Notes: generated by a model from the sequence alone, not told the origin. DNA of 64,000 bases from Natrialba aegyptia DSM 13077 (GCF_000337535.1 NZ_AOIP01000014.1:124001-188000), one strand, 5' to 3'. Counted from the stretch's first letter, positions 1 through 64,000 are shown. Numbers and translations: made by a program.

Positions 1-358
1 CGCTGAGGTCGGCGTCCTCAGTCAGGAGGTAGCCAAGCGACGGGGCAGAACCGCCCATGTCGGTGTTGATGAGATAGAGGTCCCAGTCGTCCGGCGTGTC
101 GAACTCGTCCGTCAGCTCGGCGGTTTCGAACACGTCGTCTTTCGTCCCCTGGTCCAGTTGCGAGGCGACTTCGAACTCGACGCCTGGGTGGTAATCGTCA
201 CCGAACACGACGACCATGTCTCCGTCTCCGCCATCGTCCTGTGCCGCAGCAGTTCCCGTCGCACCTGCACCGAGGGCAACCGCAGTCGTCGCGAGCGCGC
301 CCTTTTTCATGAACGATCGTCTCGAATCGTCGAATAGTCCGTTATCATCGTCTGTCAT
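1..358 (-). CDS. Tat-exported acidic protein, C-terminus cut by window edge
   Basis: The frame starts at an ATG read leftward from 358 and runs off the left edge, giving about 119 residues. Residues 13-18 read RRSFMK, a twin-arginine motif, followed by an Ala/Gly-rich hydrophobic stretch and a likely cleavage after TAAA near residue 39, so export through the Tat pathway is expected. The mature part starts with an acidic linker and continues with a soluble, Asp/Glu-rich domain (VVVFGDDYHPGVEFE, DLYLINTDMGG). I recall similar small haloarchaeal secreted proteins of unknown function but cannot name the family. No catalytic motif is visible in the part present. Confidence 0.8.
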   Translation of the reverse strand, partial: MTDDDNGLFDDSRRSFMKKGALATTAVALGAGATGTAAAQDDGGDGDMVVVFGDDYHPGVEFEVASQLDQGTKDDVFETAELTDEFDTPDDWDLYLINTDMGGSAPSLGYLLTEDADLS

Positions 359-750
359 ATCTCTCACCTGAATCCCCGTGTCTGGGGCAAACGGTTCTTG
401 AACCAATTTTCGCATAAGTGAACGACATTGTTTCACCGTCTAAGATAGACTGTATCTGGGAAACAGACGGTTTGATGCCCCCATACGGCCGTATTTCGGC
501 GGAACTCGGAAACCGAAGAGAGAGCTATCAACAATGATTTTTTATCGATCCACCAGGGTACTCGGCCGGCCGAGTTTGGATCCGTTAAAACGTATCAGAT
601 ACCGATAAGACGTTCAATCGAACCTGCCCTCGGAGATCGCCCGCCCCGACGCTCGAGTTCGGTGCTGTAGCCGATTCACCCGGTTTCCAACGGAAATACG
701 GATAGGACGGCGGATCCATTATACAGTAAAACAAACGATTTCCCGGGGCT
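359..750. promoter_or_regulatory. Gap with two perfect palindromes upstream of the Tat protein gene
   Basis: I see no convincing gene in these 392 bases. Two perfect inverted repeats stand out: ACTCGGCCGGCCGAGT at 560-575 and ATACGGCCGTAT at 483-494. Both lie more than 120 bases upstream of the leftward gene starting at 358. AT-rich patches near 400-430 and 535-550 could hold promoters. The palindromes could be regulator sites, but nothing nearby identifies a regulator. Confidence 0.4.
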
Positions 751-981
751 GTGCCGTCGAAAAGCGATACGAGAAACCGGATCTATCTCGTGACTGTCCA
801 CACGAGCAAGATCTCAGTCGTCGACCACCGCGACTGCGACCGACGAGTCGAGTTCCGACCGGACGCGAGCGACACAGCGCTTGTGGCGCTAGTCGGTCGT
901 GGCGCCCCCGTCGCCGCGCGACCTAATTTCTACGACCACCGTTCCAAAACGGCGTATTGTGTCGGCGAAAGCGAGGCGTGA
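751..981 (+). CDS. Possible small hypothetical protein
   Basis: A 76-codon frame with a GTG start. The product (IYLVTVHTSKISVVDHRDCDRRVEFRPDA near its front) has a plausible soluble composition but is less acidic than its neighbours and matches no family I recognise. An AT-rich stretch at 718-737 lies just upstream and could hold a promoter. It stands alone between a leftward gene and folA. It may be a chance frame. Confidence 0.3.
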   Translation: MPSKSDTRNRIYLVTVHTSKISVVDHRDCDRRVEFRPDASDTALVALVGRGAPVAARPNFYDHRSKTAYCVGESEA

Positions 982-1054
982 AACGGGATGCAACTGACGG
1001 CGCGAGCACCTGCGACGCCGCGTTTTCGCCGGTCGCGTTTTCACCGGCAACCTC

Positions 1055-1588
1055 TCACTCCCGACGAACGTATTCGACGAAGGTGAACTCGTCGTGTTCG
1101 TCGCGGCTCACCGTCTGAAATGACTCGCGATTCCAGTCCGGGAGACGCGCGTCGCCGTCCGGTTCGGCGTGGACCTCCGTGACGATCAGCCGGTCGAGTT
1201 CGGGCAGGAACTGTTCGTACACCGTCGCCCCACCGGCGACGAACAGGCGATCGGTGCCGCCGTGGCGCTCGTCCGCAGCGGTTTCGGCCGCCGCGATCGC
1301 TTCCTCGATCCCGTGTGCAACGACCGCGTTCGCGGGCGTTTCGAGGTCGCGACTCGTCAGGACGATCGTCGTCCGCCCGGGCAACGGTTCGCCGAGCGTG
1401 TCGACGATGCCCTCGTACGTTACCCGCCCCATGATGACGGGATGGTCCATCGTGGCTTCCTTGAAGTGCTGGAGGTCTTCGGGAATGTGCCAGGGCATGT
1501 CGCCGTCCTTCCCGATAACGCCGTTGTCGGCGACGGCGACGATGCCCACGAGTTCGCGATCGGTTTCGAGCGCGGGGTCGGCGGTCAT
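1055..1588 (-). CDS. folA: Dihydrofolate reductase
   Basis: 177 residues. Reduces dihydrofolate to tetrahydrofolate with NADPH, recycling the product of thymidylate synthase. Visible DHFR features are the start of the fold (GIVAVADNGVIGKDGDMPWHIPEDL, with the W of the Met20 loop and the acidic active-site residue), VIMGRVTYEGI, the TIVLTSR strand and LFVAGGATVYEQFL. The ATG at 1588 overlaps the thyA stop (ATGA), so both are read from one message. A longer in-frame extension exists inside thyA, but it is Arg/Pro-rich antisense-like sequence and was not used. High acidic content fits a salt-in cytoplasm. Confidence 0.95.
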   Translation of the reverse strand: MTADPALETDRELVGIVAVADNGVIGKDGDMPWHIPEDLQHFKEATMDHPVIMGRVTYEGIVDTLGEPLPGRTTIVLTSRDLETPANAVVAHGIEEAIAAAETAADERHGGTDRLFVAGGATVYEQFLPELDRLIVTEVHAEPDGDARLPDWNRESFQTVSRDEHDEFTFVEYVRRE

Positions 1589-2601
1589 TCGGCGACGGCG
1601 AACTCGAGTCCGTCGTGGGACTCGTAGTCTCGAAGGGAGATGTTGTCGGCGGACAGGTCGTCGATCGACGCGGCGTCGAGTTCGAGCGTCGGCCGGTCGA
1701 GCGGCTCGCGCGACAGTTGTTCGAGCAGGCCCGGGACGTGGTCCAGCCGCTCGTCGCCCTCGTCCTCGGCGGGGGCTTCGGACGCGAGCCACTCGCGGAT
1801 CCCGCGGTAGTCCGCGCGCTCTTGGGCGTCGGCGAGTCGGGACTGGAGGGCGTCGAGATTGTCGGCGTACCACTCGCCGCGCGCGCCGCGGCCGCAGTAG
1901 ACGTGGGCGTCGACGACGGTGTGGGCGAAGGTGCCGGGTTCGAAGCCGGTCTGCTGGGCGACGACTTTCGTCAGGAGCGCGTAGGCTGCGATGTTGAACG
2001 GAATCCCGAGCGCGATGTCGCCCGAGCGCTGGGTGAGGTGGCAGTTCAGCCGGTCGCCCTGGACGTTGAAGACGAACGAGTAGTGACACGGCGGCAGCGT
2101 CGAGACGGCCGCGTTCGCGGGGTGCCAGGCGTTGACCACGAGCCGGCGCGAGTTCGGCGAGTCAGAGAGCGTATCGATGACGTACTGCAGTTGATCGAAG
2201 GTGCGGCGGCCGTCGGCCTCTTCGGTGACCCAGCGGTGGCTCTCGTCGGGCCAGGACTCGCCGGGGAGCCGCGCGGGGTCGTCCGGAACCGGGTAGCGAC
2301 GCCAGAAGCGACCGTAGGCGGTGTCGAGTTTGCCCTCGTCGTCGGCCCACGCGTCCCAGATTTTGGTCTCCTCGCGGAGGTTCTCGATGTGCTCCTCGCC
2401 GGAGAGGTACCAGCAGACCTCGTGGAGCATCGAGTTCCAGCGGTAGCCGTCCATCTGCTTGGTCGTCAGGAGGGGATAGCCCTCCCGAAGGTCGACCTCG
2501 TAGTGCTCGCTGAACGAGGAAATCGTGTCGACGCCGGTGCGATTGGGCTTGTATGCCCCCTCGCTGAGTGCCGCGTCGACGAGGTCCAGGTACTGTTGCA
2601 T
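1585..2601 (-). CDS. thyA: Thymidylate synthase (ThyA type)
   Basis: 338 residues. Converts dUMP to dTMP using methylene-tetrahydrofolate. The nucleophile is Cys172 in PPCHYSF; RSGDIALGIPFNIAAY (about 192-207) is the dUMP-binding stretch; DAHVYCG is the late conserved motif. Compared with the roughly 264-residue bacterial enzyme it carries haloarchaeal insertions, notably around residues 103-135 (Pro/Asp-rich) and 255-290 (Glu/Asp-rich). It is the first gene of a thyA-folA pair, with folA starting inside its stop codon. It is divergent from the exonuclease gene at 2718, with 116 bases between. Confidence 0.96.
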   Translation of the reverse strand: MQQYLDLVDAALSEGAYKPNRTGVDTISSFSEHYEVDLREGYPLLTTKQMDGYRWNSMLHEVCWYLSGEEHIENLREETKIWDAWADDEGKLDTAYGRFWRRYPVPDDPARLPGESWPDESHRWVTEEADGRRTFDQLQYVIDTLSDSPNSRRLVVNAWHPANAAVSTLPPCHYSFVFNVQGDRLNCHLTQRSGDIALGIPFNIAAYALLTKVVAQQTGFEPGTFAHTVVDAHVYCGRGARGEWYADNLDALQSRLADAQERADYRGIREWLASEAPAEDEGDERLDHVPGLLEQLSREPLDRPTLELDAASIDDLSADNISLRDYESHDGLEFAVAE

Positions 2602-2717
2602 TGTCGCGGTATTCGCAGCGGTGACGTAAAATGGGTTTGCGTTTCCGGCGGGCGATCCACTTTCACCCCGGTGTCCAAACCGTCTTTATCCCCGCGCGCC
2701 TGCCACCGACTACGACT
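2602..2717. promoter_or_regulatory. Divergent promoter region, thyA / exonuclease
   Basis: A 116-base gap between two genes transcribed away from each other must hold both promoters. On the plus strand CTTTATCC at about 2684-2691 is a TATA-like element about 30 bases ahead of the ATG at 2718, suggesting a very short leader. No palindromic operator is obvious. Confidence 0.45.
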
Positions 2718-4283
2718 ATGGCAGGTCGCACCGGCGCTCGAGTTCTCGCACTCCCGCCAGAAACGGTGCTCAAGCACCCGGTCGCGACCCTCCGAGATAT
2801 CGACGCGACGCTCGATCCCGACGCGGTCTGGGTGCTCGGTCGCTCCCGCGAACCGACGGCCGCCGCCCGCGTCCGACACACGGTCGACGCGCCCGTGATC
2901 CACCCGCCGCTCGAAACGGGCGACGATCCGCTTTCCAGACGGTCGATCGGCGACGAACTCGCGTTCGCGGTCGCCCGGAGTGCGAGCGCGCTCCGCGCTG
3001 GCGACGGGATTCGCAGCGCTTCAGACCGGAACGAAGACGAGCGCGAGGTCGACGCCCTCATCTGCGACGACATCGCGACGACGACCCGTCCCACCGCGCT
3101 CGAGACGTCCCTCGATCACGCGGCCGAACTCGCGGCGGCGCTGCCCACCGGACGGACGACGACCGTCCTATCGGGCGGGCTACCGGCCGGCTACGACGAG
3201 CGCTGGCACGTAAACGCCGAGACGGGAACGGTTCGAACCGTCGAACACGACCCGCTGCTCTCCCCGGACTCCGTGGCCAACGACTGCGTCGCCGTTCGCG
3301 TCCGGGGTGCCGGCCCCGTCGACGGCTACGGCGGCCCGAACGCAGTCGTCGAACTCGAGTTCGCGGCCGACGGTCTCGTCTCGAGCACCGCGCACGCGGC
3401 GAGCGACTTCGGACTGGAAGCCATCAGCGGAATCGGCCCGAAAACGGCCGGCCGGCTCGCGGAGTGCGGCGTGACGACCCGATCGGAGTTGCTCGAAACG
3501 CCGGTCGCCGCGCTCGCGGACATCGAGGGCATCGGGCCCAAGGGCGCGCGGAGGATGCACCGATACGCGACGGTGCTCGAAACGGGCGAGCCGCGGCGGG
3601 TCGGCGACGCGTCGTTGCCCGGCGAGCACTGGTCGACGCCGCCGCTTTGTCTCGACATCGAAACCGACGGCCTCTCGCCGACGATCATCTGGCAGATCGG
3701 GGTCTACGACCCGTCCACGGACACCTACCGAGCGTTCGTCGAACGCGACGACCCGGCCGACCGGGCGTCGGTTCTCCGGGCGTTCTGCGACTGGCTGCTC
3801 GGCGTTCACCCGAACAGGGCGCTGCTCACCTGGAACGGCTGGGGGTTCGACTACCGCCACCTCGGGGCGTTCGTCGCCCGCCACTGCCCCGCCTACGCCG
3901 CGGAATGGGAGTCGATCCCCAAGTTCGACCTCTATCTCTGGGCCGACGGCGACGACAACGCACTCCTCCCCGGCCGGACGAACGAACTCGACGTCGTCGC
4001 CGCCGAACTCGGCTACGACGGCGCGGCGACGGGGCTCGACGGCGCACGGACTGCAGCAGCATATCAGCGATTTATGCGAACGGGCGACGAATCTGAACTC
4101 GACTGGGACCGCCACGAGGCCTACTGCGAGGACGATTGCCGGGCGCTGTGGCACGTCTACGAACGGCTTCGGGATGCGCCGCAGGTCTCGGTCTCAGCAG
4201 GGTCGTCCGCGAGCGGGACCGCCTCGAGTTCATCGACCGCGGAGCAGGCGAGCGGCGAGCAGACCGGATTGGGTGACTTCTGA
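2718..4283 (+). CDS. DEDD-family 3'-5' exonuclease with helix-hairpin-helix region (MrfB/YprB-like)
   Basis: 521 residues from the ATG at 2718; an upstream in-frame start at 2631 would overlap the promoter and add basic sequence unlike the rest. Around residues 233-285 two HhH-like repeats occur (ISGIGPKTAGRLAECGV, IEGIGPKGARRM), a non-specific DNA-binding module. From about 310 comes an RNase H-like exonuclease: LCLDIETDGL (DxE, ExoI), LTWNGWGFDYRHL (ExoII) and EAYCEDDCRALWHVY (ExoIII, Y-x3-D). It ends two bases before the helicase start. Bacillus YprB (MrfB) is an exonuclease paired with helicase YprA (MrfA) in mitomycin repair. Same-pathway function here is inference from domains and gene order. 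Confidence 0.85.
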   Translation: MAGRTGARVLALPPETVLKHPVATLRDIDATLDPDAVWVLGRSREPTAAARVRHTVDAPVIHPPLETGDDPLSRRSIGDELAFAVARSASALRAGDGIRSASDRNEDEREVDALICDDIATTTRPTALETSLDHAAELAAALPTGRTTTVLSGGLPAGYDERWHVNAETGTVRTVEHDPLLSPDSVANDCVAVRVRGAGPVDGYGGPNAVVELEFAADGLVSSTAHAASDFGLEAISGIGPKTAGRLAECGVTTRSELLETPVAALADIEGIGPKGARRMHRYATVLETGEPRRVGDASLPGEHWSTPPLCLDIETDGLSPTIIWQIGVYDPSTDTYRAFVERDDPADRASVLRAFCDWLLGVHPNRALLTWNGWGFDYRHLGAFVARHCPAYAAEWESIPKFDLYLWADGDDNALLPGRTNELDVVAAELGYDGAATGLDGARTAAAYQRFMRTGDESELDWDRHEAYCEDDCRALWHVYERLRDAPQVSVSAGSSASGTASSSSTAEQASGEQTGLGDF

Positions 4284-4285
4284 GT

Positions 4286-7096
4286 ATGGGGATCGATACC
4301 GACAGCGACACTGATGTAGAGGGGGACAAAGACAAAGACGGAGACGGAGACGGCGACGGAAGCACGGACACCGACGCCGATGTCGATACCGACCGAAGCA
4401 GCGGCCGAACCGACGACCGACAGAACGTTCCGATCACCGGCGACGAACTGCTCGAGACGTTTCCCCGCGCTCGTTCCCGCGAGTCCGACGACGTTTCTAT
4501 CCTCGAACTCCCGGGCCGCGACGCATCGGCAGTCCCGAACGCCGAGGTGCTCCGCCCCGAACTCGCCGACCCGCTCGATGACGACCTCTACACTCACCAG
4601 GCCGCGGCGCTCAGGGCTCTGGGTCGCGGCGAGAACGTCTGCGTCGCGACGAGCACCGCCTCCGGAAAGACGCGCATCTACGCGCTCCAGATCGCGCGCC
4701 ACTACCTGGACGCACGCGCCCGCGGCGACGGCACGGACGCGACCGCCTACGTCTGCTACCCCACGAAAGCCCTCTCGCGCGACCAGGAGCGCGAACTGAA
4801 CGACTTCTACGATACCCTCGGGCTCGACATCTCCGTGCGCGTCTACGACGGCGACACCGAACGCGGGGACACCCGCCGCCACATCCGCGAGGAAGCCGAC
4901 GTGATCATCACCAACTTCGCCGGCGTGAACACCTACCTGCACGACCACGACCGGTGGGCCCGCTTTCTCTCCGCGTGTGAACTCGTCGTCGTCGACGAAT
5001 CCCACACCTACACCGGCGTCCACGGCATGCACGTCGCCTGGATCGTCCGCCGGTTGAAGCGCGTCCTCGAGTACTACGACGCCGACCCGCAGTTCGTGCT
5101 CACGAGCGCGACGATCGGCAATCCCGGCGCGCACTCGAGTTCGCTCGTCGGCGAGCCGGTGACCGTGGTGGACGAAGACGGCTCGCCGACGGGGCCGCGG
5201 GAGCTGGTGCTCTGGAATCCGCCGCCGCAGGCGCGCGAGGAGAGTGATGAGGAGCACGCCAGCGGCAGTTCGGGTGACGAGACTCCTGCCGATGGCGGCG
5301 AGGACGCCATCACCGACCGCGTTCCCGCAACCGTCGAGGCCCCGAAACTCCTCTCGCATCTGGCCTACCACGACGCCCAGACGCTCCTGTTTACCCCCTC
5401 GCGAAAGCTCGCCGAACTCTCGGTCAAGCGCGCGTCGAAACACCGCCGCGACCGGAGCCGGTACTACGCGAACCCCGACCGCGGAAGCGCCATCGAACCC
5501 TACCACGCCGGCCACTCGCGGCGAAACCGCCACGGAACCGAACACCGACTCAAGACCGGCCTGCTCGACGGCGTCGCCTCGACGAACGCGCTCGAACTGG
5601 GGATCAACGTCGGCGAGATGGACGCCACCGTCCAGCTGGGCTATCCCGGCCAGCGCCAGTCGTTCTGGCAACAGCTCGGCCGCGCCGGCCGCGGAACGAA
5701 ACGCGCCCTCTCCGTGCTCGTCGCCGGCCACCGGACGTTAGACCAGTACGTCGTGAACAACCCCGACTACCTGCTCGAAACCGACGTGGAAGACGCCGTC
5801 GTCGACACCGAGAACGACGCCGTCTTCGCCCGACATCTGCTGTGTGCGGCGGACGAACTCGCGCTCGACGAGTCAGACGGCAGTGCCGCGGGATTCGCCG
5901 ATCGCGACCGGCTCGAGCGCGCCGTCGAGATGTGGCGACGCGCAGGACGGCTGGCGGGATACCTCGAAACCGGCGTCTCGTACACCGGCCCGCCCAGGCC
6001 GCAGGGATCGATCTCGCTGTACGCCACCACTGGCGAGGAGTACGCCGTTGAACTCGCCGAGGGCGTCGACGAGCGCCACGATCCCGAGATGGAACCGCTC
6101 GCGGAAGAACGCGTCCTGCGGGACTTCCACGAGGGCGCGGTCAGACTGCACGAAGGCAAACAGTACGAAGTGTGTGCGGTCGACCACACGACGCCGCGAC
6201 CGTCGGTGACGCTCCGGCCCACCGACGTGGATTACTACACGCGGACGCGCACGGACGTGACTGTCCTCGACGCCGTCTCGGAGGAGTCCCGCGACATCGG
6301 CTCCGTTAGGCTGCACTTCGGACGCGGGCGAGTACTCGTCTACCACGGTACCTACGACAAGGTCGCCGTCCACGGCGGGCAGAAAAAAGAACGGATGATT
6401 CCAACCGAGAACCCGCCGCTCTCGATGGAGACACAACTCTGCTGGCTCGAGGTCCCCGACCGCGTCGAAACGGCGCTGGTCGAGAAGTACCGCGAGTTCT
6501 CGGTTCCGGAGCTGGACGGCGGACTCGCGGAAACCGCTCACCTCGGCTACGCCGGCGGCCTCCACGCCGCCGAGCACGCCACGATCGGCGTCGCGCCGCT
6601 CGAACTGATGGTCGACAAGCGCGATCTGGGCGGCCTCGCGACGCTGTCGATCGATTCGCACCTCGCCACCGCGACGGAAAACGGCGAGACCGACGCCCGA
6701 GAGAACGCCAATGCCACTCCACAGAACATCGCCGCCGCCGAAGCAACCGTGAGGGAGATCGCAAGTGAACTCGAGCACGAACCCGCCAGCGGCTGGTTTA
6801 TCTACGACGGCATCGACGGCGGCCTCGGCTTCTCGCGGGCGATTTACGAGAATTTCGAGGCCGTCGCAGCGCGGGCGCGCGACCTCATCGCCGACTGCGA
6901 CTGCGGGCACATCGACGGCTGTCCTGCCTGCGTGATGGACGACCAATGCGGCAATAACAATCGACCGCTGCACCGCGACGCGGCCGTCGACGTGCTGGAC
7001 CAGGTGCTCGGGAACGCGGACGTGGACGACCTCGAACCCTACCTGCCCGACGACGAGTTCGGCGGCGATCGGCGACCGCCGCTGTTCTACGCCTGA
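4286..7096 (+). CDS. DEAD/DEAH superfamily 2 helicase with C-terminal Cys cluster (MrfA/YprA-like)
   Basis: 936 residues. Residues 1-45 are a low-complexity Asp/Gly/Thr tail encoded by near-hexameric repeats. Helicase motifs follow: TASGKT at 124-129 (Walker A), DESH at 237-240, TSAT at 273-276, and QQLGRAGRG at 462-470 (motif VI). An acidic insertion occupies about 315-350. The C-terminal part is the DUF1998/MZB-type region, with cysteines 871, 873, 879, 882 and 888 (CDCG, GCPAC, QCG), a probable Zn site. This is the YprA/MrfA architecture; the Bacillus protein is an ATP-dependent 3'-5' DNA helicase acting with exonuclease MrfB. The gene follows its exonuclease partner by two bases. Confidence 0.88.
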   Translation: MGIDTDSDTDVEGDKDKDGDGDGDGSTDTDADVDTDRSSGRTDDRQNVPITGDELLETFPRARSRESDDVSILELPGRDASAVPNAEVLRPELADPLDDDLYTHQAAALRALGRGENVCVATSTASGKTRIYALQIARHYLDARARGDGTDATAYVCYPTKALSRDQERELNDFYDTLGLDISVRVYDGDTERGDTRRHIREEADVIITNFAGVNTYLHDHDRWARFLSACELVVVDESHTYTGVHGMHVAWIVRRLKRVLEYYDADPQFVLTSATIGNPGAHSSSLVGEPVTVVDEDGSPTGPRELVLWNPPPQAREESDEEHASGSSGDETPADGGEDAITDRVPATVEAPKLLSHLAYHDAQTLLFTPSRKLAELSVKRASKHRRDRSRYYANPDRGSAIEPYHAGHSRRNRHGTEHRLKTGLLDGVASTNALELGINVGEMDATVQLGYPGQRQSFWQQLGRAGRGTKRALSVLVAGHRTLDQYVVNNPDYLLETDVEDAVVDTENDAVFARHLLCAADELALDESDGSAAGFADRDRLERAVEMWRRAGRLAGYLETGVSYTGPPRPQGSISLYATTGEEYAVELAEGVDERHDPEMEPLAEERVLRDFHEGAVRLHEGKQYEVCAVDHTTPRPSVTLRPTDVDYYTRTRTDVTVLDAVSEESRDIGSVRLHFGRGRVLVYHGTYDKVAVHGGQKKERMIPTENPPLSMETQLCWLEVPDRVETALVEKYREFSVPELDGGLAETAHLGYAGGLHAAEHATIGVAPLELMVDKRDLGGLATLSIDSHLATATENGETDARENANATPQNIAAAEATVREIASELEHEPASGWFIYDGIDGGLGFSRAIYENFEAVAARARDLIADCDCGHIDGCPACVMDDQCGNNNRPLHRDAAVDVLDQVLGNADVDDLEPYLPDDEFGGDRRPPLFYA

Positions 7097-7114
7097 CGGG
7101 TTCGGTCGGCCGCG

Positions 7115-7447
7115 TTACGACGAGGACGCCTCGTCCCGCAGTTTCCACACCTCGAACAGTCCGCGAGCGCACAGGCCGAGAAATCCGACCAGCAGCACCG
7201 CCGCGAGACTCGCACCGAGGAAACGGGGGACAGCAACAAGCGTTCCCTCACGAAGTCCGGTCACCAGTCGAAGCCCCGCCCAACAGCAAAACGCCGGGAC
7301 GAAGTATCGGCGGCTTCGGTTGGTCTCGGCGATCTTCGGGAGGGTCACGAGCGCGAGCAAGCCGAACAGCGGGATGGCGAGATTGAAGACGTTCGACGTC
7401 CCGCCGAACCACTCGAGCATCGCCCAAACTGGTTTAGGAAGTGTCAT
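7115..7447 (-). CDS. Small membrane protein, three predicted spans
   Basis: 110 residues from the ATG at 7447 (MTLPKPVWAMLEWFGG). Hydrophobic stretches at about 18-35 (NLAIPLFGLLALVTL), 46-60 and 75-98 (LGASLAAVLLVGFLGLCARGLF) suggest three membrane segments and a short acidic/Ser tail. No family is recognised. It converges with the helicase gene, 18 bases away, and lies downstream of the CPBP protease gene on the same strand with 22 bases between, so the two may be cotranscribed. Confidence 0.65.
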   Translation of the reverse strand: MTLPKPVWAMLEWFGGTSNVFNLAIPLFGLLALVTLPKIAETNRSRRYFVPAFCCWAGLRLVTGLREGTLVAVPRFLGASLAAVLLVGFLGLCARGLFEVWKLRDEASSS

Positions 7448-7469
7448 AACTGTTCCGCACTCTCGAGGG

Positions 7470-8474
7470 TCACCGCTCCGAATCGCTCTCAGCGGAGAGG
7501 ACCCGGTCGGCGATCGAGAGGTCGCCGTAGGTCGCGTACACCCAGAGGCAAAGCAGCGCGACGCCGAAGAGTAGCCTGACGAACCAGAACTCGACGCCGA
7601 CAAGGAGCGACGGGTCGCTGGTCTGCTCGGCGACGACCAGCGACGGCAGCGTCAGTTCGGGATCGGTCGAGACGGGTTGCTGGTGAACGCTGAGGATGGC
7701 GACGCCGCCGAAGTGGACGCCGATCGGCAGCGCCAACTGGCCCGTGAGGACGTAGGCCGCCGCGAACAGAACGCCACCGATGGCGCTCGTGACGATGGCT
7801 GCGAGGCCGCCGCTAAGCAGGTGAAGCACGCCGAATACGGGAAGACTGACGGCGATCGCACCGACGACGGCCGCCGTCGGACCCACCGATCTGGATCGGA
7901 GCCCTTCGGCCGCGGTCCCGATCAGAACGGCGCGGAACACGATTTCCTCGAATGTATTGTTCGCGAGGAGGAAGACCACCAGCACCAGAAGGATGAGTCC
8001 GCCCAGCAGCGGGGAGTCGACGCCGACGCCGGTCACCGCCGTATCGAGCGTGGCGTACCCCCGAGCAACCTGATAGGCGACCGCTCCCGCACTGGCGACG
8101 ACGCCGACGAGGACGCCCGCAGTGAAGTCCGCGACCCACCGGCGGGACGCGTCGAACCCGTAGCTCGAGAGGGGCCGTCGATCGAGCCGCGACGCGACGA
8201 GCAGTCCGGCGACGCCCGCGAGAGCGACCGCTGCCGCCAGCGCGAGGAGCAACGCTGCGGTCGCGATCACCTGCGAGGTTTCGTCCGCGAGCGGCTCGAG
8301 GGCCCCGGCTGCGTAGCGGGTGAGGAACTGCTGACCGACGACGTAGATTGCGACGGCGACGGCGAGCGGGACGAGCACCCGCCAAGTCGCGCGCAGCCGG
8401 TTTCGACTCGAGTCGTACAGGAGCCGCTTTCTGGCGGATCGATTCGGCGTTCCGTCGACCGCTGATTCGGTCAT
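7470..8474 (-). CDS. CPBP-family intramembrane glutamic endopeptidase (CAAX/Abi type)
   Basis: 334 residues from the ATG at 8474; a TTG nine codons earlier is a weaker start. About eight hydrophobic segments. The CPBP signature is present: EEIVFR at about residues 176-181 (motif 1, EExxxR), then FGVLHLLSGG (motif 2 histidine) and LPIGVHFGGVAIL (motif 3 histidine). The family includes CAAX prenyl proteases and bacteriocin-immunity proteins, acting in the membrane. The substrate cannot be told from sequence. Confidence 0.85.
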   Translation of the reverse strand: MTESAVDGTPNRSARKRLLYDSSRNRLRATWRVLVPLAVAVAIYVVGQQFLTRYAAGALEPLADETSQVIATAALLLALAAAVALAGVAGLLVASRLDRRPLSSYGFDASRRWVADFTAGVLVGVVASAGAVAYQVARGYATLDTAVTGVGVDSPLLGGLILLVLVVFLLANNTFEEIVFRAVLIGTAAEGLRSRSVGPTAAVVGAIAVSLPVFGVLHLLSGGLAAIVTSAIGGVLFAAAYVLTGQLALPIGVHFGGVAILSVHQQPVSTDPELTLPSLVVAEQTSDPSLLVGVEFWFVRLLFGVALLCLWVYATYGDLSIADRVLSAESDSER

Positions 8475-8596
8475 GGATCCGACTACCGGATCGGATTCCA
8501 AATACCGACCATCGCGGCTTCAAAAGCAGAAGCCGCGTTCGCCGAGAGCGTCCGACGCCGTGCGCGTGAGATCAGTTCGACGATTGACCGCGTCGG

Positions 8597-8935
8597 TCAG
8601 TAGTCGCGACGGCCGCGACCGTCGTCGGCCCGCGAGCGATCGGGATCCATCGTGATCGCGCGGAGGATACAGAGGAACGCGAAGACGTTCGTCACCTGGT
8701 AGACGGTCACCGTCTCGAACTGCGAAATCGCGACGAAACGCGTGACGACCGCCATCGCCATCTCGGGGACGATGATCGCGGCGAAGCCGATCGCGAGGAA
8801 CAGCATGGGACGGCTCCGGTTCCGTCGGTATCCCTGAAACGCGAAGTAGACGATCGCGAGACCGAGGACACTTAGGACGAGAAACAGGCTTCCCTGAACG
8901 ATCGCTTCCATCGGCAGGTCGGTGGTCGGAATCAT
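8597..8935 (-). CDS. Small three-span membrane protein (DUF7521 type)
   Basis: 112 residues, with membrane segments at about 11-33, 43-63 and 72-92 and a charged Arg/Asp tail. It begins two bases after the stop of a winged-helix gene. This pairing of a DNA-binding protein with a short membrane protein recurs in haloarchaea, where I recall the membrane partner as DUF7521. A membrane sensor controlling the regulator is an attractive reading but is inference. There are no catalytic residues to point to. Confidence 0.75.
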   Translation of the reverse strand: MIPTTDLPMEAIVQGSLFLVLSVLGLAIVYFAFQGYRRNRSRPMLFLAIGFAAIIVPEMAMAVVTRFVAISQFETVTVYQVTNVFAFLCILRAITMDPDRSRADDGRGRRDY

Positions 8936-8937
8936 GA

Positions 8938-9279
8938 TTACATTTCCTCGATTAGTCGGGTGAATCGGTCGGCGGGCGTGTCCGCGCGCTCGATATCTAG
9001 CTCGAACCCCTCTTCAGTGAGCTCGACCGTCAGGCGACGGACGTTCGTCCGGTACACCTTGTAATGGTTCCCGTCGCTCTCGGGAACCGTCGACGCCGCG
9101 ACGAGGTCGTGCTCGCGAAGCGTCTCGAGGCGCCGGTAGATCGTCACCGTCGAGACGTCGCACCGCTCGGAGAGCGTGCTCGCCGACAGCGCTTCCGTGC
9201 GAGCGTGAACGAGGATGGACCGGGCGACGTCGTCCTCCAGAACGCCCCCTATCGTTTCGACGTCGCAGTCCTCGTCCAT
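8938..9279 (-). CDS. Winged helix-turn-helix regulator (ArsR-like)
   Basis: 113 residues from the ATG at 9279; an in-frame extension upstream is Arg/Pro-rich and unlikely. Residues 13-70 form an ArsR-type wHTH (VLEDDVARSILVHA, then LSERCDVSTVTIYRRLETLREHDLV, the recognition helix and wing). The C-terminal half carries a short beta/acidic tail. It is followed after two bases by the DUF7521-type membrane protein. The target is unknown; autoregulation is the simplest guess. Confidence 0.85.
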   Translation of the reverse strand: MDEDCDVETIGGVLEDDVARSILVHARTEALSASTLSERCDVSTVTIYRRLETLREHDLVAASTVPESDGNHYKVYRTNVRRLTVELTEEGFELDIERADTPADRFTRLIEEM

Positions 9280-9631
9280 GCGTGGCACTCCGCTTCGGAC
9301 GCCGTAATGTAACCCCCGCAACTTCAGGATCTGAAGCCGCGAACACGGCGGCTCGAGGACCGGACCCGCGGCGGACGAAACGTGCCGAGTCCGAAATCGC
9401 CACTGCGTCCCCCGCTCCAAGACCGGCTATCGCGGCTCGCCTAGAGAGCGCGGTGGAGGGACGGGAGTCCGAATCGCGTTGCGAGATCATGAGGCGACGT
9501 TCCGTCGATCACGTGATGATATTCTCGGTCGACTAGAAGTCACGCCTCGCCGCTCGTAGTGACCACAATTGTGCATACTTTCGTTCGCGGAAAGAGCAAC
9601 GCTTACAGGTTCGTGCGTTCCGATACCGACC
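9280..9631. promoter_or_regulatory. Divergent gap, winged-helix regulator / purD
   Basis: About 350 bases between divergently transcribed genes. No gene is supported. A perfect 10-base palindrome, CACAATTGTG, lies at 9564-9573, 58 bases ahead of the purD ATG. An AT-rich patch at 9515-9535 could belong to a promoter. Frames seen here are Arg/Ser-rich and look like chance readings. Confidence 0.4.
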
Positions 9632-10924
9632 ATGACAGAGACCGTACTCCTGATCGGCGGCGGCGGTCGCGAACACGCCATCGCCCGCGCGCTCGCGGAC
9701 AGTGAGATTGACCTCTACGCCTGCGCCGGCAACCGCAACCCCGGCATCGCCGACATCGCGACCGAGTTCGAGACGCTCGAGACGACGAACCCCAGAGCCG
9801 TCGTCGAGTTCGCCGAGTCGGTCGGCGCGACGCTCGCCGTCGTCGGCCCCGAAGCACCGCTGCAGGCCGGCGTCGCGGACGAGCTCGAGGCCGCCGGTAT
9901 CTACGCGTTCGGTCCGAAGGAAGACGAGGCGCGAATCGAGACGGACAAAGCCTTCCAGCGGCGGTTTATGGCCGAGCACGACATTCCGGGCTGTCCGGAT
10001 TTCGAGACGTTCGACGACACGGACGCAGCCTGTGACTTCATCGACGAGTACGACGGCGATCTGGCGATCAAGCCCGCGGGTCTCACCGGCGGCAAGGGCG
10101 TCAAAGTCATCGGCGATCAGGTCACCGCCGAGGAGGGCAAGGAGTACATCCGCGAGTCGGACTACGACCGGATCGTCTTGGAGGAGCGCCTCGTTGGCGA
10201 AGAGTTCACGATTCAGGCGTTCGTCGCCAACGGCGACGTGCGAACGGCACCCGCCGTACAGGACCATAAGCGCGCCTACGAGGGCGACGAGGGGCCGAAC
10301 ACGGGCGGCATGGGAAGCTACTCCGACGCGACGGCCGCGCTGCCCTTTATGACCGAGGGGGACTACGACGCGGCCGTTTCGATCATCGAGGCGACCGTCG
10401 ACGCGCTCGAGGACTACCGCGGAATCCTCTACGGGCAGTTCATGCTGACTTCGGAGGGCCCGAAAGTCATCGAGTTCAACGCGCGCTTTGGCGACCCCGA
10501 AGCGATGAACACGCTGCCGGTGCTCGAGACCGACTTCCTCGACGTGCTGACGGCTGCGCGAGACGGGGAGTCGCTCCCCGAACTCGAGTTCGCCGATCAG
10601 GCGACGGTCTGCAAGTACGCCGTTCCCGCGGGGTATCCGACGGATCCCGACGCGGGCGCGAAGGTACAGGTTGACGAGGAGAGCGCCGGCGGTGCGCTGC
10701 TGTACTACGCCAGCGTGGACGACCGCGACGACGGCATCTACACGACCACCTCGCGCTCGTTCGCGCTCGTGGGCGTCGCCGACTCGATCTCGGCCGCCGA
10801 AGAACTCGCCGAAGACGCCCTCGGCGTCGCCGGCGAGGAGGGACTACACATCCGCCACGACATCGGCACCGCTGAACTCGTCCAGCAGCGGATCGATCAC
10901 GTCGACGAACTCCGCGGCGAGTAA
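9632..10924 (+). CDS. purD: Phosphoribosylamine--glycine ligase (GARS)
   Basis: 430 residues, the usual length. Second step of purine synthesis: ATP-dependent joining of glycine to 5-phosphoribosylamine. The start MTETVLLIGGGGREHAIA is the family's N-terminal signature; the ATG at 9632 was chosen because upstream codons do not fit. The ATP-grasp parts are visible: KPAGLTGGKGVKV, VLEERLVGEEFTIQAF, PNTGGMGSY and EFNARFGDPEAM (Mg/ATP ligands). It is a single gene with its own promoter, not in a purine operon here. Confidence 0.97.
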   Translation: MTETVLLIGGGGREHAIARALADSEIDLYACAGNRNPGIADIATEFETLETTNPRAVVEFAESVGATLAVVGPEAPLQAGVADELEAAGIYAFGPKEDEARIETDKAFQRRFMAEHDIPGCPDFETFDDTDAACDFIDEYDGDLAIKPAGLTGGKGVKVIGDQVTAEEGKEYIRESDYDRIVLEERLVGEEFTIQAFVANGDVRTAPAVQDHKRAYEGDEGPNTGGMGSYSDATAALPFMTEGDYDAAVSIIEATVDALEDYRGILYGQFMLTSEGPKVIEFNARFGDPEAMNTLPVLETDFLDVLTAARDGESLPELEFADQATVCKYAVPAGYPTDPDAGAKVQVDEESAGGALLYYASVDDRDDGIYTTTSRSFALVGVADSISAAEELAEDALGVAGEEGLHIRHDIGTAELVQQRIDHVDELRGE

Positions 10925-10937
10925 GCGTCACAACCGA

Positions 10938-11282
10938 TTACTGATCGGCCGACTCTTCGTCGCCGCTGAACTCGATCGGCTGGGAGTCGCTCTCGTCCCC
11001 TGTAAACGCCTCGTTGATCCCCTCCGGATCGATCGCGTCGCCGAGCGTCGTCGGATCGGCGACCGCGCCGACGCCCTCGTTCTCGACCGCGGTCTGGATG
11101 GTCTCGACGTCGACGGCGTTCGGCACGCGCTCCGAATCGGCGGCCCGATCGAGTGCGCGGCGCAGGAGGACGTAGCCGACGAGTGTGAGCGCGCCGAGTG
11201 CGAGCGCTCCCGGGACGCCGTAGCGCCGGTAGCCGATCGTCATCGCTTTCTTCCCGACGGTGAGTAGCCCGATCATAGCCAT
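10938..11282 (-). CDS. Short single-span membrane protein, unknown
   Basis: 114 residues from the ATG at 11282 (MAMIGLLTVGKKAMTIGYRRYG). One clear membrane segment at about 23-42 (GVPGALALGALTLVGYVLL), then a long acidic cytoplasmic tail with DAVDVETIQTAVENEGVG and an acidic end (FSGDEESADQ). I recognise no family. It converges with purD 13 bases downstream. Confidence 0.65.
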   Translation of the reverse strand: MAMIGLLTVGKKAMTIGYRRYGVPGALALGALTLVGYVLLRRALDRAADSERVPNAVDVETIQTAVENEGVGAVADPTTLGDAIDPEGINEAFTGDESDSQPIEFSGDEESADQ

Positions 11283-11372
11283 GGTACCTGTTGTAGCCGC
11301 GGCAGGTGGATGAACCTGCGCCCTTCGTGTGGAGGCCGAGCGGCACAGAGCGAACGCGGATCCGACCACCGA

Positions 11373-12665
11373 TCAGAGGACGACGACGGCCGTCGCCACC
11401 GCCCCGCCGACCAGCAGCAACCCGCTGTACAGGGCGACTTGATTGCGAAAGCTCGTATTTGGCGAGGTGGCTGCGAGCATCGCCTTGACGACGATACTCG
11501 ACACTGTCGCGAGCAGGATGGCGATCGTCGCCTCCGGCGGACCGAGTTGGCCGCCGCGATAGAGGACGACCGCGGACGTGGTCGCGCCGGCGCTCGAGAC
11601 GAATCCGCTCGCGACGGCCGTCGCGTAGAACCCGAGCGTTCCGAACCAGGTCTCCGCGAGCGACCCGAACACGAGCACGACGAGGAAGACGGCCCCGAAC
11701 GCGAGCGCGTTCTTCAGCGAGAACGGACTTTCGAGATCCATCGCACTCGACTCGCGCCAGTCCGCGGTGAGCGCCGCGATGACGAACGCGACGAGGATAA
11801 CGGCCCCGAGCGGCACGATCGCTTCGACGAGCACGTCCGTCTCCGTTCCCATCGTAAAGCCGACTGCAATCGCCAGGTTTCGGGTCGCCATCGCGGCGTT
11901 TGCGAGCAAGATTGCGGCGACGGCATACGACGCCGCATCGGGACGCTGCCTGACGTGATCGAGCATCGTCCCGACGACCGCCGTCGAGGACGCGAGCCCC
12001 CCGAAGAAGCCGGTCACGGCGATGCCGCGCCCGCCGTAGGTCGAGACGATCGCGTAGTTGACGATCCCGATCCCGGCGACGGCCACGACCATGAGCCAGA
12101 TAACCTGCGGTTCGAGCGGGATCGTCAACCCGCCGAGTTCGAGTTCCGTCTCCGCCGGCAAGAGCGGGTAGATGACGAACGCCAGAATCGCAAACTCCGT
12201 CGTCGAGCGCATCTCCTCTCTGGTGAGTCCCCAGGCGAACTCGTGGAGTTCGCGCTTTAAGACGAGCAACAGCGACGAGAGGACGGCCACGGTGACGCCC
12301 TCGATGATGAACCCCGCGGCGACGAGCGAGCCGACGCCGTAGGCGACGAGCATCGAGACGGAGGTCGTCAGCGAAAGGCCGGCATCCTCCTCGCCGAGGA
12401 GTCCCTGAACCGCGAGTAACACGCCCTGGACGATCACGAGCAGGCCGCCGAGGAACAACAGACTCTCGCCGATGTTCGTTTCGAGCACGAGGATCGTAAA
12501 GACGGAGGCAAGCAGACTAACGAGGGAGAACGTGCGAATCCCAGCCGACTTCTGTGACCACTCCCGTTCGAGTCCAAGAAACATTCCGAGCGCACCCGCG
12601 AGCGCGATGCGAATGACCGTCTCGTCGAGTGGCGCATCGGCGAGTTGCAACACGACCTCGTTCAC
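11373..12665 (-). CDS. MgtC/SapB-DUF4010 family membrane protein
   Basis: 430 residues with about twelve hydrophobic segments. The N-terminal third is MgtC-like (ALAGALGMFLGLEREW, then AGIRTFSLVSLLASVF); the rest matches the DUF4010 part of the two-domain archaeal version (FFGGLASSTAVVGTMLD, VASGFVSSAGATTSAVVLY). The start is a GTG at 12665. MgtC proteins are linked to Mg limitation and ATPase control in bacteria; the role of the long archaeal form is unknown. A PadR regulator is encoded 84 bases upstream on the same strand and may control it. Confidence 0.82.
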   Translation of the reverse strand: MNEVVLQLADAPLDETVIRIALAGALGMFLGLEREWSQKSAGIRTFSLVSLLASVFTILVLETNIGESLLFLGGLLVIVQGVLLAVQGLLGEEDAGLSLTTSVSMLVAYGVGSLVAAGFIIEGVTVAVLSSLLLVLKRELHEFAWGLTREEMRSTTEFAILAFVIYPLLPAETELELGGLTIPLEPQVIWLMVVAVAGIGIVNYAIVSTYGGRGIAVTGFFGGLASSTAVVGTMLDHVRQRPDAASYAVAAILLANAAMATRNLAIAVGFTMGTETDVLVEAIVPLGAVILVAFVIAALTADWRESSAMDLESPFSLKNALAFGAVFLVVLVFGSLAETWFGTLGFYATAVASGFVSSAGATTSAVVLYRGGQLGPPEATIAILLATVSSIVVKAMLAATSPNTSFRNQVALYSGLLLVGGAVATAVVVL

Positions 12666-12749
12666 TTACTGCTGTTCTTCGCGGTCCTACATAAGCCCCC
12701 TGTCGGACTCGACAGCGATTCGGACCCACCGACCGGACCGACTCGAGAC

Positions 12750-13025
12750 CTATAGATCGACGTACTGTGCTTCCCACTCCCGCCGAGCTTCGAGTTCGCG
12801 TCGGCCGCGCCGGGTGAGCGTATAGAAGTTCGTCCGCCGGTCACGGTGGCCCTTCTCGACGAGTCCCTTGTCGACCAGCGTGTCGAGATTGGGATAGAGA
12901 CGACCGTGATGGATCTCCTTCTCGTAGTACTGCTCGAGTTCCTCCTTGATCGCCAGTCCGTGGGGCTCTTCCTCGCCAGCAATGACGTACAGCAGATCAC
13001 GCTGGAATCCTGTCAGGTCGTACAT
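12750..13025 (-). CDS. PadR-family transcriptional regulator
   Basis: 91 residues. The PadR winged helix is clear: DLTGFQRDLLYVIAGEEEPHGLAIKEELEQYY, then EIHHGRLYPNLDTLVDKGLVEKG and the wing RRTNFYTLTRRGRREL. The C-terminal dimerisation helix is very short, typical of small haloarchaeal PadR proteins. It is transcribed toward the MgtC-like gene and sits behind a promoter region with repeats, which suggests autoregulation. The effector is unknown. Confidence 0.92.
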   Translation of the reverse strand: MYDLTGFQRDLLYVIAGEEEPHGLAIKEELEQYYEKEIHHGRLYPNLDTLVDKGLVEKGHRDRRTNFYTLTRRGRRELEARREWEAQYVDL

Positions 13026-13055
13026 TGGGAAAGTACCATCTGCACTTACTGTCGA

Positions 13056-13122
13056 ATTTTAATAAGGCTATCGGGTTGTTTCGATAGAAATAGGCCTATT
13101 ACCTGGATAGCAGGTTGTTTCG
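13056..13122 (-). promoter_or_regulatory. PadR gene promoter with palindrome and direct repeats
   Basis: Read leftward, TTATTAAAA at 13056-13064 is a TATA-like box about 31-39 bases ahead of the PadR start. Behind it lie an inverted repeat CTATCG...CGATAG (about 13067-13087), a perfect palindrome AATAGGCCTATT at 13089-13100, and two direct copies of GGTTGTTTCG at 13074-13083 and 13113-13122. This is a dense cluster of candidate operator sequences. Confidence 0.5.
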
Positions 13123-13302
13123 CCGAATTTCGAATACTAACACCCATGACGCATTTTAGATGGAAACACACATAATGAGCGGTTCATGTTTAGTGTCCGT
13201 CTCATTTCGGCACGTATCTTACCGGCCGAACGAGTTCGCTCGTCGGTACCGAGATGGGCGAGACGGATAGTACAGCCGCTCACGAGTATAGTAAACAGGA
13301 AA

Positions 13303-13392
13303 GCAAATCGCGTGGCGGGAAAAACGCCACGCGATCGCTTGCCGCCCTGAATTGGTCCCCGCTGACGCTTCGGCCCTCCAAGCGAAGCGTCA
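13303..13392. other. Two strong adjacent hairpins in a non-coding gap; possible RNA
   Basis: In the roughly 440-base gap 13026-13464 no gene is supported. Hairpin 1 has an 11-base stem, ATCGCGTGGCG with CGCCACGCGAT, extended by GCAA/TTGC past a small bulge (13303-13342; loop GGAAAAA). Hairpin 2 is a perfect 10-base stem, TGACGCTTCG with CGAAGCGTCA (13363-13392). A small RNA or a terminator-like structure is possible. Strand and boundaries are undetermined, and I recognise no RNA family. Confidence 0.4.
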
Positions 13393-13464
13393 CCTGAAAG
13401 ATTCCGCTGGTCCTACTTAAACCTACCGACATAGTGTCGATTTATGATGTATTCACGCCGGATA

Positions 13465-13611
13465 TCACATATGCTCTTCCTCTAACACCCACCCGATGGC
13501 CCGTTTGTAGTAGGTGAACATCTGCTCGACGCCGTCGTGATTCATCTCCTCGCTTTCGAGGTGTTCAGTCAGGAACTCGTACTGCTCGCGGATTTCGTCT
13601 TCGTCGCGCAT
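13465..13611 (-). CDS. 48-residue acidic small protein
   Basis: Starts at the ATG at 13611 (MRDEDEIREQYEFLTEHLESEE) and ends EEEHM; the longer frame upstream is unlike a protein. Highly acidic and probably all helical, with the amphipathic stretch QMFTYYKRAIGWVLEEE. I recall similar short conserved haloarchaeal proteins without known function. Its composition matches the proteome, which supports a real gene despite the length. Confidence 0.6.
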   Translation of the reverse strand: MRDEDEIREQYEFLTEHLESEEMNHDGVEQMFTYYKRAIGWVLEEEHM

Positions 13612-13929
13612 AGTCCCGTGTTTTCCCGAGAGACACAAAAGACCGCCGGGAGTCGTGTCCCGTGTTGCCAATAGGTCATTGTCCAGCGGCTGTCGCTCGC
13701 TCGCCGTTGTTTCACGTGGTAGTCGGGCGTTTTCGTCCCCGATACGGACCGCTGTCAGTCAGTTCCGGCGCACCCGCAGGACGGGTCACGAGTGCGCTGG
13801 GAAAGCCACAGCAGACCGTCTGACTCGACGGCACCGATGGCCGATCACCGGCCAATCAGTTGTTACGAGCAGCGTCCACGACCGGGGGAGTCCGTGAGGA
13901 CTTTTTGTCCACTCACCGTACGACCGCGC
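13612..13929. other. Gap without recognisable gene
   Basis: 318 bases between the small leftward gene and a rightward gene, so both promoters should lie here. TTTTTGTCC near 13901-13909 is about 20-29 bases ahead of the ATG at 13930. I see no repeat or RNA structure. Confidence 0.3.
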
Positions 13930-14664
13930 ATGAAAATACGGGGCGAGCGCGAGTGCACCGAGTGTGGAACTCGGTGGTCGTACTACGAAACCGGAAGCAT
14001 CGACTGTCCCGCCTGCGGCAGCCTCCACAGCGTCGGCATCGACGACCGATCCGAACACACCGACCAACCGGTCTCGTTCGATCTCACGTCGATCCGGAAC
14101 GCGATCGATGACGTCCCGACCGACGAACTCGCCGACCGCACCCGCGATCACTGTCGCGAGTTCGTCCGCCAGCGCGGGTTCATCAGCGGTGGTTCGCTCC
14201 GCGATCTTACCGACACCTATCTCGTTGCCGCCGAACTGCACCACGTCGCCGATATCATCGCCCGCGAATCGTCGGTCGCCCTCGACGAGCGCGAGGAACT
14301 GTACTTTCTCTCCTTGCTGCGCGACGCCGATACGGGGACGCGCCCGCCCGCCGACGAGGTTCCGCCGCCGCTTCGAGCGGCGCGCGGCCTCGCATACGCG
14401 AACGCAATTAGCGCGTACCGCCGCGACCTCCGAACCTGGCTCGACGAGCGCGACCACGATCTGACGAGTCCCGAACGCGCCGCCCTCGAAACGCTCGGCG
14501 AGCACGTCACCCGCGTGCGAATGCTCGACGGCGATATCGAACCGGAGGTCGCCGACCGCCTCGTCGAGGTAACGCGCGACCTCGCGGACGGCCTGCGGGG
14601 GCGAGGAGCCGGCAACGAAGACGCCGTCTCGCGCGCCCGAGATCAGTTAGCTGAACTCGAATAA
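13930..14664 (+). CDS. Zinc-ribbon haloarchaeal protein (DUF7117 type)
   Basis: 244 residues from the ATG at 13930. Residues 9-32 form a TFIIB-like zinc ribbon with paired cysteines (CTECGTRW, then DCPACGS). The remaining 200 residues are helical and charged, without an enzymatic motif (RDHCREFVRQRGFISGG, LRAARGLAYANAISAYRRDL). I associate this layout with the haloarchaea-only family DUF7117. A nucleic-acid or protein-binding role is possible but unproven. A shorter in-frame start is not favoured because it would remove the ribbon. Confidence 0.8.
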   Translation: MKIRGERECTECGTRWSYYETGSIDCPACGSLHSVGIDDRSEHTDQPVSFDLTSIRNAIDDVPTDELADRTRDHCREFVRQRGFISGGSLRDLTDTYLVAAELHHVADIIARESSVALDEREELYFLSLLRDADTGTRPPADEVPPPLRAARGLAYANAISAYRRDLRTWLDERDHDLTSPERAALETLGEHVTRVRMLDGDIEPEVADRLVEVTRDLADGLRGRGAGNEDAVSRARDQLAELE

Positions 14665-14773
14665 CGGCAGTGTCACTTGTTTTCACTCAGTTGACGGTGA
14701 CTGAGTGCTGTTCTCATCGCCCAACCATGAGAAACGACAACATATAGTATTCGGTCGGTCCAAATCTTACCAC

Positions 14774-14938
14774 ATTTATACGCGCGATCGGTTACCGTTC
14801 AAGCAGACGTAGTGGACGTCTGCCATGGACAGACCTGTCGGACGAACGCTCCGATGAGCTACCCTTCGGTTTTGACAGCCTGATTGGGGCACGCGGCCGA
14901 CGGATGCCGCCCATCCAAGGCGTCTGCTGTACGTGACC
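14774..14938 (+). promoter_or_regulatory. Promoter and structured leader of the OPT transporter
   Basis: A TATA-like CATTTATA at 14773-14780 is followed by about 135-155 transcribed, non-coding bases before the ATG at 14939, an unusually long leader for a haloarchaeon. It contains a perfect stem GCAGACGT/ACGTCTGC (14803-14823, 5-base loop), then the small palindrome GACAG-ac-CTGTC starting near 14828. The downstream piece GCGTCTGCTG near 14920 could compete for the first stem. I recognise no known riboswitch. Confidence 0.4.
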
Positions 14939-16918
14939 ATGTCACAGAGATCATCGGAAGAACAAGTGGAAGCAGGCGGTAGTCGAACAGCAACTGAACC
15001 GAGTTCAGCAGGCGGCGGCCCGAGTCCGTACATCCCGGCGGGGCAAAGTATTGCTGAACTCACGATCAAGGCGGTCGTGATCGGCCTCGCGCTCAACGTG
15101 GTGATGCTCACCGCGAATATGTACCTCGGGATGCGCTCGGGGATGACGATCAGCGCCTCCATCCCGGCCGCAGTCATCAGCATGGGGATTTTCTACGGCC
15201 TTCGCCGGGCCGGTATCGGCGGGACGATCCTCGAAAACAACATCGTCCAGACGATGACCTCCGCTGGCGAGGCACTGGCAGCCGGTGTGATCTTTACGAT
15301 CGCCGGCGTCACGTTCCTCGATCAGCCGATCGACATCGTCGGAACCGCAGCGGTCGCGGTTCTGGGCGGACTGCTCGGGGTTCTGTTTATGATCCCGATG
15401 CGGCGGTATCTCATCGTCGATAAACACGAGGAGCTTCCCTACCCCGAGGGGACTGCGTGTGCGGACGTTCTCGAGGCCGGCAACGAGGGCGACGACGGCG
15501 TGAAGCTCATCTCGTTCGGCTTCATCGTGAGTTTCATCTACATGTGGCTGGCCAACGGGATGGCCGCCTTTCGGACGACGCTCCAGACGGCGTTTTCGGC
15601 GGGTCAAACCCGCGGGTTCGCCATCGGCGGTGACTTTACACCTGCGCTCGTCGGCGTCGGGTACATTATCGGTCCGAAGATCGCCGGCTACGTCTTCGGC
15701 GGCGGACTCATCGCCTGGATGATGCTGATTCCGCTGCTCATCACGGGCGGATTCGTCCCCGAATCAGCCGCTGACGCGGCACTTATCGCCCAGGCCGACG
15801 CAGTCTGGGACGAATACATCCGCTACGTGGGTGCCGGCGCGATGATCGTCGGCGGATTCTACGCCATCGTCTCGATGCGCGGCACGATCGTCGACGCGCT
15901 CGGAACCGCGTTCGAGGAACTCCGCGGCTCCGCAGCGACCGCGACCGACTCTCGAAAGCGCACGCAGCGGGACCTCCCGATGAAGCTCGTCGTCGGCGGT
16001 GCCGTGCTGATCGCGCTCGCGCTGGTCGCCGTCCCACAGGTGCAAGTCGGGATTCTCGGCGGCTTCATCGCGGTCATCGCCGCGTTCCTCTTCGTCGCCG
16101 TGTCGGCCTACCTCGTCGGGGTCGTCGGCAGCTCGTCGAACCCCGTCTCCGGGATGGCCGTGGCGACGATCCTGATCGCCGCGCTGGCCCTGAAATCGAC
16201 CGGCGTGAACGACCCCGTCGTCGTGCTGATGACTGCCTCTGTCGTCGCCATCGCCGCAGCCGTCGCCGGCGACACGTCTCAGGACTTAAAAACCGGCTAC
16301 CTCCTCGGTGCGACGCCGCGCAAACAACAGATCGCACAGGTGATCGGCATCGCCCTCTCGGCGCTGTTCGCCGGCTGGATTCTGTACTTCTTCAACGAAG
16401 CCTACGGGATCGGCAGCGACACCATCCCCGCCCCCCAGGCCGGGATGATGGCGCTCATCTCCGAGGGCGTCCTCACGGGCACCGCCCAGTGGGGGATGAT
16501 CCTCATCGGTGCCGTCTTCGCGTGCGTCCTGATCCTCATGGACGTTCCCGTCCTGCCGTTCGCGGTCGGCATCTACCTGCCGATCACGCTCGCGACGCCG
16601 ATCTTCCTCGGCGGCCTGCTCCGCGCGGGAATCGATAAGTACGTCGCACGAAAGGACGACGAAGACGGTACGCTCGCGGCACAGGCGACCTCTCGCGGCC
16701 GGATCGTCGCGGCCGGGTTGATCACCGGCGAGGCGATCATGGGGATCGTCATCGGCGCGCTGTACATCACCGGCACCGGTGCCGCAAGCGGCGCACCGTT
16801 CGCGCTGGGTCTCGCCGGTGACACGCAGACGATCCTCGGCGGCGTCGCAATCGTCGCCCTGATCGGTCTCTTTACGGCCAGCGTGCTCCGGAACACCGGT
16901 AACGTCGCCGACGCGTAA
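14939..16918 (+). CDS. OPT-family oligopeptide transporter
   Basis: 659 residues with about 14-16 membrane segments. OPT proteins import small peptides or metal chelates with protons. Matching parts are PAAVISMGIFYGL, the conserved ILENNIVQTMTSAGEALAAGVIFT block, VDKHEELPYPEGTACADVLEAG, and ATPRKQQIAQVIG in the second half. The ATG at 14939 is preferred to the GTG two codons earlier. A PqqD-like gene follows after 40 bases of CAGAAC-rich repeat on the same strand, so they are probably cotranscribed. Confidence 0.93.
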   Translation: MSQRSSEEQVEAGGSRTATEPSSAGGGPSPYIPAGQSIAELTIKAVVIGLALNVVMLTANMYLGMRSGMTISASIPAAVISMGIFYGLRRAGIGGTILENNIVQTMTSAGEALAAGVIFTIAGVTFLDQPIDIVGTAAVAVLGGLLGVLFMIPMRRYLIVDKHEELPYPEGTACADVLEAGNEGDDGVKLISFGFIVSFIYMWLANGMAAFRTTLQTAFSAGQTRGFAIGGDFTPALVGVGYIIGPKIAGYVFGGGLIAWMMLIPLLITGGFVPESAADAALIAQADAVWDEYIRYVGAGAMIVGGFYAIVSMRGTIVDALGTAFEELRGSAATATDSRKRTQRDLPMKLVVGGAVLIALALVAVPQVQVGILGGFIAVIAAFLFVAVSAYLVGVVGSSSNPVSGMAVATILIAALALKSTGVNDPVVVLMTASVVAIAAAVAGDTSQDLKTGYLLGATPRKQQIAQVIGIALSALFAGWILYFFNEAYGIGSDTIPAPQAGMMALISEGVLTGTAQWGMILIGAVFACVLILMDVPVLPFAVGIYLPITLATPIFLGGLLRAGIDKYVARKDDEDGTLAAQATSRGRIVAAGLITGEAIMGIVIGALYITGTGAASGAPFALGLAGDTQTILGGVAIVALIGLFTASVLRNTGNVADA

Positions 16919-16957
16919 ACAGAACCAGAACCAGAACCAAAGAACCAAAATCAGAAC
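16919..16957. repeat. CAGAAC short tandem repeat between transporter and PqqD gene
   Basis: The spacer after the OPT stop is almost entirely imperfect copies of CAGAAC/CAAAGAAC, AC-rich in a GC-rich genome. On the message it is A/C-only and unstructured, leading straight into the next ATG at 16959. It lacks a Shine-Dalgarno motif. Slippage origin is likely. Confidence 0.6.
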
Positions 16958-16958
16958 T

Positions 16959-17318
16959 ATGAGCTCACACGGGCCGACGGCAACACCGGTTCGAGCCGCC
17001 GACGACTGGGAAGCGACGACCGTCGACGGCGAGTCTCGGGTCACGATCACCTGGACGAAATCGCCGCGAAACCGGCTCGATCGGTTCCTGTTCGACCTCT
17101 TCGGGACGAGCCGGGAACGCGACCTCACGCTCGACCCCGTCGGCGCGACCGTCTGGAAACACTGCGACGGCGAGCACACCGTCGCCGAACTCGCGGCTAT
17201 CGTCGCGGACGCGCACGAGGCTGAGCGCGTCGAACCGGTCGACGAGACGCTCGCTCACTTCCTCATGCAACTCGAGGAACGCAACCTGATCCGGTTCGAC
17301 GACGAGCGGACTGGGTGA
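16959..17318 (+). CDS. PqqD-like (RRE-type) small protein
   Basis: 119 residues. The central part (about 50-85), LTLDPVGATVWKHCDGEHTVAELAAIVADAH, is the PqqD signature: a small winged-helix fold that binds leader peptides in peptide-modification pathways. The C-terminal helix pair LAHFLMQLEERNLIRFDD completes the domain. No radical SAM enzyme, precursor peptide or maturase is adjacent; the upstream neighbour is the oligopeptide transporter. It may bind a peptide related to transport, but that is inference from context. Confidence 0.85.
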   Translation: MSSHGPTATPVRAADDWEATTVDGESRVTITWTKSPRNRLDRFLFDLFGTSRERDLTLDPVGATVWKHCDGEHTVAELAAIVADAHEAERVEPVDETLAHFLMQLEERNLIRFDDERTG

Positions 17319-17432
17319 ACCGCGCTCACCGCCGGAGACAACCGGGCGGACGGCAAAACGGAACTGACGACTGAAACTGACGGCCGAGAACGAACGGTCT
17401 GACGGCGTCGCTCGAGCTGAACTCGGGGCGAC

Positions 17433-18371
17433 TTAGGGAAGGTCGACGGCGACGTCTTCCTGCAGACTCGCTGCTTTGACGGTATTGTACAGTAACATTG
17501 CGCGCGTCATCGGTCCGACGCCGCCCGGAACGGGCGTGATTGCGCTCGCTTTCTCCTTCGCGCTCTCGAACTCGACGTCGCCGACGAGTTCGTATCCCTT
17601 CTCGGTGTCAGACTGGTCAGACGCCGTCTGACTGTCCTCCGAACGCCGTTCGGAGACATCCACGCGATTGACGCCGACGTCGATCACGACTGCGCCCTCG
17701 CCGATCATCGAGCCGTCGATCAGTTCGGGGACGCCGACGGCGGCGACGACGATATCCGCGCTCCGGGTCTTCGCGCCGAGATCGTCGGTGCGGGAGTGAC
17801 AGACCGTCACCGTGGCGTTGCCGTCTTCGGCCTTCTGGATCAGGAGGTTCGCCAGGGGCTTGCCGACGATGTCCGAGCGGCCGACGATCGTGACGTCTTT
17901 TCCTTCCGGTTCGACGCCGGCGGTTTCGAGCAATTTCTGGATCCCGTGGGGCGTGCAGGGCCGAAAGCGGGCGTCGCCGGCGACGAGGCGACCGACGTTC
18001 TCGGGGTGGAAGCCGTCGACGTCCTTGATCGGGTCGACGCGGCGGATGACCTCGCGGTAGTCGACGTGGTCCGGGACCGGAGCCTGGACGATGTAGCCGT
18101 GAACGTCGGGGTCCTCGTTGAGGTCGGCGATGGCGTCGTACAGTTCCGCGGGCGAGGCGTCCCCGTCGACATCGACGTGGTGGCTCTCGATGCCGACCTC
18201 CTCGCAGTCGCGCTGTTTCATGTTCACGTAGGTCTGGCTGGCGGGGTCGTCGCCCATCAACACCGTCGCCAGTCCCGGCCGCGCGCCCGCGTCGGCGAGC
18301 GTCTCGATAGCGGCCGTTAGATCGTCACGAATCTGGCTCGCGACGGCGTTGCCGTCGATGATCTCCGTCAT
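17433..18371 (-). CDS. folD: Bifunctional methylene-THF dehydrogenase/methenyl-THF cyclohydrolase
   Basis: 312 residues from the ATG at 18371 (MTEIIDGNAVASQI). It interconverts methylene-, methenyl- and formyl-tetrahydrofolate with NADP. Family marks are the catalytic YVNMKQRDCEEVGI (Tyr-x3-Lys), GYIVQAPVPDHVD, PIKDVDGFHPENVG, FRPCTPHGIQKLL, the nucleotide-binding VGRSDIVGKPLANLL and TPVPGGVGPMTRAML. A polar insertion of about 20 residues (SERRSEDSQTASDQSDTE) before GYELVGDV is a salt-adapted loop not needed for the fold. Stands alone. Confidence 0.97.
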   Translation of the reverse strand: MTEIIDGNAVASQIRDDLTAAIETLADAGARPGLATVLMGDDPASQTYVNMKQRDCEEVGIESHHVDVDGDASPAELYDAIADLNEDPDVHGYIVQAPVPDHVDYREVIRRVDPIKDVDGFHPENVGRLVAGDARFRPCTPHGIQKLLETAGVEPEGKDVTIVGRSDIVGKPLANLLIQKAEDGNATVTVCHSRTDDLGAKTRSADIVVAAVGVPELIDGSMIGEGAVVIDVGVNRVDVSERRSEDSQTASDQSDTEKGYELVGDVEFESAKEKASAITPVPGGVGPMTRAMLLYNTVKAASLQEDVAVDLP

Positions 18372-18557
18372 AGTGCAACCGGCGGTCGCGACACTAATCA
18401 ATGCTCGGGTTCGTGCCTACCACGGCGTGTAGAATGACCTAAAATATGCACTCTTGTGGATACTATTTGAGCGGAATCGAGTTCAGGTGAGCAACAGCAC
18501 GCAAGCCGTGATCGCTCTCCCACATCTGTTTTGATGCTCCGCGGAATACGGTCCCCT

Positions 18558-19562
18558 ATGGAGTACACCACGCTTGGTAACACCGGAACGACCGTCTCGA
18601 AACTCTGCTTTGGCACCTGGCGATTCGGCATGACACACGGCGATACCGTCGAAACAACCCGCGAGGAGGCCCACGACCTACTCGATGCCGCCTGGGATCA
18701 CGGCATCAACTTCATCGACACCGCAAACGTCTACGGCGATCCCAACGGCACCAGCGAGGAGTGGATCGGCGAGTGGCTCGACGACCGCGACCACGACCGC
18801 GAGGACCTCGTCATCGCCTCGAAGGTCTACTTCCCCTTCGACGGCTGGGGCGAGCCCGGCCCGAACGACTCCGGACTCGGCCGCAAGCACATCCGCGCCC
18901 AGATCGAGGGCACCCTCGACCGACTCGGCACCGACTACCTCGACCTCTACTACATCCACCGCTGGGACGAAAACACCCCCATCCGAGAAACCCTCTCCGT
19001 CCTCACCGAACTCGTCCGCGAAGGCAAAGTCCACTACCTCGGTGCCTCCACGATGGCCGCCTGGCAACTCACCAAGGCGCTGTGGACCAGCGACGTCGAG
19101 GGACTCGAGCGCTTCGACGTGACCCAGCCGATGGTCAACGCCGCGGCCTACGACGCCGTCGGCGACTACCTCGACGTCTGTGCCGATCAGGACCTCGCGG
19201 TCTGTCCGTACTCCCCGCTCGGCGGCGGCTTCCTGACTGGCAAGTACGAACGCACCGACGACGGCGGCGTCGAGGCACCCGACGGCTCTCGAGGCAGCCT
19301 CTCCGAGATGTTCGAAGATCGCTACGCGACCGACCAGGCCTGGGACGTACTGGAAGCCGTCGAATCAGTCGCCGGCGACGTCGACGCCACGCCAGCCCAA
19401 GTGTCGCTGCGCTGGCTGATCGAACAGGATCGCTTTACGTGCGTGCCGATCGTCGGCGCGCGAACGCCCGACCAACTCGAGGAGAACGTCGCCGCGGTTG
19501 AACTCGATCTGACGGCCGACCAGTTCGAACGGATCGACGAGGCACGACAGGGCGACGCCTAG
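18558..19562 (+). CDS. Aldo/keto reductase
   Basis: 334 residues from the ATG at 18558 (MEYTTLGNTGTTVSK). NAD(P)H-dependent reduction of carbonyls on a TIM barrel. The catalytic tetrad is visible: Asp and Tyr in INFIDTANVYGD, Lys in VIASKVYF, His in LYYIHRWDE. Later ACPYSPLGGG-type and VPIVGARTPDQLEEN stretches form the cofactor site. It resembles the YghZ/Kv-beta-like AKR branch. The natural substrate is unknown. Its stop is 7 bases from the convergent ctaAB fusion gene. Confidence 0.93.
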   Translation: MEYTTLGNTGTTVSKLCFGTWRFGMTHGDTVETTREEAHDLLDAAWDHGINFIDTANVYGDPNGTSEEWIGEWLDDRDHDREDLVIASKVYFPFDGWGEPGPNDSGLGRKHIRAQIEGTLDRLGTDYLDLYYIHRWDENTPIRETLSVLTELVREGKVHYLGASTMAAWQLTKALWTSDVEGLERFDVTQPMVNAAAYDAVGDYLDVCADQDLAVCPYSPLGGGFLTGKYERTDDGGVEAPDGSRGSLSEMFEDRYATDQAWDVLEAVESVAGDVDATPAQVSLRWLIEQDRFTCVPIVGARTPDQLEENVAAVELDLTADQFERIDEARQGDA

Positions 19563-19569
19563 CCCGAAT

Positions 19570-21081
19570 CTAAAAGATCGGCGACGTGAGCACGAGCGCG
19601 TCCACGAGAATCGCGACGAGGACGGCACCGAGGAAGGCGTTCGACGCGTGGAACGCGTGAAACGCTGCGGCCTCGGTCTGCTTGAAGTGGAGACGAACCG
19701 CCGCCCAGAGGAAGAGTCCGCCGAAGACGACGACCGTTCCCGCATACAGCGCGCCGAGATCGGAGATCCAGGCCAGCGCGACCGTCCCGACGAGCGTCGC
19801 CGCGAGGTAGTAGAGGATGTGTTTTCGCGTCGCCGTCTCGCCGCGAACGACGGGCATCATCGGGAAGCCGCCGCGGGCGTAATCGTCCTTGTAGGCCAGC
19901 GCGAGGTTGTAGAAGTGCGCCGGCGTCCAGAGGAAGATCACGCCCGCGAGAGCGAGCCCCCCGAGACCGATCTCGTTCGTGACCGCAGCCCAGCCGATCA
20001 TCGCCGGCAACGCGCCAGCGAACCCGCCGATGACCGTGTTCTGGACGGTATTCGGTTTGAGAACCAGCGTGTAGATGACGCTGTAAAACAGAATTGCGGC
20101 GAGGCCGAGTGCGGCCGCCAGCACGTTGATCGTCAGGAATACGGCGAGCGAAGCCGCCGTCAGACCGATGCCGAAGAGCAGGGCGTTTCGGACCGGAATC
20201 AGCTCGGTCGCAAGCGGCCGGTCTGCCGTCCTGGACATCCGTTTGTCCACGTCGCGCTCCAGGATGTGGTTGAAGGTTCCCGATGCTCCGATCGCGAGGA
20301 CGCCCCCGCTGAGCGTCGCGAGGATCGTCGGCACTTCCAAATTGCGACCGGCGGCGAGGGCCATCCCCGCCGCGGCGACGAGACAGAGCAGCCACATCAG
20401 CCGCGGCTTCATCATCTTGAAGTAGGCAAAGGCGGTGAGGCGAGCGCGAGCGAGGCGACCGGTCGGCAGATCGAAACCGGAACCGGTCGCGTCGGAATCG
20501 ACTCCGGAGTCGGCGTTGTCGGCTGCGATCGGTTCCGGTTCGGTATCCGCTCCCCCGAGTAGTCCGCTTTCGCGGTCGATGCCGTCGTCGTGTTTATCCC
20601 CGGTCGTCCGTTCGAGATTCCAGGCCAGCGCGAGCACGATCGCTCCGAAGAGAACGACGCCGAGTCCGAGGTGCAATCCCGGCACGATCGCGGCATCGCC
20701 CACGGTCGCCGTCATCGCACCGACGCCGATCTGGACGACGTACAACACCGCGCCGACGAGAATCGACGCCCGAACGCCGCGCGAAACGTCGCCGGCGATC
20801 GCGCCGAACGCCGTCGTCGCGACGAGTATGCCGACCAGAACAGCAGCGATGCGGTGACCCCACGCGATCACGAGTTCAGTCTGGTTCAGCGGGTCCGCCG
20901 GGGCGTGACAGGTTGGCCACGTCGAACACGCTGCAGCCGCGTCCGTTAGCGATGTCGTTGCGCCGATGATCAAGAGCAGATAGACGCCGAGGGCGGTCGC
21001 TGTGAGCAGTCCTGAGAAGCGACGGCGCGTGCCGATCGGACGAGGGAACGGCGCGGATGCTGATGCCACGACTAGTCTCAT
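19570..21081 (-). CDS. CtaA-CtaB fusion: heme A synthase-like domain plus heme o synthase
   Basis: 503 residues. Residues 1-160 are a compact four-span CtaA/Cox15-like domain with a Cys pair (C52, C58 in CSTWPTC) and histidines H76 (GHR) and H137 (GLHLG) at the family's heme-ligand positions. A polar linker (about 160-210) leads to CtaB, protoheme IX farnesyltransferase, with N271-x5-D277 and DKRMSRTADRPL as the prenyl-diphosphate site and about nine spans. Together they would convert heme b to heme o and perhaps heme a for terminal oxidases. I recall such fusions annotated as heme o synthase in haloarchaea. Confidence 0.92.
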   Translation of the reverse strand: MRLVVASASAPFPRPIGTRRRFSGLLTATALGVYLLLIIGATTSLTDAAAACSTWPTCHAPADPLNQTELVIAWGHRIAAVLVGILVATTAFGAIAGDVSRGVRASILVGAVLYVVQIGVGAMTATVGDAAIVPGLHLGLGVVLFGAIVLALAWNLERTTGDKHDDGIDRESGLLGGADTEPEPIAADNADSGVDSDATGSGFDLPTGRLARARLTAFAYFKMMKPRLMWLLCLVAAAGMALAAGRNLEVPTILATLSGGVLAIGASGTFNHILERDVDKRMSRTADRPLATELIPVRNALLFGIGLTAASLAVFLTINVLAAALGLAAILFYSVIYTLVLKPNTVQNTVIGGFAGALPAMIGWAAVTNEIGLGGLALAGVIFLWTPAHFYNLALAYKDDYARGGFPMMPVVRGETATRKHILYYLAATLVGTVALAWISDLGALYAGTVVVFGGLFLWAAVRLHFKQTEAAAFHAFHASNAFLGAVLVAILVDALVLTSPIF

Positions 21082-21221
21082 CTAGAGCCTTCGCGTCCGT
21101 GTATTTATGGCTCCCGTTTTTCCGGACCAGTAACGCCGCCCACCGACACCTGCACTCAGTCCGGGCACGGCACCGATTCACAGCCCGGGAGAGACCCAGT
21201 TTTCATAGCCGTTGACGGCAT

Positions 21222-21497
21222 ATGTCTGCACCCGTGCAAAGCGAGAACAGACCGGCCGACGCGTCGGATGCACCGATTCGCTGTCCGGACTGCGGGCAGC
21301 CGTTTCACACCCGGCGGCTCCAGCGACTCCACCGCGGGCTCGAGCATCCGGACGAACTCGCCGATCGAGAGCGCGCCGCCGTCGAGCGCGCCCACCGCGA
21401 GGAAACCGCCGAGATCCGCCGGTTTCGGTTGCTTGCACTCGGCGCTGTACTCTTGCTTTACTTCTGTACGCTGTTTCTGTACGCCGTCGTCACCTGA
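21222..21497 (+). CDS. Single zinc-finger membrane-anchored small protein (DUF7410 type)
   Basis: 91 residues. A C2H2-like finger lies at about 21-42 (IRCPDCGQPFHTRRLQRLHRGLEH: CxxC, then two His). After a charged helix (ERAAVERAHREETAEIRR) there is a single C-terminal membrane span (LLALGAVLLLYFCTLFLYAVV). It is divergent from the ctaAB fusion. I recall this arrangement near heme/oxidase genes in haloarchaea (DUF7410), which hints at a role in oxidase assembly, but that is inference. Confidence 0.75.
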   Translation: MSAPVQSENRPADASDAPIRCPDCGQPFHTRRLQRLHRGLEHPDELADRERAAVERAHREETAEIRRFRLLALGAVLLLYFCTLFLYAVVT

Positions 21498-21523
21498 TCT
21501 CAGAGTTCACAGTCACGACCCGT

Positions 21524-21841
21524 TCACATCCCCATATCCGCCGCCGCCTCCGGAACCGGCAATGCCCCGGGCGACACCTCGAGCAGCTCCGCGACGTGAT
21601 CGAGTGCCATGTCGAAGCCATAATAGCGCTCGAGTTCGTCGCCGTCGGCCGTCGGTCGGACTTTGAGCATGGCGTACCCCTCGCGATTCTGTGCGATTGC
21701 GGCGGTCGTCCCCGCGCCGGCCGAACTCTCGGCGTCTGGCGTCACGACGCTGAACTCGAGACGCCGCTCCGTCTCCGTCTCGTCGTAGGTCGCTCGGATG
21801 CCGTTGCCGTGTTCCTCCGTCGTCACTGTCTCGTCGGTCAT
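21524..21841 (-). CDS. Small haloarchaeal protein (DUF7111 type)
   Basis: 105 residues from the ATG at 21841; another ATG eight codons upstream is possible. Acidic and soluble, with a beta-rich front (GIRATYDETETERRLEFSVV), an Ala/Gly-rich middle, then YAMLKVRPTADGDELERYYGFDMALDHVAELL. I associate it with DUF7111, haloarchaea-only and of unknown function. It converges with the DUF7410-type gene, 26 bases apart. Confidence 0.65.
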   Translation of the reverse strand: MTDETVTTEEHGNGIRATYDETETERRLEFSVVTPDAESSAGAGTTAAIAQNREGYAMLKVRPTADGDELERYYGFDMALDHVAELLEVSPGALPVPEAAADMGM

Positions 21842-22005
21842 GCGCTGCACTCGTGTGCGGGCCATCGGGAAAGTATCGGTTCCGGTCGGGACGCTGTGAA
21901 CAGCGTTCGCGATGGCGCAGTGGATTCGCCGACTGTCGCCGAACGGGACCGTCTGTCACGGACGGCTGTCGACGAATCGATACCGCTTTTTTGCCGCCAC
22001 CACGA

Positions 22006-22950
22006 GTGTTTCGCGTGCGCGAGAGCGAGTCCGAGAGCCGGTCGGCCGGGCGCTGGCAGTCTCCGCGGCTGCTCGCGGCGTTTCGATTGACGAGATTGGT
22101 CGCGCTCCAGTGGCTCGTCGTGGCGGTCGTCGGGTTCTTCGCGTTCGCCTACTGCGGTGTGCGACTGGCGGCCGCGCTACAGGGGCGACACCTAGAGCGG
22201 ATCGCCGTGCCGGCGGTCCCGCCGGAGACCGCCGTGCTCTGGGGCGGGCTCGCCTTCGTGATACTGGCGCTCGTCGTCGGACTCCACGAGTGCTTCCACG
22301 GCGTCGCGATGGCCCGATACGGCAGCGATCCCTCCTACGGAATCGGGGTGTCGTACTTCGTCCTGCCCTACGCCTACACCGAGGTCGAGCGCGCTCGCTA
22401 CACCAGAGCGCAGATGCTCGTCGTCCTGCTCGCGCCGGTCGTGGGGATTACGGTGCTCGGGCTCGCACTCGTGGCCCTGATCCCGAAGCTCTCGGCTGTC
22501 GTGCTGGTCGCGCTCGCGGCCAACGGTGCCGGCTCGATCGGCGACCTCTGGATGGCCGGCGTCCTGCTGCAGTATCCTGCGGGGGTCCGCGTCGACGCGC
22601 TGCCGAACAGTACCGTGCAGGGGTTCGGCGTCTACGGCCCGCCCGACGAGTCGATCGCGCGACGGTCCGCCAGCGAAGTGCTCTCGCGGATCGCCGCCGG
22701 CGCGATCGCCACGCTCGCCCTCTTCGGCGCGCTCGCCATCGTGCTCGCCCTCGCCTCGCTCGCCGTCGGCTCGGGAACGGTCGAACTCGGACCGGTCGCC
22801 GGTCGCTGGGTTCTCTTCCGCCACGAGGTGGACGCGACCGGGACGGCGTGGATCGAGATCGGCGAGTGGCCGGTTCTCGGGCTGGCGATCACGGGCGGTC
22901 TCCTCTGGGCCGGGTTCGGTGCTGTTCGCGCGCGCTTCAGGAACTACTAA
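22006..22950 (+). CDS. DUF3267-type membrane zinc metalloprotease homologue
   Basis: About 314 residues from a GTG at 22006; a GTG three codons on is equally possible, and an ATG far upstream (21853) would add Arg-rich sequence unlike a protein. Six or so membrane spans. HECFH in VVGLHECFHGVAMARYG is an HExxH zinc-protease motif inside a span, and the following YFVLPYAYTEVERARYTRAQM with LLAPVVGI resembles DUF3267/site-2-protease-like proteins. The substrate is unknown. No obvious operon partner. Confidence 0.78.
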   Translation: MFRVRESESESRSAGRWQSPRLLAAFRLTRLVALQWLVVAVVGFFAFAYCGVRLAAALQGRHLERIAVPAVPPETAVLWGGLAFVILALVVGLHECFHGVAMARYGSDPSYGIGVSYFVLPYAYTEVERARYTRAQMLVVLLAPVVGITVLGLALVALIPKLSAVVLVALAANGAGSIGDLWMAGVLLQYPAGVRVDALPNSTVQGFGVYGPPDESIARRSASEVLSRIAAGAIATLALFGALAIVLALASLAVGSGTVELGPVAGRWVLFRHEVDATGTAWIEIGEWPVLGLAITGGLLWAGFGAVRARFRNY

Positions 22951-23066
22951 CACGAACCAAACCTGAACTCGCGGCTGCCGGAGCGGTACCGACCGCGCCC
23001 GTTTTCGCTTTCGATCTTCCTGAAATCGGATCATCAACCAGAATACATTACTGCGAGAGAGTTCAC

Positions 23067-23561
23067 ATGTCCGTGATGGTCGATCCAGAACGGCTTCTCG
23101 AGCGACCGGACGTATTGTCGACCACTGAGACCGTTCGAATCAGTCCGAAAGCGGTCCCGGAGTATCGCACCCTCGACAGCCACGCGGCGGTGGGGATCAC
23201 GAACGAACGCGGGGAGGTGCTCCTCGCCGACGACGGCGCTCACGGTCCGGGGCTTCCCGCGCGGGCGGTGAGTCGGAACGATCGCTGGATCGACGCAGCG
23301 ACGGCCATCGTCGAGGGGATTTGCGGTGAACTCGAGTATGAATTGGCCGTCAGAAAGGTTCGCCGAACGAGATTCGCTGTCGAACAACGCGACGAACGGA
23401 TCTCGATGTACAACGTGATATTCGACGTGGAGAGCGAGGAGACGGCGAAGGTAACGCCGACGGGAGCTGCCCACGAGCAATACGACTCGGTCGAGTGGGC
23501 GTCGTCCGTGCCGGTCGAGCAGAGCGGTGCCATGGCCGAGGATATCCGGTTATTCGTCTGA
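23067..23561 (+). CDS. Nudix-fold-like protein with degenerate Nudix box
   Basis: 164 residues from the ATG at 23067. The pattern of a Nudix domain is recognisable: AVGITNERGEVLLADDG, a helix in the Nudix-box position (WIDAATAIVEGICGELEYE), then RRTRFAVEQ and YNVIFDVESEE. The box itself lacks the REUXEEXGU glutamates that bind Mg, so hydrolase activity is doubtful; a sensor or binding role is possible. The family assignment rests on pattern only. No operon partner is evident. Confidence 0.6.
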   Translation: MSVMVDPERLLERPDVLSTTETVRISPKAVPEYRTLDSHAAVGITNERGEVLLADDGAHGPGLPARAVSRNDRWIDAATAIVEGICGELEYELAVRKVRRTRFAVEQRDERISMYNVIFDVESEETAKVTPTGAAHEQYDSVEWASSVPVEQSGAMAEDIRLFV

Positions 23562-23612
23562 ACTCGCGCGGGAATCGTAACGCTCGTGGGCTATTCTCGC
23601 CGAGTATAGAAT

Positions 23613-23981
23613 ATGGGAAAGTGGCTTCAGAGCGGACGGCGGCGTGATCTCTGCGTGCTTCTTGCGGCCGCAGGGAGAGCGGACGGCGGGACGACGAAAG
23701 CGACAACCGAGGACGAATCGGAAGACGAGAACGGACGGGAAGAGGCAGGCGGAACAACCGGAGAACTGCGCGGCCAGCGGCTCAAATCGCAACTCGAATC
23801 GCACTACGACGATCGTATCGAACCGAAGGCGTTCTACGGCTCGCTCTCGGCGCTCGTCGATGCGGGATTCGTCGAGAAGCGAACGGCTGGCATCCACGAC
23901 GCGTACGCGCTGACGGCGGCCGGCGAACGCCGACTGGACGACCACTACGAGTGGATGCGCGACTGTTTGGAGACTTCGTGA
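23613..23981 (+). CDS. PadR-like winged-helix regulator
   Basis: 122 residues. The start LQSGRRRDLCVLLAAAG is followed by an acidic, Thr/Glu-rich insertion (about 25-48) that splits the winged helix. The second half, LKSQLESHYDDRIEPKAFYGSLSALVDAGFVEKR and AYALTAAGERRLDDHYEWM, is a typical PadR-like recognition helix, wing and C-terminal helix. The insertion is unusual for so short a regulator. No target is evident. Confidence 0.82.
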   Translation: MGKWLQSGRRRDLCVLLAAAGRADGGTTKATTEDESEDENGREEAGGTTGELRGQRLKSQLESHYDDRIEPKAFYGSLSALVDAGFVEKRTAGIHDAYALTAAGERRLDDHYEWMRDCLETS

Positions 23982-24037
23982 CCGTTCTGCGTACCGCTTC
24001 ATCTCCTGAACTCGGTGAATCAGTCACGTCCCGGCCA

Positions 24038-24868
24038 TCACTCTCGATCCTGGCCGATCAAGAATCCGAGCGCCGCACCGGAGAGCGTGAACGGCCACGT
24101 GACGGTCACGAACGCGAGGACGGAACAGAGTTCACCGACGCCGCCGACGCCGGACCGCCACCGTTCGCGGCGAGTGCAGACGCCGAGGACGAGTCCGATC
24201 GCGGGCAAAATCCAGACGGCGGTGCCGATAATTGCACCGGCGGTCGAGGGGAGTTCAGTGCCGACGAGCGGAATCTCGCGGACGGTAGTGAGAGCCACCC
24301 CCGAAAAGCTGCCGTCGTAGGCGGCGGTTCCGAAAAGAACGGCGGTCCAGACGCCGACGACGGCCCACGCGTTTCGTGGCGTCAACTGCGGCGTTCCGTG
24401 CCGCGCCATCATCGCGCCGAGCGTCAGTGCGAGCGCCCCGGCGAAGCCGACCGGAATGCGGTACGATTCGGGGAGGACGGGCGGCGATCGGTCCATCTTG
24501 ACGATGCTGAGCCTGTATGCGGTATCGTCTACCGTAACGACTTCCGAGACGTGTTCGAACAGCCCGGCCGTCGGAACCGCCTCGCGGCTTTCGTATCGGG
24601 GCCAGTCGTGCCCGCCGCCCTGATCCTCGCGGAACCAGCCGTCGGGGAGGTCGTCGGCTGCCTCGGTCGTTTCGATCGCGGCCTCGACGGCTGCTGCCGT
24701 CTCGGGCGGCAGCGATTCGATCGGGACCCGCTCCGCGTCCGACACGGAGTGAACCTCGCCTGCGCGGAGTTCGTATGCATCAGGATGGTGCGGCCAAAGA
24801 TAGAACGGGTTGACGAGTAATCCGATGCCGAGGACGATCAGGAGGGCGGCTCGAACGCGGGCGGACAT
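24038..24868 (-). CDS. Multispan membrane protein, unknown
   Basis: 276 residues. One N-terminal span (ALLIVLGIGLLVNPFYLWP), then about 100 outside residues beginning YELRAGEVHSVSDAERVPIESLPPE, a pattern I have seen in uncharacterised haloarchaeal proteins, then four spans from about residue 140. The extracytoplasmic domain carries WPRYESREAVPTAGLFEHV and VTVDDTAYRLSIV. No enzyme motif. Converges with the PadR-like gene. Confidence 0.7.
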   Translation of the reverse strand: MSARVRAALLIVLGIGLLVNPFYLWPHHPDAYELRAGEVHSVSDAERVPIESLPPETAAAVEAAIETTEAADDLPDGWFREDQGGGHDWPRYESREAVPTAGLFEHVSEVVTVDDTAYRLSIVKMDRSPPVLPESYRIPVGFAGALALTLGAMMARHGTPQLTPRNAWAVVGVWTAVLFGTAAYDGSFSGVALTTVREIPLVGTELPSTAGAIIGTAVWILPAIGLVLGVCTRRERWRSGVGGVGELCSVLAFVTVTWPFTLSGAALGFLIGQDRE

Positions 24869-24973
24869 GAGTTCGTTTTCCTCGTCTAATTCACGTTAGA
24901 TATATGTAGTGAATCGCGCCGGTGATCTCGAAAAATCGTCCGCCGTCGACTGTCTCGCGAAAACCGAGTTCAG

Positions 24974-26119
24974 CTAGTTGTCGAGCAACTGGTCGCCGAT
25001 CGTGTTCCGCAGCACTTCGCTCGTCCCCTCGTAGATCTCGTTGAGTTTAGCGTCGCGGTAGAACCGCTCCGCGGGGAAGTCCTTGGTGTAGCCGTAGCCG
25101 CCGTGGATCTGGATGCCCTCGTTTGCGACCTCGCGGGAGATTTCGCTGGCGTAGAGTTTGGCCTGCGAGGAGTCTTTGATGTAGTCCTCGCCGCGGATCT
25201 TCTTGTCCGCGGCTTTGTGCATCAGCATCCGAGCCGCCTGGATCTTCGTGTCCATGTCCGCGAGCTTGTGTTTGATCGACTGGAACTCGCCGATCGGCTG
25301 GCCGAACTGCTCGCGCTCGCCGGCGTACTCGCGGGCCTCGTCGAACGCCGCTCGCGCGATCCCGAGACTGCGCGCTGCGATGGTGATCCGGCCGCCATTG
25401 AGCGTCTTCAGCGCCTGAACGAAGCCCTCGCCCTCCTCGCCGAGCAGGCGGTCCTCGGGCACGCGGAGGTCGTCGAACCGGAGTTCGGCCGTCGGACAGC
25501 CCTTGTCGCCGAGTTTCTCCTCCGTGTTCTCGACGATGAAGCCGTCGTCTTCCTCGGGGCGCACGACGAACGAGGAGATGCCCTTGTTGCCGGCGTCGGG
25601 GTCGGTCTTCGCGAACACCGTGACCGTATCGGCGACGGAGCCGTTCGAAATCCAGAGCTTGCCGCCGTCGATCACGTACTCGTCGCCGTCCTTCTCGGCG
25701 GTGGTCTCCATCGACGGCACGTCGCTGCCCGCACCGGCCTCCGAGAGGGCGAACGCACCGACATCCTCGCCCGCCGCAAGTGGCGTCAGGTACGACTCCT
25801 TCTGGGACTCGTTGCCGAACTCGTAAACCATGTTCCCCGCGAGCGAGGTGTGAGCCGCGACGACCGTTCCGAGGCCGCCTGAGCCGCGCGAAATCTCTTC
25901 GATTCCGATCGCGTAGGAGTGATAGTCGAGGCCGGCCCCGCCGTACTCCTCCGGGAAGGGCATCCCCATCAACCCGAGTTCAGCCATCTCATCGACGAGT
26001 TCTTGGGGGAACTCGTCCGTGTGGTCGATCTCGTCGGCGACGGGGACGACCTCCTCGTCGACGAACTCCGAGACCATGTCGCGGATCTGTTGTTGCTCAG
26101 CCGAGAGTGCGAAGTCCAT
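24974..26119 (-). CDS. Acyl-CoA dehydrogenase
   Basis: 381 residues, the normal length. FAD-dependent oxidation of acyl-CoA to enoyl-CoA, passing electrons to ETF. Signatures: ALSEAGAGSD and GGKLWISNGSVAD (acyl and flavin binding), ERQ-like REQFGQPIGEFQSIKHKLADM, and near the C-terminus QIHGGYGYTKDFPAERFYRDAKL followed by IYEGTSEV, whose Glu is the catalytic base. Chain-length preference cannot be read. It stands alone; an SDR-like gene lies upstream on the same strand, 78 bases away. Confidence 0.95.
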   Translation of the reverse strand: MDFALSAEQQQIRDMVSEFVDEEVVPVADEIDHTDEFPQELVDEMAELGLMGMPFPEEYGGAGLDYHSYAIGIEEISRGSGGLGTVVAAHTSLAGNMVYEFGNESQKESYLTPLAAGEDVGAFALSEAGAGSDVPSMETTAEKDGDEYVIDGGKLWISNGSVADTVTVFAKTDPDAGNKGISSFVVRPEEDDGFIVENTEEKLGDKGCPTAELRFDDLRVPEDRLLGEEGEGFVQALKTLNGGRITIAARSLGIARAAFDEAREYAGEREQFGQPIGEFQSIKHKLADMDTKIQAARMLMHKAADKKIRGEDYIKDSSQAKLYASEISREVANEGIQIHGGYGYTKDFPAERFYRDAKLNEIYEGTSEVLRNTIGDQLLDN

Positions 26120-26197
26120 AGCGGAGCTATTGCGGGGTCGATTCTTTATTGTTGTCTCTCCGCGTCGTCCACTGACGGTCGGTTGTATCGGGTTTAT

Positions 26198-26857
26198 TCA
26201 CTTCGACGCCAGCGACGCCAGCGCGTCGTCGATCGGATCTTCGCCCGCAAGGAGTTCGAACGTCTCGTCGACGAGCGACGAATGGTCGAGCGCGGCGACG
26301 AGAACGGTGGCCACGTCCTCGCGCGGAATATCGCCATCGCCCAGTTCGAAGTCCGTCCCGACCCGAACCTCGCCGGTTCCGGGCTCGTTCGTCAACTCGC
26401 CCGGCCGAACGATCGTGTGCGCGAGCGAACTCTCGCGAAGGTAGGTGTCGGCTTCGGCCTTCGCGATTAGATAGCTCCGGAGCGGGTCGGGACCGGATTC
26501 GGGATCGTCCGCACCCATCGAACTGAGCATGACGAATCGGTCGATACCCGCCTCTACCGTGGCATCGATGAGCCGGATTGCTCCGTCCCGATCGACGCCG
26601 TAGACGTCTTCACCGCCGGAGCCGGCGGCGAAGACGACCGCATCGCAGCCCTCGACGGCGTGATCGACGGCGTCGGTCAGGTCAGCGACGACCGCCTCCG
26701 CGCCCATCGCTTCCATCTCCTCGACCTGGTCGTCCGCCCGGACCATCGCGCGGACGGCGTGATCGCTCGCGACGAGTTCAGTCGTGACGTGCTGGCCGAC
26801 CTGTCCGTGGGAGCCGGCGACGAGGACGGTCGTATCCGAATCGGTGGTGTTCGCCAT
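26198..26857 (-). CDS. NAD(P)-binding atypical SDR-family protein
   Basis: 219 residues. The Rossmann start VLVAGSHGQVGQHVTTELV (GxxGxxG) marks an atypical short-chain dehydrogenase of the NAD(P)H-binding/NmrA-like group; further marks are VVADLTD, AVVFAAGSGG, RFVMLSSMGADDP and YLIAKAEADTYLRESSLAHTIVRPGEL. The Tyr-x3-Lys equivalent is YLIAK. These proteins can be oxidoreductases or redox-sensing regulators. No partner identifies the substrate. Confidence 0.88.
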   Translation of the reverse strand: MANTTDSDTTVLVAGSHGQVGQHVTTELVASDHAVRAMVRADDQVEEMEAMGAEAVVADLTDAVDHAVEGCDAVVFAAGSGGEDVYGVDRDGAIRLIDATVEAGIDRFVMLSSMGADDPESGPDPLRSYLIAKAEADTYLRESSLAHTIVRPGELTNEPGTGEVRVGTDFELGDGDIPREDVATVLVAALDHSSLVDETFELLAGEDPIDDALASLASK

Positions 26858-27021
26858 ACGTCCCAGTCGGCGATGAAAGGGGATAGTGTTGGTCCCGAGG
26901 ACTGCCGGGGTGAGTGTGGCACGAGCACTAACGGCAGTGATTCCGTGGCGCGAGTTCCAACAGAATGAAATGTTTGGACCGCGGTGTTTTTCCGGGATGG
27001 GGTCGAAATAGGACCGAGTAG

Positions 27022-28074
27022 ATGACTACGGGCCAGTCCGAATACACAACTGACGCCGACATGGAGTGGTGTTACGATGCGGTGCATGGCGTTTCGCGGA
27101 CCTTCTCGATCACCATCGATCGACTCGAGGAACCGATGGCGAAGCACATCTGCCTGGGCTACCTCCTGTGTCGGGTTGCTGATACTATCGAGGACGCGGG
27201 CCACATTCCGCCGGCGGAACAGACTGTCCTGCTCTCGACGTACGACCGCCTGCTCGATCCGAACGCAGCACAATCACTGGAGTCGTTCATGGACGACATC
27301 GAGCCGTGGCTTCCAGGTCCGGAAAACCGATCCAACGACTGGGAGGTCGTCGCCAACACGCCGCGCGTGGTAGCCACGTTCGAAACCCTCGACGAGGAAC
27401 CCCGCGAGATCATGCGCGAACCCGTTCGTGAACTCGTCGACGGGATGGCGATGTTCACCGATCGGTACGCCGACGAGGGCGGACTGCGCCTCCAGACGCT
27501 CGACGAACTCGAGGAGTACTGCTGGTACGCCGCCGGGACCGTGGGCACGCTCATCACCGGACTGGTCGCCCGCGGTGCCTCCCCCGACCGAGCCGCGGAG
27601 ATGCGGGACAACGCCCGATCGTTCGCGTTGCTCTTACAACTGGTCAACATCGCCAAGGACGTCGAGACGGACTACCACGAGGAAAACAACGTCTATCTCC
27701 CCGCCGAGTGGCTGGCCGAGGAGAACGTCGACGTGGAGGCCGTCACCGAGGTGGAAAATCAAAGCGGCGTGACGAACGTCGTCGAACGAATTACGGGCCG
27801 CGCGGAAACCTATCTCGACGATGCCCAGCGGTATCTCGAAGTCGTCCCCGAATGCCACGGCAACCGCCTTTCGGCGTGGGCGATTCCGTATTTGCTCGCG
27901 GTCGGGACGATGCGCGAACTGCGCGAACGCCCCGAGGATGTCGTCGAGGAGGGGAACGTAAAGATCGCGCGCGCAGAGGTCTACGCGCTGATCCAGCAGT
28001 TCGAGGAGGGCATGTCCCGCTCGCGGCTCGACGAACTCCGGAGCAAGATGGCCGAACAGCCGCTTCACCACTAA
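27022..28074 (+). CDS. Squalene/phytoene synthase family (probably squalene synthase)
   Basis: 350 residues. Head-to-head condensation of prenyl diphosphates. The first Asp motif is CRVADTIED (DTIED) and the second LLQLVNIAKDVETDYHE; both have the DxxED/NxxxDxxxD form of squalene synthases, and SRTFSITIDRL and AGTVGTLITGLV are other conserved parts. Haloarchaea make squalene and its hydrogenated forms as major neutral lipids, and phytoene for bacterioruberin; the DTxED motif favours squalene, though phytoene is not excluded. Stands alone. Confidence 0.9.
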   Translation: MTTGQSEYTTDADMEWCYDAVHGVSRTFSITIDRLEEPMAKHICLGYLLCRVADTIEDAGHIPPAEQTVLLSTYDRLLDPNAAQSLESFMDDIEPWLPGPENRSNDWEVVANTPRVVATFETLDEEPREIMREPVRELVDGMAMFTDRYADEGGLRLQTLDELEEYCWYAAGTVGTLITGLVARGASPDRAAEMRDNARSFALLLQLVNIAKDVETDYHEENNVYLPAEWLAEENVDVEAVTEVENQSGVTNVVERITGRAETYLDDAQRYLEVVPECHGNRLSAWAIPYLLAVGTMRELRERPEDVVEEGNVKIARAEVYALIQQFEEGMSRSRLDELRSKMAEQPLHH

Positions 28075-28149
28075 CGGACCGTCGAATTCTACAGCACAGA
28101 AGGCGTGTCGACGACTGGAAGTGCCGACGGTGAGTCACAACGACGAGAA

Positions 28150-29382
28150 TCACTCGGTTGCCACGCGCCGGCCGATCAGGGAGAGAACGTATCCGACGAG
28201 TCCGGCCCCGAGCGACCACGGGAGAAACAGCAAGACGCCGACGTACAGCAGTGAAAGCGAACTGCCGTACGGCGCAAAGGCAGTCGCTGCTGCGAGCGGT
28301 CCCAGAACGGCGAGTGCGCTATAAGCCCACACAGCAGCGGTATCGCCGCGTTCGAGCGCGTGCCCGAGCGGGAGGAACGTCGCGGCGGCGAGGACGAACG
28401 AGCCGACGAGGACTGCGTTCGGGAATCCGAACGCGACCCAGGTCCCGACAGTGAGGACGGCTCCCGCGCCGAACGCGAGCAGCGAAAGCGTTCGTCGTCC
28501 GGGGGAGAGACCGAGTGCAGCACAGCCCGTCTCGATCGCGGTGTAACCGCGGGCGCTGATCGAGCGCCGAGCATCGAACCTCCCGACCCGTCCGTTCCCT
28601 CCGATCCCGAACCGCCTCGTCGTCCCGATTGCAAACCCGAGAACGACGACGGGAACGACGCCGGCGCGGGCGGCGTGTACCGTTACCAGCGGCCCGAACG
28701 TCACCGCCGCCCCACTCCAGGAAGCGAGCGTGCCGGCAACGCCGGCCGGTCCGTAGGTAACGTACGTCCGACTGCTGAACTCGTCAGTAGCGAACTCGTC
28801 CGCAGCGGACTCACGAGTCCACGTCAGCGTTCCATCCTCGGCGGCGGAACCCGACGGCGAGTTCGTCGCCGCGTACCCGTCCGGCAGGTGAATCGAAACG
28901 CGCTCGGCGACGAGGTCGTACCGGTCGGACGTATCGCCGGCGTAGAAGTAGTCGAGAACCCACCCGTCGCCGACCGCTGAACTCGCGACGCCCGGAACGG
29001 TATAGTTGACGCGGACCGTCTGGCTTTCGGGATCGATCGACGGCGTAATGTCCCGCGCATCGTCGGCAGCGACGTCGTAGCGATGCCAGCCGTCCTCGAC
29101 GGCGGTCTCGAGTGCGGTGGTATTCGTGCGGTAGGTTTCGGCCGCCGTGTTGTTGACGGGGACGCGGGCGACCCAGCGCGAGTCACCGGTTTCGTCGACG
29201 TGGATGTCGAGCGTTCCCGACCCGGTCGCTCCGTCGATCGAGTCCGGACCGCAGACGCCGCAGATGGACAGCGGTGGTGGAGCAGCAGCGACGAGCGAGA
29301 CTGCCGTGAGACAGCAGAGGGCGACGAAAGAGAGAGCGAGCGCCGAACGCGCGACCACAGCGGGGGACGGGAGTGAGCGCAT
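28150..29382 (-). CDS. Signal-peptide membrane protein with extracellular domain
   Basis: 410 residues from the ATG at 29382; a TTG three codons earlier is possible. N-terminal hydrophobic signal (ALALSFVALCCLTAVSLVAAAPPP), then about 190 outside residues with a Cys pair in SICGVCGPDS and a beta-rich region (VRVNYTVPGVAS, LVAERVSIHLPDGY), then six or so spans separated by an Arg-rich loop. It looks like a surface domain fused to a membrane anchor. No family recognised. AT-rich sequence at 29395-29430 fits a promoter. Confidence 0.7.
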   Translation of the reverse strand: MRSLPSPAVVARSALALSFVALCCLTAVSLVAAAPPPLSICGVCGPDSIDGATGSGTLDIHVDETGDSRWVARVPVNNTAAETYRTNTTALETAVEDGWHRYDVAADDARDITPSIDPESQTVRVNYTVPGVASSAVGDGWVLDYFYAGDTSDRYDLVAERVSIHLPDGYAATNSPSGSAAEDGTLTWTRESAADEFATDEFSSRTYVTYGPAGVAGTLASWSGAAVTFGPLVTVHAARAGVVPVVVLGFAIGTTRRFGIGGNGRVGRFDARRSISARGYTAIETGCAALGLSPGRRTLSLLAFGAGAVLTVGTWVAFGFPNAVLVGSFVLAAATFLPLGHALERGDTAAVWAYSALAVLGPLAAATAFAPYGSSLSLLYVGVLLFLPWSLGAGLVGYVLSLIGRRVATE

Positions 29383-29634
29383 ATCCCACAATTGATGTTG
29401 GAAATTATAATTGTTTGGATCAATTGAACGACCGTCGCTGGGAACGCGATCGTCGAACTGTTGTACGGGCTGTCTGTCAGCATAATCGATAGGCGAACCA
29501 CCGAATGTAGCCCGGGTGTCCCGAGTCCGTCGCAGCGTCCGTCTCCCGCCCGCTGTTCGCGCTCCGAACGCGTCTGACGGGAGTCAACTCGAGGACAAGT
29601 TTCAAGGCTAGACAGTGAGAGCTACGGACGAGCG

Positions 29635-30570
29635 GTGACTCGCGTGAGTAAAGAACAGTTCGTAACCGAGTCGGGGGAGCCGAGTTCGGGGCGCGACCGA
29701 GAGCGGGGTACGGGGGCGAGAACGGGAAGCCAACACGAGGACGATACCGATCGATCGGCGGTCGCAACGAGGGCCGAAGACGGTGGGAGTGAGCGCGATA
29801 CCGAGCCCAGTAGTGATGCTGACGCTGACAACGACGCCGATATCGATGCCAGCAGAACCGACACCACCGAAAGCGGGGCGCAGGAAACGGACGCCGGAAC
29901 GCGAACGATCAGCCTTGACATCGGCCTCGGCATCGAACTCGAGATCGATCCCGACGCCGACGAGGTGTTCGAGGTGGAGACGACCGGGCAATCACGGGGG
30001 CTTCCCAGATCGAACTCGCGGTTCGAGTCGGTCGAACGCGAGTCGCTTGCGGCCGCGGATATCGAGCCCGAGGCAGTTGCGAACAAGGAGTACTCCTACC
30101 AGATGCTGCTCGAAACGGAGATCGACGACGCCCTTGCGGACCGCCTTCGGCGGCGATTTTCGCTGCCGTGGTCGTTCCAGACCGACGACGATCACAGTCT
30201 CGACCGGCGCTCGAACGAGGTTCGCGGACTCGGGGCGGCCGAACGCGCCTGGATCGCAGCGAGCGATGGCGAGGCGTGGCAGACCTTCGAGGAAACGGCT
30301 CCGGACGCCGATGACGACGAGGCAACCGTGATCGACGGGGACCGGACAGACGCCGAACGCGATAGCGGGAGCCGACCCTGGCCGCGACCAACGCCGGTGA
30401 CGACGGTAACCGGAGTCGGCCCGGACGACGCCGAGACGCTCGCCGAGGCGGGCATCCGCTCTGCGGAACGACTGGCGACCATCAACGCCGCGACCGTTGC
30501 CCGCCTCCTTGAACTCGACGTGCTCCACGTTCGGACGTGGCGTCACAACGCGCGCGAAGTCATCAACTAA
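29635..30570 (+). CDS. Acidic protein with C-terminal helix-hairpin-helix (DUF7409 type)
   Basis: 311 residues from a GTG at 29635; another GTG three codons on (MSKEQF) is equally likely. The first 90 residues are low-complexity Asp/Thr/Ser/Glu. A conserved-looking middle reads NKEYSYQMLLETEIDDALADRLRRRFSLPWSF. The end has a single HhH (VTGVGPDDAETLAEAGIRSAERLATINA), often a DNA-binding or protein-contact element. I recall this architecture as DUF7409 in haloarchaea. Function unknown; a DNA-related role is inference. Confidence 0.72.
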   Translation: MTRVSKEQFVTESGEPSSGRDRERGTGARTGSQHEDDTDRSAVATRAEDGGSERDTEPSSDADADNDADIDASRTDTTESGAQETDAGTRTISLDIGLGIELEIDPDADEVFEVETTGQSRGLPRSNSRFESVERESLAAADIEPEAVANKEYSYQMLLETEIDDALADRLRRRFSLPWSFQTDDDHSLDRRSNEVRGLGAAERAWIAASDGEAWQTFEETAPDADDDEATVIDGDRTDAERDSGSRPWPRPTPVTTVTGVGPDDAETLAEAGIRSAERLATINAATVARLLELDVLHVRTWRHNAREVIN

Positions 30571-30631
30571 TCACGTACTGGCGAGTGTAACCAGCTCACA
30601 AACCCCGGACTGGACGCCGGTTCCGAACACT

Positions 30632-30648
30632 TACTACCCAAATGAGTA
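30632..30648 (+). promoter_or_regulatory. Candidate TrmB operator upstream of fba-fbp
   Basis: The bases read TACT-N8-GAGTA, the recognition motif reported for TrmB of Halobacterium salinarum (TACT-N7-8-GAGTA). It ends about 25 bases upstream of the TATA box of the fba-fbp promoter. In that organism TrmB activates gluconeogenic genes from sites upstream of the TATA and represses glycolytic genes from downstream sites, so the position predicts activation in the absence of glucose. Confidence 0.7.
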
Positions 30649-30661
30649 ATTTCGATAATAC

Positions 30662-30699
30662 GGACCATCAGAGATATATAGCGGCCTAGTGGACCATCA
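30662..30699 (+). promoter_or_regulatory. fba TATA box flanked by GGACCATCA direct repeats
   Basis: GATATATA at 30673-30680 lies 25-32 bases ahead of the fba ATG, so the message is nearly leaderless. The nine-base word GGACCATCA occurs at 30662-30670 and again at 30691-30699, bracketing the TATA box. It could be a second regulator's site next to the TrmB-like element. Confidence 0.6.
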
Positions 30700-30704
30700 A
30701 ACAG

Positions 30705-31493
30705 ATGATTCCGATCGACGATTCCCCGATCGTTCGTGACGGTAAAACACTGATCCTCGCGATGGACCACGGGCTGGAACACGGACCGACCGATTTCGCG
30801 GACGTGCCGGAGAAACTCGACCCGGAGACGGTCTTCGAGACGGCGACCCACGACGCCGTCACCGCGATGGCCGTCCAGAAGGGAATCGCGGAGGGGTACT
30901 ACCCGAGCTACGAGGACGACGTGAATCTGCTGGCCAAACTCAACGGCACCTCGAACATGTGGATGGGCGAACCCGACTCCTCGATCAACTGGTCGGTCGA
31001 CTACGCTGCAGAGGTGGGAGCCGACGCCATCGGCTTTACCGTCTACAGCGGTTCGAACCACGAGGTCGAGATGTACGAAGAGTTCCGGAAGGCCCAGGAA
31101 AAGGCCCGCGAGTACGACCTGCCGGTCGTCATGTGGTCCTACCCGCGCGGACAGGGGCTCAAGAACGACACCAAACCGGGCACGATCGCCTACGCCAGCC
31201 GCATCGCGCTCGAACTCGGAGCTGACATTGCGAAGGTCAAGTATCCCGGCAGCCCCGAGGCGATGCAACACGCCTGCAAGGCTGCGGGCGATATGAACGT
31301 CGTCATGAGCGGCGGCTCGAAAACCTCGGATTACGAGTTCCTTTCGACGGTCGAGGCGGCGGTCAACGCCGGCTGCACCGGCCTCGCCGTCGGCCGGAAC
31401 GTCTGGCAGCGCGATGACCCAACCCGCCTCCTCGATGCGCTCGAAAAGGTTATTTACGAGGAGGAAACCGCCGACGCTGCACTCGAGGACTAA
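30705..31493 (+). CDS. fba: Archaeal-type class I fructose-1,6-bisphosphate aldolase
   Basis: 262 residues. Schiff-base aldolase joining DHAP and glyceraldehyde-3-phosphate. Signs are LILAMDHGLEHGP, GYTVYSGS-like IGFTVYSGSNHE, VMWSYPRGQ, the Schiff-base Lys in IAKVKYPGS, and the phosphate-binding VVMSGGSKTSDYEF and GLAVGRNVWQR. The related enzyme making ADTH in aromatic synthesis has the same fold, but linkage to fructose bisphosphatase six bases downstream points to gluconeogenesis. The promoter carries a TrmB-like site. High expression is expected. Confidence 0.9.
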   Translation: MIPIDDSPIVRDGKTLILAMDHGLEHGPTDFADVPEKLDPETVFETATHDAVTAMAVQKGIAEGYYPSYEDDVNLLAKLNGTSNMWMGEPDSSINWSVDYAAEVGADAIGFTVYSGSNHEVEMYEEFRKAQEKAREYDLPVVMWSYPRGQGLKNDTKPGTIAYASRIALELGADIAKVKYPGSPEAMQHACKAAGDMNVVMSGGSKTSDYEFLSTVEAAVNAGCTGLAVGRNVWQRDDPTRLLDALEKVIYEEETADAALED

Positions 31494-31499
31494 CGCTGC

Positions 31500-32375
31500 A
31501 TGACGGTATCCGATCCGATCGTCGAGAGCGTCATCACGACGCTCAGTCGTTCGGTAACGGAGATTCGACAGGGATTGGTCGGTCGCCGCGGGAGCGCAAA
31601 CGCCGAGAACCCGAGCGGCGAAACCCAGATGGAAGCCGACATCTGGGCGGACGATCTGCTCGCAGACCGTCTCTCCTCGATCGACGGCATCAGCCAGTAC
31701 GCAAGCGAGGAGCGAGACACGGTTCTCGACTGCGGGGACGGGGACGGCTACGCCGTCGCAGTCGACCCGCTCGACGGCTCCTCGAACCTCAAATCGAACA
31801 ACGCCATGGGGACCATCGTCGGCGTCTACGACGCCCCCCTGCCAGCCCGCGGCGACGAACTCGTCGCGGCGGCGTACGTGCTCTACGGACCGATCACGAC
31901 GATGGTCCTGGCGACCGACGAGACCGTCTCGGAGTACGAATTGACGGGTGGCGAGCGACGACTCGTTCGCCGCAACGTGACGCTCCCCGAGGACCCCGTC
32001 GTCTACGGCTTCGGCGGCCGCGTTCCCGACTGGACCGACGAGTTCAGAAGCTACGCCCGCGAGATCGAACAGGAGTACAAACTCCGGTACGGTGGCGCGA
32101 TGATCGGCGATATCAATCAGGTGCTGACCTACGGCGGGGTGTTCGGCTATCCCGGACTCGTCTCCCGTCCGGAGGGGAAGCTTCGGTTGCAGTTCGAAGG
32201 AAATCCGATCGGGTACATCGTCGAACGGGCGGGCGGCAGGTCCTCGAACGGACACCAGTCGCTGTTGACGGTTGCTCCGAACGCCGACGACATCCACGAG
32301 CGGACGCCGGTATTCGTCGGCAACGACGCGCTGATCGATCGACTCGAAGCTGAACTCGCGGAAGCGCGCGTGTAA
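31500..32375 (+). CDS. fbp: Class 1 fructose-1,6-bisphosphatase
   Basis: 291 residues. Hydrolyses fructose-1,6-bisphosphate in gluconeogenesis. The metal site is visible as [25 protein letters not shown] (DPLDGSS) with YASEE upstream; [20 protein letters not shown] and [20 protein letters not shown] are the sugar-phosphate and C-terminal family parts. The start ATG lies six bases after the aldolase stop, so both are on one message. The 3' end is followed by a 10-base-periodic repeat. Confidence 0.96.
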
Positions 32376-32400
32376 CCGAGTGCGATCGATCGCATCGGTC

Positions 32401-32510
32401 GCTGTTCGGTGTTGTTCGTAGCTGTCTAATACTTCTCGCTGCGATTCGATACTGTTCGATTCTTTTCGCTGTTCCTTGCTGCTCCTCGCTGCTTCTCGCT
32501 GCTTCTCGGT
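32401..32510. repeat. Degenerate 10-bp tandem array, about 11 units
   Basis: Sequence reads as successive 10-base units close to GCTGTTCGCT or GCTTCTCGCT, best preserved in the last five units (32461-32510). Weaker periodicity may begin at about 32381. It lies between the 3' ends of fbp and a leftward membrane-protein gene, in pyrimidine-rich sequence on the plus strand. The period equals roughly one helical turn. No protein is encoded. Confidence 0.75.
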
Positions 32511-32567
32511 GGCGGCGTGGGTGCGGCAAACGCGTGCCGACTGCGAGACCGTCGCTCCAGTTCGGGC

Positions 32568-32930
32568 TCAGCTACTGAGCCAGGGTCGAGTTATGGAAAC
32601 GTAGCCGCCAACGGAGACCACGACCAGTCCGTAGAACGCCACCCGCGGTATCCCGGTTCGGAGGGCAACTAGTGTCAACAAGAGGACGAGGGCCAGAATC
32701 GCGATAGCATCGACGACGATCGTGAGGCCGGCCATGGTGACACTCCCCAGTCCTGCTTCGGCCGGTGAACGCCCGGAATCGGACGGGGAGGCGGTCGCCG
32801 TCTCATCCGCGGATGTACCTCCGGAACCACCGTCGGCGTCGGATCCGGAGGAGGGACTGGAGCCGGCAGTGTGACGCCGAACGCGCGTTGGCTCTCGATC
32901 GCGCTCGTGGGGTGATCGTCGATCACTCAT
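32568..32930 (-). CDS. Small two-span membrane protein with disordered N-terminus
   Basis: 120 residues. The first 60 are Ser/Asp/Gly/Arg-rich and surely disordered (SSPSSGSDADGGSGG). Two spans follow: TMAGLTIVVDAIAILALVLLLTLVAL and VAFYGLVVVSVGGYVSITRPW. No family known. It ends at the repeat array shared with fbp. The translation looks protein-like in the hydrophobic half and acidic elsewhere, so a real gene is probable. Confidence 0.6.
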   Translation of the reverse strand: MSDRRSPHERDREPTRVRRHTAGSSPSSGSDADGGSGGTSADETATASPSDSGRSPAEAGLGSVTMAGLTIVVDAIAILALVLLLTLVALRTGIPRVAFYGLVVVSVGGYVSITRPWLSS

Positions 32931-33006
32931 CGTTCACTCATCGTTCACCGAGCGGTATTCACGGCAGGACGTACTCGCCGAGGCCGGTTCGCTGGTCGGT
33001 TGTTGG

Positions 33007-34209
33007 TTAGAAGTGATAGCCATGGCGCTCAGTCATCTTGTACGCACCAACGCCCCAGACGTAACTCTGGCCGGGCCACCAGGTACGAGCGTTGTTGAAT
33101 CCCGCAATCAGGACATCGCCGTCCTCGCCGTCTGGATCTTCGTGAAAGCTAACCGAGCCGCTATCCCCGTCGGTCAGATCCATTTCGCCACCCCAGCGAA
33201 TCTGTCCACGCCGACAGAACGCCTCCGTGAAGCAGGTAACGGCGTCGATTCCCTGAATGGCGCCGGTCGTATGGCCGGTCATCGCACCGACTTTCTCGAG
33301 GCGCTCGCCGCGAGCCATGAGATCTGCAAGGCCGAATCTCGTGTACTGTCCGCGCACGCGGAAGGGTGATGGCGAGTCAATTAGACTCATCGGCTCGAGT
33401 TCACCGGTCGGTTCGACCGTCGCGAGGTCGAGGACGGGGTGGGTAGCTGAGAGCGTGCCGATCGCGACCGGATCGCCCCCCTCGATGGGAAGCGTGAGGC
33501 GCGTCTCATCTTCCGATGCGGACTTGAAGGCGTGATTCGCGGTGACGAAGAGCGACCGTTCCGTCTCCGGGTGATACAGTGCTGGTCCGAGCGTCGCCAG
33601 ACTCGTGGCTGTCTCACAGGCAACGCCGCTCGGAGCGTACCCGTTGTGGGCCTGTTCGACGAGTCGCGGTTCGAACGAATCCGCACCCCCCTCGAGATCG
33701 TCAAGGTCGTCGATGCCCTCGTCGTCGAAGTCGTCGCCCTCGAAAATCGTCTCGATATCGACCGGGAAGCCGGCAATGAGCCGTTCGATGAACTCGCGCA
33801 GTGACACCCAATCCCGAGAGATACCGACCGAGACGGCCGCCGTTCCGTTCTCGTAGGAACCGGGGACGACCGCACTGCCTAGATACCCGGTAAAGGCGAC
33901 CTGTGCCAGGAGTTCGTTCAGTTCAAACGCTTTCTTGACGGCAGCGTACCACTCCGCAGGGACGTATCGCGTCCGCTCCGTCAGCGACCAGGGATCATCC
34001 GGATCCTCCCTGACCAGCGCAGTGACGACCGGAACCTCCCCGTCGCCGGCCGAGAGAAAATCATCAACACCGAGAAACTGCGCGACCCCGATCGCGTACC
34101 CGCCGGTCGCAAGCGTCCGAATGAACTCGCGGCGGTCCATCCCCCCATCGAGTTGTTCACGGAGCATCGATAGTCGCTGAACAGCTCCCGAATTACTCTT
34201 CTCTGACAT
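33007..34209 (-). CDS. Tat-exported chymotrypsin-like (S1-type) serine protease homologue
   Basis: 400 residues. Residues 24-48 carry a Tat signal (DRREFIRTLATGGYAIGVAQFLG). The second half has a trypsin-like triad: His226 in FVTANHAF, Asp261 in PVLDLATVEP and Ser350 in DLTDGDSGSVSF. KVGAMTGHTTGAIQGID (about 306-322) is the pre-serine strand typical of bacterial and viral S1 proteases. An acidic segment (157-175) separates the N-terminal region from the protease domain. It should work outside the cell or at its surface. Neighbours give no target. I have not seen this layout described. Confidence 0.8.
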   Translation of the reverse strand: MSEKSNSGAVQRLSMLREQLDGGMDRREFIRTLATGGYAIGVAQFLGVDDFLSAGDGEVPVVTALVREDPDDPWSLTERTRYVPAEWYAAVKKAFELNELLAQVAFTGYLGSAVVPGSYENGTAAVSVGISRDWVSLREFIERLIAGFPVDIETIFEGDDFDDEGIDDLDDLEGGADSFEPRLVEQAHNGYAPSGVACETATSLATLGPALYHPETERSLFVTANHAFKSASEDETRLTLPIEGGDPVAIGTLSATHPVLDLATVEPTGELEPMSLIDSPSPFRVRGQYTRFGLADLMARGERLEKVGAMTGHTTGAIQGIDAVTCFTEAFCRRGQIRWGGEMDLTDGDSGSVSFHEDPDGEDGDVLIAGFNNARTWWPGQSYVWGVGAYKMTERHGYHF

Positions 34210-34858
34210 AAACTGATAGCCGGTTCCGTCTTCGGTTCCACCCCCTCACGCTAAAGCTAATATTCACGTACACGGGTTACTCCAGTACGCCTCGTAGGAT
34301 CGAGCGAACTGCGAATAGCCGTTTTGCCTGCAGTCGCTACCATTTTGTCTCTTACAAATAAATTATTTGATACCTATTGGTGGGGAGAATTTGCTTATAA
34401 TATCTGTCTCACTGAACGCAACCGTTCGTGGGTCCCGAGCCACTACCTGAACTCGTCTCCGTGCTGGTGACCGCGGAGACACCACCGAACCGACACACCG
34501 CTACGCGAGTCGTGCCAGCCGTTCCCGCACGCCCCTCTCTTCGCCCGTTCGAGGGAGTTGCCGCCCTGTCGTGCAACGGGTGGCTCGACTCGTCGTCCGC
34601 TCTCGTTATGACTCCCGTGAATCCTCGTGAGTAACTGACCGGAGCGGGCGCTGGCTCTCTACAGCACTTCGCCGGCCCGCATTCGTCCGCGTCCCTCGTT
34701 CGAGTTTATCACTGCTTACTCGGCCGTAATGACCGATGATACCGATCTATGGTTCGGATAACAATACTGCCGCTTCGCGACCCATCGATCGTAAGAGCCT
34801 CTCGATGGGCACGTGGCCAGTCTCGGGCCGCTCCCGGTTCGATTCCGGGCGAGAGCCT
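34210..34858. other. 650-base gap with AT-rich promoter and orphan small frame
   Basis: The stretch 34340-34405 is AT-rich and includes the near palindrome AAATAAATTATTT and a TATA-like CTTATAATAT at 34394-34403. That box is 25-34 bases ahead of a GTG (34428) opening a 68-codon frame to 34634 whose product (Pro/Val/Thr-rich) resembles no family; a leaderless peptide or a small RNA is possible. A tRNA T-arm look-alike lies at 34833-34849. Otherwise I see nothing here. Confidence 0.35.
34833..34849 (+). other. tRNA T-arm-like hairpin just ahead of DUF5658 gene
   Basis: CCCGG-TTCGATT-CCGGG reproduces a canonical T-stem/loop, including the GGTTCGATTCC box. A following CGAGAGC could be an acceptor 3' strand. 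No D-arm or anticodon arm fits upstream (a partial match to GCCTCTCG at 34797 leaves only about 61 bases), so this is not a tRNA gene. It could be a tRNA remnant or chance. Confidence 0.35.
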
Positions 34859-35209
34859 ATGCAATCCAACGGCGTCCTCCGCTCTCGCGGATTAGCGGTC
34901 GCCATTACGCCGTCCGAACTCGAACGGCTGCTCTGGGGACTCGTCGCCGTCTCACTCATCGGGGACGTACTCACGACCTTCGTCGGCCTGCACCTCGGCC
35001 TGACGGAGTCGAACCCGGTCGCTCACAGCGCAATCACGGGCTACGGCGTCATCGGAATGCTCGCGCTCAAAGCCGGCGCACTGGCCGTCGGCCTCGCCTG
35101 TCGACCCCTGCTTCCGCCAACGTACCGGGCTGTCGTTCCAGCCGGCCTCGCGATTCCGTGGACGCTCGCCGTCGGCATCAACATCTACATGATCTCGACG
35201 GTCGTCTGA
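34859..35209 (+). CDS. DUF5658-type three-span membrane protein
   Basis: 116 residues from the ATG at 34859 (MQSNGVLRSRG); an earlier in-frame ATG at 34736 would add a polar, basic tail. The part ELERLLWGLVAVSLIGDVLTTFVGL followed by HLGLTESNPVA is the DUF5658 pattern (Asp-x-x-Thr-Thr then Glu-x-Asn-Pro in adjoining spans). Three or four spans end at YMISTVV. Function unknown in the family. Confidence 0.75.
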   Translation: MQSNGVLRSRGLAVAITPSELERLLWGLVAVSLIGDVLTTFVGLHLGLTESNPVAHSAITGYGVIGMLALKAGALAVGLACRPLLPPTYRAVVPAGLAIPWTLAVGINIYMISTVV

Positions 35210-35257
35210 TATCGCCCGATCGGCGTCGCACAAACTGACCGATTTTCACCGACGCTC

Positions 35258-35953
35258 TCACCGAAACGCTTCGCGTTCATCGAGCGCCCGGCGCACCGCC
35301 CGAACCTCTTCGCGGACCGCCTGCCACTGCGCGAGCGTTCCCGGAACCGGCTCCGAACGATCCGAGCGCGAGGCAGCCTCGTTTTGCAGTCGCCGATCAC
35401 GACACCGGGACCGATACCGGTCGAGCGTCCGCCGAACTGAACTCGGGTCATCGACGTTCCAGAACGCGAGGGGCGCGCCGCCAGCAGTATCGATCGAGAC
35501 GGTGCCATGCCCGACAAACCGACCCGCAACGCCCTGCGTGACCGTCGTATTCTGGATGTGTTCGAGTGAAACCGTCCGGACGGAGCGTCCGAGCACCCCC
35601 TGCCTGATCGCAACTCGCCGCGTCGTGATCACGAATACCGTTCGCGAGAGACGCGCGTACTGCCAGGCCGTCGGAACGGCAAGGAGCGCCACCAGTAGAA
35701 GTCCCTGCCAGGGGACGAGTTCACTGACGACGGCGGCGAGGAGTGTGAGCGTTCCCAGGAGCGTGACGGCGAGCCAGGGATAGATGGTCTGGATACGCGG
35801 GCAGCCACGCCACCGGACGGATTCGTCGGGAGCGAGTGCAAGCCAGGCGAGTTCGGCGTCACCGAGCGCCGTGGGGTCGGATGGAGCCGGAGAGTCGGCT
35901 GCGGCCTCGCGTTTGCCGGCAGGCTCACCGGACGTGCTATCGTATGAGTTCAT
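35258..35953 (-). CDS. PH-domain (bacterial PH type) membrane protein B
   Basis: 231 residues. After a polar front, two spans (IQTIYPWLAVTLLGTLTLLAAVV and WQGLLLVALLAVPTAW) precede a bPH2 domain: TVFVITTRRVAIRQGVLGRSVRTVSLEHIQNTTVTQGVAGRFVGHGTVSIDTAGG, the standard strand pattern of YdbS/YdbT proteins. A coiled C-terminal helix ends it. Its ATG overlaps the stop of the upstream PH gene (ATGA at 35950-35953). These proteins are thought to be membrane-bound; ligand unknown. Confidence 0.85.
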   Translation of the reverse strand: MNSYDSTSGEPAGKREAAADSPAPSDPTALGDAELAWLALAPDESVRWRGCPRIQTIYPWLAVTLLGTLTLLAAVVSELVPWQGLLLVALLAVPTAWQYARLSRTVFVITTRRVAIRQGVLGRSVRTVSLEHIQNTTVTQGVAGRFVGHGTVSIDTAGGAPLAFWNVDDPSSVRRTLDRYRSRCRDRRLQNEAASRSDRSEPVPGTLAQWQAVREEVRAVRRALDEREAFR

Positions 35954-36711
35954 GACCGGGACGATTGGTCGTCGTACGTGTGCGTGCGTGACCGGTTCGC
36001 GTTCGTCTCTGCGTTGTCGTTTGCGTCTGTATTGTCGTCCGTCTCTGTGTTGTCGGAGGTGTGAGTTCGATCGGTTGCCGTGCGAGCACCGGCCCCTGCG
36101 TGGCGGTCACGGTCGTCCGAGGGGCCGGTCCCGTGAGCGCCCTCCGACTCCTCCAGCAGTTCGCGGATCGTCCGGAGTTCGGTGCGAATATCGACGAGTA
36201 CGTCCGCTTTCGTTGCATCACTGCCCGCTTGCGGTTCGGAATCGGTCTGTTGCGGTGCTCCTCGCCCGCGGCGACCGCGTCGCGTTCGATCGAGTTGTTC
36301 GCTGAGCAGTTGCTGTACTCCCGTCGGATCCGGCACCGATTTGAACGACATTTCGACGCCCGACCCGCCCGCAGTGCTGATCTCGACCGTTCCGTAGCCG
36401 AGTCGCGTTCCGAGGGCGGATTGGGAGTAGGAACTGTCCTGTACCTTCTCGTGTTCGATGCGCTTGACATCTCGCGAGAGGATACCCGTCTTCCGGTAGA
36501 GCGCACGGTTCGTGACGACGTACTGGGTGTTCGTCACGCGAAGATACTCGGCCGCGATGATGACGAGCCCGATCAGCACGATCGAGAGCGGAATGCCGAT
36601 GAGCACCACCGGCAGGAGCGTTCGCCGATCCGGGCCGCTCTCCCACACGAGTTCTTCGTCGTCGTCTATCGTGAGCCACTCCAGGTCGGCGTCGGTCTGT
36701 GGCGCGCTCAT
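35950..36711 (-). CDS. PH-domain (bacterial PH type) membrane protein A
   Basis: 253 residues. Two spans (LLPVVLIGIPLSIVLIGLVIIAAEYL) then a bPH2 domain: NTQYVVTNRALYRKTGILSRDVKRIEHEKVQDSSYSQSALGTRLGYGTVEISTAGG. A probable coiled helix (VLVDIRTELRTIRELLEESEGA) is followed by a low-complexity tail of Asp-Asn-Thr/Ala repeats (DNTETDDNTDANDNAETNAN). It overlaps by four bases both the MaoC gene upstream and the second PH gene downstream, so the three are translationally coupled. The two PH proteins may form a heteromer. Confidence 0.87.
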   Translation of the reverse strand: MSAPQTDADLEWLTIDDDEELVWESGPDRRTLLPVVLIGIPLSIVLIGLVIIAAEYLRVTNTQYVVTNRALYRKTGILSRDVKRIEHEKVQDSSYSQSALGTRLGYGTVEISTAGGSGVEMSFKSVPDPTGVQQLLSEQLDRTRRGRRGRGAPQQTDSEPQAGSDATKADVLVDIRTELRTIRELLEESEGAHGTGPSDDRDRHAGAGARTATDRTHTSDNTETDDNTDANDNAETNANRSRTHTYDDQSSRS

Positions 36712-37175
36712 TGGGCGGAGTCGTCGGCGAACTCGCGTTTCAACGAGAGGACGGTCCGGTCGAACGCGCAGACGAGTTCGTCGTCCTGGTTGAAGGCCTC
36801 GACGTGCATGGTGACGACGCCGCGCTCGCCGTCGCTGGTCTCGCGCTTGTCCGTGACCGTCGACCGGGCGCGGATGGTATCGCCGTGAAAGACCGGCTGG
36901 GGATGTTCGACGTCGTCGTACGAGAGGTTTGCGACGATGGTTCCGTCGGTCGTCTCGGGGATCGAAACGCCAACGGCAAGGCTCATGGTGTAGAGGCCGT
37001 TAACCAGTCGTTCGCCGAACTCGGTGTCGCCCGCGAACTCGGCGTCGAGATGCAGCGGTTGCTGGTTCATCGTCATATCGCAGAACCGTTGATTGTCGCT
37101 TTCCGAAATCGTCCGTCGTCGCTCGTGGGCGATCGTCTCGCCGACGGTAAACTCCTCGTAGTACAGCCCGGTCAT
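36708..37175 (-). CDS. MaoC-like (R)-specific enoyl-CoA hydratase/dehydratase
   Basis: 155 residues from the ATG at 37175 (MTGLYYEEFTVGET); a very long frame continues upstream antisense to the aldehyde dehydrogenase and was rejected. Hot-dog fold: FTVGETIAHERRRTISESDNQRFCDMTMNQQPLHLDAEFA holds the catalytic Asp and His equivalents, and RLVNGLYTMSLAVGVSI is the following helix. It probably hydrates an enoyl-CoA. Its stop overlaps the first PH gene start. T-rich sequence at 37201-37206 (minus strand TTTTTT) could be the promoter. Confidence 0.9.
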   Translation of the reverse strand: MTGLYYEEFTVGETIAHERRRTISESDNQRFCDMTMNQQPLHLDAEFAGDTEFGERLVNGLYTMSLAVGVSIPETTDGTIVANLSYDDVEHPQPVFHGDTIRARSTVTDKRETSDGERGVVTMHVEAFNQDDELVCAFDRTVLSLKREFADDSAQ

Positions 37176-37366
37176 AGAGTCGCAGTGGGCCAGCGCCACC
37201 AAAAAACTAGTGTCGTGCGTCGAGTTTCGGCGGCGGTCGATGCGATATCGTGTTCGCGTCTCGCCTATGGTGCTGCGATATCGTATTCGTATCCCGGCGC
37301 AGTCACCGGTCGGGACATTATTTTTCACTGCGCCCGCTCGTGCGGACGAGCGAGAGCGCGAGAGCG

Positions 37367-38764
37367 TTACTCGACTAAATCCGTCTCCTCGCCCGCGTCC
37401 CGCTGCACCCAGATCGTCTTCGTGTTCACGAACTCGCGAATGCCCTCGCGCGCGAGTTCGCGACCGTAGCCCGAATCTTTCACGCCGCCGAAGGGCAGTC
37501 GCGGGTCCGACTTGACGAGTTCGTTGACGAACGCCAGGCCGGATTCGAACTCGCGGGCGACGCGCTCGCCGCGGTCCAGGTCCTCGGTCCAGACGCTCGC
37601 TCCCAGCCCGAACCGGGTGTCGTTCGCCTTCTCGATCGCGGCGTCCTCGTCGGGGACGCGAAACACCGTCGCGACGGGGCCGAACAGTTCCTCGCTGTCG
37701 GCGGGCGCGTCCTCGGGAACGTCCGTCAGTACCGTCGGCGGGTAGAAGGCTCCCTCGCGGTCCATCGGCTCGCCGCCAAGTCGAACCTCGCCGCCCTGAT
37801 CGACCGTCTCCTGGACTTGCTCGTGAAGCTGGTCGGCCAGGTCCTCGCGGGCCTGCGGGCCGATGTCCGTCTCCTCGGCCATCGGATCGCCGACGACCTG
37901 CTCGTCCATTGCCTCGATAAAGCGGTCGATGAACTCGTCGTAGACGTCCTCGACGACGATGAATCGCTTGGCTGCAATACAGGACTGCCCGGAGTTCAGC
38001 AGTCGGGCCTGGACCGCCGTCTCGACCGTCTCGTCCATCGGGGCGTCCTCGAGCACGACGAAGGGATCGCTGCCGCCGAGTTCGAGAACGGTCTTTTTGA
38101 GTTCGCTGCCGGCGGTTTCGGCGACGGCTCGGCCCGCCCCGTCGCTGCCGGTGAGCGTAACGCCGGCGATGCGGTCGTCTTCGATCACCGCGTCGATCTC
38201 GTCGGAACCGATCAACAGCGTGGAAAAGACGTTCTCCGGGAAGCCCGCTTCGCGGAACACGTCTTCGATGGCGCGCGCACAGCCGGGGACGTTCGAGGCG
38301 TGTTTCAACAGCCCCACGTTGCCCGCGACGAGGTTCGGCGCGGCGAATCGAAACACCTGCCAGAACGGGAAGTTCCACGGCATGATCGCGAGGATCGGCC
38401 CCAGCGGCTGGTGGGCGACGACCGTCCGCGCGTTCGGCTCGCCCGCGACGACCTCGTCCCCTAAGAACTCGGCCGCGTGCTCGGCGTAGTAGTCGCAGAC
38501 CCACGCGCACTTTTCGACCTCCGAGCGCGCCTGGTCGATCGGTTTTCCCATCTCCGCCGTCATCAGTTCCGCGTACTCCTCGCTGCCGTCTCGAAGCACC
38601 TCGCCCGCGGCGGCGAGCAGTTGCTGGCGCGTCTCGATGGGGACCGTCCGCCACTCGTCGAACGCCGCCGTCGCGTTCTCGAGGTGGTCGTCCCACGTGT
38701 CCGAGTCCGCCTCGTAGGTGTCGATGGTCTCGCCGGTCGCCGGATTCGTACTCTCGATACTCAT
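37367..38764 (-). CDS. NAD(P)-dependent aldehyde dehydrogenase (succinate-semialdehyde type)
   Basis: 465 residues from the ATG at 38764 (MSIESTNPATGE). Oxidises an aldehyde to the acid. Signatures: IMPWNFPFWQVFRFAAPNL (cofactor), TGSDGAGRAVAE, VLELGGSDPF (general base Glu) and NSGQSCIAAKRF with the nucleophile Cys; FGGVKDSGYGRELA closes the fold. Closest to the GabD/Sad group that oxidises succinate semialdehyde, but specificity is not proved. It is alone on its strand, upstream of the MaoC-PH operon by about 190 bases. Confidence 0.92.
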   Translation of the reverse strand: MSIESTNPATGETIDTYEADSDTWDDHLENATAAFDEWRTVPIETRQQLLAAAGEVLRDGSEEYAELMTAEMGKPIDQARSEVEKCAWVCDYYAEHAAEFLGDEVVAGEPNARTVVAHQPLGPILAIMPWNFPFWQVFRFAAPNLVAGNVGLLKHASNVPGCARAIEDVFREAGFPENVFSTLLIGSDEIDAVIEDDRIAGVTLTGSDGAGRAVAETAGSELKKTVLELGGSDPFVVLEDAPMDETVETAVQARLLNSGQSCIAAKRFIVVEDVYDEFIDRFIEAMDEQVVGDPMAEETDIGPQAREDLADQLHEQVQETVDQGGEVRLGGEPMDREGAFYPPTVLTDVPEDAPADSEELFGPVATVFRVPDEDAAIEKANDTRFGLGASVWTEDLDRGERVAREFESGLAFVNELVKSDPRLPFGGVKDSGYGRELAREGIREFVNTKTIWVQRDAGEETDLVE

Positions 38765-39010
38765 GCGGAGAGCCACCACGAGGAGACACTTGAACGGCCC
38801 CGGTTAGGACGCAACCACACCCCGCGTCACCCGGTGCCGTCGCGCTGAACTCGGCGGATGACAGAGAACGTAGCTGCTTCCGTCGAGGCGGCCACGACAG
38901 GATCGACCGGAGACCGATCGAGCCGGCGAGTGCAAGTATTGCGCGAAACCAGTCCGAGTAACAAGGGTTATGGCAGTGGACCGGAAACTGCCACATCTAC
39001 ACCCGCCTGA

Positions 39011-39027
39011 CAGTCACGCTGTGACTG
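39011..39027. promoter_or_regulatory. Inverted repeat upstream of glutamate dehydrogenase
   Basis: CAGTCAC-GCT-GTGACTG, seven-base perfect arms with a three-base centre, lies 57-74 bases ahead of the glutamate dehydrogenase ATG at 39085. It is a plausible operator for nitrogen or amino-acid control, but no regulator gene is nearby. Confidence 0.4.
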
Positions 39028-39084
39028 CCCATTCACTATGGGACGTCCGATCGTCGTTCCACGCGGGGACTCCACTCTCTGACT

Positions 39085-40368
39085 ATGACAGCAGCCGAAC
39101 CGACAACGGAATCGGAAATAGAGGAGGAGGAAAGTGCCGTCGAAACAGCCCGTCGCCAGCTCGAACGCGCAGCCGCCCATCTCGATGTCGACGAGGGCAT
39201 CGTCGAACGGCTCCGCCATCCGACGAGCGTCTACCGCGTCACGATTCCGCTCGAGCGCGACGATGGAACGCGCGAGATGTTCACCGGCTATCGCGCCCAC
39301 CACGACAGCGTTCGTGGCCCCTACAAGGGCGGGCTACGCTATCACCCTGCCGTCAACGAGGAGGAGTGTGTCGGGCTCTCGATGTGGATGACCTGGAAGT
39401 GCGCCGTGATGGACCTTCCATTCGGCGGCGCGAAGGGTGGCGTCGTCGTCGACCCCAAGGAACTCAGCTCCGACGAAAAGGAACGGCTCACCCGCCGCTT
39501 TGCTGAAGAACTCCGTCCCGTTATCGGCCCCAAGACCGACATTCCCGCGCCCGACATGGGAACCGATCCGAAGACGATGGCCTGGTTCATGGACGCCTAC
39601 TCGATGCAGGAAGGCGAAACCGAGCCCGGCGTCGTCACCGGCAAACCCCCGGTCATCGGCGGCTCTTACGGCCGCGAGAAGGCACCCGGCCGTAGCGTCG
39701 GCATCATCACCGAACAGGCGATCGACTACTACGACTGGGACGTTACTGACACGACCGTTGCCGTCCAGGGATTCGGCAGCGTCGGGGCGAATGCCGCCCG
39801 CTATCTCGACGATCTCGGCGCTTCCATCGTCGCCGTCTCCGACATCGACGGCGCGATTTACGACCCAGACGGCTTCGATACGAACGACGTCGAAGACCAC
39901 GACGAAACCCCCGGCATGGTCTCCGGCTACGCTGACGCGCAGTCGCTCTCGAACGAAGAACTCCTCGAACTCGACGTCGACGTGCTCATTCCCGCCGCAA
40001 TCGGCAACGTACTGACCGGCGAAAACGCTCGCCGCGTCCAGGCGGACATGATCGTCGAAGGGGCAAACGGACCCACGACCTCGACGGCGGGTCAAATCTT
40101 CGAAGAGCGCGATATTCCCGTCATCCCCGACATCCTCGCCAACGCCGGCGGCGTCACCGTCTCGTACTTCGAGTGGCTGCAGGACATCAACCGGCGATCC
40201 TGGCGACTCGAACGCGTCCACGAAGAACTCCAGACGGAAATGCTGCGCGCCTGGGGGTGCGTCCGCGACGAGTACGACGCCCGCGATATCACCTGGCGCG
40301 ATGCAGCCTACATCGTCGCACTCGAACGAATCGCCGAGGCACACGACGCCCGCGGCCTCTGGCCATAA
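39085..40368 (+). CDS. Glutamate (Glu/Leu/Phe/Val family) dehydrogenase, copy 1
   Basis: 427 residues. Reversible deamination of glutamate to 2-oxoglutarate. Matching parts: [18 protein letters not shown], the catalytic Lys region [34 protein letters not shown], the Rossmann [17 protein letters not shown], and [12 protein letters not shown] with [17 protein letters not shown]. An acidic front ([10 protein letters not shown]) is salt-type. A second copy lies at 44288, with about half identical blocks, so the pair are paralogues. The origin-like repeats begin just downstream. Confidence 0.94.
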
Positions 40369-40420
40369 CGCGACCGCGACCGATTCTCCGCTTCAGTATC
40401 GCAGTGATTCTCGCCGCCCC

Positions 40421-40443
40421 CACCCCCTGTTCAGACTGAAAGC
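40421..40443 (+). other. Origin-recognition-box-like element ORB-a
   Basis: C-run then TTCAGACTGAA, a dyad (TTCA-GAC-TGAA). With six relatives around orc1/cdc6 it fits the haloarchaeal ORB plan of a dyad next to a G-string (C-run on this strand). Confidence 0.65.
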
Positions 40444-40501
40444 GGCGCGAACCGCCCCGGGGTAGAACTCGACATACTCACGCGAGATTCTGTCTCCCCC
40501 T

Positions 40502-40523
40502 ACCCCCGTCGTTCAGACTGAAC
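40502..40523 (+). other. Origin-recognition-box-like element ORB-b
   Basis: ACCCCCGTCG followed by TTCAGACTGAA, directly abutting the orc1/cdc6 stop at 40524-40526. Same orientation as ORB-a, about 80 bases away. Confidence 0.65.
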
Positions 40524-41816
40524 TCACGAGAACGAGGAGAGGTCCGTCTCGATGTCGCGCTTGTGCGAAGAGCCGCCGGTATTCGCGAGCTGATCGTAGG
40601 CTGGTAACTCTTCGAGCGAAGAGTCGCGTCGAACCGCCTTGACGATGTGCTTCGGGTCCGTCACGAGCCGATGGAGGAGATAGCTCCCCTGCGAACGGCC
40701 GCCGCCCGTTTTTTCGGACTCGATGACGCCGAGAAAGGCCTGTTCTTTGAGCTGTCGGTACAGACCGTTCTCCGTGATCGGATCGTTTGCAACCATCTCG
40801 CAGATTCCGACGTATCGCTGGTAGATTTCCCTCGTCTTGTACGTCTCGCGGTCACCGGTGATAATACGGCTCGCAAGCGAGTAGAGCGCGAGTTTTGCGT
40901 GGACCGTCGCCCCGCTCGTCAGTTCTTCGATCCGATTGATCTCGGCGACCTCCTGGGCCTGCTGGATGTGACTCTCGGAGACGGTCTCCGAACCGGTTCG
41001 CCGAGCGAGTTCACCCGCTTCCTTGAGAATCTCGATGGCTTTGCGGGCGTCGCCGTGTTTCTTCGCGGCGAGGGCGGCGCAGAGTTCGATCGTCCCGTCC
41101 TCGAGAACGTCGGGCTGGAAGGCGTCCTCGCGATTTCGCATGATCTCACGGAGTTGGGAGGCGTCGTAGGGGTGAAAGAACAGTTCGCGATGGCCGAAAC
41201 TGCTGTCGATGCGTTCGTCGAGCGTTTCACGGTACTGGACCTTGTTGCTGATGCCGATCACGCCGATGTAGGCGTCGGTTTTACGCGCCTCGCGAGCGCG
41301 GGAGAGTTGCATCAGGATGTTGCTGTTATCGAGTTTGTCGATCTCGTCGAGGATGATGATCGTCGCGTCGAAAAACGACTCCAGGATTCTCCAGATGTGT
41401 TGGTAGTACTCCATTGTCCCGACGCCGCGAAGCGGAATGTGGTCCTGGTAGCTCGTTTGTTCCGTGAGGTTGAGCGCGAGTTGTCGCGTTGCCCGCGTTT
41501 CCGTATTCGCCTCGGAGCAGTCGACGTAGAGGACGCTACAGTCGATATCGTTGTCCCGAGCGGCATCCTGTGCTCGCGTCGCAACGTGGCGAGAGATGAG
41601 ACTCTTTCCGGTACCGGTCTTGCCGTAGATCATCACGTTGTTCGGCGGATCGCCGCGAGTGATCGCGCCGACTTCGGCAGCAACTGACTGAATTTCGTTG
41701 TCCCGGCCGACAATGCGATCCTCATCGGGAACGTGTCCAACGTGTAAGAGTTCTTTCCGATTGAAAATCGGATCGTGAGATTGAAAGAGCGGGTCCCCAC
41801 CAGCCGTATCAGCCAT
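40524..41816 (-). CDS. cdc6: Orc1/Cdc6 replication initiator
   Basis: 430 residues. AAA+ origin-binding ATPase that opens archaeal origins and recruits MCM. Walker A is YGKTGTGKSLI, Walker B IIILDEIDKLD, sensor 1 GISNKV, and arginine-containing GDARKAIEILKEAGELA marks the lid. The C-terminal winged helix (TREIYQRYVGICEMVANDPITENGLYRQLKEQAFLGVIES) binds the ORB. A TATA box sits 23-32 bases upstream of the ATG, so the leader is minimal. Conserved box elements lie on both sides of the gene. The type of Cdc6 (oriC1-linked or other) cannot be told without comparison. Confidence 0.96.
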   Translation of the reverse strand: MADTAGGDPLFQSHDPIFNRKELLHVGHVPDEDRIVGRDNEIQSVAAEVGAITRGDPPNNVMIYGKTGTGKSLISRHVATRAQDAARDNDIDCSVLYVDCSEANTETRATRQLALNLTEQTSYQDHIPLRGVGTMEYYQHIWRILESFFDATIIILDEIDKLDNSNILMQLSRAREARKTDAYIGVIGISNKVQYRETLDERIDSSFGHRELFFHPYDASQLREIMRNREDAFQPDVLEDGTIELCAALAAKKHGDARKAIEILKEAGELARRTGSETVSESHIQQAQEVAEINRIEELTSGATVHAKLALYSLASRIITGDRETYKTREIYQRYVGICEMVANDPITENGLYRQLKEQAFLGVIESEKTGGGRSQGSYLLHRLVTDPKHIVKAVRRDSSLEELPAYDQLANTGGSSHKRDIETDLSSFS

Positions 41817-41838
41817 GCTTCTATTCTGGAAGACGGGT

Positions 41839-41848
41839 ATTATAAAAC
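41839..41848 (-). promoter_or_regulatory. orc1/cdc6 TATA box
   Basis: Read leftward the bases give GGTTTTATAATA, a good TATA element ending 23 bases ahead of the start codon at 41816. ORB-like half-site TTCAGACTGA lies at 41861-41870 immediately behind it, so initiator binding could repress its own transcription. Confidence 0.65.
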
Positions 41849-41860
41849 CAGGGGAAAGAA

Positions 41861-41874
41861 TTCAGACTGATAAC
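41861..41874. other. ORB-like half element ORB-c
   Basis: TTCAGACTGATAAC at the edge of the orc1/cdc6 promoter. It has the dyad but the G-run lies on the left (GGGG at 41851-41854) and the C-run is missing, so it is a degenerate member. Confidence 0.45.
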
Positions 41875-41972
41875 GAACAGCAATGATAGAACTATTCCGA
41901 AATGAGCGTTAGATGACGCCGTATAGCGCGAGTTCGTGTTCGAGTTCTCGGAACCAGTGCTCCGAACGGGCC

Positions 41973-41995
41973 CGCCCCTGATTCAGAGTGAAACG
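41973..41995 (+). other. Origin-recognition-box-like element ORB-d
   Basis: CCCCTGA then TTCAGAGTGAAAC, identical in its core to ORB-f at 43076. Located about 150 bases upstream of orc1/cdc6. Confidence 0.7.
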
Positions 41996-42088
41996 GGCGA
42001 AGGTGGGGATGGGTCACGACGGGTCGGTACCGAGCGTACCGTTGCGGTGGTCCTAAATAGAGCGATACGGCGAGGAGGGACGGATCGC

Positions 42089-42137
42089 CAAGTACGGGTC
42101 ATCAAGTACGGACTATCAAGTACGGATCACCAAGCGG
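42089..42137. repeat. 14-bp iteron array near the origin
   Basis: CAAGTACGG occurs at 42089, 42103 and 42117, exactly 14 bases apart, with a degenerate fourth copy (CAAGCGG) at 42131; the intervening bases are AT-rich (GTCAT, ACTAT, ATCAC). Iterons of this kind bind initiators in plasmids. Here they lie between ORB-d and the 3' end of the flavoprotein gene. Confidence 0.7.
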
Positions 42138-42156
42138 ACGAAACTGTGGGCCGTTT

Positions 42157-42657
42157 CTACTCGAACTGCCAGCGCGTCGAGGAAACCGACGCATCCAGAC
42201 CGAAGCCGAAGACCGTCACCGGGGTTACTTCGTACACCTCGTACGGTGGGTCCCCCGCAGTGGGAGCGCCAACAGCGTAAAATGCACCGTCACGAACCTC
42301 AACCTCCCACTCGTATTTAGTCGCATACACATCGGCCGCGTTCTGGAGCGCGGTTTCGTCGCTCCGCTTCGCCGCCTCGCCTTCGATCACGAAGTGGAAC
42401 GCGTCCGTTTCGGCCGCGAGACTGCAGGACGGAACGGCTGTGAGATTCCCAACCTTCCGCGTGGCTGCCCCCGAACAGAAGTACATCGCGTCCGCAACCC
42501 AAACGGCGAGCAACGGCCGAACGTGTGGTCGCCCGTCCGGATGCACCGTTGCGAGCCAGTAGTAATCGGCTGCCCCAAGCTGCTCGCGCGCATCCGCCCA
42601 CGCAGTCGCGTTACCGTCTTCGAGGGGCTGTGTTTCCGGTTGTTTTCTTCGAGTCAT
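42157..42657 (-). CDS. Pyridoxamine 5'-phosphate oxidase-family protein
   Basis: 166 residues. FMN-binding split-barrel: YYWLATVHPDGRPHVRPLLAVWVADAMYFCSGAATRKVGNLTAVPSCSLAAE is the common half of the family, including the conserved Arg-Pro and Lys-x-x-x-Leu. These small proteins may act as F420- or FMN-dependent oxidoreductases. The C-terminus has a beta hairpin (VYEVTPVTVFGFGLD). It sits inside the origin region, between ORB-d and ORB-e, with no operon partner. Confidence 0.87.
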   Translation of the reverse strand: MTRRKQPETQPLEDGNATAWADAREQLGAADYYWLATVHPDGRPHVRPLLAVWVADAMYFCSGAATRKVGNLTAVPSCSLAAETDAFHFVIEGEAAKRSDETALQNAADVYATKYEWEVEVRDGAFYAVGAPTAGDPPYEVYEVTPVTVFGFGLDASVSSTRWQFE

Positions 42658-42936
42658 CGATGCTCACCACATTTTCTTCGGTCGCTACCCACATGAACAG
42701 CGCGCCACACGGCAAATAGACGATAGAACGACGATAACCAGTGTGTAACCGCTCTGTCCAATCTGTACCCGTTCTTTCCCCGGTTGTTCTTCCGTCCTAG
42801 TCTAGTCTCGTATTGTATGTTCCGATATCAGAAATTCTCGCCGAAAACGGCCCACCTATATTTCACGCTCGTCCCTCACCGAAACCGGCGACGAAACCCC
42901 ACCTCTTCCAACCCCCTCCCGGCCCTCGACCGAATA

Positions 42937-42954
42937 CACTCTGAATTGGGGGTG
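42937..42954 (-). other. Origin-recognition-box-like element ORB-e
   Basis: Reading leftward, CACCCCCAATTCAGAGTG; the final dyad arm is imperfect (TGTA instead of TGAA). Opposite orientation to ORB-d and ORB-f. Confidence 0.55.
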
Positions 42955-43075
42955 CCCCTGGGTGAGTACATTCGACTCGTCGGTTCGACAATCACTGCAT
43001 CGGCTCTCATCCGCTATCTCGCTCGAAAACAGGTACTGCTCACCGTGAGAACCGTCGATAGCTCGGGAGAACACC

Positions 43076-43097
43076 ACCCCTGATTCAGAGTGAAAAC
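43076..43097 (+). other. Origin-recognition-box-like element ORB-f
   Basis: ACCCC then TGATTCAGAGTGAAAAC. The core TTCAGAGTGAA equals that of ORB-d, 1.1 kb away, and it faces ORB-g. Confidence 0.72.
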
Positions 43098-43135
43098 AAT
43101 TCGACGGACATCGATCCTCCGCGCCGGCCGTTTCA

Positions 43136-43157
43136 GTTTCACTTTGAACGAGGGGTG
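43136..43157 (-). other. Origin-recognition-box-like element ORB-g
   Basis: Reading leftward, CACCCC then TCGTTCAAAGTGAAAC; core TTCAAAGTGAA. It forms an inverted pair with ORB-f, 38 bases apart, a typical origin arrangement. Confidence 0.68.
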
Positions 43158-43257
43158 TCTCAGCGGGCTACCGGTCGGTGAGCGCACCCGGGTACACCAC
43201 GAGGGGGCGAACTTCGTAATCCGTACTTTCACGTCACCGCTTCACGCACACTGAGAC

Positions 43258-44142
43258 ATGGTACGGCGTAGTCTCCTCTTCACACCCGGTGATCGCCCGG
43301 AAATGCTCCGCAAAGCACCCGAATCCGGTGCCGATACGATCGTCTTCGATCTCGAAGATGCAGTGGCACCCGGTCGGAAAGATGCGGCCCGAGAAACGGT
43401 CCGCGAGGTCCTCTCGGACCCCGAGTTCGCGCCGGACTGTGAAGTCTGCGTGCGCGTCAATGCGTCATCCGCGGCCATCGCCGCAGATCTCGAGGCGCTT
43501 CTCGGTCGCGGCCCCCTCCGACTTGACAGTCTGTTGCTCCCCAAGGTCGAGCGTTCCGACGACGTCGAAGCCCTCGCGGGTGAACTCGAACAGTTTGACA
43601 GCGGCGACGCTGACGTTCCCGTTCTCGCGTTGATCGAAACCGCTCGCGGCGTCCTCGCCGCACCCGACATCGCCGCCGTTCCGGAAACCGATGCACTCGT
43701 CTTCGGCGCTGAAGACCTTTCAGCCGATATCGGAGCCACGCGAACCGACGACGGGACTGAAGTACTCTACGCCCGCGAGCGCGTCGTACTCGCCGCCGCT
43801 GCGAACGACTGTTCCGCAATCGATACCGTTTTCACCGATTTCGGGGACGAGACGGGACTGATCGACGAAACCGAGTTCGCGATCCAACTCGGGTACGACG
43901 GCAAACTCGCGATTCATCCCGCGCAAGTCGACCCGATCAACGACGCGTTCACGCCGACGGCCGAAGAACTCGAGTGGGCAAGGGACGTGCTGGACGCGAA
44001 ACGAGACGCCGACGCTGACGGCCGCGGTGTCTTCGAGGTCGACGGGCAGATGATCGACGCGCCACTGATCGCACAGGCAGAACGAATCGAGGCCCGGGCC
44101 GCGGCCGATTCCACGGCCGAAGACGATAGTCCCGACAGCTAG
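43258..44142 (+). CDS. HpcH/HpaI-family CitE-like lyase (malyl/citramalyl-CoA type)
   Basis: 294 residues. CitE-fold, Mg-dependent C-C lyase acting on acyl-CoA thioesters such as malyl-, methylmalyl- or citramalyl-CoA. Signs are RRSLLFTPGDRPEMLRKAP, TIVFDLEDAVAPGRKDAAR, LLLPKVERSDDVEAL, ALIETARGVLAA (metal ligand Glu), and LVFGAEDLSADIG (second acid). LAIHPAQVDPINDAFTPT is the later conserved block. It lies between the origin and the second glutamate dehydrogenase, which fits a methylaspartate-cycle association, but sequence alone does not prove that role. Confidence 0.9.
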   Translation: MVRRSLLFTPGDRPEMLRKAPESGADTIVFDLEDAVAPGRKDAARETVREVLSDPEFAPDCEVCVRVNASSAAIAADLEALLGRGPLRLDSLLLPKVERSDDVEALAGELEQFDSGDADVPVLALIETARGVLAAPDIAAVPETDALVFGAEDLSADIGATRTDDGTEVLYARERVVLAAAANDCSAIDTVFTDFGDETGLIDETEFAIQLGYDGKLAIHPAQVDPINDAFTPTAEELEWARDVLDAKRDADADGRGVFEVDGQMIDAPLIAQAERIEARAAADSTAEDDSPDS

Positions 44143-44190
44143 CTGCTCCGCCTGTCACCGATCCACGCCACTCGTTACTCAGTGCTATTG

Positions 44191-44227
44191 CACAGAATAT
44201 AATGGGATCTATAATCCTTATATTGTG
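44191..44227. promoter_or_regulatory. AT-rich inverted repeat upstream of glutamate dehydrogenase 2
   Basis: CACAGAATATAA (44191-44202) and TTATATTGTG (44218-44227) are nearly exact inverted copies (one extra G) around an AT-rich centre. They lie 60-97 bases ahead of the ATG at 44288. AT-rich dyads of this kind bind Lrp/AsnC-type regulators in archaea; a role in glutamate control is inference. Confidence 0.5.
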
Positions 44228-44287
44228 ATTTACTTACTATGGATGTCTTCGTCACGCTTATTTCCGGTTCGCTAGAATAGGAGCGTA

Positions 44288-45544
44288 ATGGTAGCAGACA
44301 TCAATCCATTCGAGAGCCTCCAGTCGCAAATCGACGACGCGGCGGCGCACCTCGACGTCGGCGACGACGTCATCGAACGGCTCAAACACCCGGAACGAGT
44401 TCTCGAAACGAACCTCACGGTCGAACTCGACGACGGTGAACTCGAGCGGTTCAAAGCCTTCCGCTCGCAGTTTAACGGCGACCGCGGCCCGTACAAAGGC
44501 GGTATCCGCTACCATCCAAACGTCTCCCGCGACGAGGTCAAGGCCCTGTCGGGCTGGATGGTCTACAAGTGCGCCATCGTCGACATCCCCTACGGCGGCG
44601 GCAAGGGCGGTATTATCATCGACCCCGATGACTACTCCGAAAGCGAACTCGAACGCCTGACGCGGTCGTTCGCAACCGAACTCCGTCCGCTCATCGGTGT
44701 GGACCGCGATATCCCCGCCCCCGACGTGAACACGGGTCAGCGGGAGATGAACTGGATCAAGGACACCTACGAAACGCTCGAGAACACCACCGAACCAGGC
44801 GTCATTACGGGGAAAAACATCGCGAGCGGAGGCAGTGAGGGTCGCGTCGAAGCGACCGGTCGCTCAACGGTGATCGCCGCGCGCGAGGCGTTCGATTACC
44901 TCGACAAGGATCTCGAAGGCGCGACCGTGGCCGTCCAGGGCTACGGGAACGCCGGCTGGATCGCCGCCAAGCTCATCGACGAGATGGGGGCCACCGTCGT
45001 CGCCGCGAGCGACTCGAGCGGCGGTATCTACAATCCCGACGGCTTCGATCCGGTTGCCGCCAGGGACCACAAAAACGAAACCGGCAGCGTCGTCGGCTAC
45101 GAGGACAGCGTCGAGGAGGTAACCAACGAGGACGTACTCACGATGGACGTGGATCTGCTCATCCCCGCCGCACTCGAGAACGCAATCGATCGTGACCTCG
45201 CCACGGACGTCACCGCTGACGTCATCTCTGAGGCCGCGAACGGGCCGTTAACGCCCGAAGCCGACGAAGTACTCCAGAAACAGGACACCTTCGTCATCCC
45301 AGATATCCTCGCAAACGCCGGCGGTGTTACCGTCTCGTACTTCGAGTGGGTCCAGAACCGCCAGCGCTTTTCCTGGAGCGAACAGCGCGTCAACGACGAA
45401 CTCGAGACGCTCATCGTCGACGCATTCGATGCTCTCGTCGATACCTACGAAACATACGACCTCGACAACCCTCGGACTGCCGCCTACGTTGTCGCAGTCG
45501 ACCGCGTCGCCGACGCTTACGAGGAAGCGGGTAGCTTCCCCTGA
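44288..45544 (+). CDS. Glutamate (Glu/Leu/Phe/Val family) dehydrogenase, copy 2
   Basis: 418 residues. Same blocks as copy 1 in order: [46 protein letters not shown] with the catalytic Lys, [31 protein letters not shown] and [18 protein letters not shown]. The N-terminus is shorter and lacks the acidic extension. Differences in the Rossmann loop (GYGNAG against GFGSVG) may mean another cofactor or role, one copy for synthesis and one for breakdown, but this is not shown here. Confidence 0.94.
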
Positions 45545-45681
45545 TCGCCTCGCTAGCGGTAGCGTCGCTCTCGCCCGCCAGTTCCCGCGAGTTCCCGTGA
45601 AGTTCTGTTCGAGCGATACGTAGTTCTTCACCGACCGCGGTCTTTTTCCACGTCCGCCTGGATAGGACACATGGACAACGC

Positions 45682-46185
45682 GTGAGCATACGGGACCGAC
45701 TCGATCACTATCGCGAAGAGGCCCTCCACAAGCTTACCGTCGCGATCCAGGAGGAACACACGCCCCACGAGGTCGCCGCCAGTTTCGCCATCGGGATTTT
45801 CGTGACGGCATTGCCATCCGGTGGTCTCGGTATCGGCTTGTTCTTCGTGTTCAGTGCCCTGTGGTCGTGGATCTGCAAGCCGGCGCTGTTCGCCTCCATC
45901 GCCGTCCTCAATCCGTTCGTCAAACCCGTCGTCTACCTTTCGAGTGTTCACGTCGGCGGCGTCCTCCTCGGCACCAGTCCGATCCGTTCGCAGGAAACGA
46001 TAACCGAATCCGCCACCGCCACCGTTCACCAACTGATCGTCGGCAACGTCGTGTTCGCGACGGTACTTGCGGCCATCGGTTACGTTATCGTTCGGCGACT
46101 GACGCGGCTTCACCGCCGCCGAGCGCAACATGCGGCAGATCGCTCGCTCGTCTCGACGATCCGTCGCATGCTCCGTCGCAACTAA
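45682..46185 (+). CDS. DUF2062-type small membrane protein
   Basis: 167 residues from a GTG at 45682. The DUF2062 pattern is seen in EEHTPHEVAASFAIGIFVTALPSGGLGIGLFFVF, then ALFASIAVLNPFVKPVVYLSSVHVGGVLLG, with about three or four spans and a basic C-terminus (RRLTRLHRRRAQH). Function unknown; in other groups the domain is found with glycosyltransferases or lipid genes, not seen here. Confidence 0.85.
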   Translation: MSIRDRLDHYREEALHKLTVAIQEEHTPHEVAASFAIGIFVTALPSGGLGIGLFFVFSALWSWICKPALFASIAVLNPFVKPVVYLSSVHVGGVLLGTSPIRSQETITESATATVHQLIVGNVVFATVLAAIGYVIVRRLTRLHRRRAQHAADRSLVSTIRRMLRRN

Positions 46186-46285
46186 GGATACGGATACCAC
46201 ACGACGGTCGCACGTCCTGTTAGGAAATCGAGAGACAATCAGGGGACCAGTAAACACTTATCAACTGATCGTTGATTGTGATACC

Positions 46286-47089
46286 ATGAAACGTCGAACG
46301 CTTCTGAGCGGCCTCGGTGTCGCCGGCCTCACCAGCCTCTCGGGCTGTCTGGGGCTCGTCGGCCTGGCACGCCACGAAGCCTCGCCTGCCGGTGTCGATG
46401 CGTCCGTTCGCAACGATACCGGGTACGAGCAGACTGCAATCGACGAGTTCACCGTCGAGCGAGAGGTTGGCGTCAGCATCGCAACCGAAACGGTCGTGAT
46501 TACGAATTACATGACCGAACACGAGAAGGCGGTCGACATGGGCCCGCTGGGCGAGCAACGCGGGGCCGTCTTCATCGTCCTGACGACGCCGCAGGTCAAC
46601 GCGTTCGGCTCGCAGTTCAATCCCGTCGAGGACAGGTCTACCGACGAACTCGTCGAGTTGGTCGCGAGCAATTACGACGATATCGGATCCGTGTCCTTCG
46701 TCGAGGAAACGTCGGTGACGGTGTTCGACCAGTCGACGACCCAGTCCAGATACACCGCCGAGGCGTCGTTCCAGGGACAGCCGGTCGATGTCGCGTTGCA
46801 CGTGAGCGAAGCCGTCGAGACCGACGACGATCTGCTCGTAACGGTCGGCGTCTATCCGAACGAATTCGATTGGAGCGAGGAAGAACAGATATTCTCGCTG
46901 ATGGACGGTGTCGTTCCGGATATCGACGAGGAGGACGCCGGCGATACCGAGAACGGAACCAGCGAGTCGGACAGTGACGGCAACGATACGGATACCAAGA
47001 CTGGTTCCGAGAGCAACGATACCGACACCGGTAGCGAGACGGACGAAAACGGTGACGAGGATAGCGGCATTCTTTCGGACATCAACTGA
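46286..47089 (+). CDS. Tat-type lipoprotein (DUF6517 type)
   Basis: 267 residues from the ATG at 46286 (MKRRTLLSGLGVAG). Twin-arginine signal then lipobox SLSGC, so the mature Cys (about residue 21) is lipid-anchored outside the membrane. The domain has ASPAGVDASVRNDTGYEQTAIDEFTVEREVGV and VVITNYMTEHEKAVD and PQVNAFGSQFNPVE, a layout I recall as DUF6517, haloarchaea-only. The last 45 residues are a Asp/Ser/Thr/Gly acidic repeat tail (DTENGTSESDSDGNDTDT), a probable spacer. Confidence 0.82.
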   Translation: MKRRTLLSGLGVAGLTSLSGCLGLVGLARHEASPAGVDASVRNDTGYEQTAIDEFTVEREVGVSIATETVVITNYMTEHEKAVDMGPLGEQRGAVFIVLTTPQVNAFGSQFNPVEDRSTDELVELVASNYDDIGSVSFVEETSVTVFDQSTTQSRYTAEASFQGQPVDVALHVSEAVETDDDLLVTVGVYPNEFDWSEEEQIFSLMDGVVPDIDEEDAGDTENGTSESDSDGNDTDTKTGSESNDTDTGSETDENGDEDSGILSDIN

Positions 47090-47159
47090 CGAGTGTCGAA
47101 CCCCCGCTAGCTGATTGTGGCCGCACCCCTGTTTTCGACGAGTTCAGCGAGGGACTGCC

Positions 47160-48359
47160 TTACCAGCCGCGGTCAGCGTCGTCGTCGCGGTCGTCGTAGT
47201 CGTCGCTGGGAGTAGCGTCGTCATTGCGGTCATCGGTGGCGTCGGTTCCGGTTCGATCATCATCATCACCGAACCCGGACTCGTCGAGCCACCCGTAGTC
47301 GTCGGTTTCGTCGCGGGGTTCGGTGTCGAACTCGTCGTGTGTGTCGTCGAAGCGATCGGTCCGCTCGTCGGCTCGAACCGTCTCGCCGGCACCGGTGTGA
47401 TTGGCCCGGGCAGCACCTCGTTGCTTCGGAACGAGGTCGAGCTCGGAATTGGTGTCGCCGAGCAGGAGCAGTGCGTAGTACTGGAAGTAGGTTCGGACCG
47501 GCATCTGGACGAGAGCGACGAGTGCGATGAACGCGAGCAGACCGACGACGCCGATGGCACCGGCGAGGTAGACCCCGCCACCGCCGAGCGCATACGCCAG
47601 TACGCCGACGATCACGAACGGAATCGCGAGGACAACCGCGCCGAAGAGGATGACGAATCCGACGGCGATACTCGTCACGAGTTGTAGCACCCAGACCAAA
47701 AGCAAGTAGACGACATACTCGCCGACGTTCCCCCGAAGCGTCGCCCAGAATCGTCGCCACCCACCGAGCACGCCCCGGTCCTCGAGCAGCATGATCGGCG
47801 CGACGAACTCGGACGTAAAGCGCATCACGATGGCGTAGACGATATAGAGCGGAATCGCCACGAGCGCGATCAGCGCGAGTTCGCCGATGAACTCGTCCGT
47901 GGTAGCCGTGCTGGTGAGGAGGTAACCGATTGGAACGGCGACGATTGCAAGCAGGGCGAGCGAGACGAGCGCCCGAAACGCAAAGAGCCGGATGCCGCGA
48001 CCGAGATTTGCCCTGCTGTATCGTCGGACGTGAATCTCCGTCGACCGGAGCGTTTCGATGAAGACGAATTCCATGACGGCACCGAGGAGCGCGAACAGGG
48101 CCCAGAGTAGGATGGCAACAACGGCGAGAACAACGGCTGCTGCGAGCACGTCGTCCGGGATCTCGCCGAGTCCGTCCTGCGGCATCGGCTCGTCGCCGAC
48201 CATCTGCGGGTCGGTGGTTGCGAGGTTCCCCGGCGAACCCAGACCCCCACCGACGAAGAGCACGACGACGGATAGCTTGAGCCACAACCACGCGCGCACC
48301 GGGAGTAACAGCGCTCGCGTGGTTTCGATCGCATCCCCGAGATCGTCGACAGCATCCAT
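47160..48359 (-). CDS. Multispan membrane protein with acidic tail (DUF7544 type)
   Basis: 399 residues. Front helix DAVDDLGDAIETTRALLLPVRAW and about six spans (WLWLKLSVVVLFVGGGLG, LWALFALLGAVMEFVFIETL, RLFAFRALVSLALLAIVAVPIGYL and others), then DRGVLGGWRRFWATLRGNVGEYVVYLLLVW. I associate this with DUF7544. A disordered tail of about 80 residues is Asp/Thr/Arg-rich (DDRTGTDATDDRNDDAT). No function known. Converges with the lipoprotein gene. Confidence 0.78.
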   Translation of the reverse strand: MDAVDDLGDAIETTRALLLPVRAWLWLKLSVVVLFVGGGLGSPGNLATTDPQMVGDEPMPQDGLGEIPDDVLAAAVVLAVVAILLWALFALLGAVMEFVFIETLRSTEIHVRRYSRANLGRGIRLFAFRALVSLALLAIVAVPIGYLLTSTATTDEFIGELALIALVAIPLYIVYAIVMRFTSEFVAPIMLLEDRGVLGGWRRFWATLRGNVGEYVVYLLLVWVLQLVTSIAVGFVILFGAVVLAIPFVIVGVLAYALGGGGVYLAGAIGVVGLLAFIALVALVQMPVRTYFQYYALLLLGDTNSELDLVPKQRGAARANHTGAGETVRADERTDRFDDTHDEFDTEPRDETDDYGWLDESGFGDDDDRTGTDATDDRNDDATPSDDYDDRDDDADRGW

Positions 48360-48549
48360 AGTTACGGTAAACGTCTCAGAGCAACGATAAAAATGGTGCT
48401 GTCTCTCGTGTCGCGTCTGAACTCGAGTGCGTGCCGAGAGTGATGGCTCGCCCGTGACCGTCGATGCTAACAGCGTTCAGGTGACCGGACACATCTCGTT
48501 TGAAACACTTCGAGACGCATTTAACCGCGAGTCCACTCACGGTCTAGTA

Positions 48550-49359
48550 ATGGATCTCCGCCAGCTCGCTCGCGGGACCGTCGAGTGGGGACGCATCGAG
48601 CGCGTCATTCGAACGCTGGCGGAACGCCACGACCGCGAGTTCGTCCGCGTCGAGTTCCTCGAAGCCGATAACTGGCTGTCGACGCCCTGCGTCATCGACG
48701 AGCGATGGTTCGTCAAAATCGTCAGCCGTCAGAACGCGCTCGTCCACGCGCTCTTGACGACGGGGCGAAACGTCGGCGCGGTATCCTCGGGTACCGAGGG
48801 CTTTTTCGGCCGCTTCGATACGCCCCGCGAGATGGTCGAACACGAGTACGAGGCAACACAACGGATGCGCGAAGTCGGTCTCAACGCCCCTCGGCCGATC
48901 GAAGCCTTCGAAGTCAACGGCCTGGGCGTGCTCGTCCTCGAGTACCTTCCCGAGTTCGAGTCGCTCGGAGCGGTCTCGGACGCCGTCGTCGCCGAGCGCG
49001 CGCCGGACCTCTTCGAAATGCTCTCGCTCCTGCACGACCACGGCCTGGCCCACGGCGACCTGCGCGACGAAAACATCCTGCTTTGCGACGGCGAACTCTA
49101 CTTCATCGACGCGACCAGCGTCCACGAGAACCGCGTCGCGGAGACGACCGCCTACGACCTCGCCTGCGCGCTCGCCGTTCTGGAACCGCGTATCGGCGCT
49201 CGCGAGGCCGTCCTCGCCGCCTCCTCAGTCTACGACACCGACGAACTCCTCTCGGCGCGACGCTTCCTCGACTTCGTCCGCCTGCGCCCCGATCACGAGT
49301 TCGACTCGACGCTCCTCCGGAGTGAACTCGAGAAGGCGGCGGATCTGAGCCAGCACTGA
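48550..49359 (+). CDS. RIO-like/ABC1-like small kinase-fold protein
   Basis: 269 residues from the ATG at 48550 (MDLRQLARGTVEWGRIE); an upstream frame start at 48427 would add 41 residues unlike the family. HGDLRDENILLCDGELYFIDATSV is the catalytic loop (Asp in HGD) and metal-binding Asp of RIO-type kinases. The Gly-rich loop and Lys are not clearly seen; WFVKIVSRQNALVHALLTTGRNVGAVSSGTEGF may replace them. I recall this family as a RIO1-type regulatory kinase-like protein in haloarchaea. A full catalytic set is doubtful. Confidence 0.8.
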   Translation: MDLRQLARGTVEWGRIERVIRTLAERHDREFVRVEFLEADNWLSTPCVIDERWFVKIVSRQNALVHALLTTGRNVGAVSSGTEGFFGRFDTPREMVEHEYEATQRMREVGLNAPRPIEAFEVNGLGVLVLEYLPEFESLGAVSDAVVAERAPDLFEMLSLLHDHGLAHGDLRDENILLCDGELYFIDATSVHENRVAETTAYDLACALAVLEPRIGAREAVLAASSVYDTDELLSARRFLDFVRLRPDHEFDSTLLRSELEKAADLSQH

Positions 49360-49432
49360 CGTTCGAAGCGGATTTCAAAATTCGAGTTCCACCGAGTCCC
49401 GAGTTCGATAGTACAGTACTACCGAAGAGCGA

Positions 49433-50842
49433 TCAGGCGCGAGACGGCGACGGCGACGACAGCGAACTCGTGAGGTAACTGACGAGGACGATGAGCACGC
49501 CGGCGACCGGTGCCGCGATGATCACCGCATCCAGTCCGTAGGGACTCCCGAGAACCGTGTCCCAAGAGACCGCGAGCACGGCACCGACGATCATTCCGGC
49601 GAGGCCGCCGATCTTGGTCAGGCGCTCTCGCATCAGGAAGATCGCGAGCAGCGGCGGCGTGATCGCGGCCCCGTAGGCCGTATAGGAGTACATCTGAACC
49701 TCGAGAATCGTCGGGAAGTACTGCCCGAGGACGAACGCGAAAATACCGAGGACGACCACGAACGCCCGGGTCAGCCAGAACACCTGTTGGTCGGATGCAT
49801 CGGGATTAATAAGCCCTTTGTAGAGGTCCTGGGAGAGGTTGGTACAGGCGGACAGCAGGTAGGAGCTCCCCGTCGTGACGATGAACGCCGTGGCGGCGGC
49901 CAGCAAAACACCGCCGATCCAGGTCGGAATCTCCGTCGTCGTCGCGATCAGGGCCATGCCCGGATCGAGTTCGGGGAACATCGCTCGCGAGGCGAACGCG
50001 ATGAGGGGGACCAGCGTCATGGTTGCGATCGCGCCGCCGAACCAGGCGATGAGTCCGGTGTTCGTCCCTTCGTCGGTTTCGCCGGCGATGATGCGCTGGT
50101 ACATGTTCTGGTCGGCGAGGATCAACAGCAGCGGCGGGGCCCACAGCGCGAAGAACTCGAAGAACGAGAGGTTTCCGAGCGTGTCGAAGTGGGTCGCGGG
50201 GACGTTCGCGGAGATTCCGCTCCAGCCGCCGGCTTCGATGAAGACGAACGGGACTGCGACGACGAGCCCGACGAGCATCAGGAAGGCGCTGATCGCGTCC
50301 GTGTACGCGACGGACATGAGGCCGCCCATCGCGGCGAGTGCGATGATGAGGGCGGTTCCGATGAGCGTCCCCTGGGCAACTGGGATGCCGGTCGTGACGT
50401 TCAACACGAACCCGAGCCCGGTGAACTGGTAGGAAACGATTCCGACGTATGCGAACGCGATGACGAGCAGGCTGATGATGCGCCCTTCCTTGCCCAGTTC
50501 TTCCTCGATCATTTCGGGGACCGTCAGTTTGTCGAAGGCCCTGATACGCGGTGCGAGCGCCTTCAGAATGCCGATACCGAGGAGCGATCCCGTACCGAGG
50601 ATGATCGCGGGCCACAGCCCGTTGTCGTACGCGATCGAGTTCGCGCCGCCGGTCACCGTGCCGGAGCCCATCCACGTCGCCAGCAGCGTTCCGGCGATGA
50701 TGACCGCGCCGAGGCTTCGGCCGGCGACCATGAAGTCCTCCGCGGTGTTCGTTTTTCCGTACGCCCAGACACCGACGCCGAGCATCACGACTAGATATGC
50801 GGCGACGATGTACAGTAACGTCATGTCGCTCTCGACTGCCAT
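49433..50842 (-). CDS. Sodium:solute symporter (SSS family)
   Basis: 469 residues from the ATG at 50842; an ATG six codons on is possible, and the frame above it is not. About 13 spans. SSS marks: NTAEDFMVAGRSLGAVIIAGTLLATWMGSGTVTGGANSIAYDNGL with the Na-binding sites in span 1 and span 8 (TTGSSYLLSACTNLSQDLYK). It imports an organic solute with Na, as in proline, pantothenate or acetate carriers; the substrate is not readable. It is divergent from the M24 hydrolase gene, 143 bases away, and probably supplies its substrate. Confidence 0.9.
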   Translation of the reverse strand: MAVESDMTLLYIVAAYLVVMLGVGVWAYGKTNTAEDFMVAGRSLGAVIIAGTLLATWMGSGTVTGGANSIAYDNGLWPAIILGTGSLLGIGILKALAPRIRAFDKLTVPEMIEEELGKEGRIISLLVIAFAYVGIVSYQFTGLGFVLNVTTGIPVAQGTLIGTALIIALAAMGGLMSVAYTDAISAFLMLVGLVVAVPFVFIEAGGWSGISANVPATHFDTLGNLSFFEFFALWAPPLLLILADQNMYQRIIAGETDEGTNTGLIAWFGGAIATMTLVPLIAFASRAMFPELDPGMALIATTTEIPTWIGGVLLAAATAFIVTTGSSYLLSACTNLSQDLYKGLINPDASDQQVFWLTRAFVVVLGIFAFVLGQYFPTILEVQMYSYTAYGAAITPPLLAIFLMRERLTKIGGLAGMIVGAVLAVSWDTVLGSPYGLDAVIIAAPVAGVLIVLVSYLTSSLSSPSPSRA

Positions 50843-50985
50843 GGCGTGAGAATATGAGACACGGGTGTTAAATACCTCACCGACCAATCGTTCCTGATCG
50901 ATACATACAGATATCAAATATAAACGCGGCAAGACCGACCTGGTCGGGTCCGGTTTTAATATCGCGAGCCGTCTGATGGCGTGTG

Positions 50986-52158
50986 ATGGCAGACCTCACT
51001 ATCCCCGAATCGGAACACCGCGAGCGAAAGCGAACGGTGCTGGAGCGCGCCGACGCGGACGGGTACGACGGGCTCGTTCTCTTCGGATCACTAAACATTC
51101 ATTACGTCACCGGCATGTATCACCTGCCGACCGAGCGGCCGGTCGCGCTCGGGATCACCGACGAGCGCGTCGAGGCCGTCGTTCCGCGACTCGAACAGGA
51201 ACACGCCTCCCGGGACGAGTTCATAATCGACGACGTCACGACGTACTTCGACTATCCCCAGGGCGAGCCGATGGAGGCGGTCGCCGATATGTGTGCCCGC
51301 CTCGGACTCGCCGACGGGAATATTGCGGTCGATGCTGACGGGAGCCCGGCCCGAAACGGATACACCGGCCCCGCGCTCTCGTCGCTCGTCGCCGCGGATG
51401 TCGGCGTCGAGGAGTACATCACCGAGATGCGCGAAACGAAAAGCGACCACGAAATCGAACTTATCCGCGAGGCGAGCGTCTGGGCCAACCTCGGCCACCG
51501 ACTCCTGCAGGAGCGCATCGAGCCGGGCCGACGCCCCATCGAAGTCCGGGCGGAAGTCGAGGCCGAGGCGGTCAAGGCGATGCTCGATACGCTCGGCGAG
51601 CGCTACGAGATGCGCTCGTGGGCGAACCCGATGCAGTGTCTGTTCACGACCGGCGAGGTGACGGCGCGGCCCCACAGCATGGACCAGACGACGCGAATCG
51701 AGCGCGGCGACAACATCGTCACGATCGTCAAACCGAACGTCGGCGGCTACACGACCGAACTCGAGCGGACGATGTTCGTCGGGGAGGTCTCCGACGAGCA
51801 ACAGACGTACTTCGAGATCATGAAGGAATCTCAGGAGATCGCGATCGACGCGATCGGCCCGGGCGTCGAGTACGCGGCGGTTGAGGAGGCCGTCGTCGAT
51901 TACTACGAAGAGCAAGGCGTGGCCGAGTTCACCCAGCATCACGCCGGCCACAACATCGGTATGCAGGGCCACGAACGGCCGTTTCTCGATGTCGACAGTG
52001 ACGGTGAAATCCGCCCGGGTGAACTGTTCACCGTCGAACCCGGATTCTACGTCCCCGGTCTGGGCGGCTTTCGCCACTCCGATACGGTGCTCGTGACCGA
52101 CGAGGGAACGGAGACGCTGACGTACTATCCCCGCGATCTCGAGAGCCTGATCGTTTGA
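50986..52158 (+). CDS. M24/creatinase-fold hydrolase with degenerate metal ligands
   Basis: 390 residues from the ATG at 50986 (MADLTIPESEHRERK). Two parts: an N-terminal creatinase-type domain (DGLVLFGSLNIHYVTGMYH, FIIDDVTTYFDYP) and a pita-bread domain. Of five M24 metal ligands only His322 (HHAGHNIGMQGHE) and Glu351 (FTVEPG) remain; the others read I247, E258 and S365 in IVTIVKPNVGG, YTTELERT and GFRHSDTVLVT. Creatinase lost its metal in the same way and hydrolyses creatine, so an amidinohydrolase-type or Xaa-Pro-like activity without metal is possible. Paired with the symporter. Confidence 0.85.
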   Translation: MADLTIPESEHRERKRTVLERADADGYDGLVLFGSLNIHYVTGMYHLPTERPVALGITDERVEAVVPRLEQEHASRDEFIIDDVTTYFDYPQGEPMEAVADMCARLGLADGNIAVDADGSPARNGYTGPALSSLVAADVGVEEYITEMRETKSDHEIELIREASVWANLGHRLLQERIEPGRRPIEVRAEVEAEAVKAMLDTLGERYEMRSWANPMQCLFTTGEVTARPHSMDQTTRIERGDNIVTIVKPNVGGYTTELERTMFVGEVSDEQQTYFEIMKESQEIAIDAIGPGVEYAAVEEAVVDYYEEQGVAEFTQHHAGHNIGMQGHERPFLDVDSDGEIRPGELFTVEPGFYVPGLGGFRHSDTVLVTDEGTETLTYYPRDLESLIV

Positions 52159-52283
52159 GAAAGCGCCGACACAGCTCCGGGGAGGCTCAAAAATCCGTTA
52201 GATAGCTGCCCATACTCTTCTCAATCGACACGATTAACGGACAAAGCGCAACATAGAAGCCCTCGCCACAGACACACAAAGAC

Positions 52284-53012
52284 ATGAGCCTGGAGCACGA
52301 GCTATCGAGCGTTCGATTAACCCTCGACCTCTGGCATCCGGACTGCTGGGCCATCGAAGCGACGGACCGAACGGGCGGCGGCGTCCTCGCACACGCGATC
52401 TATAACTCCCCGAAGATCAAGAGCGATGAGCCCAGTCCGAATACGGTCGAGGGCCTGTTCACCGCGTTCGGCGATACCGCCGCAGAGGTCCGCGACCTCC
52501 TCGATGCGATCCGCGCGTCGAACCATGCCGGAGAACTGTTCGAGCTTCAAAAGCGGTTCGGACGTGCACGCAACGCCCCCGGCAACGTCGTCCGCGAGTT
52601 CTTCCTCGAGTACGATCCCGACGAGATGGTCTGTCCGACGCTCCTGGAGAACGGCTTCGTTCACAGCGCGCCGGTCCGGATCCAGAACGGGAGCGAGGAG
52701 TGGAACCTCTGTTTCGCGGGTGATCGATCCCGGATCGAAGAGTCCCTAGACGACGTGCGCGATCAGGCTGGCGCGGAGGTAACGATCACGTCGATTACGA
52801 CCGCCGATTCGCCCGAGCGTTCGACGCGCGACCAGCGTCTCGATACGCTCACGACGGCCCAGCGCGAAGTGTTCGAACACGCCCGCGAGGCCGGCTACTA
52901 CGAGTGGCCCCGCGAAATAACGACCCGCGAACTGGCGGCTGAACTCGACATCGCAAAGTCGACACTGCTCGAACATCTGCGGACGGCTGAATCGAAGCTT
53001 CTGGATCCGTAG
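52284..53012 (+). CDS. HTH-10 (bacterio-opsin activator-type) regulator
   Basis: 242 residues. An N-terminal sensor-like domain (about 1-160) precedes an HTH-10 C-terminus: LTTAQREVFEHAREAGYYEWPREITTRELAAELDIAKSTLLEHLRTAESKLLDP, the hallmark of haloarchaeal Bat-like activators. It sits between the M24 gene and an aldehyde dehydrogenase, both on its strand, so it is a good candidate regulator of this cluster. Signal unknown. Confidence 0.9.
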   Translation: MSLEHELSSVRLTLDLWHPDCWAIEATDRTGGGVLAHAIYNSPKIKSDEPSPNTVEGLFTAFGDTAAEVRDLLDAIRASNHAGELFELQKRFGRARNAPGNVVREFFLEYDPDEMVCPTLLENGFVHSAPVRIQNGSEEWNLCFAGDRSRIEESLDDVRDQAGAEVTITSITTADSPERSTRDQRLDTLTTAQREVFEHAREAGYYEWPREITTRELAAELDIAKSTLLEHLRTAESKLLDP

Positions 53013-53413
53013 TCGCGCTCCCGTAATCTCGCTCCAAACGGCCGATCAACGCAGGAGCGCTTCTCGGATACAGACGACGAACACGGGCGAAATTCTCCGT
53101 CCGCTCTCGAACTCGTCGGTACGCCGGAGAGTCATTTGGTGCGGACGATACTGGTAGACGTCGAATCCGTCAGCGGCCAGTTCGTACTGCAATTCGCCCG
53201 GACGCCCATTACAGCTAGATCCTGACGACCATCCCTTCCTCGGCGCGCCGGCGAGTCGTTCGGGTTCCTTTCGAATTCGCTCGAGATTCGACCGGAGGCA
53301 GGCGTCATATCTCGTTCCTGGGAAATTTAATCGGTAGAACATAATGAAATAAGCTGCCGACACGTGACCATGATCGGTGGGGATTACATGGGATTAGCGC
53401 GTAATCACGAACT
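53013..53413. other. Gap before aldehyde dehydrogenase, no convincing gene
   Basis: 401 bases. A leftward 105-codon frame (53046-53363) exists, but its product is basic and unlike haloarchaeal proteins, so I do not call it. TATA-like TTTAATCGG at 53327-53335 and AATGAAATAAG near 53343 are AT-rich islands. The dehydrogenase promoter is expected near 53380-53410. Confidence 0.35.
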
Positions 53414-54949
53414 ATGTCGCACCAATCCGGAACGCAACTGAACCAACATTACATCGACGGCGAGTGGACCGACGGCGACGGCTCGGACACGTTCGCAAGC
53501 GAGAGCCCCGCGACGGGAGAGACGCTGGCGGAGTTCACACGCGGCACCGAGGCCGATGTCGATGCTGCACTGGCCGCAGCGGACGAGGCCACCGAGGAGT
53601 GGCGTGAACTCTCGTATATCGACCGTGCGGAGTATCTCTGGGAGATCTACCACGAACTGCGCGACCGGCATCAGGAATTAGGCGAGGTCGTCTCCAAGGA
53701 GTGTGGCAAGGAGATTTCGGAAGGGAAAGCCGACGTGACCGAAGCCTGGCACATGGTCGAGTGGGCGGCGGGCAACGCCCGCCACCCCCACGGTGACGTG
53801 GTTCCGTCGGAAGTCGGTGACAAGGACGCCTACATGCGCCGGAAGCCACGGGGCGTCGTCGGCTGTATCACACCTTGGAACTTCCCGGTCGCGATCCCGT
53901 TCTGGCACATGGCTATCGCTCTCGTGGAAGGGAATACGGTCGTCTGGAAGCCGGCCGAACAGACGCCGTGGTGTGGCCAGATTATCGCCGAGATGTTCGA
54001 CGACGCCGGCATTCCCGACGGCGTGTTCAACATGGTCCAGGGCTTCGGCGACGCCGGCGCGGCGATCACGGACGACGAACGCGTCGACACCGTTCTCTTT
54101 ACGGGCTCGGCAGAGGTTGGCCAGGAAATCGCCAGCAAGGTCGGCGGCGAACCCGGCAAGCTCGCAGCCTGTGAGATGGGCGGCAAGAACGGCATCATCA
54201 TCACCGAGGAAGCCGATCTGGACATCGCCGTTCACTCGGCGATCATGTCCTCGTTCAAGACCACGGGTCAGCGTTGCGTCTCTTCCGAGCGCCTGATCGT
54301 CCACACGGACGTTTACGACGAGTTCAAGGAGCGCTACGTCGAGATCGCCGAGGACGTCGCGGTGGGCGATCCGCTCGAAGAATCGACGTTCATGGGGCCG
54401 GCGATCGAGCCCGAACACGTCGAGAAGATCCGCAAGCACAACGAACTCGCCGAGCAGGAGGGAGCGAACGTCCTCGTCGACCGTTTCGAACTCGGCGAAG
54501 ACGAGATTCCGGACGGCCACGAAGACGGCAACTGGGTCGGCCCGTTCGTCTACGAGATCGAGTACGACACGGACCTGCGCTGTCTCAAAGAGGAGTGCTT
54601 CGGGCCCCACGTCGCCCTGCTCGAATACGAGGGCGACATCGAGGATGCCGTCGAGATCCACAACGACACGCCCTACGGTCTTGCCGGCGCTGTGATCTCC
54701 GAGGATTACCGCCAGATCAACTACTTCCGCGATCACGCCGAGATCGGTCTCGCGTACGCGAATCTGCCGTGTATCGGTGCCGAAGTGCACCTGCCGTTCG
54801 GCGGAGTCAAAAAGTCCGGAAACGGCTACCCCTCGGCTCGCGAGGCCATCGAGGCCGTCACCGAGCGTACCGCCTGGACGATGAACAACTCCAAAGACAT
54901 TCAGATGGCTCAGGGCCTCTCGGCGGATATTACCATGCAGGACGACTGA
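53414..54949 (+). CDS. NAD(P)-dependent aldehyde dehydrogenase (ALDH7-like)
   Basis: 511 residues. Visible marks: CITPWNFPVAIPFWHMAIALV, TVVWKPAEQTP, DTVLFTGSAEVGQ, ACEMGGKNGIIITEEADLD with the catalytic Glu, and FKTTGQRCVSSERLIVHTDVYDEF with the nucleophile Cys; EVHLPFGGVKKSGNGYPSARE closes it. TTGQRC resembles the ALDH7 (aminoadipate semialdehyde) and related amino-acid aldehyde groups. The gene likely finishes a catabolic route begun by the upstream symporter/hydrolase, but the substrate is not determined. Confidence 0.93.
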   Translation: MSHQSGTQLNQHYIDGEWTDGDGSDTFASESPATGETLAEFTRGTEADVDAALAAADEATEEWRELSYIDRAEYLWEIYHELRDRHQELGEVVSKECGKEISEGKADVTEAWHMVEWAAGNARHPHGDVVPSEVGDKDAYMRRKPRGVVGCITPWNFPVAIPFWHMAIALVEGNTVVWKPAEQTPWCGQIIAEMFDDAGIPDGVFNMVQGFGDAGAAITDDERVDTVLFTGSAEVGQEIASKVGGEPGKLAACEMGGKNGIIITEEADLDIAVHSAIMSSFKTTGQRCVSSERLIVHTDVYDEFKERYVEIAEDVAVGDPLEESTFMGPAIEPEHVEKIRKHNELAEQEGANVLVDRFELGEDEIPDGHEDGNWVGPFVYEIEYDTDLRCLKEECFGPHVALLEYEGDIEDAVEIHNDTPYGLAGAVISEDYRQINYFRDHAEIGLAYANLPCIGAEVHLPFGGVKKSGNGYPSAREAIEAVTERTAWTMNNSKDIQMAQGLSADITMQDD

Positions 54950-54974
54950 CCGTCGCTGCCGACACTCTGTCCCG

Positions 54975-54987
54975 ATTTTCTTTTTTC
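54975..54987 (+). terminator. T-rich run after aldehyde dehydrogenase
   Basis: ATTTTCTTTTTTCT begins 25 bases after the stop codon. Oligo-T tracts of this kind end archaeal transcripts. No strong hairpin precedes it. Confidence 0.6.
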
Positions 54988-55161
54988 TCGTGAGTCAGTC
55001 TCAACCGGCCCGGCGGAACGACGAGTTCAGTTAGTAGGTACTGGTTGTGTCATTGACTATCGGTAACTGGTAACGAGAGGTAGTGGGGACTGAGCAGTGA
55101 GTAATGGCGGGTGACTAACAGTCGAAAGGAAGATGCGGACGAGGTGACGAGGAGACGGGAG

Positions 55162-55183
55162 TGCTCGTTCCCGGGAACGAGCA
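55162..55183. repeat. Perfect 22-bp palindrome
   Basis: Eleven-base arms with no gap, half-site TGCTCGTTCCC. It sits 22 kb from the origin, in an intergenic gap between convergent genes. It could be a protein-binding site, a terminator hairpin (a GC-rich stem but no T-run adjacent) or a recombination site. Confidence 0.8.
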
Positions 55184-55371
55184 GTGCCGGGCCGGAGACG
55201 CGCTTGCCGGGTACGACGTGAAAAGCGTCTGTACCGGCATTCGTATTTCGATTCGCTGGACCAAAAAGTCAGCGGTCAGCGAACGTCAAATGTGGACTAG
55301 TGACATAGTTTCTCGTTGCCGGGTCCGCGTTTCCAGGTTGTCACGGTGTCGGATTCCCAGTTATGAGGGAC

Positions 55372-56229
55372 CTATAACCGTCGGTCACGTAGTGCGGGGA
55401 ACTCTCCGCGTACAGCGGACACCGCTTCTCGGTCGAGTTCGGCCATCACGAGGTCGGGATCGTCCCCGGTCGAGGCAAGCGTGACGCCCCAGGGATCGGT
55501 GACGGTCGAGCGGCCGAGCAGCGTCGTCGTGTCGCCGGTGTCCCCGTCGGTGAACTGACCGGAACCGTTGATCGTCGCCACGTAACACTGGTTTTCGATG
55601 GCTCGCGCCCGTGAGAGCGTCTGCCAGTGTTCGAGTCGCGGGTAGGGCCACGCGCTCGGGACGAGCACGAGTTCAGCGCCCACATCCACCAATCGGCGGT
55701 AGAGTGCGGGAAAGCGCAGGTCGTAGCAGGTCGTCACGCCGACGGTCAGTCCGTCGATGGTCGCGGTTTCGATCCGCTCGCCGGGAACGAGCAGGTCGGA
55801 TTCGGCGGAGTCGTAGCCGAAGAGGTGGTGTTTGCGGTAGACCAGTTGCAGGTCGCCGTCGGCGTCGAACAGCGCGGCGGTGTTGGCGAGTCCGCCGTCG
55901 GCGGGCGTGTCGACGGCGGTGGTCGCGCCGAGATCCTCGACGATACTGCCGGCGAGAACGGCGATGTCGTGTTCGTCGGCCGCCGCTCGGAGGCGCGCGT
56001 TCGTCGTGCCGAGCAGGGGTTGTGCATCACGTTCGTACCGGTCGAACGCGAAATAGCCCACGTTGAACAGTTCGGGGAGGGCGACCAGATCGGCACCGCG
56101 GGCGGCCGCGCGGTCGATCGCGTCGAGCGCCCGGTCGACGTTTTCCTCGAGTGCACCGGCTTCGACGCGGAGTTGGGCCAGAGCCAGCGTGAGCGGTGGC
56201 GTTGCCTGGAATGTGGTTTCGGCAGTCAT
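55372..56229 (-). CDS. Carbon-nitrogen hydrolase (nitrilase superfamily)
   Basis: 285 residues. Hydrolyses an amide or nitrile C-N bond by a Glu-Lys-Cys triad: Glu in VALPELFNVGYF, Lys in VYRKHHLFGYD, Cys in VGVTTCYDLRFPALYRRL. The branch resembles omega-amidase/Nit1-type enzymes. It begins inside the stop of the SRPBCC gene (ATGA), so the two are translated together. Substrate unknown. Confidence 0.92.
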   Translation of the reverse strand: MTAETTFQATPPLTLALAQLRVEAGALEENVDRALDAIDRAAARGADLVALPELFNVGYFAFDRYERDAQPLLGTTNARLRAAADEHDIAVLAGSIVEDLGATTAVDTPADGGLANTAALFDADGDLQLVYRKHHLFGYDSAESDLLVPGERIETATIDGLTVGVTTCYDLRFPALYRRLVDVGAELVLVPSAWPYPRLEHWQTLSRARAIENQCYVATINGSGQFTDGDTGDTTTLLGRSTVTDPWGVTLASTGDDPDLVMAELDREAVSAVRGEFPALRDRRL

Positions 56230-56660
56230 CGTGTCGCCTGAAGGTGGCGCTCGAGTTCGTCGCGGAGGTTCTCGAGTTCGTCGTCGAGGTTGCGTTTGAA
56301 GAACTGCTCGACGCCCGGGAGTTTGCCGTCGACGACGAAGTGGTTCTCGAGGCGCGCCCCGGTTTCGGTCGCGACGATTTCGTGTTCGCCGGTGACGTCC
56401 AGGACGCTCGAGTTGCCGACGAACTTGACGTATTCCGGCGGTCTTCGCGTCACGTCTTCGGTGTCGACGGTGACGGTCCGCCGAACGAACGGAATCGGCA
56501 GGGCGACCTGCCAGGTAACCTTGTGGCTCGCCGGGTCGGTGACGGTGAACTCGTCGACGACGCTAATCGCGCGGGCGCGATTCTCGGGATCGGCAATAAA
56601 CGACCAGACGCGTTCGGGTGGTGCCGATAGCTCGAACGACCGGTCGACCCGTACAGTCAT
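56226..56660 (-). CDS. SRPBCC (START-like) protein, CoxG/polyketide-cyclase type
   Basis: 144 residues. Small hydrophobic-cavity helix-grip fold: FELSAPPERVWSFIADPENRARAI opens the family pattern, later GEHEIVATETGARLENHFVVDGKLPGVEQFFKRNLDDELENL. Such proteins bind lipids, quinones or polyketides or act in complex assembly. Coupled to the nitrilase by a four-base overlap. No ligand identifiable. Confidence 0.85.
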   Translation of the reverse strand: MTVRVDRSFELSAPPERVWSFIADPENRARAISVVDEFTVTDPASHKVTWQVALPIPFVRRTVTVDTEDVTRRPPEYVKFVGNSSVLDVTGEHEIVATETGARLENHFVVDGKLPGVEQFFKRNLDDELENLRDELERHLQATR

Positions 56661-56762
56661 GCCACTAACTGTGCGCGTAGTGGATAAAAAGACCGTGGGA
56701 CCGGCATGAATCGAACGGAGAGTCGAAGACCAGTCTGGTGGCGCAATTCGAACTGGAAGTCA

Positions 56763-56999
56763 TCAGGCGGTTGAGGAGCTCAGGGTTACCTTCCACGTTG
56801 TCGAACGCGCACGGCCCCACTTTTCGATGTCCACGTCGTCGGATTTCTCCGCGAGGTGTGGGAGGCGCGCGCCAACCTGTTTCGACGAAAGTCCGATCGC
56901 ATCGGCGATGTTTTTCGACCGGAAGTAACGTTCTCCACGGGTAGCGCTCTCGCGCAGATACGAGATAATCCGCTGTTCTTCGTCGGAGTAGTCGGTCAT
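56763..56999 (-). CDS. Small winged-helix-like haloarchaeal protein (DUF7123 type)
   Basis: 78 residues. A helix-turn-helix-like pattern: SDEEQRIISYLRESATRGERYFRSKNIADAIGLSSKQVGARLPHLAE, then a hydrophilic wing (KWGRARSTTWKVTL). I recall it as DUF7123. Possibly a DNA-binding regulator. A short basic gap separates it from the SRPBCC gene downstream. Confidence 0.75.
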   Translation of the reverse strand: MTDYSDEEQRIISYLRESATRGERYFRSKNIADAIGLSSKQVGARLPHLAEKSDDVDIEKWGRARSTTWKVTLSSSTA

Positions 57000-57067
57000 C
57001 GTCCGTACGAAACATAGGAGGCCGCCGCTCTTAACTCTTGACGGCCGTTATGGCATGTGTTGGCGCG

Positions 57068-57256
57068 TCAGTCCCAGTAGAGATGAATGCCAACAACTGC
57101 GAGTGAACTGAAGAGGACGGCACCGGCGAACCCGAAGGCAGCATCGATTTCCGGCGCGCCCGTCACCATCACGAGTGCGCCGATCGTGGCGAGCGCCCCG
57201 AGTGCAAGCGCCAGCCCGACGCCCTTGTCCGTCGTCGACTCCGATTGCGTAGCCAT
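57068..57256 (-). CDS. 62-residue two-span membrane protein (DUF7525 type)
   Basis: From the ATG at 57256 (MATQSESTTDKG); another in-frame start lies 36 bases upstream. Spans at about 12-34 (VGLALALGALATIGALVMVTG) and 42-60 (AFGFAGAVLFSSLAVVGIHLYW). The tiny size and pattern TDKGVGLALALGALATIGA match what I recall as DUF7525. Role unknown. Confidence 0.7.
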   Translation of the reverse strand: MATQSESTTDKGVGLALALGALATIGALVMVTGAPEIDAAFGFAGAVLFSSLAVVGIHLYWD

Positions 57257-57360
57257 GCTCGTGAGTTTGTCGATGGGGTCTCTTAATTGCACTTATTCCG
57301 GCCAGCGAGAGGGTGTGTCACACCGGCCGGTCGTCGTCACCGCCCGGCACCGCAACCGTT

Positions 57361-58392
57361 TCAGTTAATCGTCGTGTGCTCCGATTCCTCGTTGAGCGCG
57401 AGGTTCGCCGCGATTTCCGCGTTTCGCATCGCGTACTGGGCGGTCTGCTGGAGGCTCACGAGGACTTCCCGAACGCGAAGGAGTTCTTCGTTCGACATCT
57501 CCGGCAACTCCACGAGGATTTCGTCCTCACGGTCGGCGATTTCGTGGAAGAGTTCACGAACCTTGTTCGATTTGTCGTAGTCGCGTTCGACGGCGGATTC
57601 GACCGCGAGCGAGGTGATCTCGTCGACCAGATCGTTCAGTTCGCGGATGTCGCGCATGACGGAGCCCTCGACGTCGAGCGTGTGGCCGTTCGTCTCGATG
57701 ACGATCTCCGCGATGTCCTCGCCGTTGTCGGCCGTGAGTTCGAGGTTCTTCGCGATCGAGCGGTAGCCGATGAGCGGAAAGCCGCTGTTGAGGCCGACCG
57801 CACGCGCGAGGTTCGGGTTCTGGTAGGCCGTAAAGATGAGTCGCAAGAGGAGGACGAAGATCTTGTTCGCCTGTCGCTCGCGGTTGAGCGCCCGCTGTGC
57901 GAGGTCGGTATTCCCGTGAGCGAGCGCCTTGATCCCCTCGCCTCGCATCGTCTGCCCGGTTCGTTCGAGTCGCTCGAGCAGGTTATCGAGCGTAAAGTCC
58001 TCCGGGTCGACCGAACAGCGAATCGCGATACTCTCGGGCGTCTCCTCGATGACGCCCAGGCCCATCAGTTGCGTCTCGGCCTGGTAGACCGCGTTGATGT
58101 GCGCCGATTCGAGCGCCCCCTCTTCGCGCTCGATTCGGATGACACGCCGACCGAGGACGTACTGGGCGACGATCGCCCGTTCGACGGCCCCTGCGTCCAG
58201 GTCGTCCGCGTGGATAATCGCCTCCGTCTCTTCTGAACTCGCAGACTCGGGCATCACCGTTAGCGTCCCCTTGCCGCTCGTTCGGAGAGAGACCTCGTCT
58301 CCCTTCTCAACGTCCTGTTCGGACGCCCACTCGGCGGGCAGGGTCATCGCCAGCGTGGATGGCCCGAGTCGCTGGACTTTCCGCGTTTCCAT
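57361..58392 (-). CDS. PhoU-like phosphate/uptake regulator with SpoVT/AbrB N-terminus
   Basis: 343 residues. Residues 1-45 are an AbrB/SpoVT DNA-binding swapped-hairpin domain (METRKVQRLGPSTLAMTLPAEWASEQDVEKGDEVSLR). Two PhoU three-helix repeats follow (NLLERLERTGQTMRGEGIKAL and RDIRELNDLVDEITSLAVESAV), with metal-binding-type Glu/Asp. In haloarchaea this fusion links phosphate signalling with transcription. No pst genes are in the window, so the target is unknown. Confidence 0.88.
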   Translation of the reverse strand: METRKVQRLGPSTLAMTLPAEWASEQDVEKGDEVSLRTSGKGTLTVMPESASSEETEAIIHADDLDAGAVERAIVAQYVLGRRVIRIEREEGALESAHINAVYQAETQLMGLGVIEETPESIAIRCSVDPEDFTLDNLLERLERTGQTMRGEGIKALAHGNTDLAQRALNRERQANKIFVLLLRLIFTAYQNPNLARAVGLNSGFPLIGYRSIAKNLELTADNGEDIAEIVIETNGHTLDVEGSVMRDIRELNDLVDEITSLAVESAVERDYDKSNKVRELFHEIADREDEILVELPEMSNEELLRVREVLVSLQQTAQYAMRNAEIAANLALNEESEHTTIN

Positions 58393-58497
58393 GCTCTCCC
58401 CGTAGTAGCGACACGACCTTAATATTGACTATACACCCATTATGTGAAACGCCGAGGGTTATATGGTTCTGGTTCTCACCCGTTTATCTCCGCCCCC

Positions 58498-59691
58498 TTA
58501 AACAACGTTGACGAGCCGCGTCGTGAACCGTCCCGTCCGAACCTGCTGCCAGCCGCGGAGTTCGTCGTTGATCGTCTCATTGTCCGTGTCGACGCGCAGC
58601 GCCTCGATCCCGTCGAGTTTGTCCTCGTCGGCGACGACGACGAGTTCGTCGGCGAACTCGATGACGGGCGGGGAAATCTGGTGGTTGCCGCGGCCGAAGA
58701 TGACGCCCTGGCCGCCGATGGGTGAGACGACGATCGTCGCGGGTTCGTCGAGCGCGGCCAGAATCTCGGATTCCGACGCATCGCGAGCGAGAAGCGTTCC
58801 GTTTCGTGTTTCGCTCGCCTCGTCTCTGTCGCGTGCCGACTCGGTGTTCGAACCGGGGTCGGCGCGCCAGACGTCCACCCCGAGCGGAGCGGAATCGATC
58901 CCGAGTTCGGATTCGATCGCGCCGACGGTGCCGCCGGGGCCGAAGACGTAGGTTCGGCCGGGCTCGATGTCGCGGGCGAAACCGGCCGCCAGCGCGTCGA
59001 CGGTGCCGCTCGAGAGCTGTTTGCTCGACTGGACGTTCGGGGCGACCGGGACGGGAACGACGGATTTGAGTTCGGAGCGGACCTCGCCCTGGCGGTAGGC
59101 CGCCTCGTCGATGTCGTTGACCTCGCGGGATTCGACGCGGTCGAACTCGGCGGCGATCCGACCGGCATCGGTCGGGGTGACGGCGAAGACGGAGGAGTAG
59201 ATTTTGACGCCGGCGGGGACGCCGAGCATCGGCGTCAGTGGCGACTGTTCATTGCCCGTGCCCGTGCTATGTCCGGCTCCGTCGGCGTTCTCGAGAGCCG
59301 CTGCCACATCAACAGCTGTTCCGTCGCCGCCGACGAACAGGACGAGGGAAACGTCGTGGTCGAGCAGCGCGCGAACGGTCCGGCGGGTGTCCGCGGCGGT
59401 CGTTTCGGCGGTGGAGGGGTCGACGGTCGAGTCGGCGGTCGGATCGTAGACGGTGACCGGTTCGTAGCCGGCATCGCGCGCGGCGAACTCGCCCATGATG
59501 CCGGTCGCGGTGTAGATGGTTACGTCCGGGGCGTGGCGGGAGAGTGCGGTCAGCGCCTCGCGCGCTCGCGTCGGGGCACGCGGTTCGGCACCGCGCTCGC
59601 GAGCCTCGGCGAGTGTCTCGTCGGTTCCTTTCAGTCCAACTCGGCCGCCCATGCCGGCGATCGGGTTGACGACGACGCCCAGCGCGTCCAT
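58498..59691 (-). CDS. ATP-NAD kinase family protein
   Basis: 397 residues. NAD kinase-type fold: VVNPIAGMGGRVGLKGTD, LVLFVGGDGTAVDVAAAL (GGDGT), GVPAGVKIYSSVFAVTP and later IVVSPIGGQGVIFGRGNHQISPPV. This long branch occurs in archaea and some bacteria and may phosphorylate NAD or another substrate. A second NAD kinase would be needed to judge its role. An Asp/Ser-rich loop (about 270-290) is an acidic insertion. No operon partner. Confidence 0.87.
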   Translation of the reverse strand: MDALGVVVNPIAGMGGRVGLKGTDETLAEARERGAEPRAPTRAREALTALSRHAPDVTIYTATGIMGEFAARDAGYEPVTVYDPTADSTVDPSTAETTAADTRRTVRALLDHDVSLVLFVGGDGTAVDVAAALENADGAGHSTGTGNEQSPLTPMLGVPAGVKIYSSVFAVTPTDAGRIAAEFDRVESREVNDIDEAAYRQGEVRSELKSVVPVPVAPNVQSSKQLSSGTVDALAAGFARDIEPGRTYVFGPGGTVGAIESELGIDSAPLGVDVWRADPGSNTESARDRDEASETRNGTLLARDASESEILAALDEPATIVVSPIGGQGVIFGRGNHQISPPVIEFADELVVVADEDKLDGIEALRVDTDNETINDELRGWQQVRTGRFTTRLVNVV

Positions 59692-59818
59692 AGCCGGGCT
59701 ACGAGAGGCGATTCAAAAAGCCGTGCGATTGCAGCCCTGTCGCGGCGACCGGTTGCAGAGTCCGTCGTTATTGGGCCGTTTCTCAAAAACTAAGAGGGAT
59801 CGGGCTAGAGCACCGTTC

Positions 59819-59947
59819 ATGAACGAACTACTATACGTTCTCGCGGCGGAGTCGGAGCTTCCGATGCCGATGGAGTACGTCGGGTGGAGCGCCCTGGCCC
59901 TGAGTCTTCTCGTCACGATCGCCTGGATCGCCTACTTCTACCGGTAG
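59819..59947 (+). CDS. 42-residue single-span membrane protein
   Basis: From the ATG at 59819: MNELLYVLAAESELPMPMEY, then one span (WSALALSLLVTIAWIAYFYR). The composition, an acidic front and Trp/Tyr-ended helix, is protein-like and similar short proteins recur in haloarchaea. AT-rich sequence near 59782-59792 could hold a promoter. Below the usual length for gene calls. Confidence 0.55.
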   Translation: MNELLYVLAAESELPMPMEYVGWSALALSLLVTIAWIAYFYR

Positions 59948-59981
59948 CTCGACGCCTGTCCCGACCGGACGGTCCGACGGA

Positions 59982-60665
59982 TTACGCCGTTTCGACCCGC
60001 TCGCGCAGCCACGCGGCGGCTTCCGCGACCGTCCGCTCGTCCCTTCCTTCGATCGAAATCCGAACGCCGTCGCCGGGATAGCTGCCAACCGACACGTCGA
60101 ACTGCCGGCGAAGTTCGGCGATCCGATCGAGTAGCGCGCTCTCGGGTTCGTCCGCGACGACGACGAGCCGATGTGTCGGTTCGCCGTTGAACTCCGAGGC
60201 CACCGCCTCGAACATCGCTTTCATCTCCTCGGGGACCCCTGGAAGCACGTAGACGTCCTCGAGGACCGCACCCGGAGCCACCCCGACATCGTTGTGTAGC
60301 GCCCGCGCACCTGCCGGCAACTCCGCCGTTCCGTCTGCGAGTTCAGCGTGAGAGTAGCCGTTTTCTTCGAGCCAGGAGCGGGCGGCGTCGTGTTCCGTCA
60401 GCGACCGGCCGAGTGCGGCGGCGACGCCGTCCATCGTGACGTCGTCGTGCGTCGGTCCCAGGCCGCCCGTGACGATCACGGCGTCGTAGGCCGCTCGATA
60501 CTCGTTGACCACGCGTGCGATGTCCGAAACGCGGTCCGGAATCGTCGTCACTCGCTCGATGTCGACGCCGCGCTCGGTGAGTCGCTCGCAAAGCCACGTG
60601 GCGTTCGTGTTTGCCGTCCGCCCGGCGAGGAGTTCATCACCGACCGTAACGACCGCAGCGTTCAT
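59982..60665 (-). CDS. CinA-N-like molybdopterin-binding protein
   Basis: 227 residues from the ATG at 60665 (MNAAVVTVGDELLAGR); the upstream frame is unlike a protein. The MoaB/MogA-type fold is seen in VTVGDELLAGRTANTNATWL and VIVTGGLGPTHDDVTMDGVAAALG. YVLPGVPEEMKAMFEAV is the closing block of the CinA N-domain. It lacks the CinA C-terminal deamidase domain. Proteins like this bind molybdopterin or repair nucleotides; the actual substrate here is open. Confidence 0.9.
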   Translation of the reverse strand: MNAAVVTVGDELLAGRTANTNATWLCERLTERGVDIERVTTIPDRVSDIARVVNEYRAAYDAVIVTGGLGPTHDDVTMDGVAAALGRSLTEHDAARSWLEENGYSHAELADGTAELPAGARALHNDVGVAPGAVLEDVYVLPGVPEEMKAMFEAVASEFNGEPTHRLVVVADEPESALLDRIAELRRQFDVSVGSYPGDGVRISIEGRDERTVAEAAAWLRERVETA

Positions 60666-60805
60666 ACCCGCTCGTTCGCGGTCCCCCCTCAAATGTGTCT
60701 CGTCCGCATCATTCGATTCAAAATGATGTCTTACTGACCACTCAGAATCCCTGTTACTCACCATAACCACAAGATTCAATTCTGATAATTAGTAACGGTG
60801 TGACA

Positions 60806-61159
60806 ATGCCTCGTCGGACGCAACGAACTGACACCAATTCGACTACGGTTCTTTCGGCACTCGGCAGCAAGTACAGTGCCGAAATCCTCTGTGCTGCGGG
60901 AACTCCGAAGTCGGCACAGACGCTGAGCGAAGACATCGAAATACCCATCGCAACCTGCTATCGACGCATCGAAGAACTCGTCAACGCGGGTTTACTTACC
61001 TGCGAAGGACGACAACTCTCCGAAGAGGGGCGACGAACGAACATTTATCGCCGCACGGTCGACGAACTCGAGATCGACTTCTCCGACGAGCAACCGACGT
61101 TCTCCCAGAAGCGCCGCACCGAGGCCAAAAACCGGCTGCAGGACCAACTCGAGAACTGA
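60806..61159 (+). CDS. Winged-helix regulator upstream of the que operon
   Basis: 117 residues from the ATG at 60806; a GTG two codons earlier is also possible. ArsR-like wHTH: VLSALGSKYSAEILCAAGTPKSAQTLSEDIEIPIATCYRRIEELVNAGLLTCEGRQLSEEGRRTNIYRRTVDELEI. It ends about 200 bases before queD on the same strand and might regulate it through the palindrome at 61333. Effector unknown. Confidence 0.85.
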   Translation: MPRRTQRTDTNSTTVLSALGSKYSAEILCAAGTPKSAQTLSEDIEIPIATCYRRIEELVNAGLLTCEGRQLSEEGRRTNIYRRTVDELEIDFSDEQPTFSQKRRTEAKNRLQDQLEN

Positions 61160-61332
61160 TCGATCGACCGGTAGTGTCGTCGGCGCGATAGCAACCGAAC
61201 TCGTAGTCGCAACTCCACTGTCGTCACCGTCACGGGTTCCGTCACCACCGCCATTGCCGTCACCACCACTCTCACCGTCGCGGTTACCCCTCGCTCGAGT
61301 TCATCCCGGAGCGGGGCGTTCGACCAGATTTA

Positions 61333-61352
61333 AGTATTCTCGAGAGAATACT
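61333..61352. promoter_or_regulatory. Palindrome overlapping the queD promoter (candidate operator)
   Basis: AGTATTCTC-GA-GAGAATACT, nine-base arms with two-base centre, ends 5 bases before the GTG start of queD. TTTAAG at 61330-61334 is the best TATA-like element and overlaps the left arm. A bound protein would block the polymerase or ribosome, since the leader is nearly absent. Confidence 0.7.
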
Positions 61353-61357
61353 CGCGT

Positions 61358-61846
61358 GTGACTGAATACGCCTCGGACGACGACCACGGCGAGGCCGACG
61401 GGTCGACGACGGCCGACGAGCGCCTGGTCGGTCGTTCTCGAACCCTCCACATCGGCCGCGACCGCCCGATCAGAATCAGCACTGGCCACCGAATCCTCCA
61501 CCACGACGGTAAGTGCGCCAGACCGCACGGCCACAACTACGAAGTCGCGGTTACCATCGAGGGAACGCTCACCGAGGAGGGCTGGATCGCCGACAAGGGA
61601 GATATTACTGCAGTAATAGACGAGTGGGACCACCGGTTCCTCCTCCAGCGCGGGGATCCGCTCGTCGAGGCCTTCGAAGCGGCCGGCGACGCGGACGGAA
61701 TCGTCGTCCTCGACCAGCCGCCAACGGCCGAGGTGATGAGCGTCCTTCTCGAAGACAAACTCCGCGCCGAACTCGGAGCGAACGTCACCGATGTCGCCGT
61801 CCAGGTCAACGAAACGAACGAACTCTGCGGCGGAAGCCAGTTCTGA
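61358..61846 (+). CDS. queD: 6-carboxytetrahydropterin synthase (QueD/PTPS type)
   Basis: 162 residues from a GTG at 61358. First dedicated step from the pterin precursor toward preQ0, needed for archaeosine in tRNA. Zn-binding histidines are in STGHRILHHDGKCARPHGHNYEVAV (His-x-x-...-His-x-His), with the active-site Cys in GKCARPHGH; DWDH-like IDEWDHRFLL and VNETNELCGGSQF are the other active-site parts. Six bases before queE; first of queD-queE-queC. Acidic front is haloarchaeal. Confidence 0.93.
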   Translation: MTEYASDDDHGEADGSTTADERLVGRSRTLHIGRDRPIRISTGHRILHHDGKCARPHGHNYEVAVTIEGTLTEEGWIADKGDITAVIDEWDHRFLLQRGDPLVEAFEAAGDADGIVVLDQPPTAEVMSVLLEDKLRAELGANVTDVAVQVNETNELCGGSQF

Positions 61847-61851
61847 TCACA

Positions 61852-62730
61852 ATGCCGGTCTCTCACTCGGTCGACCGGGAACCGTCCGAGGCGACGAACA
61901 GCACGGAGAACGAGCACCAAAACCAAACTGACAACGACGACCGACCCGACGACGGACTCCCGATCAACGAACTCTTCTACTCGCTGCAAGGCGAGGGTAC
62001 CCTCGCCGGCGTCCCCTCCGTCTTCGTCCGCACGAGCGGCTGTAACCTCCGCTGTTGGTTCTGTGACTCCTATCACACCTCCTGGGAACCGACCCACGCC
62101 TGGATGAGCCTCGAGGAAATCCTCGCCGAGATCGAATCCTACGACGCGGACCACGTCGTCCTCACCGGCGGCGAACCGCTGTTGCACGACGCGAGCGCGG
62201 ACCTGCTCTCCGAACTCGACGACCGCGGCTACCACACCACCGTCGAGACGAACGGGACGATCCACCGCGACGCCCCCATCGACCTCGCCTCGATCAGCCC
62301 GAAACTCGAAAGCAGCACCCCGACTCCCGAGCGCGACCCGAGAAGCGAGATTCCAGAAGAATCTCGAAACGGTGAGCGGCGATCACGAGGAGCCGCGAAC
62401 CGAGGCGACGGCGAATGGGAACAGCGCCACGAGAGCGCCCGACTCGACCTCGACGCACTCACCGAACTCGTCGAGACCCACCCGTTCCAGTTGAAGTTCG
62501 TCGTCACCGACGCGGACGACATGCCGGAGATCCTCGACCTGCTCGCCGAACTTCGGGACGCAGCGACCGTTCCCATCCGCGACGAGAACGTCCTGCTGAT
62601 GCCCGAGGGTGCGACCCGCGAGCGCCTCGCCGAAACGCGAACGCGCACCGCCGAACTCGCGATGGAGCACGGCTTCCGGTACACGCCGCGGCTGCACGTG
62701 GATCTGTGGAACGACGCACCCGAGACATAA
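61852..62730 (+). CDS. queE: 7-carboxy-7-deazaguanine synthase (radical SAM)
   Basis: 292 residues from the ATG at 61852 (MPVSHSVDREPSE); the frame above it is queD read out of frame. Radical SAM cluster cysteines are in SGCNLRCWFCDS (CxxxCxxC); YSLQGEGTLAGVPSVFVRT precedes, VVLTGGEPLLH binds SAM. A charged insertion of about 40 residues interrupts the second half (SSTPTPERDPRSEIPEESRN and on). Converts carboxytetrahydropterin to CDG for archaeosine. Overlap-free linkage to queD and queC. Confidence 0.95.
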   Translation: MPVSHSVDREPSEATNSTENEHQNQTDNDDRPDDGLPINELFYSLQGEGTLAGVPSVFVRTSGCNLRCWFCDSYHTSWEPTHAWMSLEEILAEIESYDADHVVLTGGEPLLHDASADLLSELDDRGYHTTVETNGTIHRDAPIDLASISPKLESSTPTPERDPRSEIPEESRNGERRSRGAANRGDGEWEQRHESARLDLDALTELVETHPFQLKFVVTDADDMPEILDLLAELRDAATVPIRDENVLLMPEGATRERLAETRTRTAELAMEHGFRYTPRLHVDLWNDAPET

Positions 62731-62760
62731 CCCAGTACCATCCCGATACGAAGAGATACG

Positions 62761-63501
62761 ATGACATCCGATTCACCCACCACCGACACCGGTACCGACC
62801 CGACGACCGACTCGAAGCGCGCCGTCGTCCTCCTTTCGGGCGGCATGGACAGCGCCACCGCCGCCTACGAGGCCCGCGAACGCGGTTACGACCTCTACGC
62901 CCTCCACACCTCCTACGGCCAGCGCACCGAAACCCGTGAACTCGACTGTGCAAAACGCCTCGCCGACGACCTCGAGATGAACGACTTCCTGCAGGTCGAA
63001 ACCGGACACCTCTCGGCGATCGGCGACTCGAGTCTCACCGACGACGAACTCGCCGTCGCGGACGCGGACATGGACGGCGACGAAATCCCCACCTCCTACG
63101 TCCCCTTCCGGAACGCGAACCTGCTCGCGATGGCCGTCTCCTACGCCGAAGCCAACGACTGCGAAGCCGTCTTCATCGGTGCCCACAGCGAGGACTTCTC
63201 GGGCTATCCGGACTGTCGCCCCGAGTTCTTCGAGGCGTTCGAAACCGTGGTTGACGTGGGGACCAAACCCGAGACTGACATCTCGATCGAAGCCCCCTTC
63301 GTCGAGTGGTCAAAGACCGACATCGCAGCCCGCGGTACTGAACTCGGGGTTCCCTACGAACACACGTGGAGCTGCTACCGCGACGACCAGCCGGCCTGTG
63401 GCACCTGCGACGCCTGTGCCTACCGCCTCCAGGCGTTCCAGCGCAACGATCGCCGCGATCCGATCGAGTACGCCGAGCGGCCGTCCTACATCGAGGAGTG
63501 A
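62761..63501 (+). CDS. queC: 7-cyano-7-deazaguanine (preQ0) synthase
   Basis: 246 residues. ATP-dependent conversion of CDG to preQ0, which TgtA then inserts into tRNA. The PP-loop is LLSGGMDSATAAYEAR; Zn-binding cysteines are in SCYRDDQPACGTCDACAYRLQAF. A 17-residue Thr/Asp/Ser-rich front. It completes the operon and follows queE by 30 bases. The final archaeosine enzymes are not in the window. Confidence 0.96.
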   Translation: MTSDSPTTDTGTDPTTDSKRAVVLLSGGMDSATAAYEARERGYDLYALHTSYGQRTETRELDCAKRLADDLEMNDFLQVETGHLSAIGDSSLTDDELAVADADMDGDEIPTSYVPFRNANLLAMAVSYAEANDCEAVFIGAHSEDFSGYPDCRPEFFEAFETVVDVGTKPETDISIEAPFVEWSKTDIAARGTELGVPYEHTWSCYRDDQPACGTCDACAYRLQAFQRNDRRDPIEYAERPSYIEE

Positions 63502-63565
63502 GCGACGACCGCGTGGTGCGTTCGAAAAGGCAAACGTTCTTTGGCCAACCCATCGTTCTCCCGCT

Positions 63566-64000
63566 ATGTCCCTCCCGATCGTCTCGTGGGTTCGCGACGC
63601 GGACGGCGGTTGGACGCTCCCCGACGGCCGTCGCCGCGAGTTCATCGGCCTCGCGCTCGGTCTCCCGGTGTTCGCCTGGTTTGTCGCGGACGATGTGGGG
63701 CCGCTCGCGCCGAGCCAGCACTGGCCGGTCGTGGTACTCGGCGTCTGCTGTGGCGTTTACTATGCGGCATCCGTTCGACCCACGGTGTTCGAGTTGCTTC
63801 CCGACGGTCTCAGCGACATGACTGTGCTGTCACTGCTCAGTGGCGGAGCCGGTCTCTCGCTGCTCGAAATCGTTCACCTCGCAACACCGACCGTCGTGTT
63901 CCTGGTGACTGCCGGTGTGACGATTCTCGGAATCTACGTGATTCGACTCGTTTCTCCCCTCCACGACGGATTACAGCCCTCGCGTCGCGGGGCCGAGCCG
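63566..64000 (+). CDS. Membrane protein, cut by right window edge
   Basis: 145 codons without a stop. Starts MSLPIVSWVRDADGGWTLPDGRRREF; spans at about 27-42 (IGLALGLPVFAWFVA), 53-69 (WPVVVLGVCCGVYYAA) and 85-128. No family recognised. It has its own start about 65 bases after queC and could be read through. Confidence 0.7.
   Translation, partial: MSLPIVSWVRDADGGWTLPDGRRREFIGLALGLPVFAWFVADDVGPLAPSQHWPVVVLGVCCGVYYAASVRPTVFELLPDGLSDMTVLSLLSGGAGLSLLEIVHLATPTVVFLVTAGVTILGIYVIRLVSPLHDGLQPSRRGAEP

Follow-up and report, generated by a model that had tools for sequence, protein, structure and literature searches.

A conserved box cassette around an orc1/cdc6 gene of Natrialba aegyptia as a probable secondary replication origin of a non-oriC1 class

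Introduction

Archaeal Orc1 proteins contact the dyad of their recognition boxes through the winged helix, and the G-string beside it through the AAA+ domain. Haloarchaeal origins are described as needing both an adjacent cdc6 gene and cognate ORBs (PMC3936714). A 2012 survey of 15 haloarchaea predicted origins beside five of the seven chromosomal orc genes of N. magadii and found the distribution of non-oriC1 haloarchaeal origins to be almost random (PMC3528665).

With this in mind, we examined a stretch of 64,000 nucleotides from Natrialba aegyptia DSM 13077 (NZ_AOIP01000014.1:124001-188000), referred to below as the window. The original prediction, made from the letters of this stretch alone, had placed a candidate replication origin at 40421-43157, with seven ORB-like boxes around an orc1/cdc6 gene. 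Are these boxes real, do they belong to this initiator or to oriC1, and is the locus an origin that fires?

Results

The boxes adjoin an intact orc1/cdc6 gene (more than 300 amino acids, with AAA+ and winged-helix domains), whose product scores 389.9 bits with the profile TIGR02928 (cutoff 181.3), contains the Pfam domains Cdc6_lid, Cdc6_C and AAA, and can be aligned with the archaeal Orc1/Cdc6 structures 2v1u and 2qby. Gene and boxes are arranged as follows, the scores being those of the weight matrix described below.

40416..40440, minus strand: box 1, TTCAGTCTGAACAGGGGGTGGGGGC, downstream of orc1; matrix score 34.3
40498..40522, minus strand: box 2, TTCAGTCTGAACGACGGGGGTAGGG, directly past the orc1 stop codon; matrix score 27.5
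40524..41816, minus strand: orc1/cdc6 initiator gene, 430 amino acids, with AAA+ domain, Cdc6 lid and Cdc6_C winged helix
41968..41992, minus strand: box 4, the proximal box, TTCACTCTGAATCAGGGGCGGGCCC, about 170 bp upstream of orc1; matrix score 27.7
42935..42959, plus strand: box 5, with a variant core, TACACTCTGAATTGGGGGTGCCCCT; matrix score 20.6
43070..43094, minus strand: box 6, TTCACTCTGAATCAGGGGTGGTGTT; matrix score 30.9
43138..43162, plus strand: box 7, TTCACTTTGAACGAGGGGTGTCTCA, an inverted pair with box 6; matrix score 31.7

Seven elements had been said to share the dyad TTCA-N3-TGAA. A pattern search of the window finds TTCANNNTGAA exactly at five places (40430, 40512, 41982, 43084 and 43138), while the two further listed elements are near-matches with one mismatch each, TTCAGACTGAT at 41865 and TTCAGAGTGTA on the minus strand near 42942. 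A C-run does accompany six of the elements, as had been stated; the seventh, at 41865 in the promoter, has none and is different in kind. With this one exception, the elements take the full-box form TTCACTCTGAA-N3-GGGGTG, present six times in the window with the consensus TTCA(C/G)TCTGAA-CGA-GGGGTG. Inverted ORB repeats with G-strings are formed by the pairs 4/5 and 6/7; in the latter, the G-strings point outward and the cores stand 43 bp apart, so that the inverted pair described earlier holds, but not its spacing of 38 bases. Counterparts are found in relatives as well: that of box 2 at the same place in N. taiwanensis and N. asiatica, that of box 5 at the matching place in N. magadii (as TACACTCTGAACAAGGGG), and the box 6/7 pair also in N. 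magadii.

Such a cluster has a negligible probability of arising by chance. Exact dyads number five in the window against 0.33 expected, a count that none of 100 shuffles attained, and the full pattern was seen five times against 0.00 expected from shuffles. Genome-wide pattern searches (4.62 Mb in 65 contigs) return 49 palindromic TTCANNNTGAA sites, five of which fall within these 2.7 kb (Poisson P ~1e-10), and six distinct sites for CCCCN0-6TTCANANTGAA, five of them at this locus; the reversed-pattern control has no site in the genome. The sixth full-pattern site, C8:26522, was considered as another box and, because it lies inside a coding sequence, taken as chance.

The same result was reached with a weight matrix built from 123 sites in 31 orthologous loci of non-Natrialba genera only, and then applied to the window. 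At a cut-off of 8 bits it gives six matches in the 64 kb, all at this locus and with scores of 20.6-34.3. In N. magadii it recovers the same six positions, and 1.98 Mb of N. magadii background holds no comparable box, the best score there being 17.0 bits. Searching the literature for the box sequence as text returned, among the matches listed, only unrelated medical and primer papers, and a scan of viral contigs returned one lone match, with no relative of orc1 or of its neighbours within the 3.8 kb covered.

The box class is specific to the adjacent initiator family. Its pattern occurs in all 60 Natrialbaceae genomes that have a close Orc1 orthologue (84-100% identity) and in three of the 65 that lack one, and reversed-pattern controls gave zero in all 125. 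In two of these three genomes (G016 and G093), orc1 is absent between the adjoining citE and gdhB genes and a box pair remains there, a relic at the very spot from which orc1 was lost; this natural loss shows that the cassette is dispensable. In the next Orc1 family, at 52-53% identity, seven loci have no exact dyad near orc1, and the flanks of that family are enriched in a related but distinct box, CACTCTTGACGAGGGGTG or CACTCTGGACGAGGGGTG. Furthermore, this genome contains four more Orc1 genes with repeats of their own (TTTCACCGGAAACCCGGTG, ACACCCCCGTCGCGGATGTAA, ACCCCCCTCGTTCGGAATGAG and TTCATTTGAAATCCGGTG). Our matrix gives a score of 20.6 to one box of the OWN_C44 paralogue, so that cross-binding is possible. 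In the Orc1 tree, the window protein falls into a clade with 100/100 support, apart from the Orc1 of oriC1; several paralogue branches are long, and the deeper joins are therefore not trustworthy. The suspicion that the boxes belong to another Cdc6 class is supported by these data, since they track this initiator and not oriC1 or the Orc1 paralogues.

The core had also been noted as unlike the oriC1 consensus, and the N. magadii oriC1 box, TCCAGTTGAAACGAAGGGGTG, indeed differs; that origin has the core GTTTCAACTGGA plus a G-string, and its boxes TCCAGTTGAAACGAAGGGGTGGGGG form an inverted pair. The window locus itself was considered as oriC1 and rejected, its Orc1 lying outside the oriC1 clade and the oriC1 ORB core not being matched. 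Hence oriC1 is located elsewhere: in N. magadii it has been predicted at 1.96 Mb (PMC3403918), and the orthologue of the window locus lies at 2.37 Mb. The GC-skew check that had been proposed was run on N. magadii, where 100 samples of 20 kb showed no significant structure in the GC/AT skew of the chromosome, and the cumulative GC skew ranged no more widely than in shuffled order (p 0.46). As oriC1 itself was equally invisible, skew says nothing on this locus.

Across relatives, the layout is stable. The order boxes, orc1/cdc6, boxes is found in the locus gdh–citE–ORIGIN–orc1–gdhB in 60 of 125 Natrialbaceae genomes, with its genera counted the cassette reaches 12 of 29 sampled from the Natrialbaceae, its synteny being mostly fixed, and among its neighbours the metabolic genes gdh2, citE and gdhB are conserved. 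Two or more upstream boxes are present in 36 of the 37 loci compared, and 34 have a downstream box in constant orientation at most 700 bp past orc1; the remaining three have one or two boxes elsewhere (L082 at +1.4 kb), and in none of the 37 does a box lie inside orc1. A proximal box of the same orientation is located at -131 to -337 in nearly all loci. Box order and orientation are kept across genera. When the window is compared with N. magadii or N. hulunbeirensis, the spacer outside the boxes is largely unalignable, so that the boxes form a clear phylogenetic footprint. Together with the separate initiator clade, this conservation supports the plan of ORB plus G-string that had been put forward.

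Beyond the family, a 241-kb plasmid of Halobellus ramosii carries the same Orc1/box cassette. There, five boxes spaced by about 53 bp follow orc1, and a toxin-antitoxin pair is found immediately upstream.

The DNA between the orc1 start and box 5 holds four further features.

41817..41916, no strand: AT-rich stretch between the orc1 start and box 4, 39% GC
41838..41875, minus strand: orc1 promoter, with TATA-like TTTTATAAT and the box-like TTATCAGTCTGAA just upstream, without G-string
42157..42657, minus strand: ppox gene for a PNPOx/F420-type oxidoreductase of 166 amino acids (PF01243), inside the interval between boxes 4 and 5
42640..42880, no strand: AT-rich candidate unwinding region adjoining box 5, with a minimum of 46% GC at 42734-42833

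The promoter element, which had been counted among the boxes at 41861, is probably an operator. TTATCAGTCTGAA resembles the ORB core minus the G-string, and its outer letters vary slightly among Natrialbaceae loci; TATCAGTCTG stands at -56 (twice at -55) relative to the orc1 start codon, both in the window and in 24 further Natrialbaceae loci. In two loci of the Haloferacaceae (L081 and L082), a similar TTCACTCTGA is found immediately upstream of a TATA-like CTTATTAC. Autoregulation of orc1 through this box would be the natural interpretation, and the fixed position offers a direct test of initiator autoregulation.

A scan for lower GC near 42.6-43.2 kb, as had been advised, did find an AT-rich patch, but a modest one. 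By GC content, the stretch at 41817-41916 belongs to the bottom 0.2% of all 100-bp segments of the 64 kb; at 39% and 46% GC against a setting of 62% GC, both patches are modest. They are the AT-rich DNA left in the window, where ppox splits the interval between the inverted ORBs. A ppox gene at this position is confined to the window, N. taiwanensis and N. asiatica, the latter two being the nearest named relatives of the window genome, and Natrinema gari has an HD-domain gene at the corresponding place. Intervals of this type with an inserted gene have 57-60% GC overall; in relatives without one, the same interval has 36-58% GC, with 100-bp minima of 21-45%, in loci of 55-67% GC. In these insert-free relatives, the proximal box, which mostly stands 170-240 bp from the orc1 start, and the innermost of the upstream boxes are oriented towards one another, their cores inward and their G-strings outward, and enclose AT-rich DNA in most loci. 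As ppox divides this interval in the window's clade, where its GC climbs to 59%, the upstream part might no longer be opened efficiently.

Discussion

Altogether, the sequence comparisons make it very likely that this locus is a secondary, orc1/cdc6-adjacent origin cassette of a non-oriC1 class with an ORB class of its own. Found at the same address in about half of the family, the cassette is very probably a real, ordinary secondary origin. To call it a candidate origin was the right strength, firing being a candidate property; the reading as ORB plus G-string of another Cdc6 class passed every sequence test that was run. The origin may be active, weak or dormant, and we rate active firing during normal growth at slightly better than an even chance.

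In the mechanism that we propose, Orc1 (40524-41816) would read the dyad TTCACTCTGAA by its winged helix and GGGGTG by its AAA+ domain. The upstream boxes 4-7, with cores inward, G-strings outward and AT-rich DNA, would serve as the site of MCM loading and DNA opening. Through the box at -56 in its promoter, Orc1 may regulate its own expression. Surplus Orc1 would be taken up by the downstream boxes 1-2, which would damp initiation, as the ORB-rich oriC2D region does at H. hispanica oriC2.

Much of this could also be accommodated if the boxes were regulatory only, with Orc1 using them for the control of its own gene and as a store of spare protein, beside a dormant or dead origin that is kept for the regulator. 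Such a role would suit the constant position (-56) of the orc1 promoter box, the downstream boxes that are nearly always there, the unwinding interval split by ppox in this clade and the two relatives without orc1 altogether, and dormant orc-adjacent origins are documented (PMC4595724). We nevertheless regard it as improbable, because boxes 5-7, which lie beyond ppox at distances from orc1 of up to 1.3 kb, keep their score and orientation in largely unalignable spacer, and because the box-AT-box layout is intact in most genera. That the repeats are operators at which some unrelated protein regulates gdhB, citE and orc1 is a still poorer explanation, already disfavoured and very unlikely. Dyad-symmetric sites in promoters and intergenic DNA, amid the conserved gdh2, citE and gdhB, are what such a regulator would leave, yet the boxes follow orc1 and are kept on the Halobellus plasmid and at the Halegenticoccus and Halogeometricum loci, where the neighbours differ. 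Their G-string extension and inverted layout, moreover, match haloarchaeal ORBs (PMC3528665). As for chance clustering or a low-complexity artefact, C-runs are frequent in GC-rich DNA, but shuffles yield no full-pattern match against the five seen, reversed-pattern controls give none in 125 family genomes, and training and testing the matrix across genera succeeds; with a probability that is next to nil, we take this explanation as refuted by these controls.

Returning to the secondary origin, its history in the ppox clade, and separately in the N. gari group, might be that a protein-coding gene came to lie within the unwinding interval of a conserved origin whose boxes were retained. The origin would then either still fire across the insert, starting at the distal pair 6/7 or at two AT-rich sites, or would by now be purely a regulatory or titration array. 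We offer this scenario tentatively, as a possible but rather unlikely one; if true, a comparison of insert-bearing with insert-free species would reveal how nature switches off or re-engineers an archaeal origin.

Most informative are the address that is fixed in the family, the promoter box with its likeness to an operator, and the loci that form a natural series (intact, gene-split, initiator-less). If the locus fires, a second origin with an initiator of its own would occupy one fixed chromosomal address in much of the Natrialbaceae, which, given the nearly random distribution reported for non-oriC1 origins (PMC3528665), would be an exception. The intact, gene-interrupted and relic versions in close relatives form a natural set on which to test why an archaeal origin is active, dormant or dead.

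Among known systems, archaeal and haloarchaeal oriC1 shares with the window locus the inverted boxes, the outward G-strings, AT-rich DNA that is modest in the window, and the adjacent orc1/cdc6, and differs in box core, Orc1 clade and neighbours. For two non-oriC1 groups of Wu et al. 2012 (PMC3528665), that paper describes oriCa as having no gene-order similarity among genomes and names Nma_3611 as the N. magadii member of oriCb, membership being defined by at least 80% Orc/Cdc6 identity to the named members. Haloferax mediterranei oriC4-cdc6H is likewise a secondary ORB/cdc6 cassette alongside other origins, dormant until the others are removed; it is reported as recently acquired (PMC4595724), unlike the window cassette with its 12 of 29 genera and mostly fixed synteny. 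Haloarcula hispanica oriC2-cdc6E resembles our locus as a non-oriC1 chromosomal origin beside its own cdc6 with boxes on both sides, and is described as fired by the adjacent cdc6E and damped by the downstream ORB cluster (PMC3936714). This cluster, oriC2D, has 11 ORBs and a proven role in negative control of the origin; the window shows the trait of an ORB cluster downstream of the initiator with two boxes, and is likened to oriC2D by layout.

The closest precedent is Natrinema sp. J7-2, for which Ori-Finder 2 predicted oriC11 (3151118-3151637) and oriC12 (3153862-3154084), with three and one ORBs reported, respectively (PMC5350488). The lengths of oriC11, the gap and oriC12 exactly equal those of the gdh2-to-HD stretch, the HD-orc1 block and the post-orc1 stretch in N. 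gari (520, 2224 and 223 bp), which identifies an orthologous locus; it differs from the window in that an HD-domain gene, not ppox, separates the distal boxes from orc1. By the table coordinates of that paper, the J7 fragments tested for ARS activity do not include the oriC11/oriC12 locus; its text has oriC12 cloned, and its table lists oriC10 on that plasmid (PMC5350488). Given the identical lengths, an orthologue of the window locus has already been predicted as an origin. The kind is thus already known, and the ppox gene inside the unwinding interval is the twist.

Two features lie between the origin boxes in the window:
42080-42134, tandem array of 14-bp units, ACGGATCGCCAAGT-like, flanked by the 3' end of ppox and by box 4
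42157-42657, ppox, a PNPOx/F420-type oxidoreductase gene

Placement of ppox between the origin boxes is confined to the ppox clade of Natrialba (N. aegyptia, N. taiwanensis and N. asiatica), and the corresponding place in Natrinema gari is taken by an HD-domain gene (L073:5064-5798). The orc1 gene itself reads about 75 nt longer in N. asiatica (locus L050) than in its relatives, with a tblastn span of 1365 versus 1290 nt, and this extra length suggests a small in-frame insertion.

In genomes G016 (L204) and G093 (L206/L209), both Natrialbaceae, no orc1 lies between citE and gdhB, and one box pair is still present at the site. This pair is what natural loss of the initiator has left behind. In N. 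magadii (locus L113, 337501-357500), a G-string repeat of another type, CTCACTCGGTACGAGGGGTGTGG, occurs in at least four copies in low-GC DNA, and these copies probably represent another origin or box cluster.

Natronorubrum bangense carries this origin locus, amid the same neighbours, on both its chromosome and an 828-kb plasmid record (L057 and L059), which suggests that a large segment has been duplicated or that the assembly is responsible. On the Halobellus ramosii plasmid NZ_CP101826.1 (locus L213), orc1 is 76% identical, is immediately preceded upstream by a MazF/AbrB-type toxin-antitoxin pair, and is followed by five boxes spaced by ~53 bp (L213:7315-7552).
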